DNA of 64,000 bases. It comes from Acholeplasmataceae bacterium (GTDB lineage Bacteria; Bacillota_I; Bacilli_A; Acholeplasmatales; Acholeplasmataceae). The notes below the pieces were generated by a model. It worked only from the letters and a program-made list of their open reading frames with translations. It made no database searches and was not told the origin of the DNA. Positions 1 to 64,000 of the stretch are shown piece by piece. Position 1 is the first letter of the stretch. Every line of letters begins with the position of its first letter. The stretch spans positions 1 to 64,000 of the forward strand of contig JAGYLU010000003.1 in NCBI GenBank assembly GCA_018400755.1, read 5' to 3'. A program made the translations under genes and the position numbers.

Positions 1-68
1 GTTTAGTAGACACAAAGAGTAAGGCTTTTGGAATATGGAAAGATTTGGTATAGGAGTGTGTATATAAC

Positions 69-443
69 ATGAATCGACAAAGTTTGTTTAAATATGGTGC
101 AGTGACTGCGGTTTTACTCTCTATCACTATGTATAGTTATTTTTGGTATTCTGCTGGTACAGTAGGTTTTGGATTTGCATTTCGAGAAGTTCTTTGGGGG
201 ATTTTTGTGACTTTGGGTTTTGCATGGGGTGCAGTAGTTGCTAGTACCTCACAATACTTAGAAAGAAAACACTCATTGATCTTTTGTGGAATATCGACAT
301 TGCCTATTTTAGTTGGGTCATTACTATTAAATCTTAATGGCGGAGAAGTAATAAATTTTGCAGTTGGGTTTGCATATTCTTTTCTTATATTATTAGCAAT
401 GTGCTCTATATTTTATTTCATGTCGATTTTTGTAAAAAAGTAG
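69..443 (+). CDS. Small four-helix membrane protein, unknown function
   Basis: I do not recognise this 124-residue protein. It is almost wholly hydrophobic, with four likely membrane segments (about residues 9-30, 36-58, 70-88 and 95-120), only short polar turns (for example SQYLERKHS between helices 2 and 3) and a KK C-terminus that would lie in the cytoplasm. The start is supported by TAGGAG about 12 bases upstream. Base composition is clearly more AT-rich than the genes from 963 onward, which suggests a different origin. The gene stands alone in view; its upstream neighbour lies outside the window. No catalytic motif is visible. Confidence 0.6.
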   Translation: MNRQSLFKYGAVTAVLLSITMYSYFWYSAGTVGFGFAFREVLWGIFVTLGFAWGAVVASTSQYLERKHSLIFCGISTLPILVGSLLLNLNGGEVINFAVGFAYSFLILLAMCSIFYFMSIFVKK

Positions 444-962
444 TCAGTGTTATCTGCCATAAGATTAGACTAACAAGTTTCTATGTAACGCAGTACAATC
501 ATACCTTTATTAAACTTGAATGATTAGACACAAGATGATGTTTTTAAACGGCTCTATAATTTCTTTAGGGGTGGGTAATCGTGTCAAAATAGGTCACTCA
601 ACACATTTAATCCCTAACGACTCCACATGGAGTTGTTTTTTTATGCAACCCCTTATCCAGTCTTGATCAAAAAATTCACATATGTCACACATTTTTCTAG
701 TATATAGCTATCAAGGCCAATGGTGGTATATCAATGAATAAGATGCCAAGAATGATTGTCCTGAATGTCCTATGTCTTGACATAGGTCCATGTACGCCTT
801 AAGCAAGAACATGTTTGGAAGTGTCACATCATTCGCACTTTATAAAGGAATAGGGTATACTAAACCTACATAAGCCCTTATTGCTTTCAACTTGATCAAC
901 ATACAAAAGAGATCACGATCATTTTTTTCAATTGAATCGTTGAATCTAGAAAGTGTGAAATC
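444..962. other. Gene-free stretch
   Basis: This 519-base interval is AT-rich at its left end. It holds one intrinsic terminator (616-642) and a possible weak -10 (TATACT at 856-861) before the next gene. An antisense reading frame overlapping its right end is a shadow of the baeRF-like gene. I see no RNA gene or repeat. Confidence 0.5.
616..642 (+). terminator. Intrinsic terminator
   Basis: AACGACTCC (616-624) pairs with GGAGTTGTT (629-637) with one G-T wobble, loop ACAT, followed by a T run to 642. It lies about 170 bases after the small membrane protein gene. Confidence 0.7.
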
Positions 963-2114
963 ATGAACTATACTTTTTCCAGTATTCTCCCCAATCAGTT
1001 GTTTACCAAACACGAAAAACCATGCATTTCCATCTACATGCCAACACATCCTCTGATCTTTGATCGAAAAAAAGACATGCTTGTCTTCAAGAATCTGGTC
1101 AAAGAGGTTGCTCATTCTCTTGAACTGACATATGATCACCCTGACATTGACCACCTTCTCAGTCAGATCAAAACGTTGGAACACGATGTGGATTTGTGGA
1201 ATCAGACAAAAAATGGTTTGGTTTTGTTCGCAGATGTCAATCACATCGTGATCTATCTGATTGAAAGCGAAGTGAAGCCATTGTCAATTGTCTCAACAAG
1301 TTTTCATATCAAACCTTTGTTTGAGTACTATCAGTCCATCGAGACATTCAATGTCCTGGCACTCGATACAGATGCTTTCACTGTCTATGAAGGCAATCTT
1401 CATCACATCGAAAGTGTTCAACTGTCGTCTGATGTCAAGACGTCATCCAAAGAAATCCTAGGGTCTGATCACACCGACAGCTATCAGACACATGGGGTCT
1501 ATGGCGGCGCACAAGATGGCTCAACGTTTCATGGGCATGGCGGAAAGTCAGATGATCTCGATCTTGATCGAATCAAGTTTTTCAGGTATGTCGATCGTCA
1601 CGTCTTGGAAGATGTCTCCAAGACATACAAGTATCCTCTCATATTGCTTGCTCAAAAGTCAAACCAGTCTGATTTCAAAAAAATTTCCAACAATCCGTAT
1701 TTGATAGAGACGTGTATCGATGGCACCATCAAGGATATCAGTGATCAAGACTTGAAAGGCTTCTTGAAAGTGATCAACGACAGTCGCTTTGATATGATGA
1801 TGGCATCTGTCATTGATCAATACAACATCGGTTTGAGCCGTGATTTGAGTTCAGAGCAACTCATCATCATTCTCAAAGCACTTTTGATGGGCAAGGTTGA
1901 CATCTTGATGATTGAGAAGAACAAGCGTATACCGGGGAGAATCGATCATGAGAAGTCGCAGATCATCCCAAGTGAACTAAGCGATCCGGATACCGATGAT
2001 CTGCTAGATGATATGATTGAGTATGCATTGACCACAGGGACCCAAGTCTACATCTTGGACAAAGATAAGATGCCATCAACCTCTGGTGTTGCCGCAATCC
2101 TCAGATACAAGTAG
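963..2114 (+). CDS. baeRF-type (bacterial archaeo-eukaryotic release factor family) protein
   Basis: This 383-residue protein resembles the bacterial baeRF group, distant relatives of eRF1/Pelota that are predicted to act on ribosomes. What is visible: an N-terminal segment with SIYMPTHP, a middle domain containing the glycine/histidine-rich loop HGVYGGAQDGSTFHGHGG (about residues 177-194) next to DLDRIKFFRYVDRHV, then LAQKSNQSDFKKISNNPYL and a C-terminal L7Ae-like part ending GVAAILRY. Length fits the family. It is monocistronic with a terminator 20 bases downstream. The ribosomal role is a family prediction; stress-associated translation control is an inference. Family membership is fairly sure, the exact subfamily (3 or 7) is not. 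Confidence 0.7.
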   Translation: MNYTFSSILPNQLFTKHEKPCISIYMPTHPLIFDRKKDMLVFKNLVKEVAHSLELTYDHPDIDHLLSQIKTLEHDVDLWNQTKNGLVLFADVNHIVIYLIESEVKPLSIVSTSFHIKPLFEYYQSIETFNVLALDTDAFTVYEGNLHHIESVQLSSDVKTSSKEILGSDHTDSYQTHGVYGGAQDGSTFHGHGGKSDDLDLDRIKFFRYVDRHVLEDVSKTYKYPLILLAQKSNQSDFKKISNNPYLIETCIDGTIKDISDQDLKGFLKVINDSRFDMMMASVIDQYNIGLSRDLSSEQLIIILKALLMGKVDILMIEKNKRIPGRIDHEKSQIIPSELSDPDTDDLLDDMIEYALTTGTQVYILDKDKMPSTSGVAAILRYK

Positions 2115-2436
2115 TCTATGACCAGTGTCACGGCATCTCATTCCTCTGTGAATGAGATGCTGTTTTCAATTATCCGGGTGATGACTTCTTAAGTGATTTG
2201 ATCTGAGATGATTTCTACCTGTATGTCACGTCCAAGATGATCACAAATCAAGTGGTTCACATCTGTTTTTCAAAGGTCAATGTGCACGTTCTTCATCTTC
2301 AGTCCATGTAAGTCTTTGATCTGTGTGTGGCGACTAAGGACATCCTAATTTTGTGGTATCATAAAGAGGATGACAGTTGACCATGAGGACTCAATTTTTA
2401 AGTTCAATAAGTCCTTAGGATAGGACGTGACCACCT
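2115..2436. other. Gene-free stretch before chrA
   Basis: Apart from the terminator at 2133-2166 I see no gene, RNA or repeat in this 322-base interval. It presumably carries the chrA promoter, but no convincing -35/-10 pair stands out. Confidence 0.4.
2133..2166 (+). terminator. Probable intrinsic terminator of the baeRF gene
   Basis: GCATCTCATT (2133-2142) pairs perfectly with AATGAGATGC (2151-2160), loop CCTCTGTG, followed by TGTTTT. The T tract is short, so strength is uncertain. Confidence 0.6.
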
Positions 2437-3618
2437 ATGCAGGAACAAAAGCCAATCAATTGGATGTCTTTTCTAGGCGATGTGTTCAAATGTTCACTTA
2501 GTGCCTTTGGTGGGCCAGAGGCCCATTATGGGGTCTTTTCATCGGTTCTAGTCGATCAAAGAAAGTACTTGAGTGAACCCGAACTGACGGAAATGATTGG
2601 GGTCTACGCGCTTGTTCCCGGGCCCAGCAGCACCCAGACCATCACTGCCATCGGCTACCATGTCGGGGGCCCTGTCTTGGCATTTCTGACATTTCTCGTC
2701 TGGGCGTTTCCGGCCATCTTGATGATGGGACTCTTTGGTGTCTTCTTTGAGCGGGTCATCTCGAATGCGTCCTGGATGCCTTTGATCAGGTTCTTGCCGG
2801 CGGTGGCTATAGGGTTTATCTTCTATGCCGCGATCAGGCTGACACATAAAGTTGTCAAAGTCCGAAAAGATGTTTTGCTGTATATCGTCATGCTCATCTT
2901 GGCATTGCTTTTGGTGGGCCTATCGATGTGGGTGGTCCCGATCTTGCTTCTTAGTGGTGGATTGTTGGTTTTGTACCCGCACCTGAAGGACCGTCAAAGG
3001 TCGGAGGTCAAGATCAGACCCAAGTGGTTCATTCTCGTGGTGATTGTTGGTCTTGCGCTTTTGAATGAAGGTCTTAGGACATGGGTATCCGCGCCATGGG
3101 TCACGCTTTATACCTCGTTTTACAGGTATGGATACAGTGTCATTGGTGGTGGACAGATTGTTATTCCACTGATGATCCAAGACCTTGTCCAGACCCAATC
3201 ACTCATTTCATTGTCTGACTTTCTATCCGGTTATGCCATCGACCAAGCCATTCCCGGCCCATTGTTCAGCTTCGCGGCCTTTGTCTCATCAAGATCTTTT
3301 GCTAGTACCGGTTATGCTTTTTTGCTTGGGATGGTCGGAGGCTTGAGTATCTTCTTGCCGGGGATTCTCTTTGTCTATCTGATGTTTCCATTATGGACCT
3401 CTGTGAGAAAAATTCCCGTGATGAGACACTTTCTTTCCGGTGTCACCATCACAGCCGCCAGTCTGATTCTGATGACAGCCATCACCCAGGCGATTGAACT
3501 GCCTGTTGACTTCTTGACATACGCCATTGTGATCATCAGCACAGGCCTGCTTCTGACAAGGAAAGTGCCGGCACCAGCCATCGTGATGGCAGCTGCAATC
3601 CTAGGCTATCTTTTCTGA
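2437..3618 (+). CDS. chrA: Chromate transporter, CHR family, two-domain form
   Basis: Membrane protein of 393 residues matching the long (two-domain) CHR family of chromate/anion transporters. The N-terminal repeat has FGGPEAHYGVF, RKYLSEPELTE and ALVPGPSSTQT; the second half repeats the pattern with GGGQIVIPLM, DFLSGYAIDQAIPGPLF and SFASTGYAFLLGMVG. About ten hydrophobic segments are visible. Members export chromate or have unknown anion substrates, so the true substrate here is open. It is followed after 42 bases by a GNAT gene and then a ygjV-like gene, all in the same direction, suggesting one transcript. The start ATG is preceded by AGGACGTG. Confidence 0.85.
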   Translation: MQEQKPINWMSFLGDVFKCSLSAFGGPEAHYGVFSSVLVDQRKYLSEPELTEMIGVYALVPGPSSTQTITAIGYHVGGPVLAFLTFLVWAFPAILMMGLFGVFFERVISNASWMPLIRFLPAVAIGFIFYAAIRLTHKVVKVRKDVLLYIVMLILALLLVGLSMWVVPILLLSGGLLVLYPHLKDRQRSEVKIRPKWFILVVIVGLALLNEGLRTWVSAPWVTLYTSFYRYGYSVIGGGQIVIPLMIQDLVQTQSLISLSDFLSGYAIDQAIPGPLFSFAAFVSSRSFASTGYAFLLGMVGGLSIFLPGILFVYLMFPLWTSVRKIPVMRHFLSGVTITAASLILMTAITQAIELPVDFLTYAIVIISTGLLLTRKVPAPAIVMAAAILGYLF

Positions 3619-3660
3619 TGATGCATAGAGACAAACAACCATAGAAAGCAAGGGACTGTC

Positions 3661-4320
3661 ATGATCGATAGAAAGACATATCTGGAAAACCCATGCAAAC
3701 ATGCCTCCATCCCTTATTGGAAGATGGAAATCATAGGAGAGCCCAAGGATATCAGGATTCATCATATGGATGCCTGTGACTGTGATGACATAGACAGATC
3801 CAACCGCGAAGCGTATTTCCGACTGATTCATCACCTTGATGGCATAGGAGAAGAGGATACGTCTGTCATGACCATCCATCCTGAGAAAGATATCGATGGC
3901 CTAGCAAAGATGATCAATCAAAGTTATCATCGTGAAGGAATCATGGTCAAGCGTACGGATCTGATCCGGATGATGACGCATCCGGTCTATCAGGCTGATC
4001 TTTGGATCAAGATCATTAAGGATGACCAGATCATTGCCAGTGGGATCGCTGAATTCGATCCCCGTCTCAAAGAAGGTGTTTTGGAATGGATTCAAGTCAT
4101 TCCTGAAGCCCGCGGCCAAGGCTATGGAAAAATGATTGTCAAGGCATTGTTGTCAAGGCTTTCCAAGCGTGCTGAATTTGTTACTGTCTCAGGCCGTCTG
4201 GGCAATCACTCAAACCCGGAGAGACTTTACCGACAAGCAGGCTTCCAAGGCCATGACATCTGGCATGTCATCAGATCAAGAGCTTCCTCATCCTCACCTA
4301 GCAACCAAGATCTCAGATAG
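3661..4320 (+). CDS. GNAT-family N-acetyltransferase
   Basis: Protein of 219 residues. The C-terminal half is a GNAT fold: EWIQVIPEARGQGYGKMIV (about residues 141-159) carries the acetyl-CoA pyrophosphate-binding R-G-Q-G-Y-G loop, and NPERLYRQAGF is the usual alpha4/beta7 end. The N-terminus (YLENPCKHASIPYWK) is seen in a subset of Bacillota GNATs and precedes a region of about 90 residues specific to them. The acceptor substrate cannot be told. AAGGGA precedes the ATG. It lies between chrA and ygjV, 12 bases before the latter, so it is probably cotranscribed. Confidence 0.8.
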   Translation: MIDRKTYLENPCKHASIPYWKMEIIGEPKDIRIHHMDACDCDDIDRSNREAYFRLIHHLDGIGEEDTSVMTIHPEKDIDGLAKMINQSYHREGIMVKRTDLIRMMTHPVYQADLWIKIIKDDQIIASGIAEFDPRLKEGVLEWIQVIPEARGQGYGKMIVKALLSRLSKRAEFVTVSGRLGNHSNPERLYRQAGFQGHDIWHVIRSRASSSSPSNQDLR

Positions 4321-4332
4321 AAAGGAATCTTT

Positions 4333-4959
4333 ATGACCCAACAAACGCTTGAATGGATCGGCTACGCCGCATCCGCCATTGTTTTGATTTCATTATTGAT
4401 GAAATCGGTTCGAAAACTCAGATTGATCAACCTCTTGGGATCACTTTTGTTCACTTTTTATGGCTTCATGATTGGCGCGATCCCGGTTGGTCTCATGAAC
4501 GCCGGCATTGTCTTGATCAATCTTTTTTATCTATGGCAGATGGTTCACGAAAAAACGTATTTCACGCTCCTCGAGGCGTCCATGGATACCGATTACTATA
4601 CCTATTTCATGGACTTTCACAAGCAGGACATGGAAACCTTCATGCCGCTTCCAACAGATGTTGATATCACCAAAGCCATCAAGTACTATGTCCTTAGAAA
4701 CACCATCATCGCCGGAATCATCGTCTTGAAGCCAGAAGATGCTCACACCTACCGGGTATTGATCGATTACGCCATTCCGACCTATCGTGATTTCAAGATC
4801 GGACGGTTTGTCTTTGAGGGCCAGAAACACGTATTTCTGGACCAAGGCATCACCCGTTTGGTGACATATCCAGGAAACACCCTCCATGAGCGGTATCTTT
4901 CAAAGATGGGCTTTTCAAAAGATGATCACGGCCAATACGTGCTAGAACTTAGTCGTTAG
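4333..4959 (+). CDS. YgjV-like membrane protein with C-terminal soluble domain
   Basis: The first 75 residues form three membrane segments with the YgjV-family pattern (WIGYAASAIVLISLL, KLRLINLLGSLLFTFYGFM, NAGIVLINLFYLW). The remaining roughly 130 residues are soluble and look like an acetyltransferase-like fold (YVLRNTIIAGIIVL, IDYAIPTYRDFKIGRFVF, YLSKMGF), but without a clear acetyl-CoA loop. Function is unknown in the family. AAAGGAA lies 5 bases before the ATG. It is the last gene of the chrA-GNAT-ygjV group and is followed by a terminator at 5014. Confidence 0.75.
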   Translation: MTQQTLEWIGYAASAIVLISLLMKSVRKLRLINLLGSLLFTFYGFMIGAIPVGLMNAGIVLINLFYLWQMVHEKTYFTLLEASMDTDYYTYFMDFHKQDMETFMPLPTDVDITKAIKYYVLRNTIIAGIIVLKPEDAHTYRVLIDYAIPTYRDFKIGRFVFEGQKHVFLDQGITRLVTYPGNTLHERYLSKMGFSKDDHGQYVLELSR

Positions 4960-5013
4960 AAGTTCATTGGTCCGTGATTGAGTTTGAGCTCACAGCGTTC
5001 TTTGAAATCCTAT

Positions 5014-5037
5014 GGAAACATGCCTGTTTCCTTTTTT
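5014..5037 (+). terminator. Intrinsic terminator after the ygjV-like gene
   Basis: GGAAACA (5014-5020), loop TGCC, TGTTTCC (5025-5031), then six Ts. Confidence 0.85.
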
Positions 5038-5094
5038 CTTTGGTCAAAGACGTGCGCTTTCAATGGGTTTGACCTTTAATCATGGATGGATGCG

Positions 5095-5103
5095 TGCTAT
5101 AAT
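5095..5103 (+). promoter_or_regulatory. Extended -10 promoter for the DUF402 operon
   Basis: TGCTATAAT (5095-5103) is a perfect extended -10 element; no good -35 is present at 17 bases. It lies 26 bases before the ATG at 5130, whose ribosome site is TGAGGTGAG. Confidence 0.65.
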
Positions 5104-5129
5104 AGGGCCATCACATGAGGTGAGTTTTT

Positions 5130-5663
5130 ATGAAACTATCAACCGGCATGAATGTCCCCATCCACAGCTACAAGCATGACCAGTCGCTTCATCGCATCTG
5201 GAAGAAAGCGGTTGTCCTCTATCAGGATGATGACCAACTGATCACCGCCAACAACCGGACCCGCGTCATCGAGCATGACGGACGCAGCTGGCATACCAGG
5301 GAACCGGCGATCTGCACCTTCTATGCCAGGTACTGGTTCAATGTCATCGCCATGTTCAAAAAGGATGGGATTCAGTATTACTGCAATCTCTCAAGTCCAT
5401 ACCTTTATGATGGGGAAGCCATCAAATACATTGATTATGATCTTGACATCAAGTTCTATCCCGATGGGTCCTTTCGTCTCCTTGATGAACGTGAGTATCA
5501 GGTCAATATGATGACGATGCATTATCCGGAAGAGATCAAGATGATCATCAAGGATCATCTGTCAATCCTGAAGACAATGATCATCAACCGCGAAGGTCCA
5601 TTCAATCAGGAACATGTCAAAGCGTCTCTTGAGCAATTTAGGAAGATGGGAAAAAGACGATGA
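5130..5663 (+). CDS. DUF402 nucleoside tri-/diphosphate phosphatase (Ntdp, YgaC-like)
   Basis: Protein of 177 residues with the DUF402 beta-barrel: LHRIWKKAVVLYQDDDQLI, TREPAICTFYARYWFNVIAMF, then FYCNLSSPY-like text (YYCNLSSPYLYDGEAIKYIDYDLD) with the acidic metal-binding YIDYDLDIKF motif near residues 109-118 and LLDEREYQ. Staphylococcal and Bacillus homologues hydrolyse nucleoside tri- and diphosphates. Length fits the family. Its last four bases overlap the start of the FUSC-like exporter (ATGA), so the two are translationally coupled. Substrate range here is assumed from the family. Confidence 0.85.
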   Translation: MKLSTGMNVPIHSYKHDQSLHRIWKKAVVLYQDDDQLITANNRTRVIEHDGRSWHTREPAICTFYARYWFNVIAMFKKDGIQYYCNLSSPYLYDGEAIKYIDYDLDIKFYPDGSFRLLDEREYQVNMMTMHYPEEIKMIIKDHLSILKTMIINREGPFNQEHVKASLEQFRKMGKRR

Positions 5664-6634
5664 TCACAACCCGCATGGTGACAACCTCTCTCAAAATGGG
5701 TCTTGTCTTCGTGGTGGCGAGCGTTCTAGCCCGTCTTTTTGGTTTGGAGGGCTGGCTGACCGGCGGGCTTTTGGCACTGCTTTCGATTCAACAGACCAAG
5801 AAAGACTCGGTGGTGCTCGCTACAAAAAGAGTGTTCAACGCTGCTTTGGGTCTATTGATGGCAACGGTTTTTTTCTTGCTATTTGGATATACATTTGCCG
5901 TGTTCGCGGTTTTTGTTTTGATCTTTGCATTTCTTTCCTGGGTCACAAAGACCCAGGAAGGGATTGTTCCAACCCTAGTCCTTGTGAGTCAGCTTTTGTT
6001 GCATGGTGACTATGACCTTGGGGTATTGTTGAATGTCAGCGGTCTGATGGGAATCGCCATCGTTGTGGCATTGAGTTTCAATGTGTTTTTCCCAAGTGGT
6101 GCGAAACGGGCGTTTCTGATCCACATGGAGGAAATCGATGCGCTGCTCAAAGATCACCTGTTTGTTCTTTCTTTGGCGTTTTCAGACCAAGATGGCAAAA
6201 AGGATTATGATCTTCACAGAAACCGGATGGATGTCCGTCTTGAGACGGTCATGAGGCAATCAAGACTGATGGACAAGGACCTTCTTTTTGACAATGACCA
6301 CCGTTATCTTTCCTATCTCGAGATGCGCCATGCCCAGATTAACGTCGCCAACCGCATGTATGATCTTGCCGGGCGGATCACCAAAAAACATCCGAATACT
6401 GAAGTGATTGCCGCATTCATCAAGGATTTGGTATCTGAGATTGGTCATTATGACCGGGCGAGCGAACTGAAAATCAGGCTTTCCGATATGCTTGAATCAT
6501 ACCGAAAGAGTGCGCTTCCAGAGACCCGAGAAGCCTTTGAAGTCCGGGCGGTGCTTTATCAGACCGTCTTTGAACTGGGTCAGTTTCTAGAAGAGAAGAT
6601 TCGCTTTCACGACCAATATCCGGTCTTTCCATAA
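5660..6634 (+). CDS. Aromatic acid exporter family membrane protein (DUF939/ArAE_1)
   Basis: Protein of 324 residues. The first 130 residues hold about five hydrophobic segments with the family pattern LEGWLTGGLLALLSIQQTKKDS and FAFLSWVTKTQEGIVPTLVLVSQLLLHG; the rest is a cytoplasmic alpha-helical domain (HMEEIDALLKDHL, YLSYLEMRHAQINVANRMYDL) of the DUF939 type, ending with a long helix bundle. These proteins are related to FUSC/ArAE efflux pumps; the substrate is unknown. It starts inside the stop codon of the DUF402 gene. No clear terminator follows. Confidence 0.8.
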   Translation: MITTRMVTTSLKMGLVFVVASVLARLFGLEGWLTGGLLALLSIQQTKKDSVVLATKRVFNAALGLLMATVFFLLFGYTFAVFAVFVLIFAFLSWVTKTQEGIVPTLVLVSQLLLHGDYDLGVLLNVSGLMGIAIVVALSFNVFFPSGAKRAFLIHMEEIDALLKDHLFVLSLAFSDQDGKKDYDLHRNRMDVRLETVMRQSRLMDKDLLFDNDHRYLSYLEMRHAQINVANRMYDLAGRITKKHPNTEVIAAFIKDLVSEIGHYDRASELKIRLSDMLESYRKSALPETREAFEVRAVLYQTVFELGQFLEEKIRFHDQYPVFP

Positions 6635-6826
6635 GACTGAATCTTTTTGTTGATATGATTGACATATAGGTAAAAAAGGCACATATGAAGCCTCAGGCAA
6701 GGGGCTTAGGTGATCCAAGAAGCAGCGGCTTTCAATCACTTGAATCCGATGATGTCATCTCAGAAGACCAACCACTGAGATTGGACCAAATCACCCACCA
6801 TGAAGCGTCAAATCCAGGAGGCCATC

Positions 6827-7753
6827 ATGTCAAGTTTCAAAGATCTGAGAATTGTGGATAATTTCTATCAGACAAGCAGTTTTTTTCCCATGCCAACCAT
6901 TCTAGTGAGTACGATTGATGATCATGGAAACACGAGTTTAGGTGCGTATAGCCTTTGTTTTCCATATTATGTCGCAGGGAAATCATATTACGCGATGATC
7001 TTGGAATGCAGAAACAGTTCGAATACAGCTCAAAACATTTTAAAAAGAGGAAAAGCGGCACTCAATTTCTTGCCGCATCACAAGACCTATTTCAAAGAGA
7101 CCGTCAGACTTGGATATCCCGGAGATTCATCTCTGGATAAAATGTCAAAAACAAGTTTGCATCTTGAAGAGGGCCTGGCAGGCATCGACGATCAGTCCAA
7201 AAGACCAAAGGTTGTCACAGAAGCCTTTCAAGTGTTTGAATGCACTTGGGTGAGCGAACTTGAACATGCTGATGAATGTCAGGCAGGGCAACTCGAAGGA
7301 TACGATCCCCCCTTTAAGGACTTTAACGGCATCACGAGCAAATTTGGGGCGCATTTCATCCTTAAGATCGACAAGATCATCATGAAGGAAAAATATCATC
7401 AAGCGATCATTGATGGTGTGAAAGCGAAGTCATTTCCTAAAATTCCGGTTGATTATGGGTATCGGGACAACACCCATTTTTGGTACACACCCTCAACCAA
7501 ATATTTCAGTGAACCCATTCCGACGAAAAAAGCAATGGATATATCAACCGTGAGATTCGCAGCCGATCGGACAGATCCTAATATCACATTCACCGATGAC
7601 GCATGTGAGAGGCTTGTCAAAGTACCAAGGATCTTCTTGAAAGCGGCGCTTGAGAGTTGCGCGAAATGGGCCAGAGAAAACGACGTGACCGAGATCACTT
7701 CCAAAGAAATGGATATCATCAATGACAAAAGGAATAAGGAAAAGAAATCCTAG
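6827..7753 (+). CDS. Flavin reductase-like split-barrel protein fused to a PCP_red domain
   Basis: Start chosen at ATG 6827 because AGGAGG (6816-6821) lies five bases upstream; an in-frame ATG at 6800 has no ribosome site. The 308-residue product begins with an FMN-binding split-barrel/flavin-reductase-like domain (PMPTILVSTIDDHGNTSLGAYS, AMILECRNSSNTAQNILKRG, VFECTWVSELEHADE, FILKIDKIIMKEKYH; about residues 1-200). After a linker rich in aromatic residues, residues about 248-295 match the short PCP_red domain found at the C-terminus of light-independent protochlorophyllide reductase subunit B: FTDDACERLVKVPRIF, then ALESCAKWARENDVTEIT. No bacteriochlorophyll gene is nearby, so a redox role with an unknown partner is more likely. 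Monocistronic. Confidence 0.75.
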   Translation: MSSFKDLRIVDNFYQTSSFFPMPTILVSTIDDHGNTSLGAYSLCFPYYVAGKSYYAMILECRNSSNTAQNILKRGKAALNFLPHHKTYFKETVRLGYPGDSSLDKMSKTSLHLEEGLAGIDDQSKRPKVVTEAFQVFECTWVSELEHADECQAGQLEGYDPPFKDFNGITSKFGAHFILKIDKIIMKEKYHQAIIDGVKAKSFPKIPVDYGYRDNTHFWYTPSTKYFSEPIPTKKAMDISTVRFAADRTDPNITFTDDACERLVKVPRIFLKAALESCAKWARENDVTEITSKEMDIINDKRNKEKKS

Positions 7754-8137
7754 GAGAAGACGCATATCAGTCACTCCACGCGTTCTAGGGATCCATCTCA
7801 TGTCCGAGGCGAACAAACGTGTACGGGTATGATTTTTAGGTTCTCTTGATCTGAGGGTGATCCATCGATTCCTGGACCATGAAGATCGGATATTGATGGC
7901 CAGACGGTACTTTCTTTGATACTTCACTAGATCAATGATTCAGTTATCATATAATGAATCCATCATAGAAGCACACACAAAGTGATGATTTCATCGGTTT
8001 TACTGACTGCATATATGATCGATCACGTCAATTCGTTTCTATACAATCTATGATTCATTGCTCATAAAGTGGTACAGAATAACATGGATACTGATCCGGT
8101 CTATCCATCATTAGCTGATTGAACAGAGGTGAACAAC
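7754..8137. other. Gene-free stretch
   Basis: No coding region, RNA gene or terminator stands out in these 384 bases. A TATAAT-like box lies near 7948 (tcaTATAATga), too far from the next start to assign. Confidence 0.4.
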
Positions 8138-8695
8138 GTGTCAGCAACCCATGTTTTTGATCATCAAAATGCGTTTGAGGAATGGCTCAAGAACCATCAT
8201 GAAGAGATGTCTGGCATTTGGATCCGCTTTGACAAGACCCAAAAGACATCGACACTGACAGCTGATGAAGCCCTTCAAACCGCTCTTTGTTTTGGATGGA
8301 TTGATGGCCTTATCAAGCGATTGGATGATCAGTTCTACATCAAGTATTTCACCAGAAGAAGGCCTAAGTCCATTTGGTCAACCAAAAACAAACGCACCGT
8401 TGAAGCATTGATTGGACAAGGACTTATGAAAGCCCCTGGCCTTAAGGCAATCAGCGATGCGAAGAAAGATGGCAGATGGGACAAAGCGGATTCGCCTCCG
8501 GAGGATTTCAGTCTGGATGCATTCTTGTCACGCCTTGATGATGCTCAGTTAGCCAAGAAGCATTATCTGGCATTTTCGCCATCTGTGCAGAAGACATATG
8601 CCATGAGTTACTATGCCCTTAAGCGGCCTGAGTCCAGAGCGAAAAGGCTCAAAGTCATTGTTGAGAGACTAGAAAAGAATTTGAAACCGATGTGA
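8138..8695 (+). CDS. YdeI/OmpD-associated family protein
   Basis: Start taken as GTG 8138 because AGAGGTG (8125-8131) ends six bases before it; an in-frame GTG at 8129 lies inside that ribosome site. The 185-residue product has the YdeI-family signature: FEEWLKNHHEEMSGIWIRFDK, LTADEALQTALCFGWIDGL, YIKYFTRRRPKSIWSTKN and a C-terminal helix ending RLKVIVERLEKNLKP. The family includes proteins once linked to bacteriocin protection or outer-membrane phenotypes; no biochemical activity is established. The FGWIDG motif is intact. No operon partner is seen. Confidence 0.8.
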   Translation: MSATHVFDHQNAFEEWLKNHHEEMSGIWIRFDKTQKTSTLTADEALQTALCFGWIDGLIKRLDDQFYIKYFTRRRPKSIWSTKNKRTVEALIGQGLMKAPGLKAISDAKKDGRWDKADSPPEDFSLDAFLSRLDDAQLAKKHYLAFSPSVQKTYAMSYYALKRPESRAKRLKVIVERLEKNLKPM

Positions 8696-9141
8696 CCAGT
8701 CTTGGCTTATCTAGAGATTTAAGAACAAGACACCAGAATCATTTGTTGTCTTGACTAAGACTTGATTGGATCGAATGACTTGCAGTCACACAAGTGAACA
8801 TCAATGCAAATGGAAGTTGGTGTTTGAGCCTATTCTTCATCTATTCACGAGTGATGACTCACTCGTGGTTTCAATCGGGATAAGCCATCATTTTTCGTAT
8901 GTAAAACCAAATTGTTGACAGATGACATCATCCATCATAAAGACAACCACTTGGAACGACATAGACCGAATCTGCTCTCCTATATGCCATTGTCCTACCA
9001 AATGATCAATCACTCGTGACCATTGGCTTCTATGAAAGTGATTCTATCTTTTTGGTATACATCAGTGACAGACAGATTTTGATATCGAACATCATGGTAT
9101 GCTGTGATCAATACATCGTTTTCATCGGGAACAAATAATCA
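8696..9141. other. Gene-free stretch at the left edge of the atypical patch
   Basis: No gene is visible. One perfect palindrome is present: CACGAGTGA (8846-8854), TGAC, TCACTCGTG (8859-8867), without a T run, so it is not an obvious terminator. The right part grades into AT-rich sequence of the Hip locus. Confidence 0.45.
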
Positions 9142-9239
9142 CCGTTAGGGTATAAATATAGAGTGAAATTAACAGAATATACCCGAAAGGGATCATTATC
9201 TATTTTTATATTGACATTCGTCCCGAAAGGGTATAATAT
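9142..9239 (+). promoter_or_regulatory. Promoter and three phased HipB-type operators
   Basis: Two copies of CCCGAAAGGG (9182-9191 and 9222-9231), each an inverted CCC/GGG repeat flanked by TA-rich arms, and a degenerate third (CCGTTAGGG, 9142-9150) are spaced 40 bases centre to centre, about four helical turns. The last copy lies between a TTGACA -35 (9211-9216) and a TATAAT/TAATAT -10 (9232-9239), so a bound dimer would block the promoter. This is the usual layout for autoregulated HipB antitoxins; binding is inferred. Confidence 0.7.
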
Positions 9240-9272
9240 ATGGGTACAAACAACTGGTAAAGGGGCGTTTAT

Positions 9273-9463
9273 ATGAACAAGATAGCTGAATATATAAGGA
9301 AACAACGCAAAGTAGCGGGGTTAACGCAAGAGCAGTTTGCCATTCGCTCAGGTCTTGGTCTTCGCTTTATACGGGAACTGGAACAGGGTAAAACTATGCA
9401 TTTGAGACAAAGTCAATATTGCGCTTTCCATATTTGATATGAAGCTGCTTAACGTCAGGAGAA
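9273..9463 (+). pseudogene. HipB-like (y4mF-type) antitoxin regulator, frameshifted
   Basis: ATG 9273 with an AGGGG ribosome site opens an XRE-type helix-turn-helix: EYIRKQRKVAGLTQEQFAIR, SGLGLRFIRELEQGK, characteristic of small HipB-like antitoxins of about 70 residues. After residue 45 the frame shifts: the frame in use stops at 9437 (54 residues), while another frame continues with KVNIALSIFDMKLLNV, the expected HipB tail. A loss of about two bases near 9410 explains this. The recognition helix is complete, so the truncated protein might still bind DNA, but the tail that packs the dimer is lost. It sits directly after the phased operators. Confidence 0.75.
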
Positions 9464-9795
9464 ATCATAATGGTGCTTTTAGAAAAGCGCATGTCTATAT
9501 TCAGGACTGTTTTGCCGGCATTCTTGAGGAAACCGATGAAGGATATTCTTTTCTTACGTTCCAAGATTATGTCAAAGTGAAAACGCGGTGCCGGTATCAC
9601 TGACTTGCCGATTAAAAACGAAAGCTTCACATCAAGAACACTGTTTTCATTTTTGATGGATTAATTCGAGGATGGCTTTTTAGATATTTGTCACACCCGA
9701 AACTGGAAGATTCCTGAAAACGATACGCTTTGCAGTATTACTTATCGCATGCAGGGCCCGATAGGCAATATCAGCATCAAGAGGCCTGCGTATGA
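9464..9795 (+). pseudogene. HipA N-terminal-domain protein (HipS-like), frameshifted
   Basis: Reading across frames gives the N-subdomain-1 pattern of HipA: KAHVYIQDCFAGILEETDEGYSF, then PVSLT, a damaged FFDGLIPEGWLF stretch (near 9645-9690), and CHTRNWKIPENDTL followed by GPIGNISIKRP near 9755. In Bacteroidota and some Bacillota this domain is a separate gene of about 105 codons between hipB and the kinase. Here at least three frame changes and internal stops break it. No intact start-to-stop frame exists. It would normally cap the kinase or act as an antitoxin-like subunit. Confidence 0.65.
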
Positions 9796-10705
9796 AATGT
9801 TTATGCTGCTGGAAAAACACGAACGGAAAACGAATCCGGCTGCTTCAAGAGCTGCATCGGACATTTCAGAACGACGCATATCCCCAAATAGAGACGAACG
9901 CCAGCACATTGGGGCGCTTGCAAAGAGCACTGGTAAGGGCTGCACAGTTCCCGGCGTTCAAATTGTCATTGCATTTGCTCATGGAAGGTGACACGCCAAG
10001 ACTTACGCTTATGGGCTGACCCTACCGGATATATTTTGAAACCTCAGGTGGAGCAATTTGAGAGCGTTACGGAATCGAACGCATATGATGTGTATGGCGG
10101 ATGCTGTCGGTATCACCAACTGTTCCCCATGCTTTGATAAAATGGGAACACTTATGCGTATATCACAAAAGGATTGACCGTATTTTTGATAAAGACCGTG
10201 TAGAAAAACGTGCTATGGAAGATTTTTGTCAACTGGATTTCAGATTGACACAGGATAAATATCACGGATGCATTACGAACGGTGTGGGAAAATCATTAAG
10301 CGGTTTTCCGAAAGAAGCAAACTTGACTTGTCCGAGCTGTTTATTCGCATTGTTTTTCTATATCACCGGAAATTCAGATATGCATCTGAAAGAATTTCTC
10401 ATTGATTGAGACGAAAGTAGGGACATGCCAATATGTGCTGTCCGCGACTTATGACCTCCTGCTTGCCTTGAAAGTAAACATGCCGGAAGATGAAGAAGAT
10501 TTTGCTTTAGCAATGAATGGCAAAAAAACAAACATCCGAAGAAAGACTTCTTTATGTTTGCCGAGAATATAGGGATAACCAAACATACAGCTCAAAAAAT
10601 GATAAACTCAGTTGGTTGCTCAAAGGATATGGCAGTCAATGTATGGGAATCATATACGCTGATGCGTCTAAGAATCGTTTCAAGAATTGATTGAAAATCG
10701 ATGTT
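9792..10705 (+). pseudogene. HipA C-terminal kinase (HipT-like), multiply frameshifted
   Basis: The start MKCLCC at 9792 is typical of the stand-alone HipA kinase of split Hip operons. Across three frames one can read ETNASTLG, AKSTGKGCTVPGVQ, LSLHLLMEGDTPRLTLMG, YILKPQVEQFESV, VPHALIKW, YHKRIDRIFDKDRVEKRAM, EDFCQLDFRLTQDKYHG, the catalytic-loop-like YITGNSDMHLK (10365-10395), YDLLLALKVNMPEDEEDFAL and ENIGITKHTAQKMINSV. HipA kinases phosphorylate targets such as GltX or TrpS in other bacteria; here at least five frame changes remove activity. Codon use is more AT-rich than the neighbours. The longest remaining frame is 10101-10409. Confidence 0.75.
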
Positions 10706-11218
10706 CGGTATTGATAGGCTAAAGTTGATAGGGTATTTTTGTTATACCGAATACGATATCTCTTTCTCGAAAGATGATGCATACAATGGATCCCACTTCC
10801 TGACTGGTGATTTTCGTCTATGTTCACCTGATTCAGAGACCATTGTCTTCATCCGTGCATGAGGATTGAATCAAGTGCGCCCATTCTGAATCCCGAGGAG
10901 TTATTGTTCATGTTTAAAGACTTCACATAAAATGATGCCCTTAAGCAACCAGTTTGAAGGATTCATTCTGATCATAAAACATGAGAACCCAGTTCAACGT
11001 TATTCATCTCAGATCAGCACTGATCTTGAACATAGTGACGATGATTGCCAATTGATTAAGTGTCATAACGAGAAGCATAGCATGACTGACAAGTCTATTG
11101 AGTTTAGGATGACTGCTCAGTTTCTCAGATTGACTCATTTGATGAGCTGATGTGTTAAGTTAATCTGTTATCTTGTTTGGGCAAGCTTCTCCATTTCGTT
11201 ATTTGCGCATGCGAAAGT
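10706..11218. other. Gene-free stretch right of the Hip remnant
   Basis: No recognisable gene. A 44-codon minus-strand frame (11138 to 11004) encodes one hydrophobic segment but has no ribosome site, and a 72-codon plus-strand frame (10932-11150) has no family resemblance or start signal. I see no transposase or integrase remnant. Confidence 0.45.
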
Positions 11219-11263
11219 CAAAAAAAAACACCTGTTTCGATTGACATACACCTGAACAGGTGT
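11219..11263 (-). terminator. Terminator for tRNA-Gly (minus strand)
   Basis: On the minus strand ACACCTG-TT-CAGGTGT (11263-11248) can form a tight hairpin, or its first arm can instead pair with AACAGGTGT (11236-11228), which is followed directly by a run of Ts (A run at 11219-11228 on the plus strand). The second pairing is the terminator; the two are mutually exclusive. Confidence 0.65.
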
Positions 11264-11356
11264 GCGTTGAGCACATGGATGGCACTCAATACGTGTCAAT
11301 CGTGATGGAGCGTTCTAGGCTTCATCAGGAACAGCGGTGTCAATTCAATGATTTTA

Positions 11357-11431
11357 TGGAGCGGGCGAGGGGAATCGAACCCCCATCTCATGCATGGCAA
11401 GCATGTATAATAACCATTATACGACGCCCAC
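11357..11431 (-). tRNA. tRNA-Gly (anticodon GCC)
   Basis: Reading the minus strand, the acceptor stem GTGGGCG (11431-11425) pairs with CGCCCGC (11367-11361) with one wobble. The D stem is GTAT/ATAC, the anticodon stem CATGC/GCATG encloses TTGCCAT with anticodon GCC, and the T arm is GGGGG-TTCGATT-CCCCT. Discriminator T and an encoded CCA (11359-11357) follow. Its 3' end faces the atypical Hip patch. Confidence 0.93.
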
Positions 11432-11544
11432 TTGTCTTTGCTTTATCATGATAGCAAATTCCATGGGTCTTGTCAAGCGAAAACACGTCAATTGGGATGA
11501 CTTACAAGGCATCAATGTGATATAATTTCATTGAGGAGAAACAC

Positions 11545-12765
11545 ATGCGAAAGATCCGAAAGGCATTCATCTTCATCATTGTGGCTTTGTTGACTGGGAT
11601 CATCTCAAGCTTCCTGGTCTATAGCGGGTTGTGGGAGACTTTTTCCACCGGCTGGAAGACGGTCGGTTTTTTTGGATTTCTTTTGATCGCGCTCTTGGCC
11701 TTCTATATCACCCTCACGGTCCATGAACTGACCCATCTGTTTGCCTTCAAAGTCCAAGGGGTTGGAATCAGAGCGCTTTATCTCACGGTCTTTGTCTTTC
11801 ATAAGACCGACAAGGGATGGCGTTTGACGGTGAACCCCAAATTATGGATTCTCTTTGGTGGTTTGGTGGTTCCAGATCTTCCACCGATCGAAAGTGATGA
11901 GGATTACAAGCGACTGACACAGACGTTTGCCAAGGCATTGATCGCTGCCCCGATCGCGACCATCACATTCGCGTTTCTGATCATCGTCGGATTCATTGTT
12001 TCCGTGCTCATTCCGGCATCTCCGATCGTGATTGGGATCATGGCCCACACTGCAATCATCGTCACCTTGCTGAGTACCTTGTATACCTTTACTTTTTTCC
12101 TTTCCAATGAGACATTCTATGGTGACGTTGTCGCTTACAAAAAGATCAAGACCGATGAGGCTTTCACAATGGCCCAAATCAGTCAGTATCTGATGTTTTC
12201 GTCCGCTGATGTCACTAAGACCGAGGATTACCTATGGTCACTCATCATCACCTATCTCAGGGAGAACAAGATCAAGAACACCCTTTTCGATGCTCTCATT
12301 CTTTCCTTATATATCAATGGTGTGATCAGGCAAGAACGGATCAGCGATGAGACCGTCGACCGGCTGATCAAGGACCGGAACATCATGTATTACTTGCGCA
12401 GAGCCCAAACCCTTGAGATTGCCTATGACATCGCGTTCTTCCATTATGTCAACAAGGATGTCGAGAAAGCCATCCGCTTCTTTGAAGATATCCGGATGAA
12501 AGTCGGCAAGCATGTGCCTGAGGAACAACGGATTTATCTTGAGAAACGTGCTGAACATGTGCTACATCTTTCAGATCATAGCACTTACTTAAGTGATCAT
12601 AAGAATATCCATATCGGGCAGTTCTGGATCTTTGAAAGCCTTCTAGATCCCTATGAAGCCCAAAAGGAGACACATCAAAAGCTCCCTTACGTCGAATACA
12701 GCAGTCCTGTGGCTTACCTCTATGAAGAACAGAAGCAAGAAGAGGAAAAAAGCGACTCGTTATGA
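11545..12765 (+). CDS. M50-like (site-2-protease type) membrane metalloprotease, putative
   Basis: Protein of 406 residues. Two N-terminal membrane segments lead into HELTHLFAF (about residues 57-65), an HExxH zinc motif inside a hydrophobic helix as in intramembrane site-2 proteases. After the motif, NPKLWILFGGLVVPDLP and two or three further membrane segments follow (about residues 130-200), with a possible third ligand not obvious. The C-terminal half (about 205-406) is soluble and helical. Substrate unknown; such proteases cut membrane-tethered regulators or peptides. Likely monocistronic between two tRNA genes of opposite strand. The stop codon lies in the loop of the downstream terminator. 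The protease call rests mainly on HELTH and topology. Confidence 0.6.
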   Translation: MRKIRKAFIFIIVALLTGIISSFLVYSGLWETFSTGWKTVGFFGFLLIALLAFYITLTVHELTHLFAFKVQGVGIRALYLTVFVFHKTDKGWRLTVNPKLWILFGGLVVPDLPPIESDEDYKRLTQTFAKALIAAPIATITFAFLIIVGFIVSVLIPASPIVIGIMAHTAIIVTLLSTLYTFTFFLSNETFYGDVVAYKKIKTDEAFTMAQISQYLMFSSADVTKTEDYLWSLIITYLRENKIKNTLFDALILSLYINGVIRQERISDETVDRLIKDRNIMYYLRRAQTLEIAYDIAFFHYVNKDVEKAIRFFEDIRMKVGKHVPEEQRIYLEKRAEHVLHLSDHSTYLSDHKNIHIGQFWIFESLLDPYEAQKETHQKLPYVEYSSPVAYLYEEQKQEEEKSDSL

Positions 12766-12775
12766 CGAGTCGCTT
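12750..12775. terminator. Terminator shared by the M50-like gene and tRNA-Thr
   Basis: AAGCGACTCGT (12750-12760), TATG, ACGAGTCGCTT (12765-12775): an 11-bp perfect stem. The A run at 12745-12750 gives a T tract on the minus strand, so it best serves tRNA-Thr; the plus-strand side has TGATTTT. The M50-like gene's TGA is at 12763-12765. Confidence 0.85.
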
Positions 12776-12785
12776 GATTTTCGGA

Positions 12786-12859
12786 TGGTGCCCCCAACGA
12801 GAATCGAACTTGTATTTCAGCATTACCATTGCTGCGTTTTACCATTAAACTATGGGGGC
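12786..12859 (-). tRNA. tRNA-Thr (anticodon GGT)
   Basis: On the minus strand GCCCCCA (12859-12853) pairs with TGGGGGC (12796-12790). D stem GTTT/AAAC, anticodon stem CAGCA/TGCTG around loop ATGGTAA (anticodon GGT), T arm ACAAG-TTCGATT-CTCGT with one A-C mismatch, discriminator A and encoded CCA (12788-12786). Confidence 0.92.
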
Positions 12860-12931
12860 AGCAAATCCATTATACAAAATTCCTATTGAAATGACAACAC
12901 AAAACATCAACATTTTATCACACATAAGGAC

Positions 12932-14666
12932 GTGGTTTTCATGAAGTTCATTTTATCACTCATCAAGCCATATTGGCGTACCTTGACGGTCTCGCTCTCA
13001 TTCAAATCAATCGCCTCTTTGGCTGACCTGTTTTTGCCATGGCTGATTGCCTATATGATTGATGAGACGATCCCGGAACTGAGAACTGAAACCGATCCAT
13101 CCTTATGGCCACTTTACCTGATCGGATTGATGATGGTCGCCATCGCTTTTACTGGCGTCATCTTGAATATCATGGCCAACCGGATGGCTGAAAAGATCGC
13201 AGCGGAGTCTGTCCGTGGGCTCAGACACGACCTTTTTGATCGGATGACCCGTCTGTCAGCCCGTCAGGTTGATGCGTTGACCAGACCGTCTTTGATCTCA
13301 AGGATGACCTCCGATACCTATAACATTTACACCGCGACAGCCTTCATGCAGCGTCTAGGCGTCCGGGCACCGGTGTTGCTTCTTGGCGGCATCATCATGT
13401 CTTTGACGCTCGATGTCACCTTGACGCTGATTATCATCATGATGTTGCCGCTCATCACCATCATCATCTATGTCGCGTCTAGAAAAGGGATTCCGTTGTA
13501 CCGGAAGACACAGGAATCACTTGATAAGCTGATCAGGAAACTTAGAGAATATATCTCTGGTGCCAGGGTCGTCAGAGCGCTATCCATGAATACACATGAG
13601 AAAGAAGCGTTTGATACTGCCAATCAACACAATGTCAATCAGGACCTCAAAGCTCACATCACCATGGCAAGGATCAATCCCATGATGAACGCTGTCATGA
13701 ATCTCGGTCTCGTGATTGTGCTTGTTGCTGGGGCGTTCAGACTTGATCTCGGATTGACCAAGCAAGGTGAGATCATCGCGTTTGTCACCTACTTCACCAT
13801 CATTTTGAACGCGATGATGAGTGTGACCAGGATTTTTGTCTTGTCATCTCGGGCCACCGCCTCCGGAGATCGGATCAACGAGGTCCTTGACATGCCTGAA
13901 GATATCAAAGACGGGTTTGAACCGGTGGTCATCAATCCCGACCAACCAATTATCGAGTTTGAGGATGTCTGTTTCTCCTATAACCAAAAAGAAGACAATC
14001 TGAGCCATATCAGTTTTTCTCTTTATCAGGGACAGACGCTAGGGATCATTGGCGCGACCGGCTCAGGCAAGACGACCCTGATCAATTTGCTGATGCGCTT
14101 CTATGATGTCGATAGCGGCGAGGTGCGCTTCTGCAAGCAAAACATCAAAGACCTCAAGCAAGATGATTTGCGCAAGCGGGTGGCGGCATCGTCTTTCAAA
14201 ACGACCTGATCTTCGCTGATTCGATCTATGGCAGCATCAGCTCAGCCGCAACCGTGTGACCAATGAGGATGTTCCGAACTTGCCACCAGGGTCATGGCTA
14301 AGATTATCACTTCAGCAAAGAAGACGCTCTTGACCATATGATGGCCCAAAGGGCATGAATCTTTCCGGAGGACAGAAACAACGGGTCCTGATTGCCATTG
14401 CCATCGCCAGAAACCCAATGTGGTGGTTCTAGATGATGCCTCATCAGCGTGGATTATCAAACCGACATGAACATGCGCCGATCTCTTAAGGATGAACTGA
14501 AAGACAACCATGATTGTCATTGCCCAACGGATCGCTTCAATCAGAAATGCGGATCTGATTCTGTTGGTCAATGAAGAAGATTGAAGCCATGGGCACCCAC
14601 CGAGGTGATGGAGATCTCGCAACCTATAAGGAAATCAGTAATTATCAGCTTGGAGGTGAAACTCTC
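12932..14666 (+). pseudogene. ABC exporter half 1 (degenerate-site subunit), coding frame broken
   Basis: A type IV (ABCB-like) exporter half: six membrane segments over about 320 residues, then an ATPase domain. The first 425 codons are intact to 14209 and include Walker A GATGSGKTT. After 14185 the frame changes at least eight times, yet the expected text is readable: IFADSIYG, GMNLSGGQKQR, VVVLDDASSALD and IVIAQRIASIRNADLIL, ending near YKEISNYQLGGE. Asp replaces the catalytic Walker B Glu (LDDASSA) and Gln replaces the switch His (AQR), as in the degenerate subunit of heterodimeric exporters such as TM287/288 or BmrCD. The breaks are nearly all one-base losses, often in homopolymers (CCCC to CCC, AAAA to AAA), so sequencing error is as likely as decay. 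Confidence 0.75.
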
Positions 14667-16440
14667 ATGATGTATGCCGGAAAAAGCGGCCGTGGCCATG
14701 GCTGATGGCTCTATAGAAAATGAAACAAATATGTCCTTGGGCGTCTTTGGGATTATCTCTATTTTTCAAAGCCCGTCTCTTTTAGCGCTGTTTTTTTGAC
14801 GCTTGTCGCTAACGCTTCTGTCGTGTGGTCGGACCATATCTGACAGGCCGGACGATTACGGCGATGGAAGGCGGGTTGATTTTCCCCGTGTGTTCTTCTT
14901 CGCCGGACTCATGATCGTCTTTTATATCGCCTCGACCATCATGAGCTACATCCTTGCCGTGACCATGATCAGGATTTCCAAAAATGTTGTCTACAAGATG
15001 AGAAAAGATCTCTTTGAGAAGCTGAACACAGTCCCTGTCTCCTATTTTGACCAGAATCAGACCGGAGATATCATTTCCAAGATGAGTTATGACATCGATA
15101 CAATCAACACATCGCTCGCCTCCGACGTCGTCAGTGTCTTTACCGCCATCATCACGGTCACCATCTCGTTTGTGATGATGGTCGTGATGTCTCCAGTCCT
15201 GGTGTTGGTGTTTTTGCTGACGATTCCGATGTCAATCACACTGACCAAAGTGCTTTGCGTATAAGAAGAGTATCGTTTGGCTCCAAAAACTTGGGGAACT
15301 CAATGGATACGCCGAGGAAATGATCACCGGCCAACGGACCATTCAGTCCTATGTCCAAGAACAAGCAGCCCTTGCAAAGTTTGATGAGATCAATGATGAG
15401 GCGACTGATGCCGCCTATAAGGCTGGGTATTACGCGACCACTGTTGGGCCATCAGTTGGTTTCATCAGCAATCTCTCAGTGGCACTGGTGGGTGTCTTTG
15501 GTGGCATTCTCTATTTCAATGGCAGTTTGAGCTTAGGCCAACTGACCAGTTTCACCCTCTACTCAAGACGGTTTTCCGGTCCGATCAACATGCTTTCAAA
15601 CATCATGGCGGAAATCCAAAGTGCCTTGGCCGCTGCGGAACGTGTCTTCAATGTCCTTGATCAGGCAGACGAACCCGCTGACACCGCAGGTGCCATCGAT
15701 ATCGATGATGTCAAAGGTGATGTCCGGTTCAATGATGTGAGTTTCGCTTATGTGAAGGACCAGCCGGTCTTACACGAGGTCAGCTTCAAAGCGCCTCCCG
15801 GTCAAGTGATCGCCATCGTCGGACCGACCGGGGCCGGCAAGACGACGCTCGTCAACTTGCTGATGCGCTTCTATGATGTTGACAAGGGCATCATCGAACT
15901 TGATGGTCATAACACCAGGACGCTCACTAGAACGAGTCTCAGACGGTCATTCTCGATGGTGCTTCAAGACACCTGGATCTTTCATGGCACGGTCCATGAG
16001 AACATCGCCTATGGCAACGGCGATGTCAGCCGTATGCTTGATTTGAGGAAGCCGCTAGGAGAGCTCGTATCCATCAGTTCATCACCCATCTGCCAAATGG
16101 ATATGACACCATCCTGACCGATGAGGGGCTCAATATCTCCAAAGGCCAGAAACAGTTGTTGGTGATTGCTCGGGCGATGCTTTCTAGGACCAACATGCTG
16201 ATCCTTGATGAGGCTACTTCCAATGTCGATACCCATACCGAGGTCTTGATCCAAAAGGCGATGCTCGCCCTCATGGAAGGAAAGACCACATTCGTGATCG
16301 CACACCGGCTTTCCACCATCCAGACCGCCCACCTGATCTTGGTCGTGAGAGATGGCAATATCGTCGAGCAAGGCACACATGAATCGCTTCTCTTGCAAAA
16401 AGGCTTTTACAGTGAACTCTTTGAAAGCCAGTTCGCCTGA
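14667..16440 (+). pseudogene. ABC exporter half 2 (consensus-site subunit), coding frame broken
   Basis: Starts at ATG 14667 behind GGAGGTGA. The reading frame breaks several times before 14870, once near 15255 and once near 16040; between these points frames are long and clean (14803-15264, 15320-16117, 16156-16440). Contents: GKSGRGHGMADGSIE at the N-terminus, six membrane segments, MITGQRTIQSY coupling region, Walker A GPTGAGKTT, non-canonical signature ISKGQKQ, intact Walker B LILDEATSNVD and switch His in AHRLSTIQ. With half 1 it would form a heterodimer with one consensus and one degenerate ATP site, typical of multidrug exporters. Substrate unknown. Same single-base-loss problem as half 1. 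Confidence 0.75.
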
Positions 16441-16462
16441 TTGACGATTGGAGATTTCTTTC

Positions 16463-16491
16463 TTGTAATTAAGGGTTAGGTCATGTATAAT
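16463..16491 (+). promoter_or_regulatory. Promoter of cspA
   Basis: TTGTAA (16463-16468), 17-base spacer, TATAAT (16486-16491). The transcript would begin about 40 bases before the cspA ATG, leaving only a short leader. Confidence 0.7.
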
Positions 16492-16537
16492 GAGTTTAGG
16501 CGATAAATTGCCTAGAAAAAAAAAAGGAGCATCACAA

Positions 16538-16735
16538 ATGAAAGGCGTAGTAAAATGGTTTGACGCTGACAAGGGATATGGATTTATCTCTTCAGCAGAA
16601 GGAAAAGACATTTTTGTACACTTCAGCGCGATTCAATCAGAAGGTTACAAAACATTGGCAGAAGGCGACCAAGTAGAATTTGACGTTAAAGACGGAGACC
16701 GTGGACCTCAAGCGGCCAGCGTAGTTAAAGTATAA
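16538..16735 (+). CDS. cspA: Cold-shock protein (CspA family)
   Basis: Single cold-shock domain of 65 residues: [18 protein letters not shown] with RNP1 KGYGFI and RNP2 DIFVHFSAI, ending PQAASVVKV. Start ATG 16538 is fixed by AAGGAGC and by the family N-terminus; the frame is open further upstream to 16490 but that part is leader. It binds single-stranded RNA/DNA and loosens RNA structure. Monocistronic with its own promoter and terminator. Confidence 0.95.
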
Positions 16736-16783
16736 GTTTACCGGTATTGGGACATTAGTCCCACGTCACAATTTTCCTAGAGG

Positions 16784-16809
16784 AAGGAATGCATCGCATT
16801 CCTTTTTTT
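16784..16809 (+). terminator. Intrinsic terminator of cspA
   Basis: AAGGAATGC (16784-16792), ATC, GCATTCCTT (16796-16804), then a T run. A second small hairpin, GGGACATTAGTCCC, lies just upstream (16749-16762). Confidence 0.9.
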
Positions 16810-16903
16810 ATGATTGTGTGATATTCCCTGATTTTTGTCATGTCATCTTGTCGGAATGCCCTGCCTTATGGTAAAATATGAGAAAAGATGGGAGCGATGA
16901 CCT

Positions 16904-17638
16904 ATGGAGAAAGATCTTTTGGAAGTAGAGCGCGTACATCTGAGTAACGTCCTTAAAGAAATCGGTGAAGAGAAGGCTTTGGATCTCGAGCAGACATTCG
17001 GGATTGTCTACACCTATGATGCGCTTGGCATCGAAGGTACGAACCGTATTCCTTTCGAGGACGTGAAAAGATTGCTTCACAACAAAGCGCTCATCGGGTA
17101 CAGTGAGCGTGAACAAAAAGAAATCCTCAATCATTTCAAGGCGTTCATGTTTGTCAAAGATGATGCCAATGCACATCATCATCTTGATGAGGAGAAAATC
17201 AAGGACATTCATGAGATTGTCGTCGATGGCATCATGCAAGGCGGTGTGTACCGCAACGTGAATGTTCAATTCTACGATCAGACACACCAACCACCTGATT
17301 ATGTCAAGGTGTATGACCGGATGAGCAAGCACGTCAAAGCGATTGAGGCGTTTGAAGGAAGTGCCATTGAAAAAGCGGTCTTCGCGCATGCTGGTATTGC
17401 CAAAATTCATCCCTTTCTGGATGGGAACAGCCGTGTCGCATTACTCGTCATGAATCATGTGTTGATTCAAAATGGCTATCTTCCACTTAGCATTCCGTTG
17501 GTTCAAAAAGAGGCTTACCGGGCACATTTGGAGACGTTCAAGGTTGAGAAGGACATCGCACCGTTGACGCATATGATCCGGTCACTGCTTGTTTCCCGCT
17601 ATGAAGAGGTTCTTAAAGCCCTTGAAGTGAGCGCGTAA
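16904..17638 (+). CDS. Fic-domain protein
   Basis: Protein of 244 residues. The Fic core reads HAGIAKIHPFLDGNSRVALLVMNH-like, split here as KIHPFLDGNSRVALL (about residues 166-180), so the catalytic His, Asp and Arg of HPFx(D/E)GNGR are present but the second Gly is Ser. An N-terminal GIEGTNRIPF (about 42-51) resembles the (S/T)xxxE(G/N) autoinhibitory helix, lacking its Ser/Thr. Fic proteins AMPylate or otherwise modify protein hydroxyls. No antitoxin gene is adjacent, and the inhibitory Glu suggests an intramolecularly restrained class. Whether GNSR is active cannot be judged by reading. GGGAG precedes the ATG. Confidence 0.85.
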   Translation: MEKDLLEVERVHLSNVLKEIGEEKALDLEQTFGIVYTYDALGIEGTNRIPFEDVKRLLHNKALIGYSEREQKEILNHFKAFMFVKDDANAHHHLDEEKIKDIHEIVVDGIMQGGVYRNVNVQFYDQTHQPPDYVKVYDRMSKHVKAIEAFEGSAIEKAVFAHAGIAKIHPFLDGNSRVALLVMNHVLIQNGYLPLSIPLVQKEAYRAHLETFKVEKDIAPLTHMIRSLLVSRYEEVLKALEVSA

Positions 17639-17703
17639 GCGTTCACTTTTGTTTTTTTAAGGTGAAATCCGTACTTTTATGTTAAAATGATGTCGGTGAT
17701 AAC

Positions 17704-18543
17704 ATGAGTCTTGAACCCGGTCGAATCAACCGTTTGCAAGTCAGGCGGCAGACAGATATAGGATATATGCTCTTTCAGTCTGGAGACGAGGTTTTTCTAC
17801 ACTTCAACGAAAGTGACCACAAAGCACTCAAAGTCAATGACACAGTTGAGGCTTTTTTATACTTTGACTTCAAGGGACGGTTGTCCGCAACCCTTCACAC
17901 ACCACTCGCGACCATCGATCAGGCCGCGATGCTCAGTGTTCGGGAGACGGTTTCCGGTCTTGGGGTTTTTGTTGATATCGGCATTTCCAAAGACATTCTT
18001 TTGTCGAAAGATGATCTGCCTTCAGACAAAGCGTTATGGCCAAGGCCTGATGATCGTTTGTATTGCAAAATCAAAGCCAAAGGCCGACTTTTGATGGCCA
18101 TTGTACCACCTAGCGAGATTCCTATGCCACTAGAAAGACCCGAACTTGGTGATGAGATCGAGGGAATCGTCCAGATGATTGGCAAAGAGGGAATCAACCT
18201 TCTGACCGATGATTTGGTCAATGTCTTTGTTCATCATACGATGCTTGAAAGTATGCCTCGTCTAGGATCAAGAGTGCGTGCGACCATCACGTTTGAGTCT
18301 CCCAAGGGACTGAGCGGTTCGATGATCAAGAACAAGGAACTGAAGATTGAAGATGACCGGGACATCATCTTAGGATATTTAAGGCGTAAGGGTTCGATGC
18401 CATTGACCGCGACAAGTTCCCCAGAAGAGATCAAACGGGTGTTCAACATGAGCAAAAAAGCCTTCAAGCGTGCCCTTGGCGCGCTTTACAAAGACCGCAT
18501 GATCAGTTTCACTGATGAAGAGACGGTCCTAAACAAAGATTGA
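17704..18543 (+). CDS. cvfB: CvfB-type S1-domain RNA-binding protein (YitL-like)
   Basis: Protein of 279 residues with S1-like OB folds in tandem (LQVRRQTDIGYMLF, GLGVFVDIGISKDILLS, LGDEIEGIVQMIGKEGINLL) and a C-terminal winged helix (YLRRKGSMPLTATSSPEEI, FNMSKKAFKRALGALYKDRMI). This architecture and length are those of CvfB/YitL. The family binds RNA and affects virulence-gene expression in staphylococci; its core role is unclear. It ends 13 bases before proS and is probably cotranscribed with it. Confidence 0.88.
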   Translation: MSLEPGRINRLQVRRQTDIGYMLFQSGDEVFLHFNESDHKALKVNDTVEAFLYFDFKGRLSATLHTPLATIDQAAMLSVRETVSGLGVFVDIGISKDILLSKDDLPSDKALWPRPDDRLYCKIKAKGRLLMAIVPPSEIPMPLERPELGDEIEGIVQMIGKEGINLLTDDLVNVFVHHTMLESMPRLGSRVRATITFESPKGLSGSMIKNKELKIEDDRDIILGYLRRKGSMPLTATSSPEEIKRVFNMSKKAFKRALGALYKDRMISFTDEETVLNKD

Positions 18544-18556
18544 ATGGAGCACAGCG

Positions 18557-19990
18557 ATGGGTAAAAACAACAAAATGGTTCAAAGCATCACATCACGGGA
18601 TCAGGATTTCGCCCAATGGTATACCGATTTGTGTCTGAAAGCCGAACTGATGGACTATAGCGACGTCAAAGGATTCATCATATACCGGCCTCTCGGTTAT
18701 GCCTTATGGGAAAACATGCAGGCTTATCTCGATCAGGCTTTCAAGAAGACCGGGCATGAGAATGTCTACATGCCGCTTGTCATTCCCGAGTCTTTGTTTC
18801 AAAAAGAGAAAGAGCATGTTGAGGGTTTCGCCCCGGAAACCGCGATGATCACAACGACGGGGATTGAGGATCTGACGGAACGTCTGATCATCAGGCCGAC
18901 ATCGGAAACGCTCTTTTGTACCCACTACCAGAAAATCATCAATTCTTACCGTGATCTTCCCAAACTCTATAATCAATGGTGCAGTGTCGTCAGATGGGAA
19001 AAAACGACACGTCCTTTTTTGCGGGGCAAGGAATTCCTTTGGCAAGAAGGGCATACCGCCCATGCCACGGAGGCTGAGGCACGCAAAGAAACCCTTGATA
19101 TCCTTGAAATCTATCGCACCTTGGGTGATGAACTGCTTGCCATTCCATTCGTGACCGGAAGGAAAACCGAGCGGGAAAAATTCGCTGGTGCGGTTGAGAC
19201 CTATTCAATTGAGGCACTGATGCACGATGGCCAAGCCCTTCAATCGGGGACGACTCATTATTTCGGATCTGAATTTGCCCGGGCATTTGACATCATGTAT
19301 TCGGATGTCAACAATGAACGGACTTATGTCCACCAGACATCATGGGGCGTCTCAACCCGTCTGATTGGGGCTGTCATCATGGTCCATGGCGACAATGAAG
19401 GACTTGTGCTACCACCTTATCTCGCCCCCAAGCAAATTGTCATTGTCCCCATCAGAAGTGAGGAAGAAGGCGTCAGAGCGGCAACCGAATATGTCAAACA
19501 AGCCCTTCTGGATCAGGGATTCAGGGTGTTTGTCGATGACTCGAACAAGTCGCCAGGATGGAAGTTTGCTGAACACGAGATGAAAGGTGTGCCCATCAGA
19601 ATTGAGATTGGACCAAGAGATCTCGAGACCGATGAAGTCATTCTTTTCAAACGTCATGACCGCAGCAAGACCCGGATGAAGACAGGGGATGTCGCCACTT
19701 CGATGAAAGACATCTTGGAAACCATCCATCAGGACATGCTTCATAAAGCACAAGCCCATGTCAAGGCCCACACCTATCAGGCAACGGACTATGAGACATT
19801 CAAGACATACATCAAAGCTGGTGGCTATGTCGCCATGAGCATCAGCGGTGATGACGCTGAGGTGCAAATCAAAGCGGATACCGGGGCAACCGCCCGGATC
19901 ATTCCCTTTGACCAGACATTGCTTTCAGACATTTGTCCGGTCACCGGTCAAAAAGCCCAGCAAACCGTCTTGTTCGCCAGAGCGTACTAA
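18557..19990 (+). CDS. proS: Prolyl-tRNA synthetase, short archaeal/eukaryotic-type
   Basis: Class II synthetase of 477 residues that charges tRNA-Pro. Motif 2 region RWEKTTRPFLRGKEFLWQEGHTAH and motif 3 HGDNEGLVLPP are present, followed by the anticodon-binding domain (QIVIVPI, RVFVDDSNKSPGWKFAEHEMKGVPIRIEIGPRD) and a C-terminal zinc-like extension ending VLFARAY. There is no INS editing insert between motifs 2 and 3, so this is the short ProRS type found in archaea, eukaryotes and many Bacillota/Mollicutes. It lies 13 bases after cvfB and 33 bases before the V-ATPase genes, so expression may be joined. Confidence 0.95.
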   Translation: MGKNNKMVQSITSRDQDFAQWYTDLCLKAELMDYSDVKGFIIYRPLGYALWENMQAYLDQAFKKTGHENVYMPLVIPESLFQKEKEHVEGFAPETAMITTTGIEDLTERLIIRPTSETLFCTHYQKIINSYRDLPKLYNQWCSVVRWEKTTRPFLRGKEFLWQEGHTAHATEAEARKETLDILEIYRTLGDELLAIPFVTGRKTEREKFAGAVETYSIEALMHDGQALQSGTTHYFGSEFARAFDIMYSDVNNERTYVHQTSWGVSTRLIGAVIMVHGDNEGLVLPPYLAPKQIVIVPIRSEEEGVRAATEYVKQALLDQGFRVFVDDSNKSPGWKFAEHEMKGVPIRIEIGPRDLETDEVILFKRHDRSKTRMKTGDVATSMKDILETIHQDMLHKAQAHVKAHTYQATDYETFKTYIKAGGYVAMSISGDDAEVQIKADTGATARIIPFDQTLLSDICPVTGQKAQQTVLFARAY

Positions 19991-20022
19991 ACCCTTTCAA
20001 AACGCCAAGAGGAGGTCATCTC

Positions 20023-20334
20023 ATGTATCACAATATCATCAAGGATGCTGTTCAATTGGATAAGGAAGCCCGCGACAAGCTCAAAGCCCTCAAAGAAAAA
20101 AAAGCAGGTCTCGATGATGTCATCAGCCAGACCCAGGCAGAACTTGAGACGGCTATGAAGGCTGAGATCAGAAGTGTCCATCAGGCCCAGAAGAAACAGT
20201 ATGAATCAGAAATCGCAAACCGCCGTGAGACGGCGCTCAAAACGTATGAAGATGCTTTGAAAGCCCTCGCCGAACAGTACTATGAGCATAAGGCTTTGTG
20301 GATTGAAGACATCTTCAAATCCATTGTTGAGTGA
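20023..20334 (+). CDS. ntpF: V-type ATPase peripheral-stalk subunit G/H
   Basis: First gene of the ATPase operon. ATG 20023 is preceded by GAGGAGG. The 103-residue product is a nearly continuous charged coiled coil (KLKALKEKKAGLDD, AELETAMKAEIRSVHQAQKKQYESEIANRRETALKTYEDALK), as expected for the stalk subunit that pairs with subunit E (NtpF in Enterococcus, AhaH in archaea). The assignment rests on coiled-coil character, size and position; sequence signature is weak in this family. Confidence 0.75.
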   Translation: MYHNIIKDAVQLDKEARDKLKALKEKKAGLDDVISQTQAELETAMKAEIRSVHQAQKKQYESEIANRRETALKTYEDALKALAEQYYEHKALWIEDIFKSIVE

Positions 20335-20350
20335 TGGAAAAGAGATCACC

Positions 20351-21388
20351 ATGAGCTCATTTTCAGCCAATGCCATCAGTGCGAAAGCCAAGGCGATGTA
20401 TGGGAAGTTTCTAAAAGAGGATCACTACGATCGGATGATCAAATTCACCACCCTTCCCGAACTGGTTGGTTTTTTGAAGAAACACCCGAATTATCAGGAT
20501 GTTCTAAGGGATGTGAACGAGGCATCAGTCCATCGCGGACAGCTCGAAGCCCTGATCAAGAAGAATGCGTTTGACAACATTCTCAGACTGATCAAGATCG
20601 CACCACCTGAGGAAGCTGACTTCTACCGTCTGAACATCGTTGTCCAGGAAAATGAGGTCGTTTTGGCGTTGATCAGGACGATGATCTCACAGGAGACCGA
20701 TGATATCAAGGGCAAGATCCCTTACTTCTTTGATGTCCATACCCCAGTTGACATGAAAGAACTTTTGAAGGCGGAGACCTTTGAGGATCTTTTGAATGGG
20801 GTCAGGAAAACCCCATATTATGAGATCTTGAAGCCCTACTCGACCAGGGATCCCCAAAATATTAGATATCTGGACATTGAACATGCCCTTGAGGCGTACT
20901 ACTATGATGAGGCGTTCAAGCGGATTGACCGGTTTTACACCGGGGCGTTGAACCGCGACCTGAAAGAGGTCTTTCAAACCAAGATTGAACTTGGAAACAT
21001 CACCAAGATCTACCGTCTTAAGAAGTTCTACCGCGCTGATCCTGGAACGATCAAGAGCGTGTTGATCACGACCCATTCTAGAATCTCAGAAAAAGAACTC
21101 GACCGGATCATCGCCATCGAGGATCCGGATGCCATCCTGACCTATCTTTCCTCATCCGAGTATGCCCTCTACACCAATGAGAAAGACTACGTCTACGTCG
21201 AATACTATGCTGGAAAGATCAGATATGATCTGGCCCGCAAGTTCATGTATTTTTCAACCCAAGTTCCAAAAACCTACATTGCATTTCTGACATTGTCCGA
21301 GATTGAAATCGACAATCTGACCAATATCATCGAAGGTATCCGGTATCAGGTTGACGAACAGGGCATCAGACAAATGCTGATCTACTGA
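20351..21388 (+). CDS. ntpC: V-type ATPase subunit C (d subunit, central-stalk socket)
   Basis: Start ATG 20351 (SSFSANAISAKAKAMYGKFL) is 16 bases after the preceding stop; the open frame extends back into the upstream gene but without a ribosome site. The 345-residue, mostly helical protein has the V-ATPase C/d features YDRMIKFTTLPELVGFLKKHPNY, DIEHALEAYYYDEAFKRI, LGNITKIYRLKKFYRAD, and the internal three-fold helical repeat. It couples the central rotor to the membrane ring. Followed 11 bases later by ntpI. Confidence 0.88.
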   Translation: MSSFSANAISAKAKAMYGKFLKEDHYDRMIKFTTLPELVGFLKKHPNYQDVLRDVNEASVHRGQLEALIKKNAFDNILRLIKIAPPEEADFYRLNIVVQENEVVLALIRTMISQETDDIKGKIPYFFDVHTPVDMKELLKAETFEDLLNGVRKTPYYEILKPYSTRDPQNIRYLDIEHALEAYYYDEAFKRIDRFYTGALNRDLKEVFQTKIELGNITKIYRLKKFYRADPGTIKSVLITTHSRISEKELDRIIAIEDPDAILTYLSSSEYALYTNEKDYVYVEYYAGKIRYDLARKFMYFSTQVPKTYIAFLTLSEIEIDNLTNIIEGIRYQVDEQGIRQMLIY

Positions 21389-21399
21389 GGAGGCTTGTC

Positions 21400-23319
21400 A
21401 TGGCCATCGCAAAAGTCAAATTGGTCGACATCACGTCGAACCGTGCCAATCTCGATCATGTCCTGACCAGGTTCATTGACCTGAAGGATTTTCACCCTGT
21501 GCTCGCATCGGAAATCATCGATCGGGTGCATGGTCTGACATCATTTGTTTCTGACAATCCATGTCAGCCATTGTTGCAGGAACTCGCCGAGATCGAAAAG
21601 AAATATGACCTGAATCTGCTCAATGATGAGCATCGCGACATCGAGTACAATTTCAGCCAGATGTCTGAGTACATCCTTGAAATCAAGGAGAGTCTATCAG
21701 AAGAGGTCACGAACATCAAGAATCTCGAGTCGGAGATCGCCAAGTATGAGGATGCACTTGTGCATGTCAAGAACATCCAAAGTCTAGAGATTCCTCTAGA
21801 TGATCTCTTTGATTGTGCTTATATCTATATCCGTTTTGGAAGATTGCCAAATGATTCGGTTGAAAAACTCCGTTTTTTCAGAAACAAACCATTTGTCTTC
21901 AAGGCGTTCAATTACGACCAGAACTACAACTGGTGTCTCTACTTCACCACTGAGGAATACAAACGGGAAGTCGACAATATTTTCTCATCTTTGTTTTTCG
22001 AACGTATTTTCATTCCTGATTTTGTCCATGGGACACCAACGGAGGCGATTGAATCGCTTGAGACCCAGATCAGGACCGCCCAGGAAAAAATCAATGGGTA
22101 TAAACGGGACATCTACGATATCTCTTGCGGGTGCAGTGACAAATTGTCCTGTATCAAAGGCGAATTGTTGTTTCTAAACCGCGTATTTGAGGCCAAGAAA
22201 TATGTTGTTGGTCTTGGTGATCGGTTCACCATCTCGGGTTTTGTCGAAGACAAGGATGTGGAGAACACCAAACGGATGTTTCATGGTCTTGAGGACGTTG
22301 AGATTGAGATTGGTGATGCCGATAGCGACAAACGGATCGTGCCACCAACGAAACTCAAGAACCGGTGGTTCTCCAGACCATTTGGTATGTTTGTCGAGAT
22401 GTATGGTCTTCCGGCTTATGGTGATATTGATCCGACGCCGTTTGTCGCGATCACATATGCCTTGCTGTTCGGTATCATGTTTGGTGATGTCGGACAAGGT
22501 CTGGTCTTGGCGCTCCTTGGATACCTCTTCTATAAGTGGAAGGGTATGCGGCTGGGTGCGGTCGGCGTCCGGATTGGATTGTCCTCGGCCTTCTTCGGAC
22601 TGCTCTATGGATCGGTCTTTGGAAATGAGGAACTATTGACCCCGTTTTACCGGGAAGTCTTGGGTTTTCAAAACTTGCCAATCCATGTCATGGATGCTGA
22701 TTCGACGATGATGCTGTTGATTGCCGCGATTGCCTTCGGGTCACTTCTGATTGTGATCTCAATGATCATGAATGTTGTGAAAATGGTCAGGAAGAAACAA
22801 ATCGTCGAGGTCATCTGTTCGCATAATGGGATCGCCGGATTGATGCTCTATGGGTATTTGCTGGTTGGAATCGCACTACAGATGGGCTTTGGCATTCCTG
22901 CTTTCAACTCGTTCTTGATTGCCTTCTTCGTCGGGATTCCCATGGTTCTGATCTTCATGAAAGAACCGCTTGAGCGACTCTATCATAAGCATCCCATGTT
23001 TCCTAATGGTATCGGAGGGTTCGTGGTTGAAGGGTTTTTCGAACTCTTTGAGATTTTGCTTTCCTATATCACCAACACGCTCTCGTTCCTCAGAGTCGGT
23101 GGCTTCCTTCTGGTTCATGCCGGGATGATGCTCGTTGTGATGAGTCTGATGGAGATGTCATCAGGCAGTGGGATTCTTGTCCTGGTACTTGGCAACATCT
23201 TCGTGATGGGCCTTGAAGGGATGATTGTCGGCATTCAGGTGCTTCGCCTTGAGTTTTATGAGATGTTTTCAAGATACTATGAAGGTAACGGCATTCAGTT
23301 CGTTGCCATGAACAAATAA
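21400..23319 (+). CDS. ntpI: V-type ATPase subunit I (a subunit)
   Basis: Protein of 639 residues with a soluble N-terminal half rich in coiled coil (LSEEVTNIKNLESEIAKYEDAL) and a C-terminal membrane half of about seven to eight segments. The key region NTLSFLRVGGFLLVHAGMMLVV has the conserved Arg that faces the rotor Glu in the ion path. PTPFVAITYALLFGIMFGDVGQGL and the adjacent GLLYGSVFGNEE are diagnostic of the family. RBS GAGGAGG-like (TGAGGAGGC) precedes the ATG. It is the stator of the ion channel. Confidence 0.93.
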   Translation: MAIAKVKLVDITSNRANLDHVLTRFIDLKDFHPVLASEIIDRVHGLTSFVSDNPCQPLLQELAEIEKKYDLNLLNDEHRDIEYNFSQMSEYILEIKESLSEEVTNIKNLESEIAKYEDALVHVKNIQSLEIPLDDLFDCAYIYIRFGRLPNDSVEKLRFFRNKPFVFKAFNYDQNYNWCLYFTTEEYKREVDNIFSSLFFERIFIPDFVHGTPTEAIESLETQIRTAQEKINGYKRDIYDISCGCSDKLSCIKGELLFLNRVFEAKKYVVGLGDRFTISGFVEDKDVENTKRMFHGLEDVEIEIGDADSDKRIVPPTKLKNRWFSRPFGMFVEMYGLPAYGDIDPTPFVAITYALLFGIMFGDVGQGLVLALLGYLFYKWKGMRLGAVGVRIGLSSAFFGLLYGSVFGNEELLTPFYREVLGFQNLPIHVMDADSTMMLLIAAIAFGSLLIVISMIMNVVKMVRKKQIVEVICSHNGIAGLMLYGYLLVGIALQMGFGIPAFNSFLIAFFVGIPMVLIFMKEPLERLYHKHPMFPNGIGGFVVEGFFELFEILLSYITNTLSFLRVGGFLLVHAGMMLVVMSLMEMSSGSGILVLVLGNIFVMGLEGMIVGIQVLRLEFYEMFSRYYEGNGIQFVAMNK

Positions 23320-23338
23320 CTTCAGGAGGATTATGAAG

Positions 23339-23791
23339 ATGTTAAACGCCATTGAAATCGTATTGCCACTGCTCATGCTTGTCTTGATCAGTATCCCCTT
23401 GATCAAAGTTTTCAAAGGAAACGCCACCCTCAGAGAAGCGAAATCGAGACTGCTTGTCCATATTTCCGGATTCTTCGGCATCATGTTGCTCGTTTTCGTC
23501 ATGCAGATGATCATTCGTCCTGATGTGATGGCCGCCGAAGGTGATGAGACCACGCTTGATCTCATGACTGGTACCCTTGCCCAAGGTTTGGGATTCATCA
23601 GTGCTGCCTTGGCAACCGGCATGTCGGCACTTGGTGCCGGGATCGCGGTTGCTGCCGCTGCCCCAGCGGCGATTGGCGCTTTTTCCGAAAACGAGAAGAA
23701 TTTCGGGAAATCCCTGATCTTTGTCGCCCTTGGCGAAGGGGTTGCCATTTATGGACTTCTGATCTCGATTCTCATCATCAACAAGCTTTAA
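23339..23791 (+). CDS. ntpK: V-type ATPase subunit K (proteolipid c subunit)
   Basis: AGGAGG at 23324-23329 suits ATG 23339 (nine-base spacing) better than the in-frame ATG at 23333. The 150-residue product has four membrane helices, but only the second hairpin is a classical c-subunit: GFISAALATGMSALGAGIAVAAAAP and then FVALGEGVAIYGLL with the ion-binding Glu at about residue 133. The first hairpin has no carboxylate. The Gln and Thr ligands of the Enterococcus sodium site are not seen, so I would guess proton coupling, but that is only inference. Clostridial relatives share this size and layout. Confidence 0.9.
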   Translation: MLNAIEIVLPLLMLVLISIPLIKVFKGNATLREAKSRLLVHISGFFGIMLLVFVMQMIIRPDVMAAEGDETTLDLMTGTLAQGLGFISAALATGMSALGAGIAVAAAAPAAIGAFSENEKNFGKSLIFVALGEGVAIYGLLISILIINKL

Positions 23792-23805
23792 AGGATGCGT
23801 CATTC

Positions 23806-24114
23806 ATGAAGTTTTTTCTGCTTTCAGACAATGTTGATTCGGAAGTCGGTATGCGGCTTGTCGGTATCGAAGGGGTTGTCGTGCATGAGCGCGATGCGTT
23901 TTTGAACGCCCTTGAGGCGGCTCTTGAGGATCCTGAGATTGCTGTCATCCTGATTACGACCAAACTTGTCGAACTTGCGCCAAATGTCATCTCGGAACTC
24001 AAACTGACTCAACCCAGGCAACTCATTGTTGAGATTCCTGACCGTCACGGAGAGACTGAGATCGGCGAAGCCATTGACCGATATGTCAGTGAAGCGATTG
24101 GCGTCAAACTGTGA
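23806..24114 (+). CDS. ntpG: V-type ATPase subunit F
   Basis: Small 102-residue Rossmann-like subunit of the central stalk: MKFFLLSDNVDSEVGMRLVGIEGV opens with the family strand-helix, then ALEDPEIAVILITTKLVEL and a charged C-terminal helix EIGEAIDRYVSEAIG. It sits between ntpK and ntpE. Called NtpG in Enterococcus nomenclature, F in archaea. Confidence 0.9.
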   Translation: MKFFLLSDNVDSEVGMRLVGIEGVVVHERDAFLNALEAALEDPEIAVILITTKLVELAPNVISELKLTQPRQLIVEIPDRHGETEIGEAIDRYVSEAIGVKL

Positions 24115-24125
24115 GGTGAGATCAC

Positions 24126-24731
24126 ATGGGATATTATAACGAAGACGAGCTGTACAGATATTTTGACAAGGCCATCCGCAAGGCATCAGAAAAACAACTG
24201 AAAGCCCTCCAAGATGAGATTGACTATATCTATCAGCGTGAGATCAAACGGATCAAAGAAGATATCCAGATCAAAAAACAACTCGAGACCGCAAAAAGGA
24301 TGCGCGAACTGAGGATCAAGTATCAGGAAGCGATCAATCAGATTGGGGTTGGCTATGATGCCAAACTGATCAATGAGAGACTCGAGATGTCAAAGGCTGT
24401 TTTTGACGCTGTCTCAAAGAAGGTTTTAGACTTTGTGGCATCAAAACAGTATACGGACTATCTCGAAGCGCGGATCAAGACGCTCAAGGGTCTTTTCAAA
24501 GATGAGGATGTCATCTTCTATGTCAAAGAAGGAGATCAGGTCGCCAAGGACTTCTTGACCGCATTGCCGTGTGGCACGTGCACGATCAAGGAGACCAACA
24601 CCATCCACTTCGGAGGGTTCGAGATGCATGTTCCGGCCCGTCGCCGGACGGTTGATCTGACGCTTGATGCTGCTTTTGAAGATCAAAAGACGTGGTTTTA
24701 TCACCATTCGAAGCTGTTTATCCGGACATAA
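24126..24731 (+). CDS. ntpE: V-type ATPase subunit E (peripheral stalk)
   Basis: Protein of 201 residues: an N-terminal charged helix (IDYIYQREIKRIKEDIQIKKQLE) that would pair with the G/H subunit, and a C-terminal globular domain (FVASKQYTDYLEARIKTLKG, TIHFGGFEMHV, RRRTVDLTLDAAFEDQK) matching the E-subunit fold. AGGTGAG precedes the ATG. It holds the catalytic head against rotation. Confidence 0.85.
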   Translation: MGYYNEDELYRYFDKAIRKASEKQLKALQDEIDYIYQREIKRIKEDIQIKKQLETAKRMRELRIKYQEAINQIGVGYDAKLINERLEMSKAVFDAVSKKVLDFVASKQYTDYLEARIKTLKGLFKDEDVIFYVKEGDQVAKDFLTALPCGTCTIKETNTIHFGGFEMHVPARRRTVDLTLDAAFEDQKTWFYHHSKLFIRT

Positions 24732-24742
24732 GGAGGGTCAAG

Positions 24743-26494
24743 ATGAAAGATAATGTGATCTATTCAATCAACGGCCCTGTCGTGACCGTCAAGGCCGCAA
24801 ACGTTTTTTCAATGCTTGAGATGGTCTATGTCGGTCGTGACCGACTGCTTGGAGAAGTCATTTCCATTTCCAAATCGATGACCACCATTCAGGTCTATGA
24901 ATCAACTACCGGACTGATTCCCGGCGAACCTGTTGTCGGCACCGGTGAACCCATTTCCGCCGAACTGGGACCAGGACTGGTCGCCAATATCTTTGATGGG
25001 ATCGAACGGCCACTCACGACAATCGCCGAAGGCGCAGGCATGTTTATTCCCAAAGGCAGTGACATCCAATCCATCGATGCCAAAGCGACTTGGGATGTCA
25101 CGATCAAGGTCAAGGAAGGTGACGTTTTGTCATCAGGCGACATCTACGCGACGACGATGGAGACCAAATCAATCGAACATCGGATGATGGTTCCAAATGG
25201 TATCCAGGGGACCGTCCAAAAGGTCATGCCAAGTGGCGTCTATCATCCCTACGATGTGATTGTGACGATCGTTGATGCCTATAAGAACATCCATGAGCTC
25301 ACCCTTGTCCAGCGTTGGCCGATCAAGGAACCACGACCGGTCAGAAGACGCTTGAACAATGCGGTGCCCTTGATCAGCGGACAACGTGTGATTGACACGC
25401 TCTTTCCGATTGCCAAAGGCGGAACCGCTGCTGTCCCTGGAGGATTTGGGACGGGCAAGACGATGATGCAGCATCAGTTCGCCAAGTGGTGTGATGCCGA
25501 TCTGATCGTCTATGTCGGGTGTGGTGAGCGCGGCAATGAGATGACGCAGGTGCTTGAGGAATTCAAGGACTTGATCGATCCCAGGACCAACAAACCTTTG
25601 ATGGAGAGAACGGTGTTGATTGCCAACACCTCAAACATGCCGGTGGCTGCCCGCGAAGCGAGCATCTATACCGGCGTGACGATTGCTGAATACTATCGTG
25701 ACATGGGATACCATGTCGCGTTGATGGCGGATTCGACCTCCCGGTGGGCGGAAGCGCTCCGGGAAATATCTGGACGTTTGGAAGAAATGCCAGCAGAGGA
25801 AGGGTTTCCGGCGTATTTGCCAAGCCGGATTTCTCAGTTCTATGAACGCGCTGGGTTTGTTGAGTCCTTGAATGGCAGTGAAGGCAGTGTCACGGTGATT
25901 GGTGCGGTCAGTCCCCAAGGGGCTGATTTCTCGGAACCCGTGACCCAGAACACGAAACGCTTTGTCAGGTGTTTCTGGGCGCTTGACAAGGAATTAGCCT
26001 ATGCCAGGCACTACGCGGCCATCAACTGGAATCTGTCCTATTCGGAGTACATCGGTGATCTGAGTGAGTGGTATGACACCAATGTCTCACCGAGTTTTTT
26101 GCAGTACCGGGCAAGGATTCGTGCGTTATTGGCACAAGAGACAACATTGCTCGAGATTGCCAAATTGATCGGAAGTGACGTGTTGCCTGATGACCAAAGA
26201 CTCGTCATTGAGATCGGCAAGGTCATCCGTTTGGGCTTCCTGCAACAAAACGCGTTTCACAAAGAGGACACCTATGTTCCGCTTGAGAAGCAGTTGTTGA
26301 TGATGGAAGCCATCCTGAGGCTATATGACCGGGCAAAGATTGTCATTGAGTCAGGTCGTTCACTGAATGTGCTGACGGAGACAGGTATATTTGACCGGAT
26401 TGTGAAAATGAAGTATGACATTCCAAATGATCATCTTGAGTTGTTCAAAGGGGTCATCAAGGATATTGACAAAACGATCAGCCATACCCACTAG
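24743..26494 (+). CDS. ntpA: V-type ATPase catalytic subunit A
   Basis: ATG 24743 follows AAGGAGGG; the open frame upstream of it belongs to the end of ntpE. The 583-residue product has the beta-barrel N-terminus (IYSINGPVVTVKAAN), the A-subunit-specific insert (ETKSIEHRMMVPNGIQGTV), Walker A PGGFGTGKTMM, the catalytic GERGNEM loop and MADSTSRWAEALREISGRL. These residues are intact, so ATP hydrolysis/synthesis is expected. It forms the A3B3 head with NtpB, encoded 15 bases downstream. Confidence 0.97.
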   Translation: MKDNVIYSINGPVVTVKAANVFSMLEMVYVGRDRLLGEVISISKSMTTIQVYESTTGLIPGEPVVGTGEPISAELGPGLVANIFDGIERPLTTIAEGAGMFIPKGSDIQSIDAKATWDVTIKVKEGDVLSSGDIYATTMETKSIEHRMMVPNGIQGTVQKVMPSGVYHPYDVIVTIVDAYKNIHELTLVQRWPIKEPRPVRRRLNNAVPLISGQRVIDTLFPIAKGGTAAVPGGFGTGKTMMQHQFAKWCDADLIVYVGCGERGNEMTQVLEEFKDLIDPRTNKPLMERTVLIANTSNMPVAAREASIYTGVTIAEYYRDMGYHVALMADSTSRWAEALREISGRLEEMPAEEGFPAYLPSRISQFYERAGFVESLNGSEGSVTVIGAVSPQGADFSEPVTQNTKRFVRCFWALDKELAYARHYAAINWNLSYSEYIGDLSEWYDTNVSPSFLQYRARIRALLAQETTLLEIAKLIGSDVLPDDQRLVIEIGKVIRLGFLQQNAFHKEDTYVPLEKQLLMMEAILRLYDRAKIVIESGRSLNVLTETGIFDRIVKMKYDIPNDHLELFKGVIKDIDKTISHTH

Positions 26495-26509
26495 GAAAGG
26501 AAGTCGCTC

Positions 26510-27955
26510 ATGAATCTTCAATACATCGGACTAGAGGAAATCAACGGCCCCCTCGTCTTTATTGATGACGTCGAAGGTGTCGGAAACGAAGAGATGGTGG
26601 AGATCAGGCTCGATAACGGAGCGGTCCGTTACGGACGGGTTGTCCAGATCGATGGCAAACGCGTCGCCATCCAGGTGTTTGAAGGCACGAACGGCATCTC
26701 GTTAGAGAACACACGTGCCATTTTTACCGGTCATCCGGTCGAGGTGGGGCTATCAAAAGAAATTCTTGGACGGACCTTCAATGGCTCAGGTAAGCCAATT
26801 GACGGACTTGGAAATGTCTATGTGGACGAACGACGCGACATCAATGGATTACCGCTCAATCCTGTTTCCAGAGTCTATCCCAGAGATTACATCCAAACCG
26901 GGATCAGTAGCATTGATGCGCTCACAACCCTCATCAGAGGACAAAAACTGCCCATCTTCTCAGGTTCAGGCATGCCCCATAACGAACTGGCTGTCCAGAT
27001 CGTGAAACAAGCAAAAATCGCTGATGCTGACGGTGATAATTTTTGTATCGTCTTTGCCGCGATGGGTGTCAAAAATGATGTTGCCCGCTATTTCAGACGC
27101 TCCTTCGAGGAAGCTGGTGTCATGAACCGGGTGGTCATGTTTTTGAATCTTTCGAACGAACCGATCATCGAACGGATCCTGACTCCGCGCTTTGCCTTGA
27201 CGGTCGCGGAGTACCTGGCGTTCAAGCATCATATGCATGTCTTGGTCATTTTGACCGATATGACAGCGTATTCGGAAGCGCTCCGTGAGTTCTCGTCTTC
27301 CAAGGGTGAGATTCCCGGCCGTAAGGGTTATCCAGGGTACCTCTATTCCGACCTCGCCTCGCTATACGAACGGGCTGGCATTGTCCGCGATACCAAAGGA
27401 TCAGTGACTCAGATTCCGATTCTGACCATGCCCAATGATGACATCACCCATCCGGTTCCGGATCTGACCGGATACATCACCGAAGGGCAAATTGTCTTAA
27501 GTCGAGATCTTGTTCAAAAAGGGCTTTACCCTCCCGTCGGTGTCTTACCGTCTTTGTCCCGTCTGATGAAAGATGGTATTGGTGACGGATACACCAGAAA
27601 AGACCATTCAGCGGTCGCGAACCAACTCTTTGCTTCGTATGCCCAAGTGCAAGAAATCCGTAGTCTGGCCTCTGTCATCGGGGAAGATGAGTTGACCACA
27701 ATTGACCGCCAGTACATTGAATTTGGCCGCCAGTTCGAGACGCATTTCATCAATCAGGGCTTCGATACCAATCGAAACATCGTTGACACACTTGATTTGG
27801 GATGGGATCTGCTTTCAATTCTTCCCAAAGATGAGCTCAACCGGATTGATGATGCGGTCCTGGATCTTCATTACAGCCATGAACGGGCAGTCGAACGGTT
27901 CCATATTGTCACCAAGCCGATCATCAAAGGACTTAAAGGAAGTGTGTCAAGATGA
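26510..27955 (+). CDS. ntpB: V-type ATPase subunit B (non-catalytic head subunit)
   Basis: Protein of 481 residues, slightly longer than the usual 460. Features: [19 protein letters not shown], the altered P-loop position [14 protein letters not shown] instead of a Walker [15 protein letters not shown], and [35 protein letters not shown]. The C-terminus is extended past the usual helical bundle ([19 protein letters not shown]). Overlaps ntpD by ATGA. Confidence 0.96.
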
Positions 27956-28569
27956 GTGAACATCTCTCACCGACCAAAGGAAATCTCCTCGCCCTTCAGA
28001 AGTCACACACATTGGCCAAAAAAGGCTATGATCTGATGGACCGGAAACGCAACATCCTGATTAAGGAAATGCTCTCCTTGCTCGATGATGTCCGAATGCT
28101 CAGAGAAGAGATTGCCAAGACCTACAAACAAGCCTATCAAGCGCTTCAGGAAGCCAATATCACGCTTGGGATCGTTGGCGATATCGCCAAGTCGATCCCC
28201 GTTGACAATGGCCTTTCGGTCACCTATAGAAGCGTCATGGGTGTTGAGTTGCCACAGATCAGTCATGAAGCCGAGTATGTCAAGATCACTTATGGCATCG
28301 GCCATACCAACACGAAATTCGACTATGCCTATAAAAGCTTCATGAAGGTCCGGGAACTGACCGTCAAACTCGCCGAGATTGATAACAGCACCTACCGTCT
28401 CGCCAATGCGATCAGAAAGTCTCAAAAACGGGCGAATGCGCTAGAAAATGTCGTGATTCCACGATTTGAAACCGAGATCCGCTACATCAGTGATGTCTTG
28501 GAAGAAAAGGACCGGGAATCGTTTGTCAGACAGAAAGTGATCAAACATAACCGAACCAAACCTGAATAA
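27952..28569 (+). CDS. ntpD: V-type ATPase subunit D (central rotor shaft)
   Basis: Protein of 205 residues with two long helices that form the rotor coiled coil: [35 protein letters not shown] at the N-terminus and [49 protein letters not shown] near the C-terminus, both typical. It starts in the stop codon of ntpB and closes the operon; the gene runs into a terminator hairpin shared with yidD. Confidence 0.94.
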
Positions 28570-28592
28570 AAAAACGAAGCCTCAAGGCTTCG
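28568..28592 (-). terminator. Terminator of yidD at the convergent end with ntpD
   Basis: CGAAGCC (28575-28581), TCAA, GGCTTCG (28586-28592). The A run at 28568-28574 becomes a T tract on the minus strand. The yidD stop codon lies in the loop. Confidence 0.85.
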
Positions 28593-28884
28593 GTATGTGT
28601 TGATGATCTGGATCCTCGCCATTTGGTGCAGGGTCCTTTTCTTTTGTGGTTGGCTTTGCTTTTCGATGCTTTTTCTCAGGAACCGGATCGTATCCGCCCT
28701 TGGATAAAGGGTTGCATCTCAAAATGCGCCAAAAGGTCAGCCATGAAGCCTTGAACACATTGAATCGCATGTAGGACTGCTTCGAGTATTCCGAGCAGGA
28801 AGGTGTGAATCGGCACTTATGGTTGTTGTATGGGGAGATGTCTTTTTGGTACCACTCTATCAACCGAATCGCGAGCTTTCTCAT
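28582..28884 (-). CDS. yidD: YidD membrane-protein insertion efficiency factor
   Basis: Protein of 100 residues starting at ATG 28884 behind AGGTGA (a TTG just before it is in frame). It has the YidD core: LIEWYQKDISPYNNHKCRF-TPSCSEYS, then FWRILRCNPLSKGGYDPVP. The three conserved Cys are present. It sits at the membrane surface and helps YidC insertion. The C-terminal 25 residues are a charged, Lys/Pro-rich tail that is extra to the core family. Convergent with the ATPase operon. Confidence 0.93.
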   Translation of the reverse strand: MRKLAIRLIEWYQKDISPYNNHKCRFTPSCSEYSKQSYMRFNVFKASWLTFWRILRCNPLSKGGYDPVPEKKHRKAKPTTKEKDPAPNGEDPDHQHIPKP

Positions 28885-28975
28885 CAAATCACCTGGCCTA
28901 TTATACCATGGGACATTGAACTTATGTGTTTTTTCATATTTTTCAATGTGCCTGGTATGAAGCGTGTCAGTCTTA

Positions 28976-28984
28976 TGCTATAAT
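28976..28984 (+). promoter_or_regulatory. Extended -10 promoter of the EF-G-like gene
   Basis: TGCTATAAT (28976-28984) is an extended -10 box; no -35 matches at the proper spacing. The start codon is 37 bases downstream. Confidence 0.6.
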
Positions 28985-29021
28985 AAGGGTAGAATAATGT
29001 AAACGATTGCAGGAGGTACAC

Positions 29022-31079
29022 ATGAAGGAGTACAACACCAAAGAGATTCGCAACATTGCTTTACTGGGCCATCAGGGGTCCGGTAAAACAAGTCTCTCCG
29101 AAGCGTTTCTTTTCGCCTCGAACGCCATTGAAAAAAAGGGCGAAGTTGAAAAGAAAAATACCGTTTCGGATTACCTCATCGAGGAACAAAACAAATTGTC
29201 CAGCCTTTCGATGAGCCTGATCCCGCTTGAATGGAATGACCATAAAATCAATGTCTTAGACGTCCCAGGATCCGATGAGTTTGTCGGTGACATCAATCAG
29301 TCACTGGCCGTCGTCAAGGGCGCTGTGTTGGTTGTTGACGGCAGCAAAGGCGTTGAAGTCGGCACCGAACGTATTTGGAAAGTCTTGAAGGAAAAGAATG
29401 TCCCCACCATGATTTTCGTCAACAAGATGGACAAGGAAAACATCAAGATTGACGATGTTCTAAACGAGATCAGAAGCAAACTCGGCAAGCAGACATTGCC
29501 CTTTACCTGGCCGATTGGCAAGGATGAGGATTTTGCTGGTTTCGTCAATGTCATTGAGATGAAAGCCCATATTTTCGAAGGTCTTGACAGCCATGTCGAA
29601 GAGATCTGGGATGACAAGAAGGCCAAAGCCGACGAACTGAGAGAACTCGTTCTTGAAAGCGTCGCCGAGACGTCTGAAGAACTGCTGGAACTCTATTTCT
29701 CCGGTGAGGAAATCAGTGTCGAACAGATCAAGACCGCCCTCAGAGGCGGTGTCATCCGTGGTGGTCTGACCCCGATTCTGGTCGGAAGCGCGACCAAGAA
29801 CATTGGTGTCAGGACGCTCATGGATATGATGGTTGATTATTTCCCGTCTCCTGCTGATCTTGAGAAAATCAAGGCGACAGATCCGAAGACCGGTGACGAC
29901 GTCATGGTCCAGACCTCAGATGACGAACCGTTTGCAGGTTATGTCTTCAAGACAACAGTTGACCCCTTCATGGGTGCGATCAGTTTTGTCAAAGTCAATG
30001 CCGGAACACTGAGACAAGGTCAGGAGTTCAGTATCACCAACAAGGGTGAGAACAAAAAGGCTGCCAACCTGTTCCAGCTTCGCGGCAAGAACCAAATCCA
30101 GGTCGATGTTTTCCATGCCGGTGACATCGCCGCCATTGCCAAAATCGATGGCCTTGAAACCGGAGACACCATCGCTGACCACAAACACCCCGTTGTCTTT
30201 GATCCGGTTGTTTTGCCGACACCGGTCATCTATATCGCCGCCCATCCCAAGAACAAAAACGATGAGGACAAGATCAGTCAGGCCCTTCAGCGTTTGAATC
30301 TTGAAGATCCGAGTTTTGTCATCCTACGCAACAAGGAAACCGCCCAGCTTCTCTTAGGTGGGCAGGGCATGACCCATCTGGGTTACATTCTTGAACGGAT
30401 GAAGACCATGTTCAAGGTCGATGTCGACATTGAAGACCAGAAGATTGTCTATCGTGAAACAATCAGGAAGACGGTCAACGCCGAAGGTAAGCATAAGAAG
30501 CAATCTGGTGGTGCCGGTCAGTTCGGGCATGTCTGGATCAAGTTTGAACCAACCGATGAACTCTTTGTCTTTGCAGATAGCGTTTTTGGTGGCGCGGTAC
30601 CCAAGAACTACTTCCCTGCTGTCGAAAAAGGATTGGTTGAAACCTTCGAAGCCGGACCGCTTGCGGGCTTCCCGGTGATCAACGTCAAGTGTACGCTTTA
30701 CGACGGGTCATACCACCCGGTTGACTCAAACGAAATCTCATTCAAATTGGCTGCGTCTCTGGCTTTCAAAGAAGCGACCAAGACATGTCAGCCGACCATT
30801 CTTGAACCGATTGTCCGTGTTGAAGTGACCGTCAAAGACCAATATGTCGGTGACGTCATGGGTGACATGAACAAGCGTCGGGGACGGGTGCTCGGCATGA
30901 ACCAGTCCGAAGGATATCAGGTGGTCATCGCCGATGTTCCGGAAGCTGAGATTGTCAAATATGCGATTGACCTCAAAGCCATGACCCAAGGTAGCGGATC
31001 CTTTACCCGCGAATTCCTGCGTTATGAGGAAGTCCCGGGCAATCTCATCGACAAGATTATTCAGGCATATAAAAAATAG
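29022..31079 (+). CDS. EF-G-like translational GTPase (FusA2/EF-G2 type)
   Basis: Start ATG 29022 follows AGGAGG at 29011-29016. The 685-residue protein has the five-domain EF-G layout. G1 is GHQGSGKTS, G4 NKMD, but G3 reads DVPGSDEF instead of DTPGHVDF: the catalytic His of canonical EF-G is replaced by Ser. This pattern marks the EF-G2/FusA2 side branch, which is usually a second copy beside a canonical fusA. Domain IV and V are complete (GGAGQFGHVWI, GSYHPVDSNEISFKLA, DVMGDMNKRRGRVLGM). Role in the family is unsettled: some members bind ribosomes without supporting normal translocation. A typical fusA (with rpsG) is not in this window. Confidence 0.85.
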   Translation: MKEYNTKEIRNIALLGHQGSGKTSLSEAFLFASNAIEKKGEVEKKNTVSDYLIEEQNKLSSLSMSLIPLEWNDHKINVLDVPGSDEFVGDINQSLAVVKGAVLVVDGSKGVEVGTERIWKVLKEKNVPTMIFVNKMDKENIKIDDVLNEIRSKLGKQTLPFTWPIGKDEDFAGFVNVIEMKAHIFEGLDSHVEEIWDDKKAKADELRELVLESVAETSEELLELYFSGEEISVEQIKTALRGGVIRGGLTPILVGSATKNIGVRTLMDMMVDYFPSPADLEKIKATDPKTGDDVMVQTSDDEPFAGYVFKTTVDPFMGAISFVKVNAGTLRQGQEFSITNKGENKKAANLFQLRGKNQIQVDVFHAGDIAAIAKIDGLETGDTIADHKHPVVFDPVVLPTPVIYIAAHPKNKNDEDKISQALQRLNLEDPSFVILRNKETAQLLLGGQGMTHLGYILERMKTMFKVDVDIEDQKIVYRETIRKTVNAEGKHKKQSGGAGQFGHVWIKFEPTDELFVFADSVFGGAVPKNYFPAVEKGLVETFEAGPLAGFPVINVKCTLYDGSYHPVDSNEISFKLAASLAFKEATKTCQPTILEPIVRVEVTVKDQYVGDVMGDMNKRRGRVLGMNQSEGYQVVIADVPEAEIVKYAIDLKAMTQGSGSFTREFLRYEEVPGNLIDKIIQAYKK

Positions 31080-31123
31080 TCATATCGCACAAGCCCGACT
31101 AACATGGATTAGGAGGGCTTGTT

Positions 31124-31504
31124 ATGATATGCGAGGCATGTGGGTTGCCAATCCGGATGGAACGGCGTGCCCACAATCTGTTTGATATTGAACACCATCA
31201 TATTTGTCAGCGCTGTGTCAGGAAGTATCCCGTTGTCCCTCTCACCGAAGTGATTCCGATCGAAGGAGGTGAGATCAGACTGACAACCCTCATCCAGGGA
31301 AGGCGACGGGCCCATCCCACGGCACACATGTCGTTCATGGGACCGATGGTTCACATGGTTTCAAAGATCTTTCCCCGTGACATCGTCCTGTGGTTTGACA
31401 TTGTGCATGACGAAGACATCCGTCTTCTAGACGCCATGTCTCTTGGTGACATCCATGCGCTGACTGTCTATCATACGATCAATGACAAAGGAGAAAAGCC
31501 ATGA
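31124..31504 (+). CDS. Zinc-ribbon protein, probable truncated ComFC-like stub
   Basis: Protein of 126 residues with an N-terminal CEACGLPI...CQRC pattern (CxxC at residues 3-6 and about 28-31) resembling the zinc ribbon that starts ComFC proteins. The phosphoribosyltransferase domain that follows in ComFC (PRPP-binding DDvxTTG) is missing; the rest is unlike it. In Bacillota comFC lies just upstream of hpf, which is exactly its place here, and it overlaps hpf by ATGA. I infer a decayed or repurposed ComFC; a simple hypothetical zinc protein is the alternative. TTAGGAGGGC precedes the ATG. Confidence 0.55.
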   Translation: MICEACGLPIRMERRAHNLFDIEHHHICQRCVRKYPVVPLTEVIPIEGGEIRLTTLIQGRRRAHPTAHMSFMGPMVHMVSKIFPRDIVLWFDIVHDEDIRLLDAMSLGDIHALTVYHTINDKGEKP

Positions 31505-32052
31505 AATTCGACATTGTCGGCAAAAACGGATTTGTTCCGTCCCCGGCCATCAAGGCCTATGCGGAAAAGCGGTTGAGCAAAGTGGTTCAGATTTTCGGAC
31601 CTGACGTCATCAACGAGGTGCGCGTCGTCTGCAAAGTCTACAAGGATCACCACAAAATCGAAGTCACCATCCCCGCCAGGAACACCGTCCTGAGAGCGGA
31701 AGTCTCCGATCAGGACATGTATGCCGCGATTGACAGGGCCAATGATAAGCTCCAAGCCCAGATCAGGAAGCATAAAGACAAGCTCAAGACCAATCTTGAA
31801 AAAGAAGGCATCAAGCAGGCTTATAGCACTGAATTCGATGCTGAGTCGCTTGAGAAAGAAGTGCTTGCGACGCAACTGGTCAAAAACAAGCAGGTTGAGC
31901 TCAAACCGATGACATCGGAAGAAGCCATCGCCTTGATGGAACTCTCCGGACACGATTTCTATGTGTTCCTTGACAAGGACACCCAAAGGACCCATGTTGT
32001 CTATCGCCGTCACGACGGAGATTACGCAGTCATCGAGACATTGACTGTTTGA
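31501..32052 (+). CDS. hpf: Long-form ribosome hibernation promoting factor
   Basis: Protein of 183 residues: an N-terminal YfiA/HPF domain (FDIVGKNGFVPSPAIKAYAEKRL, VCKVYKDHHKIEVTIPARNTVLRAEV, DMYAAIDRANDKLQAQIRKHKDKL), a linker, and the C-terminal dimerisation domain (KPMTSEEAIALMELSGHDFYVF, VVYRRHDGDYAVIE). The long form makes 100S ribosome dimers in stationary phase. Starts in the stop codon of the zinc-ribbon gene. In Bacillota hpf usually precedes secA-prfB; here those genes are 28 kb away. Confidence 0.95.
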   Translation: MKFDIVGKNGFVPSPAIKAYAEKRLSKVVQIFGPDVINEVRVVCKVYKDHHKIEVTIPARNTVLRAEVSDQDMYAAIDRANDKLQAQIRKHKDKLKTNLEKEGIKQAYSTEFDAESLEKEVLATQLVKNKQVELKPMTSEEAIALMELSGHDFYVFLDKDTQRTHVVYRRHDGDYAVIETLTV

Positions 32053-32074
32053 CATATCATCTGAAATCATCAAA

Positions 32075-32099
32075 AAAGGCACGCAGGTTGCGTGCCTTT
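32075..32099. terminator. Bidirectional terminator between hpf and sodA
   Basis: GGCACGCA (32078-32085), GGT, TGCGTGCC (32089-32096), flanked by A run (32072-32077) and TTT, so it works on both strands. Confidence 0.88.
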
Positions 32100-32112
32100 C
32101 GTTTGTCTGATG

Positions 32113-32718
32113 TTATTTGGCTTTGTTATAAAGGTCCAAGACAACATCCCAGTTGATGACTGAGAAGAATGCGGATGTGTAATCAGGACGTCTGTTCTGG
32201 TAATTCAGGTAATACGCATGTTCCCATACATCCAGGCCCAAAATCGGTGTGCCGTCATTGAGGGGGGCATCCTGATTGGCCGTTGAGAGGACTTTCAGGC
32301 CACCTTCTGGTGTGACAACAAGCCATGCCCAACCGCTTCCAAAACGGGTGGCGGCAGCAGTTCTGAATGTGTCTTTGAAAGCATCAAAGGAACCGAATGT
32401 TTGAACGATTGCGTCAAGAAGGACACCTTTGGGACCTTCGCCTTGGTTGACTTTGAGCAGAGGCCAGAAGAAACTGTGGTTGAAATGTCCACCACCGTTG
32501 TTGACAACAGCCCCTCTGATGTCTTCAGGTAGTGTTTCCGGATGCTTCAGAAGTGTTTCTAGAGGCTGGTCAATCTCAGGATGCTTGGCAAGGGCGTTGT
32601 TTAGGTTGTTGACGTATGCCTGGTGATGTTTCGTGTAGTGGATTTCCATGGTGCGGGCATCAATGAATGGTTCGAGCGCATCGTATGCGTAAGGCAGTTT
32701 TGGTAATGTGTATGACAT
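32113..32718 (-). CDS. sodA: Superoxide dismutase, Fe/Mn family
   Basis: Protein of 201 residues: [30 protein letters not shown] (first metal His), [11 protein letters not shown] (second His), [21 protein letters not shown] (Asp and His ligands). All four metal ligands are present. The metal cannot be fixed by eye; the residue pattern GGGHFNH is common in Mn enzymes. It disposes of superoxide in the cytoplasm, implying oxygen exposure. Start ATG follows AGGAGGG. Convergent with hpf. Confidence 0.96.
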
Positions 32719-32807
32719 GATTGAATCCCTCCTATTTCTATCTTCATCTTACCGTTTCATAGAGTTTTTTTCAATAAATATGCCTTGTTTGCGTCATTTT
32801 CACATGG

Positions 32808-34385
32808 TTAGCGGTGCTTCTTGTCTTCTTTGAACAACCGTTCGATGATGTCTTCAATGACATCGATAAAGATTGTTTTCTGATGGCTGTAGGTGACGAG
32901 TGAGGGGTCTTTTCCGGGGATTTTCCGGATATACCTGATGGCGGTATAGTCGACGGGGACCGAAGAGGAGTGACGCATCTTCGAGAAATGGGCGGCGAGC
33001 ATCGCCGCGGTTCTGATCACGTCCTCATCAAGATGGTCTGATCGGACGATCACGTGACTGCCAGGGGCGTTTCTGACATGAAACCAGGTATCGTTCTTAT
33101 GGGCGTAAGTATGGGTGAGATAGGCATTTTGCGAGGCGTTCTTACCAATCGCATAGGTTGCTTTGGGGGTCTCGATACTGATGAATGCCGGCACTTGGTC
33201 GCGGAGGTGTTTTTTTAGTTGGACTTTGGTCTTGAAGCCGTATTCGGCGAGCTGATATGACAGTTCCTGAAGGCTTTTGGCATCAGAGATCTCAACGTAG
33301 GTCAAAAAGGCTTCGAAGGTTTCGATGTCATGATTGGTCTGTTCAAGACGTTTTTGAAGGTGGTCGAGACCACGTTTGGCTTTATGATAAGTCTGATAGA
33401 GTGCTTGGGCATTCTCGTTTAAGGTTTTTGTCGGATCGAGCATGATGACCTCGGTGCCGACAAAGACATCGGATCGTTTGGATGACAAGGGCTCTCCACT
33501 CATATAGATCAGATCAGCTTGATCCTTGGCATGGAGGGCTTGTGTTGTCGACCGTATGTCTTCCTCGATGGCGGATAGCCGGTTGGACAGACTCTTGAGC
33601 TTGTTTGTGATGAACTGTTTCTCACCAAGACCAAGCTCACTTTTCTTGTGGTGTCTGCCGTCGAGCAGTGCGCTCAAGGTTGGAAATGCCATCGTTTCGG
33701 CCTCAGCGTCGAAGAGATCAATGGCGTGAAATCGACCATTTGATCGGTTCAATGTGGGCTGTGTCTCAAGCGCATCAATTTGCATTTTAGTTCGAAAGAG
33801 ATAACTGGCAAGCATCGGGGATATGCCCAAATAGTTTTTGACAAGATCATCCGAGCCATTGATCCCATGATAGTCTATGTTGAAGAAGGGGGCTTTGTCT
33901 GAGGCGAAAAACTCAAACTGGCCACCGGGGACGAGTTTTCGTCCATCGGGCTGAAACATCCGCTTCAGGCTGTCGATGATGATACCATGCTCAACCAAGA
34001 TCAGATTCGAGTGTCGGCCCATCGCTTCAAAGATGAGTGTCTTGGTGATCGGACCTTCGATCAGATCGCGTCCCAAAAATTGAAACAGCATCACCCGATC
34101 ACTTTCAAATTGGGTGATACGCTCGATGATGGCGCCTTCGAGATGCTTTTTCAAGACCTTCGAGAACGGACTTTCGATATGGGTCCGGTCATCTTGGGTG
34201 CTGAGATAGGCCCCATAAAGGGCGGAATCAGCGCTGATGACCAGTGACTTCCGTCCTTCTCTTGTATGAAAAACAAAACGAAACGTCTGCAGAGACGTCT
34301 GATAGACGCGGTCAAGGCGTCCGGTATGAAGTTGTGTTTGAAGTTCTAGACACATCCGTTGGATGAAAAAACCATCAAAAGTCAT
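32808..34385 (-). CDS. rqcH: RqcH/NFACT ribosome quality control protein
   Basis: Start ATG 34385 (MTFDGFFIQRMCLELQ) follows GGAGGG on the minus strand; an in-frame GTG at 34412 has no such site. The 525-residue product has the NFACT-N domain (LVISADSALYGAYLS, FSKVLKKHLEGAIIERI, LIVEAMGRHSNLILV-like text), middle coiled coils (HKAKRGLDHLQKRLEQTNHDIETFEAF) and NFACT-R (AYLTHTYAHKNDTWFHVRNAPGSHVIVR). It tags stalled nascent chains with Ala (bacterial Rqc2). Divergent from gmk; Bacillus yloA shows the same closeness to gmk. Confidence 0.93.
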   Translation of the reverse strand: MTFDGFFIQRMCLELQTQLHTGRLDRVYQTSLQTFRFVFHTREGRKSLVISADSALYGAYLSTQDDRTHIESPFSKVLKKHLEGAIIERITQFESDRVMLFQFLGRDLIEGPITKTLIFEAMGRHSNLILVEHGIIIDSLKRMFQPDGRKLVPGGQFEFFASDKAPFFNIDYHGINGSDDLVKNYLGISPMLASYLFRTKMQIDALETQPTLNRSNGRFHAIDLFDAEAETMAFPTLSALLDGRHHKKSELGLGEKQFITNKLKSLSNRLSAIEEDIRSTTQALHAKDQADLIYMSGEPLSSKRSDVFVGTEVIMLDPTKTLNENAQALYQTYHKAKRGLDHLQKRLEQTNHDIETFEAFLTYVEISDAKSLQELSYQLAEYGFKTKVQLKKHLRDQVPAFISIETPKATYAIGKNASQNAYLTHTYAHKNDTWFHVRNAPGSHVIVRSDHLDEDVIRTAAMLAAHFSKMRHSSSVPVDYTAIRYIRKIPGKDPSLVTYSHQKTIFIDVIEDIIERLFKEDKKHR

Positions 34386-34454
34386 TGGTTGACCCTCCAA
34401 ATCCGTGATCACTGACAGGAAAAGGTGAGAAAGACAATCTTTTATGATTATCTA

Positions 34455-34483
34455 TTTACACCTATTGTCAAATGGGTTATAAT
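34455..34483 (+). promoter_or_regulatory. Promoter of gmk-rpoZ
   Basis: TTTACA (34455-34460), 17 bases, TATAAT (34478-34483), 33 bases before the gmk ATG. It lies in the divergent region with rqcH. Confidence 0.75.
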
Positions 34484-34516
34484 GAATGGTAACATGAAGC
34501 AGTAGAGGAGGCATCC

Positions 34517-35134
34517 ATGAAACTCAATGAGAGAGGTTTGCTCGTCGTGATCTCAGGGCCTTCAGGTGTCGGAAAAGGAACCGTCAGACGTGCACTCTTC
34601 CAAATGCCGAACCATGACCTTGTCTACTCTGTTTCAATGACGACCAGGCCACCTCGCAACAATGAAGTGGATGGCGTCGATTACTTCTTTGTTGACAAAC
34701 AGACATTCTTGAATCGGATCAGGGAAAACAAATTTCTAGAGTGGGCGGAGTTTGTCGGTCATTACTACGGCACACCGCGCGACAAGGTTGATGAACAACT
34801 CGACAGAGGCAAGGAAGTCGTCCTTGAAATCGAGGTTGAAGGCGCGCTTCAGGTGCGCAAGCAGATGAAGGATGCTGTCTTTGTGTTTTTGGTGCCACCA
34901 GGGAAAAAAGCGCTTTATGAGCGACTCAAAAACCGTGGGACCGAGCATCTTTCAACCATAGAGAAACGGATGAAGAAGGCTGAAGGTGAGTTCATGCTCG
35001 CCCATAAGTATGATTACATCGTCGTGAACGACGAAGTGAATAATGCCGCTGACCGCATCATGGCCATCATTCGGGCCGAGCATGCGAAGACCGAGCGGAC
35101 AATCCATAACTACTTGAAGATGATAGGAGAGTAA
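34517..35134 (+). CDS. gmk: Guanylate kinase
   Basis: Phosphorylates GMP to GDP. The 205-residue protein has P-loop SGPSGVGKGTVRR, SMTTRPPRNNEVDGVDYFFVDKQTF for GMP binding, EWAEFVGHYYGTP and EIEVEGALQVRKQM. RBS GAGGAGG. Shares one base with rpoZ (TAATG), the standard Bacillota pair. Confidence 0.97.
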   Translation: MKLNERGLLVVISGPSGVGKGTVRRALFQMPNHDLVYSVSMTTRPPRNNEVDGVDYFFVDKQTFLNRIRENKFLEWAEFVGHYYGTPRDKVDEQLDRGKEVVLEIEVEGALQVRKQMKDAVFVFLVPPGKKALYERLKNRGTEHLSTIEKRMKKAEGEFMLAHKYDYIVVNDEVNNAADRIMAIIRAEHAKTERTIHNYLKMIGE

Positions 35135-35352
35135 TGATGAACAAAAACAATGATGGGATGCGTTATCCGTCAATCGACAGTCTGCTTGACAAGATTGACT
35201 CAAAGTACAAACTGGTCTATGCTGCCAGCAAGATCGCAGGCATTCTAGAGAGTGAGAAACTGAAAGTCGATCATTCCAAATGTGCGAAAAGTGTCGGTGT
35301 CGCATTGGAAGAAATCATTGACGGGAAAGTCACGATTGAGTTTGAATCCTAA
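35134..35352 (+). CDS. rpoZ: RNA polymerase omega subunit
   Basis: 72-residue omega: RYPSIDSLLDKIDSKYKLVYAASKIAGIL carries the conserved motif (YKLV..A.. R/K), with EEIIDGKVTIEFES at the end. Starts in the gmk stop codon. It helps assembly of RNA polymerase. The usual next genes (coaBC, priA) are not here; priA is at 51.6 kb. Confidence 0.93.
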   Translation: MMNKNNDGMRYPSIDSLLDKIDSKYKLVYAASKIAGILESEKLKVDHSKCAKSVGVALEEIIDGKVTIEFES

Positions 35353-35384
35353 AAAGTGTTCATGTCGCCATGAACACTTTTTTT
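35352..35384. terminator. Terminator between rpoZ and the convergent lipoprotein
   Basis: AAAAGTGTTCATG (35352-35364), loop TCGC, CATGAACACTTTT (35369-35381), then Ts. The A-rich left arm makes it usable on both strands; the lipoprotein stop codon is at 35383-35385. Confidence 0.92.
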
Positions 35385-36423
35385 ATGTGTCAATCAGGAA
35401 ATGTCCAACGGAGGGGACTCTGAAGGATTCGACCTGCCGGTAGATGTCAAAATAGGCCGGCAATGGCAGTTCGGGGTCCTCAGCATGAAAACTGAGGACA
35501 AGATTGAGTGAGGCCGTTCCCTCAAAACGAAAGGGACCGTCGAGGGTGATGCCCATGAAATCATCAGTCTCGAGCGTCCGATCAAGGACAAATGACAAGT
35601 CCTCGATGTCAAGTCGGATGAGGATGAGTTCGTTTTCCCGCACATACAGGTTTGCTTTGAGCATCATTTGGGAAGTCTCATCATCAAAGGTGTATCCGAT
35701 CACGGGATCGGATCTTAACAGCAAGAAATCAAGGGGGGTCATACTGAATTCATAACGATGACCATAACGTACGTCATAGACGTCAAGGTAATCATCCATC
35801 TCTAGAAGATCCGACTGGATGTAGGATAGGATCTCTAGGACTTTCTCATCATAGAGGGCTTGCAGTGCCAAAGGCGTGGCTTCCGACTCAAAGGGTTTGA
35901 CCTGACGGTCGCTCATCGAAATCGAGAGGGCGTCATAGAAGGCTAAAAAGTTGTAATGATGGTAATGGTTCTCCAAATTGGCATAGGTGTTGACGATGTA
36001 GTCAAATGATGTCGTGACACCGTTGTCTAGAATCAGACCTTCGGAATCCTCAAAAACGCCTGATGATTCAAGAAATGCGGTAAAGACAGGGTCCTCTCGC
36101 AAATCAAGGTCATAGACGGTTGTGTGTTCGAGGCGAATGGGGGCTTCCTCAAAGCTCATCTGGACACCGCCATTGATGTCTTGATGCGAGAATGAGGCGG
36201 ATAAATCGCCCTCAATCATCAGATCGGTCTCAAGATGGCGGATGCCATCGGATCCGATGGTGAGACCTGAAAGCATCGCTTGTTTCTCAGATGAATCAAG
36301 AGACATGAGCGAACCGTTCAAGGACAGCCAGTTGACCTCTTCGGGAGGGGCGTCGATGGGGACGCACGCAAATAGCACGCCAAAAAGCGATAAGAGCATA
36401 GTCAGTGTCAATGCATGGCGCAT
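35383..36423 (-). CDS. Lipoprotein of unknown function
   Basis: 346 residues. The N-terminus is a lipoprotein signal: MRHALTLTMLLSLFGVLFAC, with Cys20 as the lipidated residue. The mature part is acidic, with no enzymatic motif that I recognise; it looks beta-rich with repeated stretches like MSLDSSEKQAML, IEGDLSASFSHQDI, LEDPEFTAFLESSG-type text, and two segments read DLDIEDLSFVL-like. It may bind a ligand at the cell surface. GGAGGACC precedes the ATG. Convergent with rpoZ; divergent from uvrC. No homologue comes to mind. Confidence 0.6.
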   Translation of the reverse strand: MRHALTLTMLLSLFGVLFACVPIDAPPEEVNWLSLNGSLMSLDSSEKQAMLSGLTIGSDGIRHLETDLMIEGDLSASFSHQDINGGVQMSFEEAPIRLEHTTVYDLDLREDPVFTAFLESSGVFEDSEGLILDNGVTTSFDYIVNTYANLENHYHHYNFLAFYDALSISMSDRQVKPFESEATPLALQALYDEKVLEILSYIQSDLLEMDDYLDVYDVRYGHRYEFSMTPLDFLLLRSDPVIGYTFDDETSQMMLKANLYVRENELILIRLDIEDLSFVLDRTLETDDFMGITLDGPFRFEGTASLNLVLSFHAEDPELPLPAYFDIYRQVESFRVPSVGHFLIDT

Positions 36424-36525
36424 AAAAGTGGTCCTCCGTCATTTTCCATCATTATATCACACTTGTGATGATGGATGGAAGAGACATGGGATTTCTATCC
36501 TTGCTTTTGTGGTAGAATAAGGTTG

Positions 36526-38265
36526 GTGATCGGATTGAATCTGAAAGAGAAACTCGCCCTTGTTCCCGATGAACCGGGCTGTTACCTGATGAAAAACGCC
36601 GAAGATGACGTGATCTATGTCGGAAAGGCGAAGAACCTTAAGAACCGTGTGCGATCCTACTTTGTCGGCGCGCACAACGAAAAAACCACCCGGCTTGTCT
36701 CAGAGATCAGGGATTTTTCGTATGTTTTGACCAATACCGAACATGAGTCGCTCATTCTTGAGCTGAATCTGATCAAGCAGTATGTGCCAAAATACAACAT
36801 CCGGTTGGTCGATGACAAGACCTACCCTTATATTGAATTGACCGATGAGGCCTATCCCAAACTCCAAGTGGTCAGAAGAAAAGACGTCAAGGGCCGGTTG
36901 TTTGGACCCTATCCGAACGTGTACGCCGCTAGGGAAACCGCCCGGATGCTCAATCAGATCTATCCGTTTCGCAAGTGCGAAAACTTGCCAGACAAAGCCT
37001 GTCTTTACTATCATATCGGCCAATGTCTCGCCCCCTGTATCCATCCTGAGGTTGATTATGAGCCGTACATGCAAAACGCGATCCGTTTTTTGAAAGGCGA
37101 CACCAAGGATATGCTTTATATGCTCAAGGATGAGATGCAACAAGCCAGTGAGATGATGTTGTATGAGAAAGCGGCCGGATATCGGGATATGATCAGACAT
37201 GTCGAGACGACGACCGAGAAGCAGATCATCAATTTGAGTGATTTCAAGGATCGGGACGCCATCAGTTTCAAAGCGAGTGACAATGATGTCGCCATCCAAA
37301 TCCTGATGATGCGTCAGGGTAAGATTGTCGATCATCATCAGGTGGTCTTCCAGTATGTCAAGGAACCGATCGCCGACGTCTTGAACTACCTGATCCAGTT
37401 CTATGAGGATCACAGTCCTGAGGAGTTGCTGTTTGACAAGGCGTTTGAAGGATCAGGGGTGGATGAGGTTTTCTCATCCAACGTCATCATTCCAAGAATT
37501 GGCGACAAGAAAAAATTGGTTGACCTGGCCGCGAAGAATGCCCAGTTTGACCTTGAACACCACAATCTCCTCCATCGACACTCCGATGACCAGACCGACC
37601 AAGCACTCTTGAAACTCCAAGGGCTGATCGGTCATCCCGTGAAAACCATCGATGTCTTTGACAACGCCCAACTGTTTGGCACGGCACCAATTTCGGCGAT
37701 GATTGTCTATAAGGATCGTGCTTTTGAGAAGACCAGTTACCGCAAATATCATCTCAAATCGACGACCAATGATGATTATCAGGCCATGCGTGAAGTCATC
37801 TACCGACGGTATCACCGGGTCTTGATCGACGATCTTGAAAGACCTGATCTGGTCTTGGTTGATGGCTCGAAAGGCCAAGTGAAAGCGGCCGAGGACGTCA
37901 TCAAGTCACTTGGTATGCCATTATCGGTGGCGGGGCTGAAGAAAGACCGTCGCCATCAGCTTGAAGGTTTGGTTGTCGGAAAGACGGTTCATACGCTCAA
38001 GAAAAATGGGGAACTCTATAAGTTTCTGGGCAAGTTATCAGAAGAAGTCCATCGCTTCGCGATTGACTTTCACCGAAAAACCAGAGGCAAGACCGCTGTC
38101 CGCTCCTTTCTGGATGACATCAAAGGGATTGGCTCGGTCCGAAAGTCTTTGATCCTTGCCCATTTCAAAAGCAAGGAAGCGATTTTGGAAGCCAGTGAAG
38201 AGGACCTTGTGGATTTGGGATTGCCAAAGCACGTGATCAAGGCATTGAAAGAAGGGTTGACATGA
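36526..38265 (+). CDS. uvrC: Excinuclease ABC subunit C
   Basis: UvrC makes the dual incisions in nucleotide excision repair with UvrAB. The GIY-YIG domain reads DEPGCYLMKNAEDDVIYVGKAKNLKNRVRSYF (residues about 13-44), followed by a Cys-containing loop (RKCENLPDKACLYYHIGQCLAPC), the UVR domain, the RNase H-like 5' nuclease region (LVLVDGSKGQVKAA) and a C-terminal HhH (IKGIGSVRKSLILAHFKSKEAI). Start is GTG 36526 or TTG 36535; family N-termini (M-x-x-LKEKLALLP) fit either, and GGTGAT lies before the TTG. A TAGAAT -10 at 36513-36518 leaves almost no leader. Overlaps the next gene by ATGA. Confidence 0.93.
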   Translation: MIGLNLKEKLALVPDEPGCYLMKNAEDDVIYVGKAKNLKNRVRSYFVGAHNEKTTRLVSEIRDFSYVLTNTEHESLILELNLIKQYVPKYNIRLVDDKTYPYIELTDEAYPKLQVVRRKDVKGRLFGPYPNVYAARETARMLNQIYPFRKCENLPDKACLYYHIGQCLAPCIHPEVDYEPYMQNAIRFLKGDTKDMLYMLKDEMQQASEMMLYEKAAGYRDMIRHVETTTEKQIINLSDFKDRDAISFKASDNDVAIQILMMRQGKIVDHHQVVFQYVKEPIADVLNYLIQFYEDHSPEELLFDKAFEGSGVDEVFSSNVIIPRIGDKKKLVDLAAKNAQFDLEHHNLLHRHSDDQTDQALLKLQGLIGHPVKTIDVFDNAQLFGTAPISAMIVYKDRAFEKTSYRKYHLKSTTNDDYQAMREVIYRRYHRVLIDDLERPDLVLVDGSKGQVKAAEDVIKSLGMPLSVAGLKKDRRHQLEGLVVGKTVHTLKKNGELYKFLGKLSEEVHRFAIDFHRKTRGKTAVRSFLDDIKGIGSVRKSLILAHFKSKEAILEASEEDLVDLGLPKHVIKALKEGLT

Positions 38266-39119
38266 AGAAACTCATATGGTCTGTCAGTAAGAAAAAGAAC
38301 ATATTCTATATCATCATGGAAGGCAAACGGGTCGGTTTCTATCTAACAAACCGTTTGGCAAAAACGTTCATGCCTTATTTGAAACAAGGGGTGATGGTCG
38401 ATTTCAGAGTGACTGGAAAGACCAAGAAGATTGGTCATGAGATGGCACATCAGGTGGCGTATTTCATCTTGGTGGCGTCGCTTGATCCCGATGTCGTGCA
38501 CTATGACCTGAAGGCGATGAGAGCAGCGATGCAGGACGTGTTATCGAAACACGAACACTATGTCTTTATCGACTTCGAGATGACGATGCCAGGGTATCAG
38601 AGAGCCCCTTTCAGACCGGAGATCATCCAGGTCGGCTATGTGGTCGCCAAAGCCAAAGGGGACGTGATCACCTCTGGGTCTGCCTATGTGCTTCCCAAAA
38701 CTGACAAGGTGCTTTCCAAACGGACGAGACGGTTTCTAAAGATTGAGGACGACGCATTCTTCAGTCAGGCTGTGCCGTATCTGAGCTTTTACAGACAACT
38801 AGAGGAGATTGACAACACCTATCATCCGAAGTATGTTGTCTGGGGCAAGAATGACATCACGGCGCTCAATGATTCCTATCAGCTCAATCTGCAAAAACCC
38901 TTGACCAAAGAGACCGATTTCATCGATCTTTTGAAACTCCATAAGGATTATTTCAATCTGAAGGATGACTTGGGCCTGTTCAAGGCCTACAAAGGATACT
39001 ACGGCAGTGAGTTTGAACAAGCCCATGATGCCAAAGATGACGCCCTCGTCACCAAGTATGTCTTTGATGCCTTTGTCACGGCGATGGAAAATGGGATTGA
39101 TGGCGAAGACATCAAATGA
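38262..39119 (+). CDS. DEDDh-family 3'-5' exonuclease-like protein
   Basis: 285 residues. An N-terminal domain of about 85 residues (MKKLIWSVSKKKNIFYIIMEGKRVGFYL, MVDFRVTGKTKKIG) resembles an OB/CSD-like beta fold of unclear function. The exonuclease core has FIDFEMT (Asp, Glu), a middle YVVWGKNDI (Asp) and AHDAKDDALVT (His and Asp), giving a complete DEDDh set. Overlap with uvrC by ATGA suggests a linked role in DNA or RNA repair, but the substrate is unknown. Terminator at 39246. Confidence 0.75.
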   Translation: MKKLIWSVSKKKNIFYIIMEGKRVGFYLTNRLAKTFMPYLKQGVMVDFRVTGKTKKIGHEMAHQVAYFILVASLDPDVVHYDLKAMRAAMQDVLSKHEHYVFIDFEMTMPGYQRAPFRPEIIQVGYVVAKAKGDVITSGSAYVLPKTDKVLSKRTRRFLKIEDDAFFSQAVPYLSFYRQLEEIDNTYHPKYVVWGKNDITALNDSYQLNLQKPLTKETDFIDLLKLHKDYFNLKDDLGLFKAYKGYYGSEFEQAHDAKDDALVTKYVFDAFVTAMENGIDGEDIK

Positions 39120-39245
39120 ATGCATCTTCAGGCTTGTTGTTTGTCTCAGACATAACATGTGACTCAATTTAAGGATCACGTCAATCTGGCAAGGACATCG
39201 ATGTGTTCTGTCAGTCGAAAGACAACGTTATGAGTGCAATCAAAA

Positions 39246-39285
39246 AACGTGTTGGCGCCTAATGAGGGTGCCAACACGTTTTATT
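39246..39285. terminator. Bidirectional terminator
   Basis: AACGTGTTGGC (39246-39256) pairs with GCCAACACGTT (39270-39280); flanked by A run and TTTTA. It separates the exonuclease gene from the convergent vWA lipoprotein. Confidence 0.85.
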
Positions 39286-39351
39286 GATTGCGTCTAGATG
39301 TCAATCGGTTGAGGTCATTCCTGTCATCGGCAGAATGCCTAGTAACCAAGG

Positions 39352-40563
39352 CTATTCCTGTTCATTGATCGGATAAGGAACTTTCGCCAACCGTTCGCCG
39401 GTATGATATTCGTGAATCAACCGGACCATCAAGAGATTCAAATATTCGGGGACATATTCGCCGATTGTCGGTTCGATCTTATCGTTACCGATCCCGGAAT
39501 GGTTTGTAAGAAAGACATATGTGCCATTTGTCATCATGGCCTGATTTCTGAGCAAATACTCCGTCCATTTGTCGATACCGCTAGAAGCGATTGGGATCAG
39601 CTGAATGCCTTGTTGGGCCGCTTTGATGATCGCTTGATGATATCTTGTCATTTTTTCCTGTGATTCATGAGGTGGCGCATCGAGGACATGGAAGATGATT
39701 TTGGTCGTGTTTGAGCTACGCCATTGCTGATTCACAGCTTCATCCAGAGCCTGATCGACGGCTTCGGGGAAGTCACCACCCCCACCAGCACTTTGTCTGG
39801 ACATGTTGCTGCGCTGGAGAGCGATATCAGTTGTGAAATCAAAATACCGTGTCACATAATCATCTTGGACATCCCGGTAGAAGAGAAGCGCGAGGTAGAT
39901 TGTGACATCAGGATTGTTGCTCACGACGCGGTCGATGACATCTTCGATCTCGGCAATCAGATAGGTCAACTCATCGCTCATGGATCCGGTTGTATCGATG
40001 ACAAACATCAACTCAATCACATTCTGGTGGTCTGATATCAGATCCAAATCATATGATAAACTGTTGTTTTCGATGTCATAGGTGTAATCATACCGATAGT
40101 GTTGGTCAAGTTGGGTGATCATCAAGGTCGTGATCTTTTCAAGACTGCTTTCAAAGGGAAACAGATAGGCATAGCCATGGACATTGGTTTTTGTCTGGAA
40201 GATCACATCGTCGTCATCATCAAGCAAACTGACGGTCACCCCGCGCAGCGGTGTGTCCTCATTGTGAACATAAACGTCAACGCGATTGAACACATCGAAA
40301 TAACCTTTGTCCCGACATGTTTCGAAGCCGTTTTCTGTCTCCTGATCAAAGACAAATAGCGACAAGAAGTCGTCGTAGTGTTCATTGTCGTTCCACTCGC
40401 CAGCGCTGAGTTGACCCGATTGGATGCCGGATTCCTGATCGTCCTCATCACCGCCGGTATCGATTCCGCCCTCAGCGATGAAGCCACCATCCATCCCGCT
40501 ACATGCGAACAAACCTAACAAAATGGCACTGAACAGACAAAATAAGACAATCTTTTTGATCAT
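39352..40563 (-). CDS. vWA-domain lipoprotein
   Basis: 403 residues. Lipoprotein signal MIKKIVLFCLFSAILLGLFAC with Cys21. Then a Gly/Asp-rich linker, a beta-sandwich-like segment (VDVYVHNEDTPLRGVTVSLLDDDDDVIFQ), and a von Willebrand A domain from about residue 180: MFVIDTTGSMSDEL is the MIDAS DxTxS motif, with RDVQDDYVTRYF and HVLDAPPHES further on. Similar proteins bind surface proteins or chaperone metal insertion; here an extracellular adhesion-type role is likely, partner unknown. AAGGATC precedes the ATG. Alone on the minus strand; rnj follows it at 40620 (upstream of it by direction). Confidence 0.8.
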   Translation of the reverse strand: MIKKIVLFCLFSAILLGLFACSGMDGGFIAEGGIDTGGDEDDQESGIQSGQLSAGEWNDNEHYDDFLSLFVFDQETENGFETCRDKGYFDVFNRVDVYVHNEDTPLRGVTVSLLDDDDDVIFQTKTNVHGYAYLFPFESSLEKITTLMITQLDQHYRYDYTYDIENNSLSYDLDLISDHQNVIELMFVIDTTGSMSDELTYLIAEIEDVIDRVVSNNPDVTIYLALLFYRDVQDDYVTRYFDFTTDIALQRSNMSRQSAGGGGDFPEAVDQALDEAVNQQWRSSNTTKIIFHVLDAPPHESQEKMTRYHQAIIKAAQQGIQLIPIASSGIDKWTEYLLRNQAMMTNGTYVFLTNHSGIGNDKIEPTIGEYVPEYLNLLMVRLIHEYHTGERLAKVPYPINEQE

Positions 40564-40619
40564 GAGACGATCCTTTCGAAAAGAATGGTATTTGAAGACA
40601 TAGGATATGTCTTTGAGTG

Positions 40620-42314
40620 TCAGGATTTTTTCTTCTTCAAATCGGCGACCATGACGATGATCAGAGGACGTCTCATGGTCATCTCATAGATCTTTTGGGA
40701 GAGATGTTCGGTGACGTTTTTCTTCATGTTCAGCTCATTGAAGAGTTTCATGTCAAGTTCTTGTTTGGCAATCGTTTTGACAAGATTGGAAAGGGTCGAG
40801 GTGATTTCCTCATTGCCTTTCATATAGATGAAGCCACGGCTGATGACGGTAGGGTCATTGATCAGACGTCGTTCTTCGGAATTGATTGAGAGAATGACGG
40901 TGAACAGGCCTTCCTCAGAGAGGGTCTTGCGTTCTCTTAGGACGATGCTTCCAATGTCACCAATTCCGGTACCATCGATATAGATTTCACCGGAATGGAC
41001 TTTGCCGGCGGCCCGGATATTGTCTTTCGAGATGGCGGCGACGTCACCATTGTCCATGACGAGGATGTTATCAGGGTCGACGCCGACATCGATGGCAAGT
41101 TCACGGTGATGCTTGAGCATCCGGTGTTCGCCATGGATGGGGATGAACATCTTCGGCCTGGTCAGGCTAAGGACCAGTTTGAGATCGTTTTGGGTGCCGT
41201 GTCCGGAGGTGTGGGTATCAGCCAGAGGGCCGTGGGTGATGACGTTGACATTCAGGCGGGCGAGCTTGTTGATGGTGCGGTTGATGCCTTCTTGATTGCC
41301 GGGAATCGGTGATGAGGAGAAGATGACGGTGTCATCAGGAAGAACTTTGATCTGACGGTGGGAACCGTTGGCGATCCTAGAAAGGGCGGCGAACGGTTCG
41401 CCTTGTGAGCCGGTGACCAAAATGGTCAGCTCATGGGGCTTGTGGCGATTGACCTCGTCGCCGGAGATCAGTGTGTCCTTGGGCATTTTGATGTATCCGG
41501 TTTGCATACCGGCTTCGATGGCTTTTTCCATACTGCGTCCGAAGACCGCGACTTTGCGGTCATTGAGGATCGCAGCCTCGATGATTTGTTGGATCCGGTA
41601 AAGGTTTGAGGCAAACGTCGCGATCAGGATCCGGCCCGGAATTCTTGAGAAGAGCTCATTGATGGATTTTCCAATCTTGCTTTCCGAAGGGATCAGTTCA
41701 TCACGCTCGGCGTTGGTTGAGTCGGACAAAAGACACAAAACGCCTTCACTGCCGATGGCGGCGAGTTTGTCGTATTCCGCTGGCGGACCAACCGGGGTGA
41801 AATCAATCTTGAAGTCACCGGTATGAAAGAGGATGCCTTGAGGCGTCCTGAAGACGATGCCAAACATATCAGGAATCGAATGGTTCATCCGGATGAATGA
41901 AATCTCGACTTGACCGAATGTGTATGTGTAGTAACTCTTGTAAGCTTCGATGGGGGGGGCTTTCACGTCGGTGTGTTCAATCAGTTTGTATTCAATCAGG
42001 TCAATCGCGATGCCAGAGGCATAGATTTTGGGGATCTCAACCTTCTTGAGCAAATAGGGAATGCCACCGATGTGGTCCTCATGGCCATGAGTGATGAACA
42101 GTCCGGCAATCCGGGATTGGTTTTCTAGCAGATATTGGTAATCGGGGATGACATAGTCAATCCCGAGCAGATGCTCATCGGGAAAAAGAATCCCCGCATC
42201 GACGATGAAAAGTTTGTCTTCGATATCATAAACATACATATTTTTGCCGACTTCGCCCAGGCCACCTAATGCAAAAACGCCGAGCTCACCGGTCTTCAAA
42301 AGCGGATTTTTCAT
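40620..42314 (-). CDS. rnj: Ribonuclease J
   Basis: 564 residues, metallo-beta-lactamase/beta-CASP RNase. The metal motif is THGHEDHIGGIPYLL; further motifs are HTGDFKIDFTPV, SDSTNAER, and TGSQGEPFAALSRIANGSHR, with the HGEHRMLKHHRELA part and a C-terminal domain. It has 5'-exo and endonuclease activity in mRNA decay and rRNA maturation. GGAGG precedes the ATG. Acidic C-terminus ends DLKKKKS. Whether RNase J1 or J2 cannot be told from this copy alone. Confidence 0.95.
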   Translation of the reverse strand: MKNPLLKTGELGVFALGGLGEVGKNMYVYDIEDKLFIVDAGILFPDEHLLGIDYVIPDYQYLLENQSRIAGLFITHGHEDHIGGIPYLLKKVEIPKIYASGIAIDLIEYKLIEHTDVKAPPIEAYKSYYTYTFGQVEISFIRMNHSIPDMFGIVFRTPQGILFHTGDFKIDFTPVGPPAEYDKLAAIGSEGVLCLLSDSTNAERDELIPSESKIGKSINELFSRIPGRILIATFASNLYRIQQIIEAAILNDRKVAVFGRSMEKAIEAGMQTGYIKMPKDTLISGDEVNRHKPHELTILVTGSQGEPFAALSRIANGSHRQIKVLPDDTVIFSSSPIPGNQEGINRTINKLARLNVNVITHGPLADTHTSGHGTQNDLKLVLSLTRPKMFIPIHGEHRMLKHHRELAIDVGVDPDNILVMDNGDVAAISKDNIRAAGKVHSGEIYIDGTGIGDIGSIVLRERKTLSEEGLFTVILSINSEERRLINDPTVISRGFIYMKGNEEITSTLSNLVKTIAKQELDMKLFNELNMKKNVTEHLSQKIYEMTMRRPLIIVMVADLKKKKS

Positions 42315-42396
42315 ATATTAATCCTCCAGAATCGTGTGATGACACTTTTATTGTATAACAAATGTCTTGAAAATGGTAGTGATTAACGTCATATGT

Positions 42397-42402
42397 TATA
42401 AT
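42397..42402 (+). promoter_or_regulatory. -10 box very close to the Cof-HAD start
   Basis: TATAAT at 42397-42402 ends only nine bases before the GTG start at 42412. Transcription would begin at or next to the start codon, so this gene may be read as a leaderless or near-leaderless mRNA. Confidence 0.5.
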
Positions 42403-42411
42403 GTCACAGAG

Positions 42412-43224
42412 GTGAAGCGTATCAAAACGGTCATTTTCTTCGATGTGGACAACACCATCTATGCCAATCAGCTCAATCAGGTGCTTCCGGGGACCAGACA
42501 ATTGCTTCAGACACTTTCCAAAACCGAAGGCGTTATTTTGGGTTTGGCAACCGGTCGGGGGCCAAACAACCTAGGCATCATCCAAGATCTTTTGGACCTG
42601 TTCACTTACCGCGTCCTGTTCAATGGCGCGGTCGTCTTTGAAGGTGACCGCTTGATTCATGCCAAGACCATCAACAAAGTCGATATCGATCTGATTCTAA
42701 AAGAGGTCACAGCGCTTGATCTGAACCTTGGAATGGTCAGCCTTGACGGGGATGCTGTCAACAGATATGATGCCAGGGTTGCAGAAGGTATGGAAGTGAT
42801 GCGGGGACGGATACCTCCCGTCGACCCTTTGTTTTATCATCACCACGACATTTATGCCATGTGGGTGTTCTCAGAAGACCAGGTCAAACTAAACACCTTG
42901 CACGCTCATTTTCCGACCTTTAGGATCTACCCTTGGCACAAGGGTGGTGCGGATTTGACGTATTTGGAAACAAACAAGTCCGAGGGCATCAAAAAAGTGC
43001 TTGAAAGAGTCCAAGACGCCCGGCTGGTCTGTGTCGGTGACGGTGCGAATGACATCCAGATGGTGAAAATGGCCGACATTGGCATCGCCATGGGGAACAG
43101 CCGTTTCTCAGACCTGAAAAAAACAGCTGACCATGTCGGACCCCATATCTTGGAGGACCGGCTCAATCAACTGTTTGAGAATCTTGGTCTGATCACTTAC
43201 GTAGGCGATCCTGAACATCCCTGA
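42412..43224 (+). CDS. Cof-type HAD hydrolase
   Basis: 270 residues from GTG 42412 (VKRIKTVIFFDVDNTIY). HAD motif I is DVDNT; motif IV reads VGDGANDIQMVKMADIGIAMGNS; the cap domain (KTINKVDIDLILKEV, MVSLDGDAVNRYDARVAE) is of the Cof type. Such enzymes dephosphorylate sugar phosphates or flavin precursors; substrate unknown. No ribosome site is obvious before the GTG (see the promoter entry). Its 3' end overlaps coaD by 32 bases on the opposite strand. Confidence 0.85.
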   Translation: MKRIKTVIFFDVDNTIYANQLNQVLPGTRQLLQTLSKTEGVILGLATGRGPNNLGIIQDLLDLFTYRVLFNGAVVFEGDRLIHAKTINKVDIDLILKEVTALDLNLGMVSLDGDAVNRYDARVAEGMEVMRGRIPPVDPLFYHHHDIYAMWVFSEDQVKLNTLHAHFPTFRIYPWHKGGADLTYLETNKSEGIKKVLERVQDARLVCVGDGANDIQMVKMADIGIAMGNSRFSDLKKTADHVGPHILEDRLNQLFENLGLITYVGDPEHP

Positions 43225-43672
43225 TGATTTCCTTGGGGACGTAAGGGGAAATGTCAGCGTGATGCAAGACAAGTTCCTTGATGGCTGACGATGAGACGAA
43301 ATGATTTCTTGAGGATGGGAACAGGATCATTGTCTCGATGTTTCTGTTGATGTTTCGGTTAAACTGAAACAACATATACTCGTTCTCATAATCCTGGATG
43401 TTCCTGAGCCCACGGATCATCAGATTGATATCATGCTTCTGAGCATAACGGACCACGAGATCGGTGGTTGAGGTGACGATGATGTTTTGAATATCGGTGG
43501 TGACCCTTTGGATCATCTCAATGCGTTCCGCCGTCGAAAAGGTCGGGGTTTTCCGGACGTTGTCCGCCACCACGACATGGAGTTCACCAACCAGTCTTGC
43601 TGCCCGCTTGATGACATCAAGATGGCCGATTGTCAAGGGATCGAATGTCCCAGGATATAGGGCTTTGTTCAT
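43193..43672 (-). CDS. coaD: Phosphopantetheine adenylyltransferase
   Basis: 159 residues starting at ATG 43672 (NKALYPGTFDPLTIGHLDVI) behind AGAGG; an in-frame ATG at 43690 gives an unlikely longer N-terminus. The T/HxGH motif TIGH, RGLRNIQDYENEYMLFQFNRNI and SSSAIKEL are all present. It makes dephospho-CoA. Convergent overlap with the HAD gene. Confidence 0.96.
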   Translation of the reverse strand: MNKALYPGTFDPLTIGHLDVIKRAARLVGELHVVVADNVRKTPTFSTAERIEMIQRVTTDIQNIIVTSTTDLVVRYAQKHDINLMIRGLRNIQDYENEYMLFQFNRNINRNIETMILFPSSRNHFVSSSAIKELVLHHADISPYVPKEIIRDVQDRLRK

Positions 43673-43745
43673 TTGAAAACCTCTTTTCATCGCTTTCAGT
43701 ATATCATAAATCCAGATATTTCAATTCAAACTTAGGAGGATCATC

Positions 43746-44144
43746 ATGTACGTCTATCGAAAGCATGTCATCGTTCAATTGGTTTTGTTCGCTGCGTTTG
43801 CAGTCATGGGAATCGACATCGCGCTGGGTCATTTTGTCTTTAGTGGGGAAACATGGTATCCGATGGCCATCTTGGTTGTCTTGCTGATGTTTTTCGCAGG
43901 CGGGCTCTATCTTTACAAGAAGCGGGATGAACGCACTGTTGTTATCACGGAAATGGAGATGAAGTTGATGAAGGGTGCGCTTTATGCTGCGATCGCCATC
44001 TATCTCCTTGAAATGATTTTAAGTGGGACCGCTGAGGCTTATCAAGATCTCATCAGAGGCACTGCCGCAGGCATGTTGATCGCCATCGCGTTGTTTGGGG
44101 TTTTCATCCAGATCAGGATCTTAAGACCCCCGAAAGAGATGTAG
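43746..44144 (+). CDS. Small membrane protein, unknown
   Basis: 132 residues with about four hydrophobic segments (MYVYRKHVIVQLVLFAAFAVMG, WYPMAILVVLLMFFAGGLYLY, MKGALYAAIAIYLLEMIL, GTAAGMLIAIALFGVFIQI) and short charged loops. No family comes to mind. RBS TTAGGAGGATC. Followed by a strong terminator shared with the zur end. Confidence 0.55.
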   Translation: MYVYRKHVIVQLVLFAAFAVMGIDIALGHFVFSGETWYPMAILVVLLMFFAGGLYLYKKRDERTVVITEMEMKLMKGALYAAIAIYLLEMILSGTAEAYQDLIRGTAAGMLIAIALFGVFIQIRILRPPKEM

Positions 44145-44156
44145 GACCAATATGGA

Positions 44157-44187
44157 AAAGGGCATCCGCGCGGATGCCCTTTGTTTT
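44157..44187. terminator. Bidirectional terminator at the zur / membrane protein convergence
   Basis: AAAGGGCATCCGC (44157-44169) and GCGGATGCCCTTT (44170-44182) form a perfect self-complementary stem, with TTGTTTT and A-rich flanks. The zur stop is at 44186-44188. Confidence 0.93.
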
Positions 44188-44563
44188 AGGCGTTCGTATC
44201 ATGACGGCAATCGCTACAATAACCATAGACTGTCATCTCATGGTGAGTCACCAAGAAATCGTGATGCTCGTGGATGTTGTTCTCAAAGAGATCGATGTGA
44301 CAATCGATTTCAAACATCTTGTGGCATTTGAGACAAATCATATAGTGGCAGTGATGTTCACGATTCAGGTGATAATAGCCGGTGTTGTCCAATGTGCTTC
44401 TTGAAATGAGCCCTTCATCGGAAAATGTGTCCAAGGTCCGGTAGACAGTCGAGAGATTCATGGACTTGTTGCCGGTCGCATGCAAGATCATGTCAGCACT
44501 CATGGGTATGGTGGATTTCTTTAGGACAGTGAGGATGTCTTTTCGCTGCTTGGTCATTCTCAT
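44186..44563 (-). CDS. zur: Fur-family regulator, probably Zur
   Basis: 125 residues. The winged helix reads KQRKDILTVLKKST, NLSTVYRTLDTFSDEGLISR; metal-site residues follow in HLNREHHCHYMICLKCHKMFEIDCHIDLF and YGYCSDCRHD, with two CxxC-type zinc sites. Last gene of the zinc-uptake operon: it starts in the znuB stop codon (ATGA), so Zur is likely autoregulated. Fur or PerR identity is less likely given the operon. Confidence 0.85.
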   Translation of the reverse strand: MRMTKQRKDILTVLKKSTIPMSADMILHATGNKSMNLSTVYRTLDTFSDEGLISRSTLDNTGYYHLNREHHCHYMICLKCHKMFEIDCHIDLFENNIHEHHDFLVTHHEMTVYGYCSDCRHDTNA

Positions 44564-45375
44564 GAACGGATCCTCCCAAGGATTGATTTCAAAACCAAAG
44601 ACGTCAGTAACATGATAGCATAAAGGACAACAATAGTCGAGCCCGCTGGAATCGATAATGGATGCGCGATGATGATACCTGAGGGAATCACAACAAGCGA
44701 GGTGATTGTTCCCAAAATCAGGGTTGATTTGAAGCTCTTAGTCCATTGGCTAGACATTTGTGAAGGGAAGATAACAAGTGCGGAGATGAGCAGGATTCCA
44801 ATCGTCCTGACGCCGACAACGATGAAAAGCGCGGTGAGCGCAGAAAGCATGTATGAGAGACGATTGACCGGAATGTTTTGGAACCGGGCATAATCCTCAT
44901 CGTAGGTCATGAGGAACAGTTTCCGGTAGAAGATCAATACGAATCCAGCAATCAGAACCAAGACGATGATCGAAAGCCACATCTCAGTTGGGGTAGCTGT
45001 GAACATATTGCCAACAAGCATCGTCTCAACTGAGATGTTGAAACCACTTCCAAGCTTGATCATGATCAGACCGACGGCGAAGCTGACAGCCGAGACCAGA
45101 CCGATCGCCGCATCGTTGTTGACTTGTTTGTCATTGGAGAGATACCTGATCAGAACCGAGGCCGCCATGACAAAAGGCAAAGCGATCAAGAGCGGCTCAT
45201 CGACCAGCAACATGCCTAAGACAAACCCCGTGAAACTGGCATGAGATAGCCCATCAGCAATCATCGATTGTTGGTTCAACACCAGAAACGGACTCAGCAG
45301 AGACGCAGACGCACCAAGCATCAGTCCAATCAGAATGGCGTTTTGGATGAAACTGTATGAAAGGAAATCAAACAT
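44560..45375 (-). CDS. znuB: Zinc ABC transporter permease
   Basis: 271 residues from ATG 45375 (MFDFLSYSFIQNAILIGLMLG), which overlaps the znuC stop; upstream in-frame residues belong to the other frame of znuC. About eight membrane helices of the ABC-3 family with LNQQSMIADGLSHASFTGFVLG and MLVGNMFTATPTE. Membrane channel for the ZnuACB importer. Confidence 0.92.
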   Translation of the reverse strand: MFDFLSYSFIQNAILIGLMLGASASLLSPFLVLNQQSMIADGLSHASFTGFVLGMLLVDEPLLIALPFVMAASVLIRYLSNDKQVNNDAAIGLVSAVSFAVGLIMIKLGSGFNISVETMLVGNMFTATPTEMWLSIIVLVLIAGFVLIFYRKLFLMTYDEDYARFQNIPVNRLSYMLSALTALFIVVGVRTIGILLISALVIFPSQMSSQWTKSFKSTLILGTITSLVVIPSGIIIAHPLSIPAGSTIVVLYAIMLLTSLVLKSILGRIRS

Positions 45376-46045
45376 GGCGGTGGCCCTCATGTTCAAACAC
45401 CTGATAGTCACGGTAAGGTCCATAAAAACGAATGGTCTGATCGACGTACATCGTGAGACAATCCTCTTTGACGGCATCGGTGAGATCATGGGTGACGTGG
45501 ATGATGGTCATGCCTTGTTCCTTTTGGAGACGATCGAGCATGTGAAGAAACTTTTCCCGAAATGATGGATCAAGTGCTGATGTCGGTTCATCCAAGATCA
45601 GCAGATCAGGTTCATTGATCAGCGCGCGGATCAGATAAACCCGTTGTTGCTGACCACCGGAGAGATGCTGCATGCTTTGGTGTTTGAGATCACTGATGTC
45701 CATCTCTTTGAGCCAACGATCAATCAGATGATCATCTTTTTTCAGACAACAAAGTGGTTGCCGGTTGAGTCCGCTGTAGATCACTTCTTTGACGGTCATG
45801 GGCATTTTGCCCTTGGTATGAAGCTTTTGGGGCAGATAGCCCATCCGGACATCGGCTTTGATGATCTCGCCTGATGTTTTGGGGATGGCCCCGATCAGAA
45901 GTTTCAAGAGGGTCGTTTTGCCACTGCCGTTGGGACCGACAATGTGCAAAAAGTCCCCTTTGTTGAGGGTGAATGTGATGTTTTCAAGGACTTTGAACCG
46001 ACCGAATGCGACCGTGACATCTTCGAAATGGATCATTTGGCTCAT
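45368..46045 (-). CDS. znuC: Zinc ABC transporter ATPase
   Basis: 225 residues with Walker A GPNGSGKTTLLK, signature LSGGQQQRVYLIRAL, Walker B LLILDEPTSALD and the switch His in HVTHDL. Overlaps znuA by ATGA at its start and znuB at its end. Powers zinc (or possibly manganese) uptake. Confidence 0.95.
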   Translation of the reverse strand: MSQMIHFEDVTVAFGRFKVLENITFTLNKGDFLHIVGPNGSGKTTLLKLLIGAIPKTSGEIIKADVRMGYLPQKLHTKGKMPMTVKEVIYSGLNRQPLCCLKKDDHLIDRWLKEMDISDLKHQSMQHLSGGQQQRVYLIRALINEPDLLILDEPTSALDPSFREKFLHMLDRLQKEQGMTIIHVTHDLTDAVKEDCLTMYVDQTIRFYGPYRDYQVFEHEGHRHV

Positions 46046-46989
46046 GAGGGCTCTAGTGCCCTCATGATATGATTGGTGTTTTGTCTGAACAAATCAATAT
46101 AAGTGACGCCTTGGTCGAAGTCGTCTTTGGTCACATTGTGATATCCGTGAAGTTCAAGAAGCAGAAGCGAAAATCCTTGGTCGGACAGTTCCCTTTGGAT
46201 GGCCAAGGCCGCTTTTGGAACAGCAAGTTCTTCGATGAAAAGCGTGGTGACACCAGCGCTCTTGACGATGTCGGTGAAGGTGATCAGCTCCAAAGAAGTC
46301 AGATCAGCATCCGGCTTGAAATCATCAAAGAGTGAGATGATCTCCAAATGATAACGACTCGCAAACAGACCCATGGCATTGTGTCCGGCGTAATAGATGT
46401 GCTCATCCGGACGAGCGTCCATGAAGCGGTCAAACGTATGATGGACGTCTTCAAGCGCAGCCATGTAAGTCTGGGCATTTTGAGTGTAGGTCAGAGCATT
46501 GTCAGGATCAATACCGATGATGGCTTCAAGGATGGTCTCAATCATGTGGATGGCCACAATCGGATCGGTCCAGAAGTGGATCTCATCCTCGTGGTCATGG
46601 TCATCCTCTGCAAGACCTTTGACGACGGAAGTCTCATGGTCATGGGACATGTCTTCGATGTGATGAAACAGATTCAAGACCACTGTATCACCTTCAAGGC
46701 TGTTGGTGACATCAGCAATCCAAGCATCAATCTCATCACTGGTGTAGATGAACAGTTTGGCATTTGAGATGGCTTCGATGTCCTGGCTCGAGGCCTCGAA
46801 ACCGTGGATTTCAGCCCCAGGCGGGACAATCATGCTGACTGTCATCTCATCTTTGACGATCTGACGGGCGAAATCGTATTGGGGAAACATCGTTGTCACG
46901 ATATCAGCATCCTTGGCGTTTGTATTTTGGCAAGCGGCAAGCACAGCCAAAAGCATGATGGAAGCGACAGACAAAAGGTATTTTTTCAT
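46042..46989 (-). CDS. znuA: Zinc-binding lipoprotein of the ZnuACB importer
   Basis: 315 residues. Lipobox LLAVLAAC (Cys20), then the cluster A-I substrate-binding fold: TTMFPQYDFARQIV, PPGAEIHGFEASSQDI (first metal His), an inserted His/Asp-rich loop HDHETSVVKGLAEDDHDHEDE typical of zinc-type members, HFWTDP (metal) and YYAGHNAMGLFASRYHLE (metal His). The His-rich loop favours zinc over manganese. First gene of the operon; AGGAGAAC precedes the ATG, and Zur palindromes cover the promoter. Confidence 0.95.
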   Translation of the reverse strand: MKKYLLSVASIMLLAVLAACQNTNAKDADIVTTMFPQYDFARQIVKDEMTVSMIVPPGAEIHGFEASSQDIEAISNAKLFIYTSDEIDAWIADVTNSLEGDTVVLNLFHHIEDMSHDHETSVVKGLAEDDHDHEDEIHFWTDPIVAIHMIETILEAIIGIDPDNALTYTQNAQTYMAALEDVHHTFDRFMDARPDEHIYYAGHNAMGLFASRYHLEIISLFDDFKPDADLTSLELITFTDIVKSAGVTTLFIEELAVPKAALAIQRELSDQGFSLLLLELHGYHNVTKDDFDQGVTYIDLFRQNTNHIMRALEPS

Positions 46990-47015
46990 AAGCGTTCTCC
47001 TGAGTTTCTATGTTG

Positions 47016-47073
47016 TGCAAATGATTTGCAAGTACAGTATAGCACCAAATCATTTACATGCAAACCATTTGCA
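47016..47073 (-). promoter_or_regulatory. Triple Zur operator over the znuA promoter
   Basis: Two palindromes share the half-site TGCAAA: perfect TGCAAATGATTTGCA (47016-47030) and TGCAAACCATTTGCA (47059-47073); a degenerate copy ACCAAATCATTTACA lies between (47043-47057). On the minus strand the znuA promoter is TTGCAT (47063-47058), 16 bases, TATACT (47041-47036), so it lies inside this array. These look like Zur/Fur-type boxes; the operon ends with zur. Confidence 0.8.
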
Positions 47074-47114
47074 AGTAGAAGCCAAAAAACAAAGCAAAAT
47101 TCCAACCTTCCAAA

Positions 47115-47143
47115 TTGAAAAAATACTTGACATGTGGTATACT
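47115..47143 (+). promoter_or_regulatory. Promoter of the rimP-nusA-infB operon
   Basis: TTGAAA (47115-47120), 17-base spacer, TATACT (47138-47143), 56 bases before the rimP ATG. Divergent from the znuA promoter. Confidence 0.75.
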
Positions 47144-47199
47144 ATTGACCTAGACATGAGTGGGATGATGATTTCCACTCATTTTATTGAGGTCAAAAG

Positions 47200-47643
47200 A
47201 TGAACACAGAACGCATCAAAGACATTCTTGAACCATTGCTTGCTGCCGAAGGCCTGCGCCTTTATAGCATCAAGTCCAAACGGTTGTATGGTCAGCCACT
47301 TGCTGAGATCCTGGTTGAATCGGATGGTCCTGTCTCTTCGGATCAGCTGACTAGGATCCATACCAAACTGCTTGAGGACGTGCCTGATGATGTGATCCCA
47401 GATGACTGGTCAATTGAACTTTCATCGGTTGGAATCGAACGGCCGCTTGAGACCAAACATGATCTCAAAAACGCTGTCGGCAAGTACATATTTCTGGCCT
47501 CGCCCATCTACAAGGGCAATGGCGACCTTTTGGCTTTTGATGATGAGACCATCGTGTTGAAGGTCAATATCAAAGGGCGTATGAAAACGCTCAATATCCG
47601 CTACGCTGATGCGAGTCAGATCCGTATCGCGGTCAGGTTTTAG
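47200..47643 (+). CDS. rimP: Ribosome maturation factor RimP
   Basis: 147 residues: ILEPLLAAEGLRLYSIKSKRLYG, EILVESDGPVSSDQLTRIHTKLLE, then the highly conserved ELSSVGIERPLETKHDLKNAVGKYI. Needed for 30S maturation. First gene of the classical rimP-nusA-ylxR-ylxQ-infB-rbfA operon. GAGGTC precedes the ATG. Confidence 0.93.
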   Translation: MNTERIKDILEPLLAAEGLRLYSIKSKRLYGQPLAEILVESDGPVSSDQLTRIHTKLLEDVPDDVIPDDWSIELSSVGIERPLETKHDLKNAVGKYIFLASPIYKGNGDLLAFDDETIVLKVNIKGRMKTLNIRYADASQIRIAVRF

Positions 47644-47652
47644 GAGGACCAC

Positions 47653-48723
47653 ATGATCAGTAAAGAATTTTTCAAGAATATCGATGCTGTTGCTGAAGAG
47701 CGCGACCTCTCCCGTGAGCAGGTTATCGAAGCGTTCACACAAGGCATGATCGCAGGGTGCAAGAAAGCCCATGATGTCAGGAGTTGCCGGGTCGATATCA
47801 GAGAGGAAAAGAATGAGATCCTCGTCTATACACAGCACCTGGTGGTGTCTGAGTACAATATCGAAAACGACAAGAATTACACGCAAATACTCCTTGAGGA
47901 TGCCAAGCAAATCAATAGTCGTGCCAAAGTTGGCGATGTCTTGGAGGCCAAGATTGACCCCAAGGACTTTGGTCTTTATGCTGTTCGTGACTTCAAGAGC
48001 CGATTGAATGAGACGCTTGTGACGATGCAGAAGGAAAACCTCTATCGTCATTTCAAGGCGTTTGAGAATGAGATGATCATGGCCCGCGTCATCGACGTCG
48101 CTGATGATCATTATCGTCTTGACATCGGTAAGGACCTGACAACCCTTTTGCCTAGGAAAGAATCATTGCCAAAGGATAATTTTCATGTCGGCGACCACAT
48201 TCGCGTCTATGTCTCCTCAGTGGAGATGAAAACAAAGTATCCCAAGGTGTTTGTCAGCCGAATCCATACTAGTCTGATCATCAGGATGCTTGAGAACATG
48301 ATTCCCGAGATCAAGGACGGCACCATCGAAGTCATGGGCATCAGCCGTGATCCTGGTGACCGTTCGAAGATTGGGGTTAAATCCAATGATCCCAAAGTCG
48401 ATCCGATCGGCGCATGCGTCGGTGAGGGTGGTTCGAGAATCAGGGAGATCGTCAAGAATTTATCCGATGAGAAGATTGACTTGTTCAGATGGAGCGACAA
48501 TGAGCGTGAATTGATCGCCAACGCCCTCCAACCCGCCGAGGTGATTGCTGTCACCCGCGTCAACCCCAAGGAAAAGAATGCACTTGCTATTGTTCCTGAT
48601 GACCAGTTGTCGCTTGCCATCGGCAAGCTCGGACAAAACGTCAAACTCGCTGTTCAGGCGTGTGGATGGAGCATTGACATCAAATCCGAGACGATGGCCA
48701 ACGGCGAGGGCATCCTTTATTGA
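47653..48723 (+). CDS. nusA: Transcription termination/antitermination factor NusA
   Basis: 356 residues: NusA N-terminal domain (FFKNIDAVAEERDLSREQVIEAFTQGM), S1 domain (VGDVLEAKIDPKDFGLYAVRDFKS... ending VYVSSVEM), KH1/KH2 (CVGEGGSRIREIVKNLSDEKIDLFRW, IGKLGQNVKLAVQACGW). No acidic C-terminal repeats, as in Bacillota. RBS TAGGAGGACC. Confidence 0.96.
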   Translation: MISKEFFKNIDAVAEERDLSREQVIEAFTQGMIAGCKKAHDVRSCRVDIREEKNEILVYTQHLVVSEYNIENDKNYTQILLEDAKQINSRAKVGDVLEAKIDPKDFGLYAVRDFKSRLNETLVTMQKENLYRHFKAFENEMIMARVIDVADDHYRLDIGKDLTTLLPRKESLPKDNFHVGDHIRVYVSSVEMKTKYPKVFVSRIHTSLIIRMLENMIPEIKDGTIEVMGISRDPGDRSKIGVKSNDPKVDPIGACVGEGGSRIREIVKNLSDEKIDLFRWSDNERELIANALQPAEVIAVTRVNPKEKNALAIVPDDQLSLAIGKLGQNVKLAVQACGWSIDIKSETMANGEGILY

Positions 48724-48736
48724 CGGGAGGCACAGT

Positions 48737-49003
48737 ATGTCCAAAGTCAAAAAGATTCCGATGCGTACCTGCGTCGTGACCAAAGAAGTGTGTCCCAAGA
48801 AAGCCTTGATCCGGATTGCCGCGACCAAAGAAGGCGTTGTCTCCATCGATCCGATTGGCAAAGCACCCGGACGCGGAGCGTACCTCAAGCTTGACCGGGA
48901 TGTCATTTTGAAAGCCAGGAAATCCAAAGCGCTCGATCGCAAGCTCGAAGCCAAGGTACCTGATGAGATTTATGAGGAATTACTGACCTATGTGGGCGAC
49001 TGA
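48737..49003 (+). CDS. ylxR: YlxR (DUF448) RNA-binding protein
   Basis: 88 residues from ATG 48737 behind GGGAGG. Conserved text: RTCVVTKEVCPKKALIRI and GKAPGRGAYLKLDRDVI (the GRGAY motif). YlxR proteins bind RNA/nucleoid and in some species the RNase P protein. Overlaps ylxQ by 14 bases. Confidence 0.92.
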   Translation: MSKVKKIPMRTCVVTKEVCPKKALIRIAATKEGVVSIDPIGKAPGRGAYLKLDRDVILKARKSKALDRKLEAKVPDEIYEELLTYVGD

Positions 49004-49286
49004 TATGCTCGGCCTCGCGATGCGAGCCCGGAAAGTCATCTCCGGCACGGAGTCGGTTGTCAAAGCGCTACGCGCAGGGACATTGCATCTGGTTGTGCTC
49101 GCTACCGATGCATCAGAGAACACAAAAAAGAAAGTCAGGGACAAATCATCCACCTATGGGGTTGAGGTCCTTGAGACGTTGACATCAGATGAGATTTCAA
49201 CGGCAATCGGCAAACGCGATATCAAGGCAATCGGCCTGACCGACAAAGGGTTTGGACAGACGCTCTCGAATCAGATAAGGAAGTGA
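48990..49286 (+). CDS. ylxQ: YlxQ, L7Ae-family RNA-binding protein
   Basis: 98 residues: [43 protein letters not shown], then a C-terminal NQIRK. L7Ae-like fold that binds kink-turns in homologues. Start ATG 48990 lies in the ylxR frame end; ATG 49005 is an alternative. Next gene infB is four bases away. Confidence 0.9.
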
Positions 49287-49290
49287 TCAT

Positions 49291-51144
49291 ATGCCGAAAA
49301 ACACGTTTAACAAGAACAAATCAAAAACCAGAACCAACAAACCGTTTCATACCAACAAGAAACCATCTTCCCCAAAGCGTGAAAAGCCACCGGGAGAGAA
49401 AATTCTGACCTACAAACCGGATATGACCGTGGCGGACGTCGCCGATGGTCTTGGTTTGACGAATGCCGGAATGATCAGGAAACTGATGCATCTGGGCATC
49501 ATGACCAGTGTCAATCAGGCCATTGACAGAGATACCATTGAAGTTGTGGCTCTTGATGAAGGATACAAGGTCCAGGATGAAGTCATCACTGACGTGACCC
49601 GCTATGATGAGATGGAGATCAAGGATGATCCTACGAAACTGATCAATCGTCCACCAATCGTGACGGTCATGGGACACGTTGACCATGGGAAAACAACCTT
49701 GCTTGACGCCATCCGCAAATCGCGGGTCGTTGATGGCGAAGCGGGTGGCATCACCCAGCACATTGGTGCTTATCAGGTAACCAGAAATGATCAACCGATC
49801 ACTTTCATTGACACCCCTGGTCACGCCGCATTTACTGAAATGCGCGCCCGTGGAGCGAAAGTCACGGATATCGTGATCCTTGTTGTCGCCGCTGATGATG
49901 GGGTCATGCCCCAGACCATTGAAGCCCTTGACCATGCGAAAGCGGCCAAAGTGCCGATTGTGGTCGCTGTCAACAAGATCGATAAGGCATCCGCCAATCC
50001 TGATCGCGTGATGACTGAACTCTCAGAGCTTGAATTGATTCCCGAAGCTTGGGGTGGCAAAACCCCGTTCGTCATGATTTCCGCACTGAAAGGCCAAGGC
50101 ATTGACGAACTGCTCGATGTCATCCAACTGATCAGCGACATCGAAGAGTTCAAAGCCAATCCGGAGCGTCTTGCCAGAGGGACCGTCATTGAGGCCAGCC
50201 TTGACAAGGGCCGTGGCCCGGTCGCAACCCTGATCATTGAGACAGGAACGCTTAGGACCGGTGACTTCATTGTCATCGGAAACACATATGGAAAAGTCCG
50301 GACGATGCAAGACGATCTCAAGAACAGATTTGACATCGCGCGTCCTGCCCAGCCGGTTGAAGTCACAGGCTTGAATGAAGTCCCCCAAGCGGGCGACATC
50401 TTCATGGCTTTCAAGGATGAGAAAGTCACCCGCCAGATTGCCAGTGAACGTCAAAGCAGGGTCAGGGACAATGAGTCCAAGATTGTGAAGAAGCGGTCTC
50501 TTGACAACATGTTTGGTGATATTGAGAGTGCTGAAAAAGAGTTGACACTCATTATCAAAGGGGATGTCCAAGGCTCTCTAGAAGCGCTAAGAGGCATGCT
50601 TGAGAAGATCGATGTCAATGGGTTCCACGTCAACATCATCCGTTCAAGCGTTGGGGCAATCACCGAAAGTGATGTCACCCTCGCGAGCGCATCCTCGGCC
50701 ATCATCATCGGTTTCAATGTCAGACCGACCGCCGCTGTCAAAGGACGGGCGGATGAGCAAGGGGTCGAAATCAGACTTTATAACATCATCTACCGCGTCA
50801 CTGAAGACATCGAAGCCGCCCTGAAAGGCATGCTTGAACCGACCTTCGAAGAAGTGGTCACCGGTCAGGCGGAAGTCCGTGACACGTTCAAAGTATCCAA
50901 GGTTGGCACCATTGCCGGTTGTTACGTGACCGATGGATTTATCAAGCGTGACGCACTGGTCAGGGTACTCAGAGACGGCATTGTTGTCTATGAAGGCAAA
51001 CTGGCATCACTCAAACGCTTCAAGGATGACGCCAAAGAAGTCAGACAGGGGTTTGAATGTGGCCTTTCAATCGAACATTTCAACGACATCAAGATTGGAG
51101 ACCTCATCGAAGCCTCGCAGATGAAAGAAGTGGAGGTCAAATAA
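49291..51144 (+). CDS. infB: Translation initiation factor IF-2
   Basis: 617 residues: a short basic N-terminal tail ([12 protein letters not shown]), the IF2-N domain ([26 protein letters not shown]), the GTPase domain with G1 [10 protein letters not shown]3 DTPGH, G4 NKID, then domains II-IV ([16 protein letters not shown]). The N-terminus is much shorter than in Bacillus (about 716 residues), common in small-genome relatives. Delivers fMet-tRNA to the ribosome. Confidence 0.97.
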
Positions 51145-51145
51145 C

Positions 51146-51487
51146 ATGTCAGTAACGATTGAACGACTGGCAAGTCTCATTCAACGTGAACTTGCACCGA
51201 TTGTGAACCGTGAGGTCAAAGACAAGAGTTTCGGATACATCAATCTGACCGAAGTCAAAGTCACACGTGACATGTCCTATGCGAACATCTACTACACCAT
51301 TCTCTCCGATGATCCGGACATGCTCAAGAAAGCCCAACAGGCGATTGAGACCAGTAAAGCCACGATTCGCATGGAACTCGCCAAGAAAATCAGGAACATC
51401 CGCAAAATACCCGAACTTGTCTTCAAGTTTGATGAAGCGCTTGCCTATGGCAATCGCATCGACAAACTCTTGAAGTCATTGAAGTGA
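51146..51487 (+). CDS. rbfA: Ribosome-binding factor A
   Basis: 113 residues: IERLASLIQRELAPIVNREVKD, VKVTRDMSYANIYYTILSDDP, LAKKIRNIRKIPELVFKFDEALAYGNRIDKLLKSL. Late 30S assembly factor. GGAGG eight bases upstream lies inside the infB end. Last gene of the operon; terminator at 51501. Confidence 0.95.
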   Translation: MSVTIERLASLIQRELAPIVNREVKDKSFGYINLTEVKVTRDMSYANIYYTILSDDPDMLKKAQQAIETSKATIRMELAKKIRNIRKIPELVFKFDEALAYGNRIDKLLKSLK

Positions 51488-51500
51488 TGAACAAACAAGA

Positions 51501-51557
51501 AAGTAACCTCGGTCACATTTGTCCTAACATACAAAAGTGACTTCAGTTACTTTTTTT
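51501..51557 (+). terminator. Terminator of the infB operon
   Basis: AAGTAAC (51501-51507) pairs with GTTACTT (51546-51552); an inner stem GTCAC (51512-51516)/GTGAC (51537-51541) continues it across an internal loop. A T run follows to 51557. The long branched shape is unusual for a terminator. Confidence 0.75.
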
Positions 51558-51567
51558 CTCGTTCAGA

Positions 51568-51576
51568 TGGTATAAT
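51568..51576 (+). promoter_or_regulatory. Extended -10 promoter of priA
   Basis: TGGTATAAT (51568-51576) lies 16 bases before the priA ATG, with AGGTGACG as ribosome site. No -35 matches. Confidence 0.6.
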
Positions 51577-51592
51577 TTTCATAGGTGACGCC

Positions 51593-53902
51593 ATGATTGC
51601 AGAAGTGATTATCGATATTGGACATCAACAAGTCAATCAGACATACGACTACATTGTACCCGAAGCCTTGAGTGCTCATATCGAGCGTGGGATGCGTGTG
51701 ATTGTTCCATTCGGGTCTACCACGAGGCTCGCTTTTGTCATCCATCTGAAGGATCAAAGTGATCAGGCAACCAAAACCGTGATGGATGTCCTTGATGTCG
51801 TTCCGACTATTGGCGCGGAAAGTTTTGAGATCATCAGATATCTCGAGAAAACGACCGGACAGCCCTATGGACGTCTGTTTCAAACAGTCGTCCCACGGGA
51901 GTTGCTGGTTTCCTACAAACGAGACGTGATCCTCCTAGATGCGTCAGCCGTTGACGGAAAGACTCGTGCACTGTTCAATGCCCAAGGGCGAAGACGCCTC
52001 AACAAAGACGATACCAAGTTTCTTTCATTGTTCAAAAGACTCAAAGATCAAGGCATCGTCCAGATCAGGACCGTGCTTGAGCAACGGGGCAAGGCCCGTC
52101 TGGAACGGGCTTACCGGTTCAACAGGGATCATCGTTATGCGAAGATCGATCAATATCAGATGGTGACGGATCTGTTCAGGCATAAAGAACACATATCACG
52201 CCGTGAACTCCTTGACGAGGGCGTGACGGCCTCAAGAATCAGCACGCTGGAAAAACATGATGTATTGATCCGATTCGAGCTGAAAGTCGATCGTCCTTAT
52301 GAGGGCAAATACCAGGCAAAAACAGATCAGATCAAGCTGACACCGGTTCAAGAACAGGCAGTCTCGTCCATTTTGACTGATCCCTTGAAAACATCACTCC
52401 TACATGGCATTACCGGATCCGGAAAGACCGAGGTTTATATCGAGGTCATCAGACGCCTCAAAGAGGTGCCTGGTCAGGTGCTGATCCTGGTACCCGAAAT
52501 CGCCCTTGCGGGACCGATCTATGCCCGGGTCAGCCAAGCGTTTGAAGATGTTGCCCTCTATCACAGCGGATTGTCCGAAGGCGTCCGGTTTGACCAGTTT
52601 GAGATGATCCGCGAACAACGGGCATCGGTTGTCATTGGGACCAGAAGTGCGGTTTTTCTGCCTTTTGACAGATTGAAATTGGTCATTGTTGACGAAGAGC
52701 ATGACGATCAGTACATTCAGAACAGAGGGCTATACTATGACGCCATTTCGATCGTCGGATTAAGAGCAAAGTGGCATGACGCGAGACTTATCTTGGGAAG
52801 TGCGACACCGCGGATTGTCACGACCTATGATGCCCTCGCCCATAAGATCAACCATATTGAGATGAATGAACGCCCCTTTGGGCTGCCACTTCCCAAACTC
52901 CATCTGATTGATATGAGAGATGAACTGAAAGAGGCTCATACCGGTATCCTTTCAAGATCCCTTGAAAAAATGATTGAGGACCGGTTGAAAGCCAAGGAAC
53001 AGACCATCCTGATGTTCAACCGCAAGGGTTATGCCCCTTATGTGATGTGTCGTCAGTGTGGCCATGTGCCAACGTGTCCCTCCTGTGAGATCTCACTGAC
53101 CTATTTCAAGGATGACGACAGTTTGCGATGTCCTTATTGCGGACACAAGGCATCATTTTCAAAAACGTGTCCGGTTTGTCATCAGGCAGCGATCAGAGAA
53201 GTCGGCGCTGGCCTTGATTACGTGACCGAAAGAGTCAAGGTCCGATTTCCAAACGCCACGGTCGTCAAGATGGATGCGTTGGTGACCAGGACCAAAGGTG
53301 CTCATGAACGACTCTGGCAAAGCGTTGCCTCAAGAAAAGCTGATATTCTTATCGGGACTGAAATGGTCGCCAAAGGACTTGACTTTCCTAAGGTCACCCT
53401 CTCGGCGGTACTGATGGCTGATCAGGCGTTTCGCGTTCCTTCTTACCTAGCGGATGAACAAGCCTATCAGCTCTTTGCCCAGTTGACAGGACGGAGCGGC
53501 AGAGACGTCCAAGGTGAGGCGGTGATCCAAGGCTATGACCTTGACCATATGGCCATCAAAGGGGTCAGTGAAGGCTATCGATCGTTTTACCAGGAATCGC
53601 TTTACAAAAGGAAAATCATGCATTATCCACCTTTTGGCCAGGTGGCCATGATCCAAGTTGAAGGTGAAGGATATCTAAGGACGTATCAGGAAGCCTTCAC
53701 GCTTAAAAAAACCTTGCTGAAGCGTCTCCGATCGGTCTTGGGACCGACCGCGGCACGACAAAAAAAGATGGTGTCAAACCACCGTTTCAATCTCGTCTTG
53801 AAAGATGATGATATCAACCTGGAAATGGTGTTTGAAGCCATCAACGGACTCAAACCATTCGTCAGGGTGACGTTTATCCCTGACATTGATGAAGGGAAGT
53901 GA
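51593..53902 (+). CDS. priA: Primosomal protein N' (replication restart helicase)
   Basis: 769 residues. DNA-binding N-terminus (DIGHQQVNQTYDYIVPEALSAHIERGMRVIVPFG), Walker A HGITGSGKTE, DEEH box VDEEHDDQYIQ, the zinc-binding Cys cluster CRQCGHVPTCPSCE and CPYCGHKASFSKTCPVCH, and C-terminal helicase motifs (GTEMVAKGLDFPKVTL, QLTGRSGR). All eight Cys are present. Restarts stalled forks. Followed by fmt. Confidence 0.96.
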   Translation: MIAEVIIDIGHQQVNQTYDYIVPEALSAHIERGMRVIVPFGSTTRLAFVIHLKDQSDQATKTVMDVLDVVPTIGAESFEIIRYLEKTTGQPYGRLFQTVVPRELLVSYKRDVILLDASAVDGKTRALFNAQGRRRLNKDDTKFLSLFKRLKDQGIVQIRTVLEQRGKARLERAYRFNRDHRYAKIDQYQMVTDLFRHKEHISRRELLDEGVTASRISTLEKHDVLIRFELKVDRPYEGKYQAKTDQIKLTPVQEQAVSSILTDPLKTSLLHGITGSGKTEVYIEVIRRLKEVPGQVLILVPEIALAGPIYARVSQAFEDVALYHSGLSEGVRFDQFEMIREQRASVVIGTRSAVFLPFDRLKLVIVDEEHDDQYIQNRGLYYDAISIVGLRAKWHDARLILGSATPRIVTTYDALAHKINHIEMNERPFGLPLPKLHLIDMRDELKEAHTGILSRSLEKMIEDRLKAKEQTILMFNRKGYAPYVMCRQCGHVPTCPSCEISLTYFKDDDSLRCPYCGHKASFSKTCPVCHQAAIREVGAGLDYVTERVKVRFPNATVVKMDALVTRTKGAHERLWQSVASRKADILIGTEMVAKGLDFPKVTLSAVLMADQAFRVPSYLADEQAYQLFAQLTGRSGRDVQGEAVIQGYDLDHMAIKGVSEGYRSFYQESLYKRKIMHYPPFGQVAMIQVEGEGYLRTYQEAFTLKKTLLKRLRSVLGPTAARQKKMVSNHRFNLVLKDDDINLEMVFEAINGLKPFVRVTFIPDIDEGK

Positions 53903-53906
53903 TTTG

Positions 53907-54824
53907 ATGAGAATTGTGTTTATGGGCACACCTGATTTCGCGACAACCATTCTTGAACGACTCCTTCATTCCGATCATGACATCGTCTTGGTTGTCAGTC
54001 AGCCAGACCGGCCGATTGGTCGAAAAAGAGTCATGACACCCCCCCCGGTGAAGACGCTTTCGATCAGCCATAAGATTCCTGTCTTTCAACCGGAACGCAT
54101 TCGTGATGGCTACCAACCGATCATCGACGCCAAGGCTGACCTATTGATCACAGCGGCCTATGGCCAGATGCTTCCGGCCTCGTTGCTTAGGGCCATCAAG
54201 GCGATCAATGTCCATGGATCACTCCTTCCGGCCTACCGTGGAGGGGCTCCGATCCAATATGCTTTGTTTGATGGATGTGAAAAAACCGGTGTCACCATCA
54301 TGACGATGAAGATGAAGATGGATTCGGGTGACATCATCTGCCAACGTGAGACCAAGATCACTGACCAAGATGATTACGGGACCCTCTCGGCGAGACTGGC
54401 TCAGATTGGCGCGGATCTTCTGATGACGGTCCTAGAAACCTACGAGCAAGGAACCATTCAAACGTTTCCACAAGATGAACGGATGGTCACTTATGCCAGA
54501 ACCTTGACATATGAGGATGAGGCGATTGATTTCAAAGCATCATCAAGAGATATCGTCAACCGTTTGCGGGGACTTTCCCCTTTGCCAGGAGGTCATGCCA
54601 TGATCAATGGCATCACCGTGAAGATCTTTAAGGCGACCGAGACCGAAACGGTTGAGAATGCCTTGCCAGGCACGGTGCTTTCTACCACGAAACGTCTGAT
54701 CGTCAAGACCGGGGATCACGCGGTGGACATCGAGTCCATCCAAATTCCCGGGAAAAAGAAAATGAACGTCAGGGATTTCCTGAATGGCCAATCCCTGATC
54801 AAATGTGGTGACTTGTTCACCTGA
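53907..54824 (+). CDS. fmt: Methionyl-tRNA formyltransferase
   Basis: 305 residues from ATG 53907 (MRIVFMGTPDFATTIL), with GAAGGGAAGTG upstream; an in-frame ATG at 53886 overlaps priA and lacks a site. Motifs: SQPDRPIGR, VHGSLLPAYRGGAPIQYALF, AGVTIMTM-like CEKTGVTIMTMKMKMDSGDII. Formylates initiator tRNA. The usual partner def (deformylase) is not adjacent here. Confidence 0.96.
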   Translation: MRIVFMGTPDFATTILERLLHSDHDIVLVVSQPDRPIGRKRVMTPPPVKTLSISHKIPVFQPERIRDGYQPIIDAKADLLITAAYGQMLPASLLRAIKAINVHGSLLPAYRGGAPIQYALFDGCEKTGVTIMTMKMKMDSGDIICQRETKITDQDDYGTLSARLAQIGADLLMTVLETYEQGTIQTFPQDERMVTYARTLTYEDEAIDFKASSRDIVNRLRGLSPLPGGHAMINGITVKIFKATETETVENALPGTVLSTTKRLIVKTGDHAVDIESIQIPGKKKMNVRDFLNGQSLIKCGDLFT

Positions 54825-54835
54825 AAGGATGGACC

Positions 54836-55405
54836 ATGATGGATATCAAAGAGAAACGCGTCATATTCACCAGAAATGAAATGTTTGAAATGAACAAGGA
54901 GACTCTCAAAAACAGAGGCGTCACCATCGAGCAAATCGCTGACATCACCTATATGCAACAAAGCAAGTACACCGATGGCGTGACCCGCTCAGTCTGTGTT
55001 GAATCGGTTGAGAAGATTTTGTCGCTCAGAGATGTGTTTCACCATGTGCAACTCGCAGCTGAGATTGACAGACTCGCTGAGAAAGGGTTGCTTGAAGGAC
55101 CGATCCAAGACATCATCTACGCTGACTTGGGTCTGTTCGGGATTGATGAGGTCATGGGATTGGATGTCTCTGGACTCTATGGCATCATCGGTCAGACCAA
55201 TTTTGGTGATATTGACGTCAACAAGCATGGCATTGTCAAGACCTTGAATGATGATGGCAAGAAAGAAGGGGTCTGTCATACCTTTCTTGATGACATCGTG
55301 GGCGGGATCGCCGCTGCGGCGTCGACCAGGGTCGCTCAGGTCATGAGTGAAGAGACAGCCCATGAGGATATCGGGATCAAACGACTGAGTATCTTTGATT
55401 TTTGA
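54836..55405 (+). CDS. PgpA/YutG-family protein (phosphatidylglycerophosphatase A-like)
   Basis: 189 residues in two parts: an N-terminal helical segment (NKETLKNRGVTIEQIADITYMQQSKY) seen in YutG-type proteins, then the family core with GIDEVMGLDVSGLYGIIGQTNFGDID, KEGVCHTFLDDIVGGIAAAASTRVAQ. The core resembles PgpA; in Bacillota these lack membrane helices. Dephosphorylation of phosphatidylglycerophosphate is family-level inference. AAAGGATG precedes the ATG; 11 bases after fmt, so probably in the same operon. Confidence 0.8.
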   Translation: MMDIKEKRVIFTRNEMFEMNKETLKNRGVTIEQIADITYMQQSKYTDGVTRSVCVESVEKILSLRDVFHHVQLAAEIDRLAEKGLLEGPIQDIIYADLGLFGIDEVMGLDVSGLYGIIGQTNFGDIDVNKHGIVKTLNDDGKKEGVCHTFLDDIVGGIAAAASTRVAQVMSEETAHEDIGIKRLSIFDF

Positions 55406-55421
55406 TCGGAGACTTTGATTG

Positions 55422-56735
55422 ATGCGTTTTTTCAGGAAAATCGGACAATTCATGAATCTTAAGACACTGGGTAAGCAGGTTTTTGCCCGATTTTTCGGTT
55501 TCGAGGAAAACGTCGATATCACCGACGATGTTGCCGTCCTCTTCAGACGGAACATTGTCATGAAAAACATCATTTTCATCTCTAACATCATCTACTCGAT
55601 TCTATTGTTTGTCCTATCACTTTCAAGTGAGGCCCAGGTGACTGACTGGGTCGTGACGGTCTTGGTCTTCCCATTGACCTATGTGATCAACCGGATGCTC
55701 AAAAAACTGATCCATCTTGACGCCAGGGATAAGACCAAACAGATGGTCGCGATGTATGTCGCGGCGTTCTACATCTTTTTCTCCTCGATTCTGATCTACG
55801 CCCGTCTCTACCGGATCGAACACTTTGAGACCGGGGGATATATCCTGATGTATTATGCGGTAGTCGTGATCTCCCTTTATCAGGAACGTCGTCTCCTCTC
55901 GGGAAGTTTCCAAGGCATGCTTGCGCTTCTGACCGCGATTCATCTGATCTGGACCTACAATTTGCAGGGGATGGTCAACGGCATGACGATGGGCGAGTTC
56001 TGGCCTGTTTTCGTCAAGAGCAATGCTTTCTCTGACATCTTGCTTCGGACCATTCTTTTCATTCTCTTTTATTTCGTGGTCTATGCGATTGTGTCGATGG
56101 GTCAGTACATGCAAGAGGAGCGAAAAAAGGAATTGATCAGGAGACGACAGGTCCAAAGTGACTTCACCCACATTGTTGGTGATCTCTTTTCGGTCGTGTT
56201 CTCCTCAAGTCATACTTTGATGGACCGCCGTCACGCCTTTCAAGTCAAAGACATGGCGGAACGGCTCGCAAATGATTATGGTCTTTCAAAAACCAAAAGT
56301 GAGATGATGAGCACTTATGCACTCATCCATCTGCAGTTTCAAGATATCAATGCGCTCGTCTCCGATAAAGATCATCTGACCGAGCAAAACTATGATGTGT
56401 TGAAAGAGAAGACAGAACTGGGCTCAAAAATCGCCAAACGGTTACAACTGGCCCAGAAGTGTGAGGACATCGCAAGAGCCCACATCGAACAGACCGTGAA
56501 CGAGACATTCCTGAAGGACATGCTCCAGATCCAACCGGACATCGAATCGCAGATCATTTTGATGGCCGACCTCTACATCACCATGCGTGAAGCGAAGTCC
56601 TATAAGCGACCGCTTGCCCATAGCGTGGTCATGAAACTGTTCCAAAATGATATGCATGCCTACTTCGATTTCGATCTGAAAGAACGTTTCTTGAAGTTCA
56701 ATGACGAGTTTGCACAGATGTATAGCAACTTCTAG
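55422..56735 (+). CDS. Membrane protein with degenerate HD-GYP-like domain
   Basis: 437 residues from ATG 55422 (a TTG in frame just before it is possible). N-terminal soluble part, then six or so membrane segments (residues about 46-220), then a coiled-coil linker (QEERKKELIRRRQVQSDF) and a helical C-terminal domain that follows the HD-GYP course: HTLMDRRHAFQVKDMAERLANDYGLSKTKSEMM, then TYALIHLQFQDI where HDIGK is expected, KTELGSKIAKRL, and ADLYITMREAKSYKRPL. The metal-binding HD pair and GYP are missing, so catalysis is unlikely; a sensing or binding role is possible. Alternative: an unrelated helical domain. In the fmt-pgpA group. Confidence 0.65.
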   Translation: MRFFRKIGQFMNLKTLGKQVFARFFGFEENVDITDDVAVLFRRNIVMKNIIFISNIIYSILLFVLSLSSEAQVTDWVVTVLVFPLTYVINRMLKKLIHLDARDKTKQMVAMYVAAFYIFFSSILIYARLYRIEHFETGGYILMYYAVVVISLYQERRLLSGSFQGMLALLTAIHLIWTYNLQGMVNGMTMGEFWPVFVKSNAFSDILLRTILFILFYFVVYAIVSMGQYMQEERKKELIRRRQVQSDFTHIVGDLFSVVFSSSHTLMDRRHAFQVKDMAERLANDYGLSKTKSEMMSTYALIHLQFQDINALVSDKDHLTEQNYDVLKEKTELGSKIAKRLQLAQKCEDIARAHIEQTVNETFLKDMLQIQPDIESQIILMADLYITMREAKSYKRPLAHSVVMKLFQNDMHAYFDFDLKERFLKFNDEFAQMYSNF

Positions 56736-56802
56736 ATGAATGGATGCGTTGACTTTGTCTTCGTTCTGAGGTATGATAAATGCACAATTAAAGCTTTGTT
56801 CA

Positions 56803-56898
56803 CTTATTCAGAGCTGTCTAGGCCAGTGACCGATGATGCAGCAGCAACCTATTTCAGTTAGGTGCTTATCACGAGGGGCGAACACCCATCAATAAGGG
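56803..56898 (+). promoter_or_regulatory. SAM riboswitch (S-box, SAM-I-like)
   Basis: P1 pairs CTTATT (56803-56808) with AATAAG (56891-56896). Between them are the S-box-like core GATGATGCAGCAGCAACC and AGGTGCTTATC, with a GGGGCGAACACCC hairpin as the next stem. It sits just before an intrinsic terminator and metK, the classic S-box target. I expect SAM binding to favour the terminator and shut off metK. The core deviates somewhat from the SAM-I consensus. Confidence 0.75.
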
Positions 56899-56911
56899 AG
56901 ATAGCGCGATG

Positions 56912-56941
56912 AAACGCTTTTCCTGACAAAGCGTTTTTTTT
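56912..56941 (+). terminator. Riboswitch terminator before metK
   Basis: AAACGCTTT (56912-56920), loop TCCTGAC, AAAGCGTTT (56928-56936), then Ts to 56941. Confidence 0.9.
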
Positions 56942-56958
56942 CATGAGGAGGACACAAC

Positions 56959-58124
56959 ATGATCAAATTGTTTTCAAGTGAATCTGTGACCGAAGGGCAT
57001 CCTGACAAGGTCGCGGATCTGATTTCCGATGCCATTTTAGATGCCTGCCTCAGTCAGGATCCGGATTCAAGAGTGGCTTGTGAGACCGCCGTCACAACCA
57101 ATTATGTGCTTGTCTTTGGTGAGATGACCACCAGGGCAGTCATTGATATCGACACCATTGTGAGAAAGGCCATCAAAACGATCGGATACGATCGGCCGGG
57201 ACATTCTCAGCCGATGAGGTCAAGATCGATGTGCGCGTCCACGAACAGTCGCCAGACATCGCGATGGGTGTTGACCATGAGGAGACCGGGGCTGGTGATC
57301 AGGGACTGATGTTTGGTTTCGCGACCGATGAGACACCGTCATTGATGCCATTACCGATTGATCTGGCCCACCGTCTGGCTCAAAGACTTGCCGAGGTCAG
57401 ACGCGACAAGACCATTCCTTTCTTGCGTCCAGACGGTAAAACCCAAGTCACCGTTGCCTATGATGATGGGAAGCCACTCTACATCCATGATGTTGTGATG
57501 TCAACCCAACATGACCCTGATGTCACTCATGATGTGATTGAAAAAGCGCTACATGAACACGTTATCGGTCCTATCTTAAAGAATTATGACACCACGAGGA
57601 CACGGTTTCATATCAATCCGACCGGTAGTTTTGTGATTGGTGGACCGGCGGGTGATTCAGGGATGACCGGACGCAAGATCATCGTTGATACCTATGGCGG
57701 TTATGCCCGTCATGGCGGTGGGGCATTTTCCGGCAAGGACGCGACCAAAGTTGACCGAAGTGCTGCCTATATGGCCAGGTATCTGGCCAAAAACATCGTC
57801 GCTGCCGGACTGGCTGAGAAGATCGAGATCCAAATTGCCTATGCCATTGGCGTCGCTGAACCGGTCAGTCTTCTTCTAGAGGATTTCGGTACGGCGAAGG
57901 TGCCCGTTAACCAGATCGAAGCCCTCATCAGAACGCATTTCGATCTCCGTCCGAAAGCCATCATCAGACATTTGTCGCTCAAGACCCCCTTTTACTCCAA
58001 GACATCCGCCTATGGTCATTTCGGTAAAGAAGATGTGTCATTGCCATGGGAAAGTCGTGATGCCGTTGCGATTTTCAAACAATTGCTATATAATACTAAT
58101 GACGCAAAAATCGAAAGCAGGTGA
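56959..58124 (+). CDS. metK: S-adenosylmethionine synthetase, one-base frameshift
   Basis: Two clean halves: codons from ATG 56959 give [23 protein letters not shown], then the frame breaks after IGYDRPG; from about 57201 the second frame continues with [64 protein letters not shown], ending ESR. One missing G at GGG 57198-57200 (GGGG expected) restores a 388-residue enzyme with all key residues ([20 protein letters not shown]). Since MetK is essential, I think this is a sequencing error, not a true null. Makes SAM; regulated by the riboswitch upstream. Confidence 0.92.
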
Positions 58125-58128
58125 CACC

Positions 58129-59046
58129 TTGGATACAGTGATTACAAGACTTGAGGAAAGACGGCAAGCGCTTTATGGTAAGTTCAAGAAAGGATTGACT
58201 AGGGGCATTCTCTTGTTGGTCGGTGCTGGCATTCTATTCTTGGTCGCGATTGCGACCGGATCCAATGATGACATCAATGGTCTTTTCCTGGTTTTGTCGA
58301 TCATCCTTGCGATTACCGGAATCGTCATCATGGGTTTGGCGGGCCAACATGCCGCAGCCTTCAAAACCCTGATCAAGACCGAGTTCATCACCGAACTGCT
58401 CAAATCGCAGTTTGAAGACGTTGAATACCGACACAAGGACATGATCTCTGTCTCAAGAATCAATGAAACTCAGATGATCAAACGTCCTGATCGTTATTCT
58501 GGTGAGGATTTCATGACGGGTACTTACAAAGGCGTGCGTTTCGAAGTCAGTGACATTGACTTGAAGGAACGGGTTGAGACCACCGACTCACAAGGACACA
58601 AACATGTGAGTTACCAGACCTACTTCAAAGGCCGTTGGTACATCTACACCTTTGAGAGAGCGTTTGAAGGCATCTTGAAGATCGCTGAGGGCAGAGGCTG
58701 GAGTGTTGGCAAGAAGGGACTCGAGAAAATGGAGTCCGAAAGCATGGCTTTCAACAAGAAATTTGCCATCTACACCTCATCCCAGGAATATGCGTTCTAT
58801 CATCTGACACCACGTACGATGGAGAAATTCATGGAACTAGAAGAGTTGCACAAAGGACAGATCATCTTCTATTTCAAGGACAATGAACTCCATATCGGTG
58901 TCAACGACCGGCGTGATTATATGGAAATGTCGATGCGTAAGCCGCTCGACGAACATGCGGTCAAGGTCTTTCAGGCCGACATTGACGTGATACCCGCAAT
59001 CATCAATGAAATGCGGTTGGATAGCACGAAATTCAAGCAAAAATAA
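58129..59046 (+). CDS. DUF3137 membrane protein
   Basis: 305 residues. The likely start is TTG 58129 with AGGTGA (58119-58124) upstream; an in-frame ATG at 58099 lies inside metK. N-terminal coil, two membrane segments (GILLLVGAGILFLVAIATGS and LFLVLSIILAITGIVIMG), then the DUF3137 soluble domain (GTYKGVRFEVSDIDLKER, KGRWYIYTFERAFEGILKIAE, FAIYTSSQEYAFYHLTPRTMEKF). Function unknown; pairs with lemA in many genomes. Confidence 0.8.
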   Translation: MDTVITRLEERRQALYGKFKKGLTRGILLLVGAGILFLVAIATGSNDDINGLFLVLSIILAITGIVIMGLAGQHAAAFKTLIKTEFITELLKSQFEDVEYRHKDMISVSRINETQMIKRPDRYSGEDFMTGTYKGVRFEVSDIDLKERVETTDSQGHKHVSYQTYFKGRWYIYTFERAFEGILKIAEGRGWSVGKKGLEKMESESMAFNKKFAIYTSSQEYAFYHLTPRTMEKFMELEELHKGQIIFYFKDNELHIGVNDRRDYMEMSMRKPLDEHAVKVFQADIDVIPAIINEMRLDSTKFKQK

Positions 59047-59064
59047 CAAAGGAGAACTAAAACT

Positions 59065-59622
59065 ATGGATTTTGTACCAATTCTTATCGGGATTGTTGTC
59101 GTCCTTTTGATCGTTGTCGTATGGATCATCAGCACCATCAACAGTTTCAGAACCATGCTCGTCAAGATTGATGAGAGCGAATCATCGATCGATGTCGCTT
59201 TGACAAAGCGCTTTGACTTGCTGACCAAGATGTTCCAGGCCGCCAAAGGGTACATGAAGCATGAATCAGAGACGTTGACCAAAGTCGTCCAGATGCGTCA
59301 GCCTGGTCATTCCGCGAGCATCAATGAAAAGCAGGAATTCGCCAATGAAGTCTCAAGAGGCCTACAGGCTTTGAACGTCGTTGTCGAACAGTATCCCGAC
59401 CTCAAGGCATCACAAAACGTTGCCAAGCTGCAGGATGCGACATTCGAAGTTGAAGAAAACCTCCAGGCATCCCGTCGGGTTTACAACTCAAACGTCTCGA
59501 TCTATAACCAGAAAGTCGTTGTCTTCCCGTCAAACATCATCGCCAACTGGAAGAAATTCCTGAAGCGCGACTTCTTCGAAGCCGATGAGATCAAACGCGG
59601 CGATGTTACCTTCGATTTTTAA
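59065..59622 (+). CDS. lemA: LemA-family protein
   Basis: 185 residues: an N-terminal membrane helix (ILIGIVVVLLIVVVWIIS), then the LemA helical domain (NSFRTMLVKIDESESSIDVALTKRFDLLTKMF, EENLQASRRVYNSNVSIYNQKV, FFEADEIKRGDVTFDF). Its role is unknown; the pair with the DUF3137 gene 18 bases upstream is a known association. RBS AAAGGAG. Terminator follows at 59652. Confidence 0.93.
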   Translation: MDFVPILIGIVVVLLIVVVWIISTINSFRTMLVKIDESESSIDVALTKRFDLLTKMFQAAKGYMKHESETLTKVVQMRQPGHSASINEKQEFANEVSRGLQALNVVVEQYPDLKASQNVAKLQDATFEVEENLQASRRVYNSNVSIYNQKVVVFPSNIIANWKKFLKRDFFEADEIKRGDVTFDF

Positions 59623-59651
59623 GCGCTCATTCATCAAAAAAACACGTCGTC

Positions 59652-59676
59652 AAGGGCCTTTGAAAGGCCCTTTTTG
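59652..59676 (+). terminator. Terminator after lemA
   Basis: AAGGGCC (59652-59658), TTTGAAA, GGCCCTT (59666-59672), then Ts. Confidence 0.88.
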
Positions 59677-59724
59677 ATGGCTTTTTATGAATTATGTTAA
59701 ATATGTGAGCACCCATGACATCGC

Positions 59725-59753
59725 TTGTCAAACGGCCTTTCATGGTGTATCAT
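59725..59753 (+). promoter_or_regulatory. Promoter of secA-prfB-yitT
   Basis: TTGTCA (59725-59730), 17 bases, TATCAT (59748-59753), 27 bases before the secA ATG. Confidence 0.55.
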
Positions 59754-59780
59754 AATAGAGAATGAAAAGGATGTGTCACT

Positions 59781-62249
59781 ATGCTCAAAAAATGGTTTGA
59801 TCCGGGGAAAAAAGAACTCAAGGCAGCCCGCAAAATCGCGGATGCTGTTTTTGCCCTTGAATCCGACATGGCCGCGCTTTCCGATGAGGCGTTAAGGCAA
59901 AAGACAACTGAATTCAGATCTCGTTATGAGAAAGGTGAATCGCTTGATGATTTGATGGTTGAAGCGTTCGCGGTTGTCCGCGAAGCTTCTAGAAGAGTCA
60001 CCGGACTCTTTCCTTACCATGTTCAAGTCCAAGGCGCTGTTGCTATTTTCCACGGCAACATCGCGGAGATGAAGACGGGAGAAGGGAAGACTTTGACCGC
60101 TGTCATGCCCGCTTATCTTTCCGCCATCAATAACGAAGGGGTCCACATTGTCACCGTCAATGAATACCTAGCCGGTCGTGAGGTCAACGGCGACATTGGC
60201 GATCTGTTTCGCTTTTTGGGCTTGACTGTTGGCCTGAACTTAAGAGATATCTCCCGCGAAGAGAAGAAAGCCGCCTATGACTGTGACATTCTCTATTCGA
60301 CGAATGCCGAACTCGGATTCGACTACCTGCGGGATCACATGGTCCTCTATGCCAAAGACATGGTTGCCCAACGCGGTCTCAATTACGCCATCATCGATGA
60401 GGTTGACTCCATTTTGATCGATGAGGCCCGCACCCCATTGATCATCAGTGGCGGATCGAAAAACAACAACAATCTCTATCAGGCCGCTGATCGTCTGGCC
60501 AAGAGTCTGAGGAATGAAGATTATGAGATTGATATCGAAGCCAAGACCATCGCCTTGACCCCAACTGGGATCAGACGGGCCGAACAGGTCTTCCAGCTTG
60601 ACAATCTCTATGACCTGAAGCACGTGACCTTGGTCCATCACATCAACAACGCTCTCAGGGCCAACTACATCATGTTCAGGGACAAAGACTACGTTGTCGA
60701 TACCAATGAAGTGCTGATTGTTGACCAGTTCACGGGTCGGATCCTCAGAGGCAGACAGTTCTCCGAAGGTCTTCACCAGGCCTTGGAAGCAAAAGAAGGC
60801 GTCACCATCAAGAAAGAGACCGTGACGGTTGCCACCATCACTTACCAGAACTTCTTCAGGATGTATAAGAAACTATCGGGGATGACTGGAACCGCCAAGA
60901 CTGAGGAAGAGGAATTCAGGGACATTTATAACATGGATGTCGTCGAAGTCCCCACCAATGCCCCGGTCATTCGTAGAGATGAACCGGATTTCATCTACGC
61001 CAATCTCGAAGACAAATACAAGGCCCTAGTCGATGAGGTCGAAGCCCGTTACCAGACCGGACAACCGATGCTGATCGGAACGGTCGCGGTTGAGACATCC
61101 GAAGACTTGTCTAGGATGCTCAAGGCCAGAAGAATCCCTCATGAGGTCCTAAACGCCAAGAATCATGCCCGTGAGGCTGAGATTGTCGCCAAAGCCGGTT
61201 TGAAAGGATCGGTCACGATTGCCACCAACATGGCTGGTCGGGGAACCGATATCAAACTTGGCGAAGGCGTTGTCGAACTCGGTGGTCTTGCCGTCATTGG
61301 CAGTGAGCGTCATGAGTCCAGACGTATCGATAACCAGCTCAGAGGTCGAAGTGGTCGCCAAGGGGATCCCGGCTATTCCAGGTTTTATCTATCAGCTGAG
61401 GACGAACTGATGATGCGATTCGGTGGTGAGACGTTCAAACGCCGGATTGAGATGCTTGAGCGTCTGAACACGACGGGCGAACCGCTGGCCTCGAAGATTT
61501 TCTCGCGTTTTGTCTCAAGTGCCCAAAAGCGCATCGAAGGCAATAACTATGACACCCGCAAAAACGTTTTGAAGTATGATGATGTGCTCAGAAAGCAAAG
61601 AGAGATCATTTACAAGGAACGCCGTGACGTCCTGACCCTTGAGTCCATCGAAGACCAGGTCAGAGACACCATCAGGACGAGCATATCAACCACCATCGAG
61701 CAGTTCATCCACCAAGTTGGAAAGAACGAATACGATATTGATGATGACCAGATTATTGCCACCTTCAATGGCAATATTTTCCCACCGGATACCCTTGACC
61801 GGGAAACCCTTGAACAAATGGATGAGGTTGAGGTCAATGAACACATCTTGGGTCTTGCGGATCAGGAGATTGACCGCAAGAAAGACCTCGTTCCCGCCCC
61901 TGTTTTCAATGAGTTTCTCAAAGTGGTCATGCTCAGGGTCATCGACACCTACTGGATGCGTCACATCGATGCCATGAGTGAGCTCAGGCAAGGGGTCACT
62001 TTGCAATCCTATGGGCAACAAAATCCCTTGATCATCTATCAACAAGAAGGTCTCAACATGTTCAATGAGATGGTCAAGAACATCGGACGGGACATCACCA
62101 GATATGCCATCCGCGCCCAAATCCAATACAACATCGAACGTGAGGCCGTGGTCAAGAATACCTCGACCAACCAGGGCACGACCGATGCCAGACCCAAAAA
62201 GCCCAAAGTACGCAAAAATCGTGGCCAACGGAATTTGCCGTGGCGATAG
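59781..62249 (+). CDS. secA: Preprotein translocase ATPase SecA
   Basis: 822 residues. DEAD motor with Walker [43 protein letters not shown] (motif II DEVD), the preprotein cross-linking region, and [15 protein letters not shown]. The C-terminus ends in a basic tail ([14 protein letters not shown]) with no zinc-binding SEC-C domain, unlike E. coli or B. subtilis, but as in small-genome relatives. RBS AAAAGGATG. Drives protein export through SecYEG. Confidence 0.97.
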
Positions 62250-62258
62250 GAGCCCATC

Positions 62259-63356
62259 ATGGAACGGTATGAAGTGAATAAGGTCCTTGCCAACTTCAAA
62301 GAGACGATTGATGCCCTTGATGCCGCGATCCGTCCCGAAGTGCTCAAAAAGACTTTAGAAAAACTGAATCAGGACATGATGTCACCAACGTTTTGGTCAG
62401 AACCCAATCAAGCCAAACGGACGACCAAAGAGGTTTCAGTCATCAACTCGAAGCTCGAGAAGCTTGCTGACCTTAAAAATAAGTTCCAGGGACTGACCGA
62501 ATGGTTTGAGATCGCCGAAGAGGACAGTGAGGAATGGGATATCTTGGAATCTGATATCGACCAACTCCAAAAAACCATGAAAATCTTCGAACTTGAAACC
62601 CTTTTGAATGGTCCGTATGACTTAAGCGACTGCCTTGTTGAATTGCATCCCGGTGCTGGTGGCACCGAATCCCAGGATTGGGCCGACATGCTCCACCGGA
62701 TGTATCAGCGGTATGCCCAAAAACGGGGCTATGGATTGGAAATTCTTGATTACCAAGCCGGTGATGAGGCCGGCATCAAGAGTGTCACGATGAGAATCAA
62801 AGGCGATTATGCTTATGGATACTTAAAAGCTGAACGGGGCGTTCACCGTCTTGTCCGGATCTCACCCTTTGATTCCAATGCCAGAAGGCATACCTCATTT
62901 GCCTCGGTCGATGTGATGCCCGTGATCGATGATGAGATCAACATCGAGATCAAGGACGAAGACTTGAAAATCGATGTCTACAGAAGCAGTGGGGCCGGAG
63001 GACAGAGCGTCAATACGACTGACTCAGCCGTCAGGATCACCCATCTGCCGACCAACATCGTGGTGACGTGTCAAAATGAGCGGAGCCAGATCAAAAATCG
63101 GGAGACCGCCATGTCGGTCCTCAAAACCAAACTTGTCCAAGAAGAAATCAGAAGACAAGAAGAGGAGATGAAGGCCATCAAAGGCGAACAGAAAGACATC
63201 GCCTGGGGCTCTCAAATCCGCTCTTATGTCTTTCATCCTTACCAGATGGTCAAGGATCACCGGACATCGTTTGAGGTCTCACAAGTCAATGATGTCATGG
63301 ATGGTGACATTGACGGGTTCATCAACGCCTATTTGAAATCGGGGCACGAGCGGTGA
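62259..63356 (+). CDS. prfB: Peptide chain release factor 2
   Basis: 365 residues in a single uninterrupted frame starting at ATG 62259 (MERYEVNKVLANFKETIDALD). The SPF tripeptide (RISPFDSNARRHTSF) marks RF2 and the GGQ motif is in SSGAGGQSVNTTDSAVRI. There is no CTTTGA programmed frameshift site near codon 25, so RF2 autoregulation by frameshifting is absent. Its presence shows UGA is read as stop here. Overlaps the next gene's GTG by three bases. Confidence 0.97.
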   Translation: MERYEVNKVLANFKETIDALDAAIRPEVLKKTLEKLNQDMMSPTFWSEPNQAKRTTKEVSVINSKLEKLADLKNKFQGLTEWFEIAEEDSEEWDILESDIDQLQKTMKIFELETLLNGPYDLSDCLVELHPGAGGTESQDWADMLHRMYQRYAQKRGYGLEILDYQAGDEAGIKSVTMRIKGDYAYGYLKAERGVHRLVRISPFDSNARRHTSFASVDVMPVIDDEINIEIKDEDLKIDVYRSSGAGGQSVNTTDSAVRITHLPTNIVVTCQNERSQIKNRETAMSVLKTKLVQEEIRRQEEEMKAIKGEQKDIAWGSQIRSYVFHPYQMVKDHRTSFEVSQVNDVMDGDIDGFINAYLKSGHER

Positions 63357-64000
63357 GCCAGGCAAAACGCAGAGAATTGATCGAAATCACGATCGGGACA
63401 GTGCTATTGTCCTTGGGCTTCTACTTCTTTTTGTTGCCGCAAGCCCTCGTGATCGGTGGCGTCATGGGCGTAGCCGTATTTCTAAAGGACATCATCCCGG
63501 TGTCTTTGTTTGTCTTTATCGCCAATGGCGTCTTGCTGATCATTGGATTTCTGGTGCTTGGAAAGACGTTTTTCCTCAAGACATTCTATGCGAGTCTGCT
63601 CTCGCCAACGGTCTTGTTTGTCCTTGAAAAGACCATCCGTCAAGATGCCATCACCAGGCATCTTGAGGAAAGTCCATTGCTGATCTCAACCCTTTTTGGG
63701 GGACTGCTTGTCGGCATTGGTCTAGGACTTGTCCTTAGAAACAACGGCACGACAGGGGGCATCGATGTCATTCAGAACATCGCCCACAAGTTTTTGCACA
63801 TTCCTTTCTCAACGGCGATGTATGTCTCTGATGGCACGATCATCCTGATTGCCATGTTCATTGACGTCGAGCTTGGTCTTTATGCCCTTTTTGCCATGAT
63901 TCTCTCGGGCTTTGTGATTGATCGGATTGCGATCGAAGGTCGCTCAGGATACACGGCTTTCGTCGTGACGGATCATGCCGCCCTGATCAAAGATGAGATT
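63353..64000 (+). CDS. YitT-family membrane protein, cut at the window end
   Basis: The frame opens at GTG 63353 inside the prfB stop (GTGA) and runs off the window after 216 codons. It has about five membrane segments (ITIGTVLLSLGFYFFLLPQALVIGGVMG, SLFVFIANGVLLIIGFLVLG, LLISTLFGGLLVGIGLGLVLRNNGTTGGIDVIQNI, TAMYVSDGTIILIAMFIDVELGLYALFAMILSGFVIDRI) followed by the beginning of the DUF2179 cytoplasmic domain (YTAFVVTDHAALIKDEI). The GGIDVI motif is diagnostic of YitT. Function unknown; the downstream end is missing. Confidence 0.92.
   Translation, partial: MSQAKRRELIEITIGTVLLSLGFYFFLLPQALVIGGVMGVAVFLKDIIPVSLFVFIANGVLLIIGFLVLGKTFFLKTFYASLLSPTVLFVLEKTIRQDAITRHLEESPLLISTLFGGLLVGIGLGLVLRNNGTTGGIDVIQNIAHKFLHIPFSTAMYVSDGTIILIAMFIDVELGLYALFAMILSGFVIDRIAIEGRSGYTAFVVTDHAALIKDEI

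Follow-up and report, generated by a model that had tools for sequence, protein, structure and literature searches.

What a tail resembling the PCP_red domain (PF08369) does on a flavin-reductase-like barrel is the question raised by a gene in the 64,000-nucleotide stretch of Acholeplasmataceae DNA analyzed here (the window). The C-terminal domain of BchB/ChlB contacts protochlorophyllide. Searches of the genome from which the window comes (2.23 Mb, completeness rating 95%) for PF00148 (nitrogenase-like oxidoreductases) and for PF00490 (ALAD, a family of tetrapyrrole synthesis) were both negative, which agrees with the non-photosynthetic host assumed in the original prediction; as ALAD was not matched, no tetrapyrrole synthesis is apparent in this genome. 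The gene lies in a forward-strand ORF at 6800-7753, in which an in-frame ATG at 6800 would yield 317 aa. The N-termini of the homologues read MSSFKDLR, matching position 6827, and hence 6827, the start predicted originally, was retained as the better one. The protein had no match in NCBIfam at E ≤ 1. The features of the locus are listed in Table 1.

Table 1. Coordinates of the gene, its domains and the upstream gene in the window.
Feature	Position	Strand	Details
Flavin-barrel/PCP_red CDS	6827..7753	+	308 aa; start is the one common to homologues
Split-barrel (flavin-reductase-like) domain	6887..7501	+	Residues 21-225; AlphaFold model, Foldseek/VIA-align and conserved residues
C-terminal helical domain	7532..7750	+	Residues 236-308; helices 239-249, 257-261, 268-284 and 292-307 in the full-length model
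Divergent PCP_red domain (very probable)	7589..7714	+	Residues 255-296; ungapped alignment to PCP_red positions 1-42; profile-profile and 2kru match
Aromatic acid exporter, upstream gene	5660-6634		ArAE_1, E 2.6e-22

The Pfam family Flavin_Reduct (PF01613) matched the window protein at 17.1 bits (E 0.0062), below the curated cut-off of 27 bits, and was likewise seen below threshold, at E ≤ 1, in 39 of the 40 aligned family members. DUF447_N, another FMN barrel family, was present at E ≤ 1 in 37 of the 40 members, and a profile of 40 members found no solved structure in the PDB at E ≤ 0.1. The AlphaFold model of the full-length protein, obtained from 40 sequences, had a mean pLDDT of 82.9. Foldseek matched this model to the nitroreductase NbaA (4z85), which ranked at the top, as well as to flavoredoxin 3bnk and the FMN-binding protein 1eje, with E-values from 2.7e-9 to 7.5e-9. 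Alignment of the full model with flavin-reductase/flavoredoxin structures by VIA-align gave Z-scores of 14.7-16.5 over 156-176 residues (residues 5-224), the best Z of 16.5 extending over 165 residues, and the modeled barrel thus has the split-barrel fold. The sub-threshold Flavin_Reduct matches and the structural matches together sustain the FMN-type split barrel that had been predicted. The residues R62, N63, S65, N66, T67 and C139 were invariant in all 40 rows of the alignment, and H176 was retained in 38 of the 40 members. The RNSSNT segment was aligned by phmmer, weakly (E 0.22), near the DHHTARNI segment of 1eje; from this alignment and its position, it is a putative flavin phosphate loop.

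The rows returned by VIA-align for the whole model were filled by the barrel alone, and therefore the tail (residues 236-308) was predicted and searched separately. AlphaFold, with 36 sequences, predicted the tail alone as a separate helical unit (mean pLDDT 90.9) and not as a part of the barrel, which is consistent with the separate C-terminal domain of the original prediction. In the Foldseek search with the tail model, 2kru ranked third (E 0.32, with 22% identity, a TM-score of 0.75 when normalised by target length and an rmsd of 1.4 Å across 51 alignment columns), and VIA-align of the tail with 2kru gave a Z-score of 7.9 with an rmsd of 3.4 over 59 residues. The entry 2kru is an NMR structure, solved for the PCP_red domain of subunit B of a light-independent protochlorophyllide reductase. 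The tail has the fold of this solved domain, an agreement that is supportive only, as AAA+ lids score alike: the lids of RuvB/RuvBL reached Z-scores of up to 8.7 against the tail model. The Foldseek matches of the tail were mostly AAA+ lids, and the E-values were weak for every match. Since AAA+ lids match equally by Z-score, the fold of the tail alone does not single out PCP_red. A search of solved structures with the tail sequence gave nothing relevant at E ≤ 10 and did not recover 2kru.

PF08369 was the sole Pfam family listed for the C-terminus of the window protein, with 14.2 bits for a 97-residue piece and 15.4 bits (E 0.02) for 73 residues, against a cut-off of 32.5 bits. The predicted match to PF08369 therefore failed by the Pfam cut-off, whereas it was borne out by profile-profile comparison. 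Among the families found by hmmscan of the tails, PCP_red was the commonest (13 of 36 members at E ≤ 1), the runner-up family being found in 3 of 36; with the full-length proteins as query, PCP_red appeared at E ≤ 1 in just 1 of 40 members. A direct search of the window's genome with PF08369 gave no match at E ≤ 0.001, and the tail therefore lies outside the reach of the Pfam model. The first set of PCP_red domains was of the Chloroflexota type and comprised 21 of 30 loci, the rest being off the expected offset or carrying insertions; addition of 29 of 30 further loci gave a set of 50 domains from two phyla. Against the 50 domains, hhalign returned a probability of 93%, P 3.4e-7 and a score of 34.4, with 42 of 45 columns aligned ungapped and 31% identity to the aligned sequence, while the best of 500 column shuffles scored 17.8. 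Against the 21 domains, it returned 86%, P 4.7e-6 and a score of 29.9, or 47%, P 3.1e-5 and a score of 27.7 under another setting, and none of 1,000 column shuffles (500 per side) exceeded 17.3. Together with the 1.4 Å match to 2kru, the score of 34.4 upholds the PCP_red-like C-terminus proposed from the sequence, and the window tail is very probably a divergent PCP_red domain.

The scan of genome contigs confirmed at least 581 loci of this family. The best 80 of these were retained. Of 84 homologues studied, among them one from Lachnoclostridium phytofermentans, 40 entered the family alignment and 36 the tail alignment; homologue L079 was excluded for a stop codon. The tail was fused to the barrel in at least 82 of the 84 homologues. 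As for the two tail-less cases, L058 was an artefact of start choice, its tail being seen in the tail alignment, and L079 had the stop codon in frame. The single in-frame stop in the latter (L079:4765-5676) may be due to an error in the sequence or else mark the copy as broken. The nearest named relative by protein, among the matches listed, was an Acholeplasmataceae MAG with 83% identity. The full-length search found the gene in 4 of 61 relatives, its own genome counted, and the tail profile was positive in 14 of 120 relatives after exclusion of two weak matches. Two genomes of the same genus, 67% and 97% complete, were without the gene. In the phylum of Lachnoclostridium, the family was found in 1 of 299 genomes, that one being the search centre itself, and no relative was found in the plasmid collection. 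The family thus occurs widely but in patches, a pattern suggestive of transfer or loss. A literature search limited to open-licence papers gave nothing on the flavin-barrel/PCP_red architecture, and the passages available from PMC7242693, PMC5443842 and PMC7948495 hold nothing on the role of the PCP_red domain. The fusion of a flavin barrel with PCP_red is real and uncharacterised, and it is not astonishing.

The distribution of PCP_red itself accounts for this last statement. Among 398 genomes of the Lachnoclostridium phylum, 48 had a PF08369 match above cut-off, as had 24 of 151 genomes of the phylum taken for Chloroflexota; in the window's own phylum it was found in none of 392. Of 30 PCP_red loci from the Lachnoclostridium phylum, 29 were readable, and 21 had a CGGC string in the same frame. 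Pfam analysis of 18 PCP_red proteins identified as partners CGGC (6), NIR_SIR (5, mostly with Fer4), Usp (3), a nitrogenase-like core (2) and radical SAM/SPASM (1), with none in the remaining protein. In the Lachnoclostridium phylum the fusions were mostly with CGGC and some with NIR_SIR/ferredoxin domains, and Usp and radical-SAM proteins were further partners in Chloroflexota. One of the three Usp-PCP_red proteins had a weak PNPOx_N match, and one had four PCP_red copies. Several Chloroflexota-type open frames of 650-904 aa (L114, L115, L116 and others) had several PCP_red copies each; L114 had two Usp matches, four PCP_red and a weak rubredoxin-like match. The frame at L111, with weak PNPOx_N, Usp and PCP_red, is possibly a second fusion of a split barrel with PCP_red. 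In view of the 48 genomes and of the CGGC, NIR_SIR with 4Fe-4S, Usp and radical-SAM/SPASM partners, fusion of PCP_red outside photosynthesis is common. Tying the domain to the protochlorophyllide pocket of BchB/ChlB, as was done originally, hence proved too narrow, as most of the PCP_red proteins read in the Lachnoclostridium phylum are CGGC fusions, and surprise at a fusion in a non-photosynthetic organism finds no support where PCP_red is a common add-on of redox proteins. Although its name and description tie it to protochlorophyllide, a match to PCP_red need not imply tetrapyrrole chemistry; it is an ordinary part of bacterial redox proteins, whether or not the bacterium makes chlorophyll.

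The genes next to the family were counted at 73 of 81 loci, 8 being dropped because the gene fell outside the family cluster in the ORF calls. In 8 of the 73 loci, a tetR gene was located directly upstream on the same strand, at a distance of -3 to 43 bp. TetR_N was the commonest upstream family (8 of 68), and the commonest downstream families reached 4 of 65 each, very long ORFs at L038, L040 and L063 having been excluded from 68. A conserved operon was rejected, as no neighbor other than tetR recurred frequently. The gene downstream in the window codes for an OmdA/YdeI-like protein; a heliorhodopsin gene was the next downstream gene in 2 of 65 family loci. Elsewhere in the window, genes of a V/A-type ATP synthase (C/AC39, I, A and B subunits) are located at 20282-27955, and a chromate transporter gene (2437-3618) has as its neighbor a gene at 963-2114 whose product belongs to the bacterial archaeo-eukaryotic release factors (baeRF family 6, E 1.8e-24).

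The tail could be merely a helical domain of the AAA+-lid/histone-like type that has come to resemble PCP_red by convergence, as the RuvB/RuvBL lids that equal 2kru by Z-score, the AAA+ lids that make up most Foldseek matches and the sub-threshold score of the Pfam PCP_red model would allow. Sequence profiles separate the two, however. The tail scored 34.4 with PCP_red in hhalign, whereas 16 RuvB lids (of 20 loci), a control of the same fold, scored 12.3 (P 0.11), and none of the 1,500 column shuffles rose above 17.8; the homology at profile level therefore exceeds both chance and the same-fold control. When the 1,065 ORFs of 81 loci were searched with an HMM of seven CGGC-type PCP_red sequences, the window gene came out on top (E 3.6e-5), and family members made up 39 of the 40 matches at E ≤ 0.05. 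The HMM of 21 Chloroflexota-type sequences was weaker, with family members as all four of its matches at E ≤ 0.05. In the reverse direction, a search of the Lachnoclostridium phylum (299 genomes) with the tail profile gave 13 matches at E ≤ 0.05; one was the family's own protein in the genome at the search centre, 7 of the other 12 coincided with PF08369 sites above cut-off, and the remaining 5 were weak (E 0.001 to 0.05). One weak match was located in a 545-residue frame judged from its sequence to be phosphate-transporter-like. Convergence of fold is consequently very improbable.

The role of the protein admits two further explanations. It could be a detoxification flavoprotein for aromatics or quinones, induced through TetR and acting on aromatic or nitro substrates, in which the tail merely stabilises the dimer. 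The tetR genes upstream, the aromatic acid exporter encoded next to the window gene and NbaA as the top Foldseek match are in favor of such a role, but among 68 loci an exporter (ArAE_1_C) adjoins the gene in a single case, the window itself, and the neighbors show no common substrate-related gene; this role is rather unlikely. The protein could also handle heme or other tetrapyrroles, barrel and tail binding a scavenged tetrapyrrole and reducing or degrading it. The split-barrel fold is also used by heme-binding HugZ/HutZ-type proteins, and the better-known NIR_SIR proteins use siroheme. The conserved H176, the location of PCP_red at the C-terminus of a nitrogenase-like reductase in BchB/ChlB-type proteins (locus L180) and its presence on NIR_SIR proteins and on one radical-SAM protein agree with tetrapyrrole handling. 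Against it stand the genome without an ALAD match, the PCP_red proteins of the Lachnoclostridium phylum, which are mostly CGGC proteins without a known tetrapyrrole, and the first 25 families of immediate neighbors on each side, which included no heme uptake or degradation family. Tetrapyrrole handling is thus quite improbable.

Sequence comparison and structural models establish the two-domain architecture, show that it is conserved throughout the family and relate the tail to PCP_red. Overall, the protein is probably an FMN-dependent split-barrel oxidoreductase with the PCP_red tail as a docking or lid module; the functional part of this reading is more tentative and falls somewhat short of probable. 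The presence of PCP_red on other redox proteins and the genome without a PF00148 or ALAD match support this reading. The barrel would dimerise and bind FMN through the conserved RNSSNTxxN loop, and the FMN would be reduced by reduced nicotinamide or by an electron carrier. The tail, which is small, helical and of the AAA+-lid/histone-like type, may dock a redox partner or close over the flavin site. The protein may thus be an accessory redox protein of anaerobes, sometimes TetR-controlled, acting outside tetrapyrrole synthesis; the survey of 68 upstream and 65 downstream genes showed no conserved redox partner. It is conceivable, as a conjecture on which we would not insist, that PCP_red serves anaerobes as a docking or lid module for redox proteins in general, be they flavin barrels, CGGC, NIR_SIR/ferredoxin, radical SAM, Usp or nitrogenase-like proteins; the window family would then be an unrecognised flavin-dependent branch of it. 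If so, a shared redox partner or ligand is yet to be found, and whether PCP_red tails have such a common partner or ligand is a testable question. New here is a divergent, unannotated version of PCP_red on a flavin barrel.

In comparison with known systems, the barrel is closest in fold to the Flavin_Reduct/flavoredoxin FMN-binding split barrels (PF01613; 3bnk, 2d5m, 1eje and 3e4v), which share it with residues 5-225 at Z-scores of 14.7-16.5, and its conserved T/N segment may correspond to their flavin phosphate loop. It differs in having ∼230 residues as against 180-190 in flavoredoxin-type chains, which, judged by length, leave no room for a C-terminal domain such as that of the window protein, and the latter is below the Pfam cut-off. 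The DUF447 FMN-binding barrels (PF04289; 2nr4, 2ptf and 3b5m) match the model less well than the flavoredoxins (Z 11.1-12.3) and are absent from the Pfam families of the window protein at E ≤ 5. The PCP_red domain of ChlB/BchB (PF08369; 2kru) shares an ungapped profile match of 42 columns with the tail, in which F replaces W at position 1 and FLK replaces FVR. Unlike in ChlB/BchB, the host protein is not nitrogenase-like: PF00148 is absent from its Pfam families at E ≤ 5, and the protein is therefore not a member of BchB/ChlB. The nearest PCP_red variants found were the CGGC + PCP_red proteins of Clostridia, which have the same small domain and occur in bacteria where the carriers are mostly not photosynthetic types; in these proteins PCP_red is N-terminal and its partner is the cysteine-rich CGGC (PF08821), in place of the flavin barrel found here.
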